A stretch of 21,347 nt of DNA, from positions 1-21,347 of IMG/VR virus record IMGVR_UViG_3300010885_051816; one strand, given 5' to 3'. Position 1 is the stretch's first letter. The number at the start of each line of letters is the position of its first letter. The notes under the pieces were generated by a model. It was not told where the DNA came from. It ran no database searches and saw nothing but the letters and a program-made list of their open reading frames with translations. A program made the position numbers and the translations under genes. Below are positions 1 to 21,347 of this stretch, piece after piece. The stretch is from a virus.

Positions 1-1
1 A

Positions 2-457
2 ATGTGAGTTAAGAACTGATGGCACGTTATATCCCCCTTGACAATCTAGGGGGCGCCATGGCTCAAACAAAATAGGGTGAAATCCAGTTAAAACAAACAA
101 AACATTATCTATTGCTGGTCTTGTCGCTCGAGTTAAGAGCAAATTAGCTTTAATTCTCAACCTATATATTTCGTCATCTTCGCCCGGTCTTCTTGGAAGA
201 CCCGGATAAGACCCGAAATAATCAAATGCGAAAATATCTAAATTTTCCTCAGTTGCAGTTTCCAACCTTGTTTGCAATTGATCGTATTCAAGTTGCGAGT
301 AATTAAATACGCCCGTATTTGTATATGCTTTTAGCGCTACTTGTAATAAATCATTACTAGTGCCAAACCAATTTACTAATTGCGCGGTTAACCTTTTTAA
401 TACGTCTGCCTCATCCCCTATGGCATTAAATCTTACAAAAGGCGTGCCTTTTTTCAT
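2..457 (-). CDS. Baseplate-region phage protein, truncated by the left edge
   Basis: An open frame starts with ATG at 457 and runs off the left edge, giving 152 codons without a stop. It begins four bases after the stop of the baseplate J gene. The product starts MKKGTPFVRFNAIGDEADVL and contains a charged EDDEIYRLRIKANLL stretch followed by LTGFHPILFEPWRP and a GGY motif. I recall the pattern 'LTG..P.I.EPW.P...GGYG' from uncharacterised tail proteins encoded just after baseplate J in contractile-tail phages. By position it takes the place of P2 gpI, the protein linking baseplate wedges to the fibres, but no gpI signature is clear. The role is inferred from position; that it is a real gene is well supported by spacing and composition. 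Confidence 0.75.
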   Translation of the reverse strand, partial: MKKGTPFVRFNAIGDEADVLKRLTAQLVNWFGTSNDLLQVALKAYTNTGVFNYSQLEYDQLQTRLETATEENLDIFAFDYFGSYPGLPRRPGEDDEIYRLRIKANLLLTRATRPAIDNVLFVLTGFHPILFEPWRPLDCQGGYNVPSVLNSH

Positions 458-461
458 TTTT

Positions 462-1619
462 TTAAGCGTTCATGACTATCGTGAATGTCCCGTTTACGGG
501 TATTTTTCTCCCGGTCAACTGTATATCATTAGTTGAACCGTTAACTAACCAATTTGATACGTTTGTGATGGGTGACATAGGCAACCCTGATAAAGTTAGA
601 TTGGTTTCGTAAATAATTCTAGGAACCTCTGACCAAGCAAACAAAGATTGAAATCCTTGTCTAGATACGTAATTTTGCAATGATTCAATAACAGCTGCTT
701 TAACCGTGTTGTCAGGAATTGATTTGTCTGTGTATACGTTTGCAGAAAAACTCATAGGGTATTGAGTCGGGGCATAGCTAGCAAATGCCACAGTAAATGC
801 TCTTGTAACATCAAGCTGTGCAGATACTGTCTCTAATAATTCAGTTGATGCATTTCCCGTTCCATCGTCTATAAGCGCATAAAAAAATCCCGGGTGAAAA
901 CTCGACAACAAATCAGAATTTTCTATTAACTCGTATCTGTCTACGCCTGAAACATTTGAAATTGCATTCCCTAATGCTGACTTTGTTGCTTTTGATAAGC
1001 TATTAATAAATAAGACAAACCTAGTTTTTAATGCGTCATCACTTTCTGCATCTCTTCCATTAACAAATGCGTCATGGTTTGTCACCGTATCAATATTAAA
1101 AATGATGCTTGATATCGTTGTAATTTGATTTGCTACTAGATTTCCTATTTCCCCGGCAGTTGTGGCAGTTACTGGGACATTTGTTTCACTCACCCCAATA
1201 GGTAAAATATAAGCGCTTAAAGACGGAGAATAATAAGGGTTTGTTGTGTCTATTCCAACTATATAACTTATGCCGTTTGAAATTGCAGAAACAGTTGCTC
1301 CAATAGAAATAGTGGCTTGAAGGTTCGAAGTGAATCTGCTTAAAGTTACATAACCAGAAGCCGGCGTTGCTGGGTTTCTGGTTAACCCAAATTGCTCTAC
1401 AAAAGTATCAACATCATTGTTAACGCTTGTTGTTAATCTAGTTGTAGCTAATACTTGCTCTGCAACAGACTGAAGCCATAAAGTATTTCCTGCATTGCTT
1501 TCTACCAACGCTAGTAAAATTGCGCCCGTCGTGAAATCTAAAGGAATTGGCGTGCTTGCTTGCATCGCCGTAGCCTGAGCGTCCACTGTTTGCTGAAAAC
1601 TTAAAATAGGTAATGGCAT
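462..1619 (-). CDS. Baseplate J-like wedge protein (gp47/gpJ family)
   Basis: This 385-aa protein fits the baseplate J family (P2 gpJ, Mu gp47, T4 gp6 analogue), which forms the wedge ring around the baseplate hub. The family pattern is visible: an N-terminal helical region, a beta stretch with SIGATVSAISNGISY (about residues 100-120), the turn GEIGNLVANQI (about 155-165), and the typical GRDAESDDALKTRF motif (about 187-200) followed by helices and SGVDRYELIEN. The length is normal for the family. The ATG overlaps the stop of the gp25-like gene by one base (TAATG), as expected for coupled wedge genes. Function in this phage is inferred from family and position. Confidence 0.92.
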   Translation of the reverse strand: MPLPILSFQQTVDAQATAMQASTPIPLDFTTGAILLALVESNAGNTLWLQSVAEQVLATTRLTTSVNNDVDTFVEQFGLTRNPATPASGYVTLSRFTSNLQATISIGATVSAISNGISYIVGIDTTNPYYSPSLSAYILPIGVSETNVPVTATTAGEIGNLVANQITTISSIIFNIDTVTNHDAFVNGRDAESDDALKTRFVLFINSLSKATKSALGNAISNVSGVDRYELIENSDLLSSFHPGFFYALIDDGTGNASTELLETVSAQLDVTRAFTVAFASYAPTQYPMSFSANVYTDKSIPDNTVKAAVIESLQNYVSRQGFQSLFAWSEVPRIIYETNLTLSGLPMSPITNVSNWLVNGSTNDIQLTGRKIPVNGTFTIVMNA

Positions 1620-2026
1620 TAGGATCCGGCCGTTGAGAAAACATCAAAATTTAATACAACTGGCAGATTTGTTGAGCTTTCTGTGTAATTTATTTGTACA
1701 AAAAACCCACTTTGCAAAGCCTGGATTAAAATCACAGGAAAAGGATTTTGCGCTACCGATGCTTCTAGAAATATTTGCGATACAATTAGAGATTCAATCT
1801 GTTTTTCTATCCCGCTGGCCATTGTTTGGCCTATGAAAGATGGAAGACCTGCTCCATACGTTGGGTGCCAAATGTAGTCGCCTGGGTTTGTCATTAGCCG
1901 ACGCAGAACCCTTTGTTTGCTTCTCTCTAATGTAGTTACAGTCTGAAGATCGTTTCCAGGCGCTAGTTGCAGGTCATTCCCATAATTTTGATACAAATCG
2001 TGCAAAACTTGCGTCTTTTCCTGCAT
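1619..2026 (-). CDS. GPW/gp25-like baseplate wedge protein
   Basis: The 135-aa product lies between the spike and baseplate J genes, the classic place for the gp25/gpW wedge protein that anchors the first sheath ring to the baseplate. It shows NDLQTVTTLERSKQRVLRRL followed by NPGDYIWHPTYGAGLPSFIG (about residues 25-67). A Gly-Asp-Tyr and 'P.YG.GL' stretch in this place matches gp25-type wedge proteins. The length agrees with the family (about 110-140 aa). It starts two bases after the spike gene's stop and overlaps the next gene by one base. The similarity was recognised by eye, so the family call is good but not certain. Confidence 0.78.
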   Translation of the reverse strand: MQEKTQVLHDLYQNYGNDLQLAPGNDLQTVTTLERSKQRVLRRLMTNPGDYIWHPTYGAGLPSFIGQTMASGIEKQIESLIVSQIFLEASVAQNPFPVILIQALQSGFFVQINYTESSTNLPVVLNFDVFSTAGS

Positions 2027-2028
2027 TT

Positions 2029-2649
2029 TTAAGTCGCCTTCAAGTTCACAGTTGGGTTAGACATAACGTTTAATAATGGTTCAAATGTTCCGCCTGTTGG
2101 TCCACAATTTATTTGTGGTGCGTTTAAATTTATTTCAGGGGCATTTAAATCAATTTTTGTACTCGATGTAATGCTATAGTCTGAAGATGCATTTATTGTT
2201 ATCTTTCCGTCCTCAGTTAATACAATTGAGGACCCACCTGAGCTTGTAATTGTTATTTTTTTGTCATTCGTCAAAGCTACAGATGAACCGCTTTTATGAA
2301 CAAAATATAACTCCCCTGACTTCGGGTTTGCTAATGGTCGTTGCTTATCAAAGTACAACCGCATGCCAGCAACTGGGTTTTGTAATGATCCGTCTTGAAA
2401 AAAAACAAGAATCAAGTCACCCGGCGACGGTGGGCAAAACATACCCCATTGATCCCCTGACCACGGGGTTGAAACAGGTATCCAGCCAGTTATTGAACCG
2501 GGCGAGTCTTCAGTTTCTGCTTGTAATAATACTTGTACTTGGTAACCTGTCGGATCATATGCATTTACTAAGCCCAAAGCTGTAAATTTTGTTCCCTGCG
2601 TGGCGGAATTTACAATGCTTCGTAATTGATTTATGAGTTTATTGCTCAT
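2029..2649 (-). CDS. Baseplate assembly protein V-like tail spike (OB fold plus beta-helix tip)
   Basis: The 206-aa product resembles gpV/gp45-type spike proteins, the trimeric needle at the tail tip that pierces the outer membrane. Residues about 1-110 form the OB-fold part, with GWIPVSTPWSGDQWG and PPSPGDLILVFFQDGSLQNP, which is typical of gpV. From about residue 115 the sequence becomes short alternating beta repeats (KKITITSSGG, DGKITINASS, KIDLNAPEINLNAPQI), as expected for a triple-stranded beta-helix. No lysozyme domain is present, unlike T4 gp5. The ATG overlaps the hub gene's stop as ATGA. The position between hub and wedge agrees with the call. Confidence 0.9.
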   Translation of the reverse strand: MSNKLINQLRSIVNSATQGTKFTALGLVNAYDPTGYQVQVLLQAETEDSPGSITGWIPVSTPWSGDQWGMFCPPSPGDLILVFFQDGSLQNPVAGMRLYFDKQRPLANPKSGELYFVHKSGSSVALTNDKKITITSSGGSSIVLTEDGKITINASSDYSITSSTKIDLNAPEINLNAPQINCGPTGGTFEPLLNVMSNPTVNLKAT

Positions 2650-3809
2650 TCTTCTACTTTTGAATCCACTGAAGAGTTTTTCGCTTCTATCTCCATTTCA
2701 TATCCATTTTCATTCATATCTAAGTGCCTGATTACGTTATCTGCGTAATAGTATTGGTCGAATGATGTCCCTGTTCCTGTTAGCTGTATTATACTATCTT
2801 TCTTTAAAAAATTATTCCCCGGCATGCTTACATTTAATTTCACCTCGTGTTGACTAATTTCTTTCAACCGTTGCTGTGCAAATTTTAAAGCTTGCTCTCT
2901 TGATAAACCAGCTTTCGTAAAGCTGTATTTTTGTCTTTTATTTGTTTTGGCTGGTACATTTTTCAAATTTGAGCGTGGCACATGTTTTGATTTAGCAATA
3001 ACAGAAAATGCTTCTCCTGTTTTTGTTCCATGCGGCACTCTAACCGTTACAGATACGTCTGAAGCTAGAGTCAAAGACCTCTGTAGCCAAAGAACCATAG
3101 CATTTTCAATTTGCGCGCTGGCTGTTTTGTCATTTGGCGGGACATATTTTATAACAAATGGATTTTTTACATTCGTATCATCAGGCCTAGGCTCAAAAAC
3201 TAACGTGTCAGCCTCAACAAAAAGAACAAAGTCCTCTTGTTGCGCAAGAAATGTCATCAAGTCCCACTGTGTACTTTCCTCAGATAAAACCGTTTGTTGC
3301 TGGCTATAGTAAGTTCCTACAATCGTTGACGTTGGCGTTATTCTTGTTTTCATACCATATTGCTTCGCAAACATCTCAACTATTTGCGAGCTGGTTTGAT
3401 TTTGAAACTTTTGCGTTGTTTTTGCGTCTAAAAAATTTGATGTTAAATCTCTTCCAGAGAACTGCAATGTAAAAGAACCTGGGTCTATATGCATCTCGTC
3501 GGCATTCCCTTGCATAAATAATTCTAAATCTGCAATGGTGTAATTATCTCCATCTGGGGGGAAACCTATGTATATTTTTACTAAAAAAGTTTCAGCACTC
3601 GCCCAATAGTTAAAATCGAGTGTTTTATCTTTTTGATTCATTGGAATCGAAAATGAAAACGAATCCGCCAAATAATACGTTGTAGACGTCAAACTTAAAC
3701 CGAACCAGTTAACCCTGATGCCGTTAATAGTTATTATCCCACGCGGCTGTTTTACTTGTTTCGCAGCTGGAGAGTTTGAAAAATTATTTATTGGTGAAAA
3801 TATACTCAT
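2646..3809 (-). CDS. Phage late control gene D-like baseplate hub protein
   Basis: The 387-aa product matches the gpD/gp27-like hub that joins the tail tube to the spike. Diagnostic stretches are GNADEMHIDPGSFTLQFSGR followed by DLTSNFLDAKTTQKF (about residues 100-137). QTSSQIVEMFAKQYGM and the segment ending WDLMTFLAQQEDFVLFVEAD follow, as is typical of the family's second beta barrel. A later positively charged stretch (about 265-295, KTGEAFSVIAKSKHVPRS and onward) precedes the C-terminal barrel. The length is usual. The gene overlaps the LysM-like gene upstream and the spike gene downstream by four bases each (ATGA), which fits stoichiometric assembly of one hub-spike unit. Confidence 0.9.
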   Translation of the reverse strand: MSIFSPINNFSNSPAAKQVKQPRGIITINGIRVNWFGLSLTSTTYYLADSFSFSIPMNQKDKTLDFNYWASAETFLVKIYIGFPPDGDNYTIADLELFMQGNADEMHIDPGSFTLQFSGRDLTSNFLDAKTTQKFQNQTSSQIVEMFAKQYGMKTRITPTSTIVGTYYSQQQTVLSEESTQWDLMTFLAQQEDFVLFVEADTLVFEPRPDDTNVKNPFVIKYVPPNDKTASAQIENAMVLWLQRSLTLASDVSVTVRVPHGTKTGEAFSVIAKSKHVPRSNLKNVPAKTNKRQKYSFTKAGLSREQALKFAQQRLKEISQHEVKLNVSMPGNNFLKKDSIIQLTGTGTSFDQYYYADNVIRHLDMNENGYEMEIEAKNSSVDSKVEE

Positions 3810-4117
3810 GTCCCAACTACACCGCCTATTTGAGACGCTGTAAGAGGAATTGATAACGTCATAGCTTCACCTACAGGGAGCTCTGGGTCACTCAACCCAT
3901 TTGCAATTGCAATGGTTGTCCACAGAGTAGCGTCACCGTAATAACTTGCGGCAATTTGAAATAAACTACCGCCATTCACTGTTATAACAGTCCCATTTGA
4001 TCCGCTTAGTATCAAATTTAAATTTTTTTCCATCAAAAGTAATACATTCTGGAGTTGATACATCAAAGCCAGTGTATTAATGTTTTCTGCTAAGACTTCA
4101 TTATTTTGTGTGGCCAT
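3806..4117 (-). CDS. LysM-like tail protein (gpX/gp53-like)
   Basis: The 103-aa protein has a helical N-terminus (about 1-40) and a C-terminal LysM-like fold: VNGGSLFQIAASYYGDATLW followed by IAIANGLSDPELPVGEAMTL. The 'G.SL..IA..YYGD...W..IA..N...DP....G' spacing matches the LysM module of tail protein X and related baseplate proteins. In tails this domain is mostly structural, joining the hub to the tube end, rather than cutting peptidoglycan. Placement between the gpU-like and gpD-like genes fits. Its ATG shares one base with the upstream stop (TGATG) and its own stop overlaps the hub start. Confidence 0.8.
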   Translation of the reverse strand: MATQNNEVLAENINTLALMYQLQNVLLLMEKNLNLILSGSNGTVITVNGGSLFQIAASYYGDATLWTTIAIANGLSDPELPVGEAMTLSIPLTASQIGGVVGT

Positions 4118-4728
4118 CAGAAGATTGAGCTACTGAGCGAGGAGATAGATGAGCTTACTGTGCTAATCGCGCTGCTTAGCGGACCTGAAACTTTTGTTAT
4201 TACTGATGCAGTCACGTTCGTAAAAGACGCAACACTGTTAACAGCATTGCCAACTAATGCAATAGAACTTGATATGCTAGGGTTCTTTAACAGAAGAGCA
4301 ATGTCATTGGCTTCTGTCATAGCATTTCTAATTGCATCATCATATGCAACAGGTAAAAGCACAGGGAAAGGTTTGTTCAAATCTTGCACGACAGTGCAAG
4401 TTATTGTGTATGGAATCCAGTAAAATCTTTTGAAGTCTGCATGAAAATTTTTTATTACAACCATGTAATTATACATGGACCAGAACAAAGGTAGAGGTTT
4501 TCCGGCTACGCGTTGTCCATCTAAATAGCTTGCCCTAAAGTTTGCCGACTCCCCTTGAAATAACCCTGTCCAAGTTATATCTGAGTCATCTCGTCCCATT
4601 GCCTGAACTTCTCTTTTCCCCCCAACCATCCTTTTTACAGAAAGCATTTGGTCTCCTCCAAAATTTATACTTTCTGGAACTTCAAAGTTTTGAAATGTGA
4701 TATTTCCTAGGGTTAGGAAAACTGGCAT
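4117..4728 (-). CDS. gpU-like tail protein
   Basis: The 203-aa product has a first half typical of gpU/DNA-circularisation N-domain proteins. It shows an N-terminal beta strand region, the turn VGGKREVQAMGRDDSDITWT (about residues 35-54), GLFQGESANFRASYLDGQRV, then FWSMYNYMVVIKNFHADFKR and IPYTITCTVVQDLN. In P2, gpU caps the tail; in phages where this gene directly follows the tape measure it is a baseplate or tube-end component. The C-terminal half (about 140-203) is Ala/Ser/Val-rich and ends in a Ser-rich repeat, so it is probably helical or linker-like. It overlaps the tape measure stop by one base (TAATG). The exact structural role is inferred. Confidence 0.72.
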   Translation of the reverse strand: MPVFLTLGNITFQNFEVPESINFGGDQMLSVKRMVGGKREVQAMGRDDSDITWTGLFQGESANFRASYLDGQRVAGKPLPLFWSMYNYMVVIKNFHADFKRFYWIPYTITCTVVQDLNKPFPVLLPVAYDDAIRNAMTEANDIALLLKNPSISSSIALVGNAVNSVASFTNVTASVITKVSGPLSSAISTVSSSISSLSSSIF

Positions 4729-6869
4729 TACTGTTGACCGCCATAATGTGACACGCCTACCGGCGCTAACGTCAGACTTGAATTGAAATGATTTGAACTA
4801 GAGCTAGTCCCTCCGGAATGTAATGTTTCGAACAAGTTATTATTCATAATCATCCCAACTTTCTTTTTATCAAGATAAACGTCCCCTTGTTTTGCTTGAT
4901 AACTATTTTTATTAATTGATGGGATTGCCCTTCCTCTCAAGTTTCCATCTGAAGATTCTGGTGACCATATTTTTTTCATTTCTGCTGGAAAATTATTGAT
5001 TGCCCTTCCTCTCAAGTTTCCATCTGAAGATTCTGGTGACCATATTCTCTTCATTTCTGCTGGAAAACTATTGATTGTATCTATAGATCCTTTAATCCGA
5101 TTTGCGGTGCTATTCATGTAGGTTTTGAATAACCCGTTATATAGAGTCTTTAAAGATTCAATTAGTGTTTTTACTACCCATCCAATCATATTTACAATCG
5201 GGGTTAATCCGGAAACTGTTAATTTAAGTAGAGGTCCTATCTGCTTAGCAATTGGTGATAGTGCTTCTAGTATTGGACTAAAAACGCCTGAAATTGCTTT
5301 TACTAAAGGTTTTGCTCCAGTAATAAAATTTTTTATCGCTGGTGTCGCTGAATCTATAATATCAGAGAGCAGACGTATTGCTTTAGTCATTGCTGGAGCT
5401 GTCTCTCCACCGAAAACAGTAGCAAAATGCTCCCACGATGCATCTAGGTTTTTTATAGCTCCTGCCTGAGTTTGTTGTGAAATTTGATAAGCCTTTTCAA
5501 CATCTGCTTGATCAGAATATTTTGTTCTTGCTCTTTTTACTTTCCCCATGTTTTTATACATGGTAGCAAGAAGATTTCCAGGATTTCCTAAAAAAGTTGA
5601 TTTAAAAAAGTCTGCTACTTCCTCATCCGTGTTAATTCCTGCTTTTTTAAGACCTGGTATTGTTTTTTCTAGCCACATTGCAGGGTCGTGCTGCAGCAGA
5701 TTTTGCATTTCAGGATCCATCATCCCGTATTTGTTACCTACAGGCCTCCCCTCCTTGTCATACTTTACATCTCCTTTATGTATTATCCCTACCCTTTCCA
5801 ACATTTTAGCTTTGTTTGCCGTCATTCCTGCCCCGCCAACTAAAAGCTGATTAAGAACTCTTAATCCTGATCCTGCTGTACTGCCACCAGCTTCTTGTAT
5901 TGTTGGTTCTAAGGCAAAAACACCTTCTTTTGTTAGATTGGTTGAAGCGCTAAGAGACCTTTTAAAAAAGGTTTTTAATTCCGTTGGTTTTAGAGTTCCT
6001 GCCGACAAGGACATCATTCCAAATACTGTATCTAACGTCTCTGAAACTTTATTTTTATCTGATCCCCCTTTAAATTCTGCAACTCGAACAGCGTCTTGTA
6101 GCTGCGCTTCCGTCATCCCTCCATAGCTCACTTGGGCAGCTGAAATTGCTTTTGCAAGCTTTGGCGCTAAAAATTTTGCCTCACTCCAGTCTTGAGTTGC
6201 AATCTGTCCGGCTTTTAGCGCTTCCATCATTTCCATTGGAGCAACCCCTTTTACGTTGGGATTTGTCGCTAGTTTTCTTGCTTCTATTAATTGGTTTTGG
6301 TTAAATCCTTGTTCTTGAAGCTGGGCGAGGTTTTTTTGCATTTCACCTTCTTGATGAAATCCTGCATGCAATAACATACCTGTAGGGATTGCTATCCCTG
6401 CAGCCATTGCAAGAGCTGGTCCGCCTGCCATTGCGCCAGTTGCTAGGCTGGTAAACATACCAGCACCTCGGCCCATCTCGGCCTCTCTCATTATATGGCC
6501 TACCGCCCTTATTCCTCCGTGTCCTCCACTGCGTCCTCCGCTTGTTTCAAAGCTTGACATGCTTGCTTTTGCTGCCTTTCCATCGACAGCGATTGTTTTT
6601 AAACTTCGGCCTAATTTTTCTGTTTCATTAACTAAATTCGATGTTTTTATGCTTAGCATCGAAAAATTTTCTCCCAGCGACTTCATAGCTATATCGCTGG
6701 CGATTGTATCCGTTTTTAAAAAGCTGAATGTTTTAGACAGAAAACCTAATTTTTCTGTTAAAAGCCCCATCTCTTTTCCAGCCTTAGATACTAAAAGACT
6801 GAATTTTTCCATTTCAGATAGCGCATTTCCCTGAATGTTTAGGGTAGACCAAATTTTAAATACTTCCAT
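4728..6869 (-). CDS. Tail tape measure protein
   Basis: This 713-aa protein is the largest in the window and lies just after the tail chaperones and before the gpU, LysM and hub genes, the standard place for the tape measure. Residues 1-100 are helical and polar. A Gly/Ala-rich hydrophobic segment lies at about 137-170 (TGAMAGGPALAMAAGIAIPT), a feature of tape measures that insert into the host membrane on DNA entry. More hydrophobic helices occur at about 520-570. Residues 600-649 are two near-identical 25-aa repeats. At roughly 0.15 nm per residue the tail would be about 105 nm long. RBS GGGAGGTGG precedes the ATG; the start overlaps the upstream gene by 14 nt. Confidence 0.9.
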   Translation of the reverse strand: MEVFKIWSTLNIQGNALSEMEKFSLLVSKAGKEMGLLTEKLGFLSKTFSFLKTDTIASDIAMKSLGENFSMLSIKTSNLVNETEKLGRSLKTIAVDGKAAKASMSSFETSGGRSGGHGGIRAVGHIMREAEMGRGAGMFTSLATGAMAGGPALAMAAGIAIPTGMLLHAGFHQEGEMQKNLAQLQEQGFNQNQLIEARKLATNPNVKGVAPMEMMEALKAGQIATQDWSEAKFLAPKLAKAISAAQVSYGGMTEAQLQDAVRVAEFKGGSDKNKVSETLDTVFGMMSLSAGTLKPTELKTFFKRSLSASTNLTKEGVFALEPTIQEAGGSTAGSGLRVLNQLLVGGAGMTANKAKMLERVGIIHKGDVKYDKEGRPVGNKYGMMDPEMQNLLQHDPAMWLEKTIPGLKKAGINTDEEVADFFKSTFLGNPGNLLATMYKNMGKVKRARTKYSDQADVEKAYQISQQTQAGAIKNLDASWEHFATVFGGETAPAMTKAIRLLSDIIDSATPAIKNFITGAKPLVKAISGVFSPILEALSPIAKQIGPLLKLTVSGLTPIVNMIGWVVKTLIESLKTLYNGLFKTYMNSTANRIKGSIDTINSFPAEMKRIWSPESSDGNLRGRAINNFPAEMKKIWSPESSDGNLRGRAIPSINKNSYQAKQGDVYLDKKKVGMIMNNNLFETLHSGGTSSSSNHFNSSLTLAPVGVSHYGGQQ
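4923..5072 (-). repeat. 75-bp tandem duplication (2 copies) in the tape measure gene
   Basis: Two adjacent 75-bp units, 4923-4997 and 4998-5072, match at 72 of 75 positions by my count. Each encodes 25 residues containing FPAEMK, IWSPESSDGNLRGRAI and an N at the start. The frame is kept, so the tape is longer by exactly one unit. The near identity implies a recent duplication. Confidence 0.95.
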
Positions 6870-7323
6870 TTAGCCACCTCCCAAACATTCTTTTAATTTC
6901 TATTTTTATAATAGGTTCTGATCTATACATGGTCATCCCTAGGACTGATCTGGGTGGAATATTTGCCGTTCCCAATTCTTGCCATACCATAATTTGATCA
7001 TCCGAACCTAGTTTTACCTCGCTTCCCAATTTGTCGACAGAGTATTTGATGCTATGCATCAGTTCCCCAGTTCTATACAAAGGATTGTAGTCAGAGTTAA
7101 AAACATAACCTTTTCTTTCCTTGTCTGACTTTGTTGACTCAGCCAGTTCCTCCCAGGCTTTAAATTGTCCGTGCGTTTCTTGCAAGTGTCCTATACTTGA
7201 TCTTGCATCTTTTTGAAGCTCTTGCCCTATTACATTTAAGGCAAGCAACTTGTTTTTCTCGTAGGTGGAGCAAAGTTTTTTTAAATGCGATGAAAAATCG
7301 CTTAGTGAGTTGAAACTTGTCAT
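6856..7323 (-). CDS. HK97 gp10-like head-tail/virion morphogenesis protein
   Basis: The protein starting at ATG 7323 has 155 aa. A TTG at 7338 is in frame, but the ATG forms an ATGA overlap with the stop of the frameshifted chaperone, so I prefer it. The sequence shows the gp10-like pattern: AWEELAESTKSDKERKGY, then a Pro-Leu-Tyr-Arg-Thr-Gly-Glu-Leu stretch with SIKYSVDKLGSEVKLGSDD, and WQELGTANIPPRSVLGM near the C-terminus. The 'W..LA.ST..K', 'PLyrTGel..SI' and 'E.GT..iPpRs' motifs are typical. Family members usually act at head closure or the tail terminator, yet here the gene sits next to the tape measure, so its exact position in the particle is open. Confidence 0.75.
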   Translation of the reverse strand: MTSFNSLSDFSSHLKKLCSTYEKNKLLALNVIGQELQKDARSSIGHLQETHGQFKAWEELAESTKSDKERKGYVFNSDYNPLYRTGELMHSIKYSVDKLGSEVKLGSDDQIMVWQELGTANIPPRSVLGMTMYRSEPIIKIEIKRMFGRWLNGSI

Positions 7324-7855
7324 TCTTCGAATCGCCAAGAATCAAAATTGAAATGTTGACCGCTCTCCATTTGCTTTAGAATTATTACAAATGCTTTGCG
7401 TTTGATTAGATCTAAATTAAAAGAAATGTTTGAATCTATTCCTTTTGAAATCAAGTAAAGACATTCTTGCATAGGAATGTCTTTAACTATTTTTTTATTT
7501 CTTGTTTTACCTCTTCTTCTGTTCCTTGAGCATCGGATATGGCATTTCTGATAGCCTCCAATCCTGCCATTCCAACTCTATTTAAATGAAATTGAGCTTC
7601 CAACAAAGTCATAAGTCTTGGAAAAACTTCATCATTGTGTTTTGCTATGTAAAGTAATGGGTATAAATACATAAGTTGCATAGTATTTTCGCAGATGTCT
7701 TTTCCGACTGCGCCCATGAACAACAAATTATCAACTGGTGTTGGTTCCCTCAAGACAAAAGTATTGCCAAGTTTATCTTTTATTTTCTTTCCGTCTAATC
7801 TGGATGTTCCCAAACTATTTACAACAGATGTTTCGTCTTTCATTTCTTTTGACAT
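7320..7855 (-). CDS. Tail assembly chaperone, long form made by -1 frameshift (gpGT-like)
   Basis: Reading 122 codons from ATG 7855 and slipping one base back on the A-run at 7496-7490 adds 56 codons in the -1 frame, ending with TGA at 7322-7320. The product would have 178 aa. The added part begins IVKDIPMQECLYLISKGIDS and ends with QMESGQHFNFDSWRFEE; the 'ESG..F.FD...F' ending is typical of T-domains of tail chaperones. In lambda and most long-tailed phages the short form coats the tape measure and the long form recruits tube protein. The -1 stretch fills an otherwise empty gap and ends exactly at the next gene's ATGA. The slippery site and hairpin are seen directly; use in vivo is inferred. 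Confidence 0.85.
7457..7496 (-). promoter_or_regulatory. Programmed -1 ribosomal frameshift signal (slippery heptamer plus stem-loop)
   Basis: On the minus strand the heptamer A AAA AAA lies at 7496-7490 in the right register, followed directly by TAG (7489-7487). After a 5-base spacer comes a perfect inverted repeat: AAAGACATTC (7484-7475), loop CTATGCAA, GAATGTCTTT (7466-7457), a 10-bp stem. Slippery run, spacer and hairpin are what a -1 signal needs, and the -1 frame stays open for 56 codons. Confidence 0.88.
7487..7855 (-). CDS. Tail assembly chaperone, short form (gpG-like)
   Basis: This is the zero-frame product of the chaperone gene, 122 aa, starting at ATG 7855 behind a strong RBS (AGGAGG, about 9 bases upstream). 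It contains GNTFVLREPTPVDNLLFMGA (about residues 30-50) and a helical remainder with LYPLLYIAKHNDEVFPRLMT. It ends in a Glu/Lys-rich tail QGTEEEVKQEIKK whose last two AAA codons are the slippery site, directly followed by TAG. Such proteins bind the tape measure during tail assembly and are not found in the virion. Position between the tube and tape measure genes is standard for contractile tails. Confidence 0.85.
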   Translation of the reverse strand: MSKEMKDETSVVNSLGTSRLDGKKIKDKLGNTFVLREPTPVDNLLFMGAVGKDICENTMQLMYLYPLLYIAKHNDEVFPRLMTLLEAQFHLNRVGMAGLEAIRNAISDAQGTEEEVKQEIKK

Positions 7856-7877
7856 TCCTTACCCTCCTACGACAATA

Positions 7878-8309
7878 CTACGCCAATATTTCTCTTGTGC
7901 TTGCTTTCCAAGTTGCTGTCTGAGTTACAACGTCCGTACCGGACCATCTTCCGCCATTAGTTATACTTATAACTACATTGCCATAAATGTACTGACTCAA
8001 ACTTCCATTCGCTTCTTTTACTGTTTTTGTAATTGTAGCAGGTCTTTGATCTATCCCTAAACGGAATTCCGCTTCTTGTAGAGCGATATAACGATCTAAA
8101 GCGTCGCTTGTGCGCAGATAAGTTAAATTTCCAGTCCATCCTAGGTGGAATTTTGGGAAAAGTGTAATTCCATCCATTTGAACTTTTTCGTTCATTGTTG
8201 CCATTGAACTTTCCTCAAAACTTTCCAGAGACATAAAGTTTTGAGTTCCATTGCTATCTGTAAAACTTAGTGTTAAATCAATACCTGTACTTAAAGTATT
8301 TGCTGGCAT
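7878..8309 (-). CDS. Tail tube protein
   Basis: The 143-aa product directly follows the sheath gene, the usual order sheath then tube then chaperone. It is rich in beta-forming residues: an N-terminal NTLSTGIDLTLSFTDSNGT, a middle stretch MDGITLFPKFHLGWTGNLTY, a loop and helix SDALDRYIALQEAEFRLG, then TKTVKEANGSLSQYIYGNVV and a final strand. This strand-helix-strand layout and length (about 140-170 aa) agree with tube proteins of contractile tails. RBS GGAGAAAA precedes the ATG. The call rests on position and overall pattern rather than on a single diagnostic motif. Confidence 0.85.
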   Translation of the reverse strand: MPANTLSTGIDLTLSFTDSNGTQNFMSLESFEESSMATMNEKVQMDGITLFPKFHLGWTGNLTYLRTSDALDRYIALQEAEFRLGIDQRPATITKTVKEANGSLSQYIYGNVVISITNGGRWSGTDVVTQTATWKASTREILA

Positions 8310-8336
8310 TTTTTTCTCCGCAATCTTTCTTTAAAA

Positions 8337-10160
8337 CTATTGGGTTGATATTTGAATAGAGATGTTTTGTGCTGCGTCTAGCGTCACAACCATATATAAA
8401 ATTATTGAGAAAAGAACGACTTGCACATCACATTGCATAAATCCTAGCGAAACTCGATCCGGCGGATTGTTTGTCTCATCTAAAATAACTTTGAACGCGC
8501 CGGCCACTCCTGGGTTATTTACATCCCCAATCATTGGACCACCTGGCAAAGTTTCGTTAGCTAATACAGATAAGAAAGATTGGATTGTGTTTTTAGCCGA
8601 TATCCTTGTACCTGGAGTTTGAGGCAAACCTACGTAAGCGCCCATTCCGCGAAGGATTGTATTTCCAAGAAAATTGATCATCCTTGGGTAATTGTCTTGA
8701 TTAGTTTGATTGTTGCTACTAGTGTTTACACCAAGTCTAGAACCCACTGCACTTGCTGAAACAGGCAACCCAAATGTAATCACATCTATTCCAGCACTTT
8801 GAAGTATCGAGAGATCTGCATCTGAATAGGTTCGTCCAGACAATGATTTTTGAGTTGCAATGATGCCATTCATTGGTTTATTTAAAGCACTACCATCTGC
8901 TCTAATCGTTGACAAAATTCCGCATATAAATGACTGTGGGCTAACAAAACGAACAATATTGTTGTAAGGATCGTTTATTTGGCACCAATCACCCATGCTT
9001 AATCGAAAACCACTGCTAGATATTCCTGATGTCTGTTTTAAAGTTACAGCTCCAGCAATGTTTTCTTGAAATCCTGGCGCAATTGTTCCAATAACGTAGG
9101 GATACGATCCAGATTGAGAAAATGCAACTTGCTGCGTCCAAAACGTATGGTCATCTGCGTCTGCGAGCATAACAATGCTAGAGTTTGTGTCTCTTAAAGC
9201 ATACATTCCAGTCCTTGTTAAACCGTCTGTTCCGACTAGGATTTCTGTTGATATTGGGCCACCATTTGTTCCACCGGTTAGTGTTTCTACCGTATTTAAT
9301 AATGGAGGATTTTGCGCTCCTTGTGTCAATCCAAAAGTTGCATTAGTTCCCGTACCTCCGTTAGGAGAAAGAGCAGTTGGTGCAATAGGTGGATAAATGA
9401 TGTAATCACCACTTTCTGAAATAACGTAATCAGTTATGCCGCCTGAAACATCAACCTCAGTTACTGTCAAAGATGTTGGGGTGTTGTATGTTCCGTCTAA
9501 GAATGTTAGAACATCTCCTACTGTATATCCTGTTCCTTGATTGTATATAACGGCCGATCCTGTTCCTGTTGCTAAACTTGCAGTAACTAGTTTTGATGGG
9601 CCTGAAAATGAATTTCCCATATTTACGGCAGTTACTACATTTTGCCAAAAAACATTACCGGTTCCGCCGATGTTGTCATAAACTTCTGGGAAACTACCTG
9701 TTAGGTAAATTGTTAACTTATAGGTTGGAACTGATGGCGTATAGCTTGAACCTTGTGAAAAAATAGCGTTTAAGGTATTAGCGGTCGTCCCAGTGTAAAG
9801 AGATGTTAAGATTGCGCCTGGAATTTGGTTAGGGCTTGTATTATCAAGCAAGTTACCTGTTGATGATGTGTCAGTCCCATCTGTTTCTCTCACGCATACA
9901 AATGTATTTGCGCTTTGAAGTGATGCCACGTAAACGGCTGTTCCTAAGTCATGCTTACTTGCTTGCGGCAATCCAAAATTTTGGATGAACTCCTGCATAC
10001 TCCCGATAGTTATTGGGGAAGAAACTGGACCATATGTTGCGCCGCCGACTACACCTATAAATGAGGTGCTAACTCCACTTAAAACTTGTGTTGGCGCTTT
10101 TATCTGAACGTAAACATTAGGGACATTTAAAATCTGTGTTCCGTATGGCTGAATAGGCAT
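8337..10160 (-). CDS. Contractile tail sheath protein
   Basis: The 607-aa protein forms the outer contractile layer of the tail. The N-terminus has the sheath pattern: PNVYVQIKAPTQVLSGVSTS, then FIGVVGGATYGPVSSPITIG followed by SMQEFIQNFG, and an AVYVASLQSANTFVCVRETD stretch. The C-terminal part contains GRTYSDADLSILQSAGIDVI, RISAKNTIQSFLSVLANETL and a final helix and strand, typical of the conserved sheath core. Residues about 192-283 look like an inserted Gly-rich beta domain. The protein is longer than Mu or P2 sheaths (about 400-500 aa), mostly because of this and another middle expansion. RBS AGGAAAAA precedes the ATG. Confidence 0.93.
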   Translation of the reverse strand: MPIQPYGTQILNVPNVYVQIKAPTQVLSGVSTSFIGVVGGATYGPVSSPITIGSMQEFIQNFGLPQASKHDLGTAVYVASLQSANTFVCVRETDGTDTSSTGNLLDNTSPNQIPGAILTSLYTGTTANTLNAIFSQGSSYTPSVPTYKLTIYLTGSFPEVYDNIGGTGNVFWQNVVTAVNMGNSFSGPSKLVTASLATGTGSAVIYNQGTGYTVGDVLTFLDGTYNTPTSLTVTEVDVSGGITDYVISESGDYIIYPPIAPTALSPNGGTGTNATFGLTQGAQNPPLLNTVETLTGGTNGGPISTEILVGTDGLTRTGMYALRDTNSSIVMLADADDHTFWTQQVAFSQSGSYPYVIGTIAPGFQENIAGAVTLKQTSGISSSGFRLSMGDWCQINDPYNNIVRFVSPQSFICGILSTIRADGSALNKPMNGIIATQKSLSGRTYSDADLSILQSAGIDVITFGLPVSASAVGSRLGVNTSSNNQTNQDNYPRMINFLGNTILRGMGAYVGLPQTPGTRISAKNTIQSFLSVLANETLPGGPMIGDVNNPGVAGAFKVILDETNNPPDRVSLGFMQCDVQVVLFSIILYMVVTLDAAQNISIQISTQ

Positions 10161-10172
10161 AATTTTTCCTGT

Positions 10173-10364
10173 TTATTTTTTTATTACTTTATTTACCATC
10201 ATTTTTTCGTTACATTCCAAAACTTTTTTAATTTCTTCAGCGTCTTTGATTAAATCGCCACGCTGAAAATTACGGAATGGACTTTTTACGCTTAGGATGT
10301 ATTTAGAACTTTCAACCATTTCTAAACTATCGACCTTATTTGTTTTTTTATTTTCTTTTTTCAT
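10173..10364 (-). CDS. Small conserved protein between tail terminator and sheath genes
   Basis: This 63-aa basic protein has no function I recognise. Its core reads SSKYILSVKSPFRNFQRGDL followed by IKDAEEIKKVLECNE. The 'Y.V.SPF..F..GD.I.D..EI..VL' pattern resembles small conserved proteins that sit just before the sheath gene in some contractile-tail phages. It has a clear paralog at the right end of the window (21074-21343), sharing the SKYIL.VK, F.N, GD.IK.AEEI.KVLEC framework. No good RBS is seen before the ATG at 10364; the region is A-rich. It lies in the late operon with 16 bases before it and 12 after it. Low complexity at the N-terminus (Lys/Asn) is notable. Confidence 0.7.
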   Translation of the reverse strand: MKKENKKTNKVDSLEMVESSKYILSVKSPFRNFQRGDLIKDAEEIKKVLECNEKMMVNKVIKK

Positions 10365-10376
10365 TTTTGTTTTTAT

Positions 10377-10428
10377 GTTTTTACAATTTTTGCGTACCTA
10401 AATATAAGTTTAGGTTTACGTCTCCGAT
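10377..10428. repeat. 52-bp segment duplicated at 21041-21092 (3' end of the terminator-like gene)
   Basis: This segment covers the last codons and stop of the gene at 10381-11187. It matches 21041-21092 at 48 of 52 positions by my alignment, in the same orientation, including the uninterrupted 20-mer GTTTTTACAATTTTTGCGTA. The second copy is listed separately. Confidence 0.9.
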
Positions 10429-11187
10429 CGTGGCGAATTGCCCTGATTTAGTTGTTGGGTATTCAACCGCATACTCAAGGTTTCCTATAATCTGTAAAGA
10501 TTTTTCCCCGTAATCGTTGAATATATCTGGCGGTTCCATTGGCCAAGCGATTGCGGAAAATCCATCAGGAAGAGTTAGGCGGTAATTTTCTTTGAAAAAG
10601 TCATCTACTGGGTTTAATAAGTTGTCCCTAACTAATGGCGAATTTGTCCAAAATCTGATCAAAAATGTTCGTTTTTGACGAGACAATTCGTAAGAAGACT
10701 TTCCATTTGTAATGATATTTACTGATAGAGAATATGGATTACTTGTAGTGATTGTTTCCCCTGTTGCGGTTGCCCCAGGGATTAGCAAGGCAAGATTTGA
10801 AGCAACGCTATTTATAGTATCGGTTGATAATAGGCTGTATGAGTAACCTGTGCCGTTGTATATAACCATTACTGCTTGCGGAACTGAAATCGTCCCAGAA
10901 AGAACAATCTGATTGTTTAAAACAATCGCTTGTATTGTTGGTTCTTCAATGCTGATTGCCTGATACTCTCGCTTAAAAGCGGTGCACATCTTTATTTTAT
11001 TTGTCGGGAATATAGATATAAAAGCATTACCGGCAGACAAAACTGAATCTAGTTGATTTCTAATTGGCCAGCCTGATACGACTGTTACATCTACGCCAGC
11101 AGTTGACGGGCTAGATAATCCGTTTGGGTAAACGGCAGAAACCACATTTGTTTTTAATACGTTTAGAACGTCTGTTACGGTGGCCAT
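10381..11187 (-). CDS. Neck/tail terminator-like protein
   Basis: The 268-aa product lies between head-connector genes and the sheath gene, the place of tail-terminator proteins. It has an N-terminal helix (MATVTDVLNVLKTNVVSAVY), strands with AFISIFPTNKIKMCTAFKRE, and a C-terminal half with RQKRTFLIRFWTNSPLVRDN, VDDFFKENYRLTLPDGFSAI and a final YAVEYPTTKSGQFATIGDVN before NLYL. Residues about 82-165 form a separate beta-rich module (IVLSGTISVPQAVMVIYNGT, then LLIPGATATGE) that may be inserted into a smaller terminator fold. Start at ATG 11187 lies five bases after the upstream stop. Its 3' end has a near copy at 21041-21092. Function is inferred from position. Confidence 0.68.
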   Translation of the reverse strand: MATVTDVLNVLKTNVVSAVYPNGLSSPSTAGVDVTVVSGWPIRNQLDSVLSAGNAFISIFPTNKIKMCTAFKREYQAISIEEPTIQAIVLNNQIVLSGTISVPQAVMVIYNGTGYSYSLLSTDTINSVASNLALLIPGATATGETITTSNPYSLSVNIITNGKSSYELSRQKRTFLIRFWTNSPLVRDNLLNPVDDFFKENYRLTLPDGFSAIAWPMEPPDIFNDYGEKSLQIIGNLEYAVEYPTTKSGQFATIGDVNLNLYLGTQKL

Positions 11188-11192
11188 TTGTC

Positions 11193-11852
11193 CTAATTAT
11201 TTACGACCTGTTGGCATGTGAGCCGCCACCCAAATTCTGTTTTTTCGTTTACCCCAATCACGTAATCGCTGCCATCATTATCTTTTAAGATATCACCAGT
11301 TTTTATTTTAATATCTCCAAGATTTGGCAGTAATGCTAACCAACCAGGCTGGGATGTATCTGTAGGCAATTTATTTGGAGACGGTTGTCCAGATTTATCT
11401 TTTAAAATTGAAATTGGCATGAGTTCCATGATTGGAACGTCTTCAATGTTTGGGTAATAACTATAACCTTGGTCACCTATTCCGGCGGCACTTTTTGGTC
11501 TAATTATGCTAGCAATTACGTTGCATTGAACGCCTGACATAGGCATTTGATATTCTTTTGTTAAAACAAAATATGTTTCTTCGCCAACCAAGTAATCTCC
11601 TTCTTGTGCACTTAGCGGATAGCTCGAACTTTGCCCGTCAACTAATAGCCAAAATATTGCATTCCCTGGCCTATTAGACTTCATCCATTTCCAATCAATT
11701 GTTGCAACACATTTTATCAACCCAATCAGATTTGAGTCATTGATTGGGTTAAAAGAAGTTGCAGACCTATATAATTGAAAAGGCTGACCTAATTTTTGAG
11801 CAGCTTTTGCGTACCCAAATCTAATTTTCTGGTTGATTCCGGGGCCATCCAT
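11193..11852 (-). CDS. Head-completion/connector-region protein
   Basis: I start this gene at ATG 11852 (219 aa), which overlaps the upstream stop by one base as TAATG; an upstream in-frame ATG at 11906 would add 18 residues that overlap the previous gene. The protein begins MDGPGINQKIRFGYAKAAQK followed by LGQPFQLYRS. The 'IR.GY.KAA..LG....YR' opening is one I associate with conserved proteins between capsid and tail genes in proteobacterial phages, with no proven role. The C-terminal part has DIKIKTGDILKDNDGSDYVI and a Trp-Arg-Leu strand, suggesting a small beta barrel. Role at the neck is inferred from position only. Confidence 0.72.
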   Translation of the reverse strand: MDGPGINQKIRFGYAKAAQKLGQPFQLYRSATSFNPINDSNLIGLIKCVATIDWKWMKSNRPGNAIFWLLVDGQSSSYPLSAQEGDYLVGEETYFVLTKEYQMPMSGVQCNVIASIIRPKSAAGIGDQGYSYYPNIEDVPIMELMPISILKDKSGQPSPNKLPTDTSQPGWLALLPNLGDIKIKTGDILKDNDGSDYVIGVNEKTEFGWRLTCQQVVNN

Positions 11853-12238
11853 TAAATTATTACCCTGGATCTCGTGTTCATCATTACAGCAATTCCTTTT
11901 ACACAAAGAAAATCACATAGATGCTGGCGCCAAGTGTTGTATAAATTCCATCTATCTCTAACTTCGTTTGGGTTGTGAACCCATACCGCAGCACTAGAAG
12001 TATCTAAATTTTCACTAGCAAGAGGTATTGCAGCCTCTAAGGTGTTGCATCTATTTAAGTAAACGTTTATTAGCGTTTCCTCTTCCTCGGGCTGTAGATT
12101 ATTTAACCGATATTCTTCAATCAGATATTGGACATTGTAGCGATAACCAAAAGTGTTAGGTGAAGATGTCGAGTAACTACCGTAAACTGGTAATCCGACA
12201 TGTCGCCTAATGTCTATTTTCTGTTGGTTCGTAAACAT
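11852..12238 (-). CDS. Head-tail connector-like protein
   Basis: The 128-aa product starts FTNQQKIDIRRHVGLPVYGS and continues with a helical stretch YLIEEYRLNNLQPEEEETLI, then YLNRCNTLEAAIPLASENLD and DRWNLYNTWRQHLCDFLCVK. The N-terminal 'D.RRHVG.PVYG' pattern and mainly helical makeup fit small head-completion proteins that sit beneath the portal (gp6 or gp15-like). The ATG at 12238 lies 32 bases inside the preceding gene; no later start would keep the conserved N-terminus, so I accept the overlap. Its stop overlaps the following gene's ATG by one base. Connector function is inferred. Confidence 0.7.
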   Translation of the reverse strand: MFTNQQKIDIRRHVGLPVYGSYSTSSPNTFGYRYNVQYLIEEYRLNNLQPEEEETLINVYLNRCNTLEAAIPLASENLDTSSAAVWVHNPNEVRDRWNLYNTWRQHLCDFLCVKGIAVMMNTRSRVII

Positions 12239-12461
12239 CTTTTAAATAAATCTCGATTGGAGCTTTCATCTTGATTAAACGTTCGATGTCTTCTTCTTTA
12301 CGGACGATCTGATTTGCAGCCCATTGTTTCCAGCTTTGCATATGGCAACTGTGCGATATGGTTTCATTATAGTTTCTAATGAAAATAGCTATCCTTTCTT
12401 TTCGTAATGGGCTGCGTGTTTCATCCTCATATTTAGTGTCTACTTTTTTTTCTTTCGCCAT
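12207..12461 (-). CDS. Small charged protein downstream of the major capsid gene, function unknown
   Basis: The preferred start is ATG 12461, one base after the capsid stop, with AAGG in the capsid's last codons as RBS; this gives 84 aa. An in-frame ATG at 12479 lies inside the capsid gene. The protein is rich in Lys, Glu and Arg: MAKEKKVDTKYEDETRSPLR, then IAIFIRNYNETISHSCHMQS and WKQWAANQIVRKEEDIERLI. It is likely mostly helical with no membrane segment. I recognise no family. Position between capsid and connector genes would fit a head decoration or neck protein, but nothing in the sequence shows this. Confidence 0.7.
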   Translation of the reverse strand: MAKEKKVDTKYEDETRSPLRKERIAIFIRNYNETISHSCHMQSWKQWAANQIVRKEEDIERLIKMKAPIEIYLKDVYEPTENRH

Positions 12462-12462
12462 T

Positions 12463-13887
12463 TTAACCTTGTGTTTCAATTACAACTGCGCGTTTGTAAA
12501 ATGCGTAGCTTGAGGTCCCAATAACAGACGGGTTTGTAAAGATGTCTGTCGGAACAACAAAACCACCCACGTAATTTGATGTTTGGCTGATTATTTGGCG
12601 CAACCTATCTAGTGGCAAACGAGTCGTTAGATAACATCCAGTAGTGTCGAAAATTTCCCCCATATAATCATCCATAGGCAAATAATTGCTGTTTTGAGAA
12701 ACTCCGTCGTATTGGCTCATATTTTGGATAGCATTTAAGCCTTTCGTAAAAATTCCTTCAATCAGCGCTCCTTCCCCTACAATAATTGGGCGTCGGATTC
12801 TTTGATTTACGGGAACAGGCACGTCTAGTTTCTGTGGCTGTACGAAAACCTCAGTTGATTTTACCAAAAGAACTCCTTCAACTTCATACAATCGCAAGTG
12901 CTGCCAATTAGGATTGCTTAGCGTTGCGCCTCTATATAAGATTTGGAAGGTTGGGTCTTGGAACAGCTGTGACTCGCTCGTTGGGTCTAAGATGCAAACA
13001 TAGTAACCATCTATTGCTGGTTTTACTGAGTTGTTTCTTAGATAAGCTACAGCGTCACGGATTACCTGTAGATTGAAGATATCTCCGGATTGTATTTCTG
13101 AAGTGCTTTTTCTTCCATTTGGTCGAATAATTAATGGGGAAGTTTGACCAAGCGCATTCCCTGATAAAACAGAGTTGCCCGCCGTTCCGTCTGCAACAAT
13201 TACGTTACTAGTTAATGTGATTGTTCCAGAAGTTCCACCAGTCACAACAGCACTTGAAATGTTTACAAGATCGTCTGCGAATGATTGAACAGCATAGTAA
13301 TTGCCGTTTATTATAACAGGCAGAGGGTTTGTCGGAGTTACTGGAACTTGAATGCCGATACTGTTGTAAGTTGTTTGAAACCCTCGAGTGTCGTCAACTG
13401 TAATAGTTGGCCCGGCAGACCCTAAAGTTGTTGTGACAATTGTATTCCCACCCATATACGCATTAAAAAGTGCGTTTCGAGCGATCTGATCAATAGCACA
13501 AGCTTGTGCTATTGCGCAGGCTTCAGTGTTTTTTAATGCTATTGAAGCAATAGCCGCTTCATCATCTAAAATGTTTACAATTGGGGCTACTTGGGGGTAT
13601 TGATTAATCGATAACGTATATTGCTCGGCATTCCACTTTCCTGGAATTAATCCGTTGTCAATATTTGTGTTTGTGGAGGGGTCTAGAGGTGTAATATTTG
13701 GGGCCATCAGCGAAGCACGTGTTAGCGTGATTGATCCGCCGATTCTTCCATCAAAGTTTACTTTTTCAGATAACGCTCTGTAGGCTAGAGCATTGATGAG
13801 TGGTTCTTGAAACTGTCTGGCTAAAAAACCTGTTTGAAATATAGAAGCTAATTGCGAGCCGTATGGGCCAAATCCTGGGTATGACAT
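12463..13887 (-). CDS. Major capsid protein
   Basis: I start at ATG 13887 (474 aa), eight bases after GGAG; a GTG at 13947 is in frame but lies in the leader and lacks an RBS. The order portal, scaffold, then this gene and its own promoter point to the major head protein. The sequence has SQLASIFQTGFLARQFQEPL, VNFDGRIGGSITLTRASLMA and helices with ACAIAQACAIDQIARNALFN, consistent with an HK97-type fold of the kind paired with GP20-like scaffolds. Residues about 147-258 look like an inserted beta-rich domain, with a conserved core resuming at RNGRKSTSE-type sequence and DGYYVCILDPTSESQLFQDP. No cleaved prodomain is evident. Confidence 0.85.
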   Translation of the reverse strand: MSYPGFGPYGSQLASIFQTGFLARQFQEPLINALAYRALSEKVNFDGRIGGSITLTRASLMAPNITPLDPSTNTNIDNGLIPGKWNAEQYTLSINQYPQVAPIVNILDDEAAIASIALKNTEACAIAQACAIDQIARNALFNAYMGGNTIVTTTLGSAGPTITVDDTRGFQTTYNSIGIQVPVTPTNPLPVIINGNYYAVQSFADDLVNISSAVVTGGTSGTITLTSNVIVADGTAGNSVLSGNALGQTSPLIIRPNGRKSTSEIQSGDIFNLQVIRDAVAYLRNNSVKPAIDGYYVCILDPTSESQLFQDPTFQILYRGATLSNPNWQHLRLYEVEGVLLVKSTEVFVQPQKLDVPVPVNQRIRRPIIVGEGALIEGIFTKGLNAIQNMSQYDGVSQNSNYLPMDDYMGEIFDTTGCYLTTRLPLDRLRQIISQTSNYVGGFVVPTDIFTNPSVIGTSSYAFYKRAVVIETQG

Positions 13888-13961
13888 TTCGGAATCTCCG
13901 GAGATAGGTTGAAAAAATTCTTTCGACGTTATCCCAGCTCGATCCACGAAACTAGGCTTGC

Positions 13962-13992
13962 CTTATTTTAAGATCCACTCAAAATAAGTCAA
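13962..13992 (-). promoter_or_regulatory. Sigma70-like promoter with overlapping inverted repeat upstream of the capsid gene
   Basis: In the 118-base gap before the capsid ATG the minus strand reads TTGACT (13992-13987), a 16-base spacer, then TAAAAT (13970-13965). This is close to TTGACA/TATAAT, with 5 of 6 matches in each box. A perfect 8-bp inverted repeat, CTTATTTT and AAAATAAG (13988-13981 and 13969-13962), spans the -10 box and part of the -35 box. It could be an operator or an mRNA hairpin; no T-run follows, so a terminator is unlikely. Confidence 0.6.
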
Positions 13993-14005
13993 GTTGTCAT
14001 GTTCT

Positions 14006-14554
14006 TTAATTCATGTATTTTTTGCTAAAATACCCTCGTTTGTTTTTAATTTTATTCATTTCTTCTTTAAACTCTTGTGGGGTCATTGAAAATGCATCAA
14101 AAACTTTAGAGGATGTTTCTTGTATTGTTGGTATATTTGTTGAAGAACTTGTTCTTTTTTCTGAACCGAAGAAATAGGGTTTAGATTTTTTGAAAAAATC
14201 AACCGCTTCTTTAATCCCTGTTATATTTCCTTGCTCGTCTGTTTTTATAGAAGATTTGTCGATCAACTTAATCAGATCAAGATCAGTTATCCCTGCTGCA
14301 ACCGCCATTGTTTCCAATTTTGCATCAACTAGTTGCTGCTCCATATTGCTCTTTTCCTGACGTGATCTATTTATCGATTCAAGCAGTTGTTTGTTTTCTC
14401 TCTCTGCTTCAAGCTTTGTGGTCTCTAGTGCTTCCTTAGTCATTTTATACTTTGCACGCCACTTTATTTCTCTATCTGGAAGATTAACTACATCTTCGGT
14501 TGAAAGCAAAGATGTTTCATCCATTCTTTTTGTTTCATTTATTTCATTTGTCAA
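14006..14554 (-). CDS. GP20-like scaffolding protein
   Basis: The likely start is TTG 14554, one base after the portal stop and spaced six bases from AAGGTG; a GTG at 14563 is also in frame but has no spaced RBS. The product is about 182 aa. Residues about 40-105 are a strongly charged coiled coil (KYKMTKEALETTKLEAEREN, then RSRQEKSNMEQQLVDAKLET). This is followed by the typical GP20 scaffold pattern: AAGITDLDLIKLIDKSSIKT, the turn DEQGNITGIKEAVDFFKKSK and PYFFG. Scaffolds of this family guide capsid assembly and leave before packaging. Position between portal and capsid genes is standard. The C-terminus is basic (KIKNKRGYFSKKYMN), as in scaffolds that bind the capsid protein. Confidence 0.85.
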   Translation of the reverse strand: MTNEINETKRMDETSLLSTEDVVNLPDREIKWRAKYKMTKEALETTKLEAERENKQLLESINRSRQEKSNMEQQLVDAKLETMAVAAGITDLDLIKLIDKSSIKTDEQGNITGIKEAVDFFKKSKPYFFGSEKRTSSSTNIPTIQETSSKVFDAFSMTPQEFKEEMNKIKNKRGYFSKKYMN

Positions 14555-14555
14555 T

Positions 14556-16091
14556 TTATTCACCTTCTAAGTTTTGCGGTCCACGCGTAACTTTCCCAGA
14601 TCCACTGGGTACGGAAGTTGAATTATTACTATCTGTTTCAATCTTTGTCAACTCATTTTCTACATCATTTATATTATATTTATCCGCGATTATGTTTAAA
14701 GCGCTTTCTTTGCTAATTATTTCTGCGCCAACGTAATTTTGAAGAGCTTGGGCTTCTTGAAGATCATCTTGAGGCGTAGGCGGGTACCAATCTGGCCACT
14801 CCAAACTTACATCCTCAATAAAAATATTTGCTAACTTATTATTTCCACTTATGTCGTCTGTTTTTAGCTTATACTTTCCGCTCCTTGCTATATCAAAGAT
14901 CATACCTAATATTCTTTTTAGCCCATTCTCTCCATAAAATAGACGCATTTCCCCGACAAGTCCGATCAAGTTTGAATTCAACATTTGAAGCGCTTTCCCT
15001 GAATGAATCGCGCTGATTTTATCTGGATTTGCTCTATTCCCACGCACAACTTCCAGCGCAAATTCTCTCAAACAACGTATATAGTTGATGACCGCTTCTG
15101 ATATTTTCCCATCCATTTCTAAGTAAAAAGCGTCTCCATTTTCTCCTAAGTCCATTGTCTGTCCTTTTATTATTTCTTTATTTTGCATCTGAGATGGATC
15201 TTTTACTACCAACGTCGGATCAGAATTATATCTCAGCAGCCTACCTAGTTGGCTCAACTGGTAATCAATTTCAATGCAAATATCGACAATATTTTCAAAT
15301 ATGCACTCGCCGTCTATTTTCTGGTCGTCTTCTGTGTTTTTTATCCAAACTGCTGGGGCAAACCCAAAATCATGAATACAGCTTCTTTTTTTATCTATCT
15401 TTGGCTTGAATGAATCTTTATTTTGTTTTTCTTCTTCCTCGCTGTATGGAAGATAATAAATTTCTTCTGTTTCATTCCATTCGCGTTCCAAATAGAAAAA
15501 TTTATTTTTATCTTCTTCGCTTATAGAATACCCTTTCGATATAAGTACTTCCGCTCTTGTTTTTATTTTTTCCGTTAGCTTTATTAGTTTGCTTGGCTCT
15601 TGAAAATCAAAAATAGGTGTCAGATGGATTGTATCCAAAACATCTAAATAAAATTTCCCATTCAGAACTTTAATTAGAATGCAAACGCTCCCTATTGCTC
15701 CTTTCTTTGCAGCTAAAAGCATTTTGCTTTTTATGTTGCACTCATTCGTTATTTTTTGTAGCTCTCTTGTTTCTTCTTGGCATTTACCCCTTATAAAAGG
15801 AAAATGCCCTTCTCCAAATAACATTGCTACGGACTCGTTCACGATTATTTTTGGAATTCCATAAATTACGCCAGGTCTTCTTTTCATTAATGGAACATAA
15901 CTATCAGAGTCTTCATTTCCTGAGTACTCCGAAAACCACGGTGCGAGGTTATCGTAGATTGTTCCGTTATATATTTTTTTTAAAATTGATAAATGCTGCT
16001 CTCTGTAAGAGCAATTTCTATCGACGTCTAAACCAAACCTGCTTGACATCCTATCAACAAATGTCATTTCGCGTTGCGCCATAAAATTCAT
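14556..16091 (-). CDS. Portal protein
   Basis: I start at ATG 16091 (511 aa): AGGAAG lies six bases upstream and the ATG forms an ATGA overlap with the preceding stop; a GTG at 16100 lacks this. The protein resembles SPP1-type portals: N-terminal YNGTIYDNLAPWFSEY, PGVIYGIPKIIVNESVAMLF followed by GEG, a middle acidic insertion (about 205-240), FGFAPAVWIKNTEDD, ECIFENIVDICIEIDYQLSQ, and the stem-helix region ISAIHSGKALQMLNSNLIGL. The tail has PDWYPPTPQDDLQEAQAL and a C-terminal helix with ISKESALNIIADKYNI. Portals form the dodecameric DNA channel and bind the terminase. Length and position between terminase and scaffold agree. Confidence 0.88.
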   Translation of the reverse strand: MNFMAQREMTFVDRMSSRFGLDVDRNCSYREQHLSILKKIYNGTIYDNLAPWFSEYSGNEDSDSYVPLMKRRPGVIYGIPKIIVNESVAMLFGEGHFPFIRGKCQEETRELQKITNECNIKSKMLLAAKKGAIGSVCILIKVLNGKFYLDVLDTIHLTPIFDFQEPSKLIKLTEKIKTRAEVLISKGYSISEEDKNKFFYLEREWNETEEIYYLPYSEEEEKQNKDSFKPKIDKKRSCIHDFGFAPAVWIKNTEDDQKIDGECIFENIVDICIEIDYQLSQLGRLLRYNSDPTLVVKDPSQMQNKEIIKGQTMDLGENGDAFYLEMDGKISEAVINYIRCLREFALEVVRGNRANPDKISAIHSGKALQMLNSNLIGLVGEMRLFYGENGLKRILGMIFDIARSGKYKLKTDDISGNNKLANIFIEDVSLEWPDWYPPTPQDDLQEAQALQNYVGAEIISKESALNIIADKYNINDVENELTKIETDSNNSTSVPSGSGKVTRGPQNLEGE

Positions 16092-16312
16092 TTTTTGCAC
16101 TTCCTAGTAAAATTAAAGTTATCATGCTCACGCCCATCTTTTTTCAATTTCTTTTTATTTCTTCTTTTGTTCTCCCACTCAACCATGTACTTCTCAGCAT
16201 CAAAAATATTTTCTTTTATTGCTTTTAATCCCGGCTTATTAAAATCATCAATTTCATTCCACTCTAGAAATTCTTGTACGGCCTCCCTGTATGAAAAATC
16301 ATCATATTTCAT
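16088..16312 (-). CDS. Small hypothetical protein upstream of the portal gene
   Basis: A 74-aa reading frame from ATG 16312 ends at 16088, overlapping the portal ATG as ATGA. The product starts MKYDDFSYREAVQEFLEWNE and turns strongly basic toward the end (ENKRRNKKKLKKDGREHDNF), so it might bind nucleic acid, but no fold is recognised. The RBS is weak. The tight coupling to the portal and the spacing from the previous gene (16 bases) support a real gene. Confidence 0.62.
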   Translation of the reverse strand: MKYDDFSYREAVQEFLEWNEIDDFNKPGLKAIKENIFDAEKYMVEWENKRRNKKKLKKDGREHDNFNFTRKCKK

Positions 16313-16328
16313 TTTACCGATCTCATTT

Positions 16329-16712
16329 TTATCTGTATTTGATATATGGGTTAAATAATTGGTTATTTTGATTCGAATTTTCTAGAATCCATTTTTTTTT
16401 AAACTCTATCATGTCTTGCAGTTTTCCTCTCCCTAGTTCCACGCTGTCTTCTCTTGGCTCGTTTGTGTTTGGATATTCATTGGACAATAAACGGTATTGA
16501 TCTGATGACCCAATTTGCTGATAACAAAATTGGAGATCTCCATCTTTGTAAGAACTTTCCTTATTTCCCATAGTTTTCAATATGTTTTCAATGCCTAGAT
16601 CTTTTTTCATTAAGATATTTTTTTCAGGCCCGATTTTTGATTGCAACTCTGCCATTATCCTATCTTTTTTTATAACGTTTTTTAGTTTTTCTATTGTTTC
16701 AATCTTTGTCAT
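16329..16712 (-). CDS. Hypothetical protein between the Hint and portal-side genes
   Basis: The 127-aa product starts at ATG 16712 behind a good RBS (AAGGTAAG, four bases upstream), five bases after the Hint ORF stop. It is polar and mixed in charge: an N-terminal helix MTKIETIEKLKNVIKKDRIM, then MKKDLGIENILKTMGNKESS and DGDLQFCYQQIGSSDQYRLL, with a Trp and Asn/Gln-rich C-terminus. No domain, signal peptide or membrane segment is visible. It is not a recognisable prohead protease. Genes in this place between terminase and portal are often accessory. Function unknown. Confidence 0.68.
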   Translation of the reverse strand: MTKIETIEKLKNVIKKDRIMAELQSKIGPEKNILMKKDLGIENILKTMGNKESSYKDGDLQFCYQQIGSSDQYRLLSNEYPNTNEPREDSVELGRGKLQDMIEFKKKWILENSNQNNQLFNPYIKYR

Positions 16713-16717
16713 TTTTC

Positions 16718-17191
16718 TTACCTTTCAATCAGTCTGGTTCGGCAATTGTTTACCAATATCCCATTAGCAATGTAATTATCACTATCCGCCACTTCGATGT
16801 TATAAACAAACCTTCTTCCATCAATTATCTTTATGTCTTTAATAAAGACACCATTTCCATTCATGCTCATCAAAATATCACCAACAATCAAATCTTTTGC
16901 ATTGCAATATCCATTTCTGCTTAAACAGAAAACAGGGTAGTCCCCTGTTATAAATATTTTATCCAAATCTTCCCCTGCTTCAATGCAAAAGATATTGCTT
17001 ACTTCTTTTTCATGCCAGTCTACCACTCGTTTTAACTCAAACTTCTTTCTAGAATTGTTAAAACATAATATGCAGGCGTTTGACTTATTTTGTACTATAT
17101 CTTTTAATTTTATATTTCCATATTCTAGTTCTAAAATAGTCTCTCCACCCAAGAACGTTTTTAACTCTATTTCATTTTCCATGTTTGTCAT
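16718..17191 (-). CDS. Stand-alone Hint (intein-like) domain protein with altered splice residues
   Basis: The 157-aa product is almost entirely a Hint domain, the fold of inteins and hedgehog C-domains. Block A is TFLGGETILELEYGNIKLKD (from T12), block B is IFITGDYPVFCLSRNGYCNA followed by KDLIVGDIL (80-107), and the C-terminal block is YNIEVADSDNYIANGILVNN followed by Cys150. The usual Cys1 is Thr12, the TxxH histidine is Tyr85, and the penultimate His is Asn148; the terminal Asn149 and the +1 Cys150 are kept, followed by RTRLIER. From T12 to N149 it is 138 aa, the size of a mini-intein with no homing endonuclease. The start overlaps the terminase stop (ATGA). Full splicing looks unlikely; Asn cleavage may remain possible. 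Function unknown. Confidence 0.82.
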   Translation of the reverse strand: MTNMENEIELKTFLGGETILELEYGNIKLKDIVQNKSNACILCFNNSRKKFELKRVVDWHEKEVSNIFCIEAGEDLDKIFITGDYPVFCLSRNGYCNAKDLIVGDILMSMNGNGVFIKDIKIIDGRRFVYNIEVADSDNYIANGILVNNCRTRLIER

Positions 17192-18708
17192 CTTTCCATC
17201 ATGTTATGCCTGTAAACGTGCTGTCTTGTTTCATGTTTCATAAATAATTCATTTAGCGCTTGGCTCATGCTGTCCACTTGGTCATCATTCCGCGCGTTGG
17301 GGAACATGCATACCTCGTCAATAAAGTCTCGGCAAAAAGATTCATCTTCAGGAATAAACACTCGCCCACTTTCTATAAATCCTGAAACAGCGCTAAGCCT
17401 GCTAGTTTTATCACCCAAACATTTCACTTCAACTATTGGTAGTCTTGTTTCAGCCTTTAAAGTCTGAATCAAGCTATGCCCGGATGCTTTTTTCTCTATT
17501 ATAATTTTGTTTGGGTTAAACTCTGCCGCCAACATTTTTGATCTACGACATAGTTCTGGAAAAGAAATTTTTCCCTTAAATATGTTTAAGAGATATGCGC
17601 CTGAGTTGTTGTATCCCCAGGTTGTACATACGCTGTAGTCATTTTCTTTCCCTTCTTCAAAGGCGGTATCCCATGACTGGATTATTAAAATAAATTCCGG
17701 GTTTATAATAGATCTATCGTATTGGTTCTTTATTATTTTGTATGATTTAAACCAATCTGATTTAATAATTCCTCCATCCCTTGGTGCGGGTCTTTGTTGT
17801 AGCTGACCAGCTGCCGCATAGCTTCCCATATCTGATTTAAGCTTTCCTAGCTCTTCTTTACCGTATCTTTCTGGCCATAAGCATTCCCCTTCTACTTTTC
17901 TAGGGTCTGTAAAACCTATGGATGTTTTAAATATTTTCCCTTCATACTCAGCGGGAAGACATAAATGTTCGTAACCTCCTTTTTCTAGAATATGGCCAGA
18001 CAAATCGTTTTCGTGGACCCTTTGCATGACGATAACCCTTGCAAAAGTATTTGGGTTATTCCCACGGGTAGACATTGCCTCAGACCACCATGTCAACGTA
18101 TGTTGCCTAATGGCTTCGCTTTCTGCTTCTTGAACGTTATGCGGATCGTCGCATACTATTCTATCGCCTCCTTCTCCCGTTCCAATTCCACGGACAGACG
18201 TAGCAATTCGATAACCTAAGTGGTTATTGTCAAATCGAGTTTTTGCGGATTGATCTGAAGTTAACCTGAATCGGTGGCCGTACTTTTTTTTAAAATAGGG
18301 GTGAAGAATTAGCCGGCGACATTTTAAACTATCGCGGGTTGAAAGGGTTTGACCATAAGATGCAAAAATCCATTTGATGGTTGGGTTTCTAACCCATTCC
18401 CACATTGGCCAAAATACGCTAACTAATAAGCTTTTAGCGTGCCTTGGCGGCATGTTTATGAGTAAATTCCTGATTTGAAGCTTTGTAACTGCTTCTAGGT
18501 GATCGCAGATAGCATCTATATGCCATCCGGGTACAAACACATTGCCGGGTTCGACGATGTGCCACATATCTTTTACAAAATCTATTAGCTTGAGTTCTTC
18601 AATCTCTATCAGACTCGAATAATACTGTATTTGTTCGCGTTCGTGCTGAGTCAAGGATGGCCACGATTTTATCAAGCGGATTTTGGTCGTTTCTTTCAAT
18701 TCGGTCAT
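17188..18708 (-). CDS. terL: Terminase large subunit
   Basis: The 506-aa protein is the packaging motor. Residues 85-95 (NMPPRHAKSLL) are the Walker A type motif PPRHAKS; GGDRIVCDDPHN (about 180-191) is Walker B with the acidic pair D187/D188; RVIVMQRVHENDLSG (about 223-238) is a coupling motif. The C-terminal RNase H-like nuclease shows ILIIQSWDTAF with D347, KIIIEKKASGH with E405, and NARNDDQVDS with D475, D476 and D479. All catalytic residues I looked for are present, so it should be active. ATG 18708 lies 110 bases inside the small-subunit gene; no later Met before the ATPase fits. It acts with the portal on procapsids. Confidence 0.96.
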   Translation of the reverse strand: MTELKETTKIRLIKSWPSLTQHEREQIQYYSSLIEIEELKLIDFVKDMWHIVEPGNVFVPGWHIDAICDHLEAVTKLQIRNLLINMPPRHAKSLLVSVFWPMWEWVRNPTIKWIFASYGQTLSTRDSLKCRRLILHPYFKKKYGHRFRLTSDQSAKTRFDNNHLGYRIATSVRGIGTGEGGDRIVCDDPHNVQEAESEAIRQHTLTWWSEAMSTRGNNPNTFARVIVMQRVHENDLSGHILEKGGYEHLCLPAEYEGKIFKTSIGFTDPRKVEGECLWPERYGKEELGKLKSDMGSYAAAGQLQQRPAPRDGGIIKSDWFKSYKIIKNQYDRSIINPEFILIIQSWDTAFEEGKENDYSVCTTWGYNNSGAYLLNIFKGKISFPELCRRSKMLAAEFNPNKIIIEKKASGHSLIQTLKAETRLPIVEVKCLGDKTSRLSAVSGFIESGRVFIPEDESFCRDFIDEVCMFPNARNDDQVDSMSQALNELFMKHETRQHVYRHNMMER

Positions 18709-19093
18709 CCATTTCTTTGCCTCTAATTATTTCTCTAATTATTTTTGAAGCTCGCATTGCGGTTTCCAAATATGCAGGGTTATGAGTTTTTGAACCATCT
18801 CTTCCTACTATTAGGTCTTGTTCCCAGCTTATTAAAGAACTTTCAAACATTTTTTCATGGGTGGCGATGTCGTCCAGATATTTTACTTTTATTTCTTCAT
18901 CTAGCTGCGCCCTAAATCTTTCTCTAAGCCTTTTTAACACTCTTGAAACACATGGATAGGTCACGCCTAGTTCAGCCGCAATTGTTCTTAAATTTCGACC
19001 GCGTGTGTGTAAATCCCAGCAGTTTTTTTCAAGAAGAATAGTTTTTTCATTTCTAGCGCGCTTAGGTTTATGCGCTGAGGCGTTACTAGGCAT
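18599..19093 (-). CDS. terS: Terminase small subunit-like DNA-binding protein
   Basis: The 164-aa product directly precedes the large subunit. Residues about 30-57 form a helix-turn-helix (LRTIAAELGVTYPCVSRVLK) after a basic N-terminus (HKPKRARNEKTILLEKNCWD), and a charged helical middle follows (KRLRERFRAQLDEEIKVKYL). It ends with a short C-terminal region (PLDKIVAILDSARTRTNTVL). Small subunits recognise the pac or cos site and hand DNA to the large subunit. The HTH, length and neighbour make this likely. Its last 110 bases also encode the start of the large subunit in another frame. No strong RBS precedes the ATG at 19093. Confidence 0.85.
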   Translation of the reverse strand: MPSNASAHKPKRARNEKTILLEKNCWDLHTRGRNLRTIAAELGVTYPCVSRVLKRLRERFRAQLDEEIKVKYLDDIATHEKMFESSLISWEQDLIVGRDGSKTHNPAYLETAMRASKIIREIIRGKEMDDRIERNDQNPLDKIVAILDSARTRTNTVLFESDRD

Positions 19094-19121
19094 GGTTTCT
19101 ATTTTACGTTTACAGTTTTTT

Positions 19122-19159
19122 AGTATATTTATATTATTTTGCGCGGTTAATATTGTTAA
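19122..19159 (-). promoter_or_regulatory. Candidate promoter(s) upstream of the terminase genes
   Basis: Two overlapping sigma70-like pairs can be read on the minus strand: TTAACA (19159-19154), 17 bases, TAATAT (19136-19131), and TTAACC (19150-19145), 17 bases, TATACT (19127-19122). The -35 boxes lie in the palindrome-like GTTAATATTGTTAAC (19146-19160). In AT-rich DNA such matches arise by chance, so this is tentative, but it lies just before the packaging genes. Confidence 0.35.
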
Positions 19160-19316
19160 CAGAAACCTTTAAAGATTTTTCAGGTTGTTTTAACTTAGAG
19201 TGAGCTTCTTTTTGAGGAGCTTTTGGCGAACTAATTTTTTCCATATCAATGCTTCCATTTCCTACTATTTTGCCATTAGAAAAGTTAGATGTTTTAGATA
19301 AGTCGGTATTTTTCAT
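19134..19316 (-). CDS. Small polar ORF upstream of the terminase genes, unknown
   Basis: A 60-aa frame begins at ATG 19316 after GAGAG (RBS-like, about eight bases upstream). The product is Lys, Ser and Asn rich (MKNTDLSKTSNFSNGKIVGN, then SSPKAPQKEAHSKLKQPEKS) and looks disordered. No family is recognised. It fills the space between the DUF551-like gene and terS on the same strand, which is the main support for it. The candidate promoter overlaps its 3' end. It might be a chance frame in this AT-rich stretch. Confidence 0.45.
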   Translation of the reverse strand: MKNTDLSKTSNFSNGKIVGNGSIDMEKISSPKAPQKEAHSKLKQPEKSLKVSVNNINRAK

Positions 19317-19398
19317 TTTAATTTTCTCTCAGATTGTTTTATTTCAAGCTCATTATTTTTACTGCCAACCCAAAGTTTAATTGGCGAATTGTTTTTTT

Positions 19399-19962
19399 TC
19401 AAATATTAAACCAATGCCATTTTGTGCTTTTTATACTAGCAGCAATCAAACTACTCAAGTCTTCTTCAAATTCTGGGATGGGAATCCAATGGGTTGGGTC
19501 ACTTGGGCCTTCATAATATTCCAAGTGGAATGGTGGTCTTTCAGAGCACCATCTCCAACAGCCATCTATAAATGAAGCTATGTGAAACGATGATGCTAGG
19601 GGAGAAGTAACTCCTAATATAGGCGTACCATCCTTCGGCGCACTCTTAATCGGTAACCATTTAATTTTCATTGAGGGGAATCTAATTTCTCTCCTTCCGT
19701 ATAATTCCTCTAATTCCTCTTCAATTTTTGGTGTTGGTAAGGGAATCCAATGGGTTAGGTTACTTGGGAATTCATAATATTTTCCTTCTTTAAACATTTT
19801 TTCCCAGCCATCTTTAAAAACTTTTTCCCAACGGCCATCTTGAAATGAAAATATGTCAAATAATAAAAATTTTTCAAACGATAATCTTTGGCAAGAAACA
19901 ACTCCTAATATATGCGTACCATCTTTCGGCGCACTTTCAATCGGCAACCATTCAATGTACAT
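19399..19962 (-). CDS. Protein with two tandem DUF551-like domains
   Basis: ATG 19962 follows a strong RBS (AAGGAG, eight bases upstream), giving 187 aa; an upstream in-frame ATG at 20016 lies inside the preceding gene. Residues 4-77 and 101-163 are two copies of one domain: WLPIESAPKDGTHILGV and WLPIKSAPKDGTPILGV open them, and THWIPLP and THWIPIP close them. 'W.PI.SAPKDGT.ILG ... HW.PLP' is the DUF551 pattern, common in phage and prophage accessory genes and without known role. Copy 1 carries an extra 8-residue internal repeat (WEKVFKDG, WEKMFKEG). The DNA copies are still very similar (for example near 19481 and 19742), so the duplication is fairly recent. Confidence 0.82.
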   Translation of the reverse strand: MYIEWLPIESAPKDGTHILGVVSCQRLSFEKFLLFDIFSFQDGRWEKVFKDGWEKMFKEGKYYEFPSNLTHWIPLPTPKIEEELEELYGRREIRFPSMKIKWLPIKSAPKDGTPILGVTSPLASSFHIASFIDGCWRWCSERPPFHLEYYEGPSDPTHWIPIPEFEEDLSSLIAASIKSTKWHWFNI

Positions 19963-19990
19963 TATTTTTCTCCTTAATTTAAAATTACAT

Positions 19991-20173
19991 TTAACGATTT
20001 GTTGTTTTAGATTCACTTCTTTCTTGAAAGTAGTCCACTACGCAACAAATCATTTTAAATAAATAATATACCATCAAAGGCGCAGCAAATAAAACAGCCG
20101 CACAAAACATTACAGACGGGTTTACATTAAAAGTAGTCCACCACCTTTGGTTAATTCTATATCCTAGTCTCAT
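19991..20173 (-). CDS. Small single-span membrane protein
   Basis: The 60-aa product starts at ATG 20173 after AAGGAT, six bases upstream. After a basic N-terminus (MRLGYRINQRWW) comes one hydrophobic segment, about residues 20-46 (VMFCAAVLFAAPLMVYYLFK and MICCVV), then a charged tail with ERSESK. It is probably an inner-membrane protein with its N-terminus inside or outside not decidable. Small membrane proteins among phage accessory genes may act in superinfection exclusion or lysis, but nothing here shows which. The good RBS and hydrophobic profile support a real gene. Confidence 0.65.
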   Translation of the reverse strand: MRLGYRINQRWWTTFNVNPSVMFCAAVLFAAPLMVYYLFKMICCVVDYFQERSESKTTNR

Positions 20174-20215
20174 ATTTTTATCCTTAAATTTTTAATTTAA
20201 ATTGAAGATTTTTAT

Positions 20216-20491
20216 TTAATCATCTTCTTTTGTAATTTTTTGATCTGGTATAAACACAGTGTTTTTAAACATTAGGCTTCCTGTTCTAATGAGTTTTCCG
20301 CCAGGAACTTTAGCTGTGTACTCAACTGGGAATATTCTTGTTTTTACCCATTTCGGGTCTTCGCTCTTAAGCTTCCTTTTTAATTCTTTTTTTTCCCTAC
20401 CTTTTTCCGTGAACGTTACACCGCATATTTTTAAAACTACGTAACCTATTATTATATATGCTAACAGTTGGTTAAAAGCTTCGTTTTCCAT
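20216..20491 (-). CDS. Membrane-anchored small protein, unknown
   Basis: The 91-aa product starts at ATG 20491 behind AAAGGAT, nine bases upstream. An N-terminal hydrophobic stretch (LLAYIIIGYVVLKICGVTF, about residues 9-27) is followed by a very basic stretch (KGREKKELKRKLKSEDPK). A short beta-like part comes next (RIFPVEYTAKVPGGKLIRTG). The basic side after the span suggests a cytoplasmic C-terminus with the N-terminus outward. Family not recognised. It lies 42 bases before the next membrane protein, likely in one transcript. Confidence 0.66.
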   Translation of the reverse strand: MENEAFNQLLAYIIIGYVVLKICGVTFTEKGREKKELKRKLKSEDPKWVKTRIFPVEYTAKVPGGKLIRTGSLMFKNTVFIPDQKITKEDD

Positions 20492-20550
20492 TTTTTATAT
20501 CCTTTTTTGGTTATTTTTTATTTTTAAAATTAGATGTTAAATTTAACAAA

Positions 20551-20575
20551 GACCTGTCGCAATTAAAGACAGGTC
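20551..20575 (-). terminator. Hairpin, possible terminator
   Basis: Perfect 8-bp inverted repeat GACCTGTC (20551-20558) and GACAGGTC (20568-20575) with a 9-base loop lies eight bases after the stop of the 20584-21030 gene. On the minus strand it is followed by TTTGTTAAATTT, a weak T-tract. It could end or attenuate the upstream transcript. The GC-rich stem stands out from its AT-rich surroundings. A palindrome GTTAAATTTAAC (20536-20547) follows it. Confidence 0.5.
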
Positions 20576-20583
20576 GCACGCAG

Positions 20584-21030
20584 TTAATCCAACTTACTAT
20601 CTAAGTAAATTACAAAAGCTTCTTCTCCTAATATTTCAGAAATTTCTGCCGTGTATTTTCCAATAGATTTGTTTAAATCGATCTCATTACTTTTCATAAA
20701 TGATTCCATATAAACGCTAAGGTTCCCTTCTGAGTTTTCTGATCTTTTTCCTATTCTACTTATTTTCATTTTCCCATCTGAAGATCTTTTTGTATTGTTT
20801 GCCTCTTCAATAATTTTGAAAATGATAGCGTTATTTGATTTTGAATAAGACATTCTTAGATGCGTTTTTTCTTCAAACTTTTGTTTATTTTTTCTAACAA
20901 AGTTAGCAGATAAAACTAACGCATATCTTTTTGTTATTCTAACCAATGGAATGCATTCTCCTTCTTTCTTTTTAAATCCTTGGAATACAACAATATCGCT
21001 CCATTGTTTTTTCTCTTCGTTTTCGTTCAT
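20584..21030 (-). CDS. Hypothetical 148-aa cytoplasmic protein
   Basis: ATG 21030 follows AGGAG by six bases (148 aa); an ATG at 21063 is in frame but sits in the duplicated fragment of the terminator-like gene and has no RBS. The product begins MNENEEKKQWSDIVVFQGFK and has beta-like and charged parts: PLVRITKRYALVLSANFVRK, LRMSYSKSNNAIIFKIIEEA and a C-terminal IGKYTAEISEILGEEAFVIY. No signal peptide, membrane span or known motif is seen. It is the first well-defined gene upstream of the membrane pair. Function unknown. Confidence 0.72.
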   Translation of the reverse strand: MNENEEKKQWSDIVVFQGFKKKEGECIPLVRITKRYALVLSANFVRKNKQKFEEKTHLRMSYSKSNNAIIFKIIEEANNTKRSSDGKMKISRIGKRSENSEGNLSVYMESFMKSNEIDLNKSIGKYTAEISEILGEEAFVIYLDSKLD

Positions 21031-21040
21031 TTTTTCTCCT

Positions 21041-21092
21041 GTTTTTACAATTTTTGCGTACATAAATATAAATTTAGGTTTGCGTCTTCGAT
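21041..21092. repeat. Second copy of the 52-bp terminator-gene 3' end
   Basis: This matches 10377-10428 at 48 of 52 positions in the same orientation. Read in the frame of the source gene it still spells DANLNLYL.TQKL and a stop, but no complete gene precedes it; it is joined out of frame to the end of the paralogous ORF at 21074-21343. Confidence 0.9.
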
Positions 21093-21343
21093 TCCGATTT
21101 TTCAGAATTTTTTGGACATATAGTTACGTTCCATCTTTGATGACATTCCAAAACTTTTTGAATTTCTTCAGCCTCTTTGATTATATCGCCATACTTATAA
21201 TTACCGAATTCTTCTTTTACTTCTAGGATGTATTTAGAACATTCAGCTATTTTTTCATCATGTGATTTACTCCTAAAATTAAGAAACTCCTTTTGTTTCA
21301 TTTTAAACATAGGCGAATTATATCCAAAAGGATCAGATAACAT
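21074..21343 (-). CDS. Paralog of the small tail-cluster protein, chimeric C-terminus, possibly cut by the right edge
   Basis: The 89-aa frame from ATG 21343 has no upstream stop before the window edge, so the true start may lie outside. Residues about 35-67 (CSKYILEVKEEFGNYKYGDI, IKEAEEIQKVLEC) match the 63-aa protein at 10173-10364; DNA identity over this part is high. After VLEC the sequences differ, and the last residues (NSEKSESKTQT) come from out-of-frame reading of the copied 3' end of the terminator-like gene. So this is a rearranged duplicate. It may be functional or decaying; no RBS is visible in the window for the first ATG. Confidence 0.6.
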   Translation of the reverse strand: MLSDPFGYNSPMFKMKQKEFLNFRSKSHDEKIAECSKYILEVKEEFGNYKYGDIIKEAEEIQKVLECHQRWNVTICPKNSEKSESKTQT

Positions 21344-21347
21344 CTGT

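What the first reader, a model, noticed from the sequence alone, without database searches (positions are those of the whole stretch)
16718..17191. Orphan mini-intein/Hint gene directly after the terminase, with a partly disabled active site
Seen: a 157-aa ORF with the block A, block B and C-terminal blocks of a Hint domain, size of a mini-intein, no homing endonuclease. Cys1 is Thr12, the TxxH His is Tyr85 and the penultimate His is Asn148, while Asn149-Cys150 remain. Known: canonical splicing needs a Cys/Ser nucleophile at position 1; TxxH His and penultimate His help each step; Asn cyclisation alone gives C-terminal cleavage. The WCT set of class 3 inteins was not seen. Inference: it is not a normal splicing intein but keeps an open frame, a coupled start and place in the late operon. 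It could be a C-cleaving or non-catalytic Hint protein co-opted for packaging or head assembly.
Basis: partly seen in the sequence, partly recalled or inferred. Interest (0 to 1): 0.8.

Follow-up and report, generated by a model that had tools for sequence, protein, structure and literature searches.

The report
Orphan, disabled mini-intein in a phage
A bacteriophage carries, between its DNA-packaging gene and its portal gene, a small free-standing gene derived from a self-splicing protein element (intein) that has lost most of its working parts; it is most likely a stranded leftover, like one intein pseudogene already described, although a new use for the folded protein cannot be excluded.

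Summary
Window 17191→16718 (minus strand) encodes a 157-aa protein whose only recognisable content is a complete mini-intein (Hint) splicing domain without an endonuclease. Its start overlaps the terL stop (ATGA). Thr82, Asn149 and Cys+1 (Cys150) remain.

It is an orphan: 11-12 residues before the domain, 8 after. None of 162 neighbour loci (terL relatives, portal relatives, prophages) has a Hint domain. The only other copy is an identical 5.2-kb contig, so selection cannot be measured. By sequence it groups loosely with helicase/ligase/DnaE-type inteins; a tempting origin from intein-bearing MuF head genes was tested and rejected.

Best reading: a decayed, non-splicing orphan intein, matching the published Arthrobacter Arth_1007 intein pseudogene, carried in a low-GC three-gene insert. 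Co-option for packaging or head assembly is not excluded, but nothing positive supports it.

The parts
16718..17191 (-). Orphan Hint (mini-intein) ORF, 157 aa including stop codon coordinates; domain about residues 12/13-149, N-flank MTNMENEIELK(T), C-flank CRTRLIER
   Evidence: Pfam, NCBIfam and PDB sequence matches; alignment; Foldseek of a low-confidence model
17188..18708 (-). terL, intact and uninterrupted; stop codon overlaps the Hint start
   Evidence: phrog_38 9.4e-100, Terminase_6C 4.9e-16, TIGR01630 4.4e-20
16329..16712 (-). 127-aa ORF of unknown function, part of the low-GC insert
   Evidence: no Pfam or PHROG match, no phage match; only the identical contig in viral contigs; GC 31%
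16088..16312 (-). 74-aa ORF of unknown function, part of the low-GC insert
   Evidence: no family match above cut-off; GC 31%
14556..16100 (-). portal gene; usually lies close to terL in relatives
   Evidence: phrog_145 3.8e-11; 33% to Komagataeibacter phage phiKX1 portal; spacing in relatives

Best explanation
The ORF is a decayed orphan mini-intein. A splicing domain of the kind found in DNA-metabolism genes (helicase, ligase, DnaE type) lost its host protein and was stranded, with two other small low-GC genes, between terL and portal of a myovirus whose relatives are prophages of Acetobacteraceae and kin. It is probably still translated, by coupling to terL, as a 157-aa folded protein, but performs no splicing and probably little or no cleavage. 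Shown: intein-only content, minimal flanks, lost catalytic residues, absence from relatives. Inferred: loss of a former host protein, expression, folding, inactivity and lack of function.
For: Only intein similarity in the whole ORF, with flanks of 11-12 and 8 residues. His B:10, the residue conserved in all 39 comparison rows, is Tyr; penultimate and block-F His and Cys1 also gone. Absent from 162 neighbour loci and from terL-portal junctions of relatives, so not needed by this kind of phage. The Hint ORF and its two downstream neighbours are 31-32% GC against 36-42% for portal, terL and MCP, which fits an accessory insert. Close published precedent: Arsp-FB24 Arth_1007, an orphan intein with 52+14 residue flanks and His B:10 replaced, inactive in all tests (PMC3196547).
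Against: Frame intact, start coupled to terL, codon use normal for the phage. Structural core positions kept or changed conservatively. Phages tend to shed useless DNA. One population only, so neutrality is not shown.
Confidence: 0.6

Rival explanations
1. Domesticated Hint protein: the fold is kept, without splicing chemistry, for a structural or regulatory job in packaging, head assembly or host interaction.
For: Intact coupled ORF with phage-like codon use; core positions kept while the most conserved catalytic residue is lost; position in the late operon.
Against: Absent from all relatives examined; no conserved partner; no measured selection; adjacent small ORFs equally unique.
Confidence: 0.17
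2. C-terminal self-cleaving protein: Asn149 cyclises and releases the octapeptide CRTRLIER.
For: Asn149 and Cys150 and the conserved block-G context are kept. Some inteins here have Gly or Ser instead of the penultimate His (L142, L143).
Against: B-block, block-F and penultimate His all missing; Arth_1007 did not cleave; loss of 8 residues has no evident purpose.
Confidence: 0.08
3. Relic of an intein from a MuF head-morphogenesis gene: the tail CRTRLIER would be the end of the MuF domain.
For: Inteins at a MuF site end HPN|CRTRALFTS (L207) or N|CRSRLVP (L224), resembling N|CRTRLIER.
Against: Placing the window domain with 20 MuF-site inteins is rejected (p-AU 0.008). No MuF gene in the window or in its relatives. 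DNA-ligase inteins also end N|CRT.
Confidence: 0.07
4. Still a working intein by an unusual route (Thr1, or direct attack by Cys+1), or part of a trans reaction with a gene outside the window.
For: Thr12 in the Npu register could be a nucleophile; Cys+1 and Asn149 kept. The window is a fragment.
Against: His B:10 is essential in nearly all tested inteins, and class 2 inteins need it too (PMC4031507). No plausible exteins; the Phe13 register removes Thr at position 1.
Confidence: 0.05

Closest known systems
Arsp-FB24 Arth_1007 intein pseudogene (PMC3196547)
   Same: Orphan intein, similarity to inteins only, short flanks without known relatives, His B:10 replaced, annotated phage origin.
   Different: Arth_1007 is a class 3 intein with a homing endonuclease domain, flanks of 52 and 14 residues; this one is endonuclease-free, not class 3, and sits translationally coupled in a phage late operon. 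Inactivity is tested there, inferred here.
Class 1 mini-inteins (Npu DnaE, Spl DnaX)
   Same: Size, blocks A, B, F and G, Thr B:7, C-terminal Asn and Cys+1.
   Different: Cys1, His B:10, block-F and penultimate residues changed; no host protein.
BIL domains (for example 2lwy)
   Same: Hint domain outside a classical host gene; best PDB sequence match.
   Different: BILs lack a Cys/Ser/Thr +1 residue (PMC4031507); here Cys+1 is present. Sequence grouping is with the DNA-metabolism inteins, weakly supported.
Inteins in phage head and packaging genes (terL, MuF)
   Same: Phage late-gene neighbourhood; Hint domains ending N|CR.
   Different: There the intein interrupts terL or MuF; here terL is intact and MuF is absent from the window.

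Membership tests
Hint/intein splicing-domain superfamily | Blocks A, B, F, G recognised by curated profiles | tested here: met
   PT-HINT and intein_Cterm above curated cut-offs; Intein_splicing just below
Hint/intein splicing-domain superfamily | Hint fold | tested here: inconclusive
   Low-confidence model (pLDDT 60.8, then 55.4); Foldseek matches are inteins/Hedgehog/BIL but TM 0.3-0.4
Active class 1 intein | Cys/Ser (or Thr) at position 1 | tested here: inconclusive
   Thr12 in one register, Phe13 in the other
Active class 1 intein | His at B:10 | tested here: not met
   Tyr85; His in all 39 other rows
Active class 1 intein | C-terminal Asn followed by Cys/Ser/Thr | tested here: met
   Asn149-Cys150
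Active class 1 intein | In-frame insertion in a host protein (exteins) | tested here: not met
   11-12 and 8 flanking residues; no other family in the ORF
Class 2 intein | Ala1, Ser G:6, His B:10 | tested here: not met
   Thr/Phe, Asn148, Tyr85
Class 3 intein | Trp B:12, Cys F:4, Thr G:5 | tested here: not met
   Val87, Asn131, Val147 (read)
BIL domain | No nucleophile at +1 | tested here: not met
   Cys150 present
Orphan intein pseudogene (Arth_1007 kind) | Similarity limited to the intein, short unrelated flanks | tested here: met
Orphan intein pseudogene (Arth_1007 kind) | Essential catalytic residues lost | tested here: met
Orphan intein pseudogene (Arth_1007 kind) | No splicing or cleavage in experiment | not testable with these tools
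   needs expression
MuF-site intein | Groups with inteins inserted at the MuF HPN|CR site; MuF N-extein present | tested here: not met
   p-AU 0.008; no MuF found

The most novel reading that the evidence does not exclude
A mini-intein domesticated by a phage: freed from any host protein, stripped of its chemistry and kept as a small folded protein, expressed coupled to the terminase, with a job in packaging, head assembly or host interaction.
Probability: 0.15. Interest if true: 0.65.

Novelty: new member of a known kind. Interest (0 to 1): 0.3.

Why it matters
[quoted passage not shown] Another natural example, endonuclease-free and with an intact frame in a phage operon, helps show what happens to an intein after it loses its host protein. 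If it proved to be kept for a function, it would be a free-living use of the intein fold inside a virus. It also warns that naming it a 'terminase intein' from its neighbourhood would be wrong.

Tried and rejected
Origin from a MuF-gene intein: suggested by the C-terminal tail, rejected by the tree and by the absence of MuF. Origin from a terL intein: terL inteins found here sit at a D(A)|CRYA site with 29-76 (once 11) residues after the intein and group elsewhere in the tree; window terL is uninterrupted. A direct repeat at the terL/Hint and Hint/127-aa-ORF junctions as a trace of insertion: its score ranks third of 253 gene-junction pairs, so shared ribosome-binding and start sequence can explain it. 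Selection test by dN/dS: impossible, the only other copy has no differences in 5222 bp. Exact place in the intein tree: unresolved, long branch, weak supports. Structure model with more rows: lower confidence (pLDDT 55.4). More relatives by portal, 127-aa ORF or Hint single-sequence queries in viral contigs: only the identical contig, plus one intein for the Hint. Plasmid and genome matches were generic Hint domains or inteins. A mixed intein alignment was too diverse for the locus search. Catalytic-versus-core loss was only tabulated, not turned into a significance test, because the reference group is small and diverse.

Full report
What is there. The window is a 21,347-base virus record carrying head and tail genes of a contractile-tailed phage on the minus strand: baseplate, tape measure, sheath, major capsid protein, scaffold, portal and terL, with a probable terS upstream of terL. 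Between terL and portal lie three small ORFs: the 157-aa ORF of the finding (17191 to 16718), a 127-aa ORF and a 74-aa ORF. The first overlaps the terL stop codon by ATGA. GC of the three is 31-32%, against 36% for portal, 41% for terL and 42% for the capsid gene; codon choice of the Hint ORF is like that of the other phage genes.

Is it a Hint domain? Yes. PT-HINT and the intein C-terminal model pass their curated cut-offs, Intein_splicing is just below its cut-off at 3.5e-8, and the best solved relatives are a BIL domain and a DnaX mini-intein. The AlphaFold2 model is of low confidence (pLDDT 60.8, pTM 0.49), yet its first 37 Foldseek matches in the PDB are all inteins, BIL or Hedgehog domains, with TM of only 0.3-0.4. 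So the model agrees with the Hint fold but is not independent proof. There is no endonuclease.

Active site. Thr82 (B:7), Asn149 (G:7) and Cys150 (+1) are kept. His B:10 is Tyr85; it is His in all 39 other rows aligned. Penultimate His is Asn148, block-F His is Asp138, block-F Asp is Asn131. Position 1 is Thr12 in the Npu DnaE register or Phe13 in the register of most viral inteins. Class 2 and class 3 signatures are absent. Many core positions are kept or changed conservatively. These residue roles are taken from PMC4031507 and PMC3196547.

Who else has it. A second contig, IMGVR_UViG_3300009181_003848, is identical over all its 5222 bp. Eighty terL relatives, 52 portal-side loci (phages, viral contigs and bacterial genomes) and 30 further prophage loci hold no Hint domain by a profile search that does recover the window copy and an Acetobacteraceae intein as controls (the profile includes both of these). 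In 36 portal relatives terL is visible on the same fragment, in most of them close to the portal; in Komagataeibacter phage phiKX1 the two are adjacent. Some relatives have other, unrelated inserts there. No full-length relative was found in 398 family-level or 385 class-level genomes, only parts of ordinary inteins and BIL-like proteins. The portal family is common in that bacterial family (168 of 398 genomes), so the phage probably infects Acetobacteraceae or kin.

Where it came from. Two targeted scans of viral contigs gave inteins ending N|CR in terL, MuF and DNA-ligase genes. The tail N|CRTRLIER looks like the MuF set (N|CRTRALFTS, N|CRSRLVP), but the domain itself does not belong there: holding it with 20 MuF-site inteins is rejected (p-AU 0.008), and no MuF gene is present. 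It falls, on a long branch and with weak support, among helicase, ligase, DnaE and DnaX-type inteins; a third scan showed that the EVAD..NY.ANG signature is common in such genes. Its original host protein cannot be named.

How it most likely works. It probably does not splice. The published match is the Arthrobacter FB24 Arth_1007 intein: similarity to inteins only, flanks of 52 and 14 residues, His B:10 replaced, no splicing or cleavage under any condition tested, described as a decayed intein pseudogene. The window ORF meets every feature of that description that sequence can test. What separates it is the lack of an endonuclease, an intact frame coupled to terL, and a well-kept core. Those features leave room for co-option, but a function in packaging or head assembly is hard to square with its absence from every relative examined. 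The steps shown are the domain, the residues, the orphan state and the absence from relatives; translation, folding, inactivity and lack of function are inferred.

Limits. Only one population is known, so selection could not be measured. The window is a fragment, and a related gene elsewhere in the phage genome cannot be excluded. Collection scans used short conserved patterns and miss diverged sequences; the targeted scans were designed for CR-ending and EVAD-type inteins and are not an unbiased census. The plasmid and phage collections gave only generic Hint matches.

Noticed in passing
L207 and L179; also L209, L210/L219, L211/L225, L224, L226, L227, L231: Phage MuF head-morphogenesis genes interrupted by inteins at the HPN|CR site, several apparently split over separate ORFs (MuF with the N-terminal half, then another ORF with the C-terminal half; in L207 the second ORF carries an HNH endonuclease).
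   Followed up: partly
L190, L193, L197, L213, L234, L211, L226: MuF-site inteins whose first residue appears to be Ala rather than Cys/Ser, with Cys+1 present: candidates for a class 2-like or other non-standard start. Register not proven.
   Followed up: partly
L218, L220, L256; L254 (uninterrupted frame): Inteins at the KxDG|CR motif of phage DNA-ligase-like genes, split over two ORFs in L218 and L220.
   Followed up: partly
window 17188-18708: The terL is of a different type from that of the phage's portal relatives (24-28% identity) and nearest to terL of Roseobacter phage CRP-901 and other viral contigs (46-51%), which suggests exchange of the terminase module.
   Followed up: partly
L009/L013 and L054, just after terL: Other phages carry different, unrelated extra ORFs in the same place after terL (160 aa; 210 aa, possibly an oxygenase), so the terL-portal junction tolerates inserts.
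   Followed up: no
L084 2132-4945 (Salicola phage SCTP-2): Mini-intein apparently interrupting a tail collar domain (WAL|CDGSNGTPDLTDR), annotated only as hypothetical protein.
   Followed up: no
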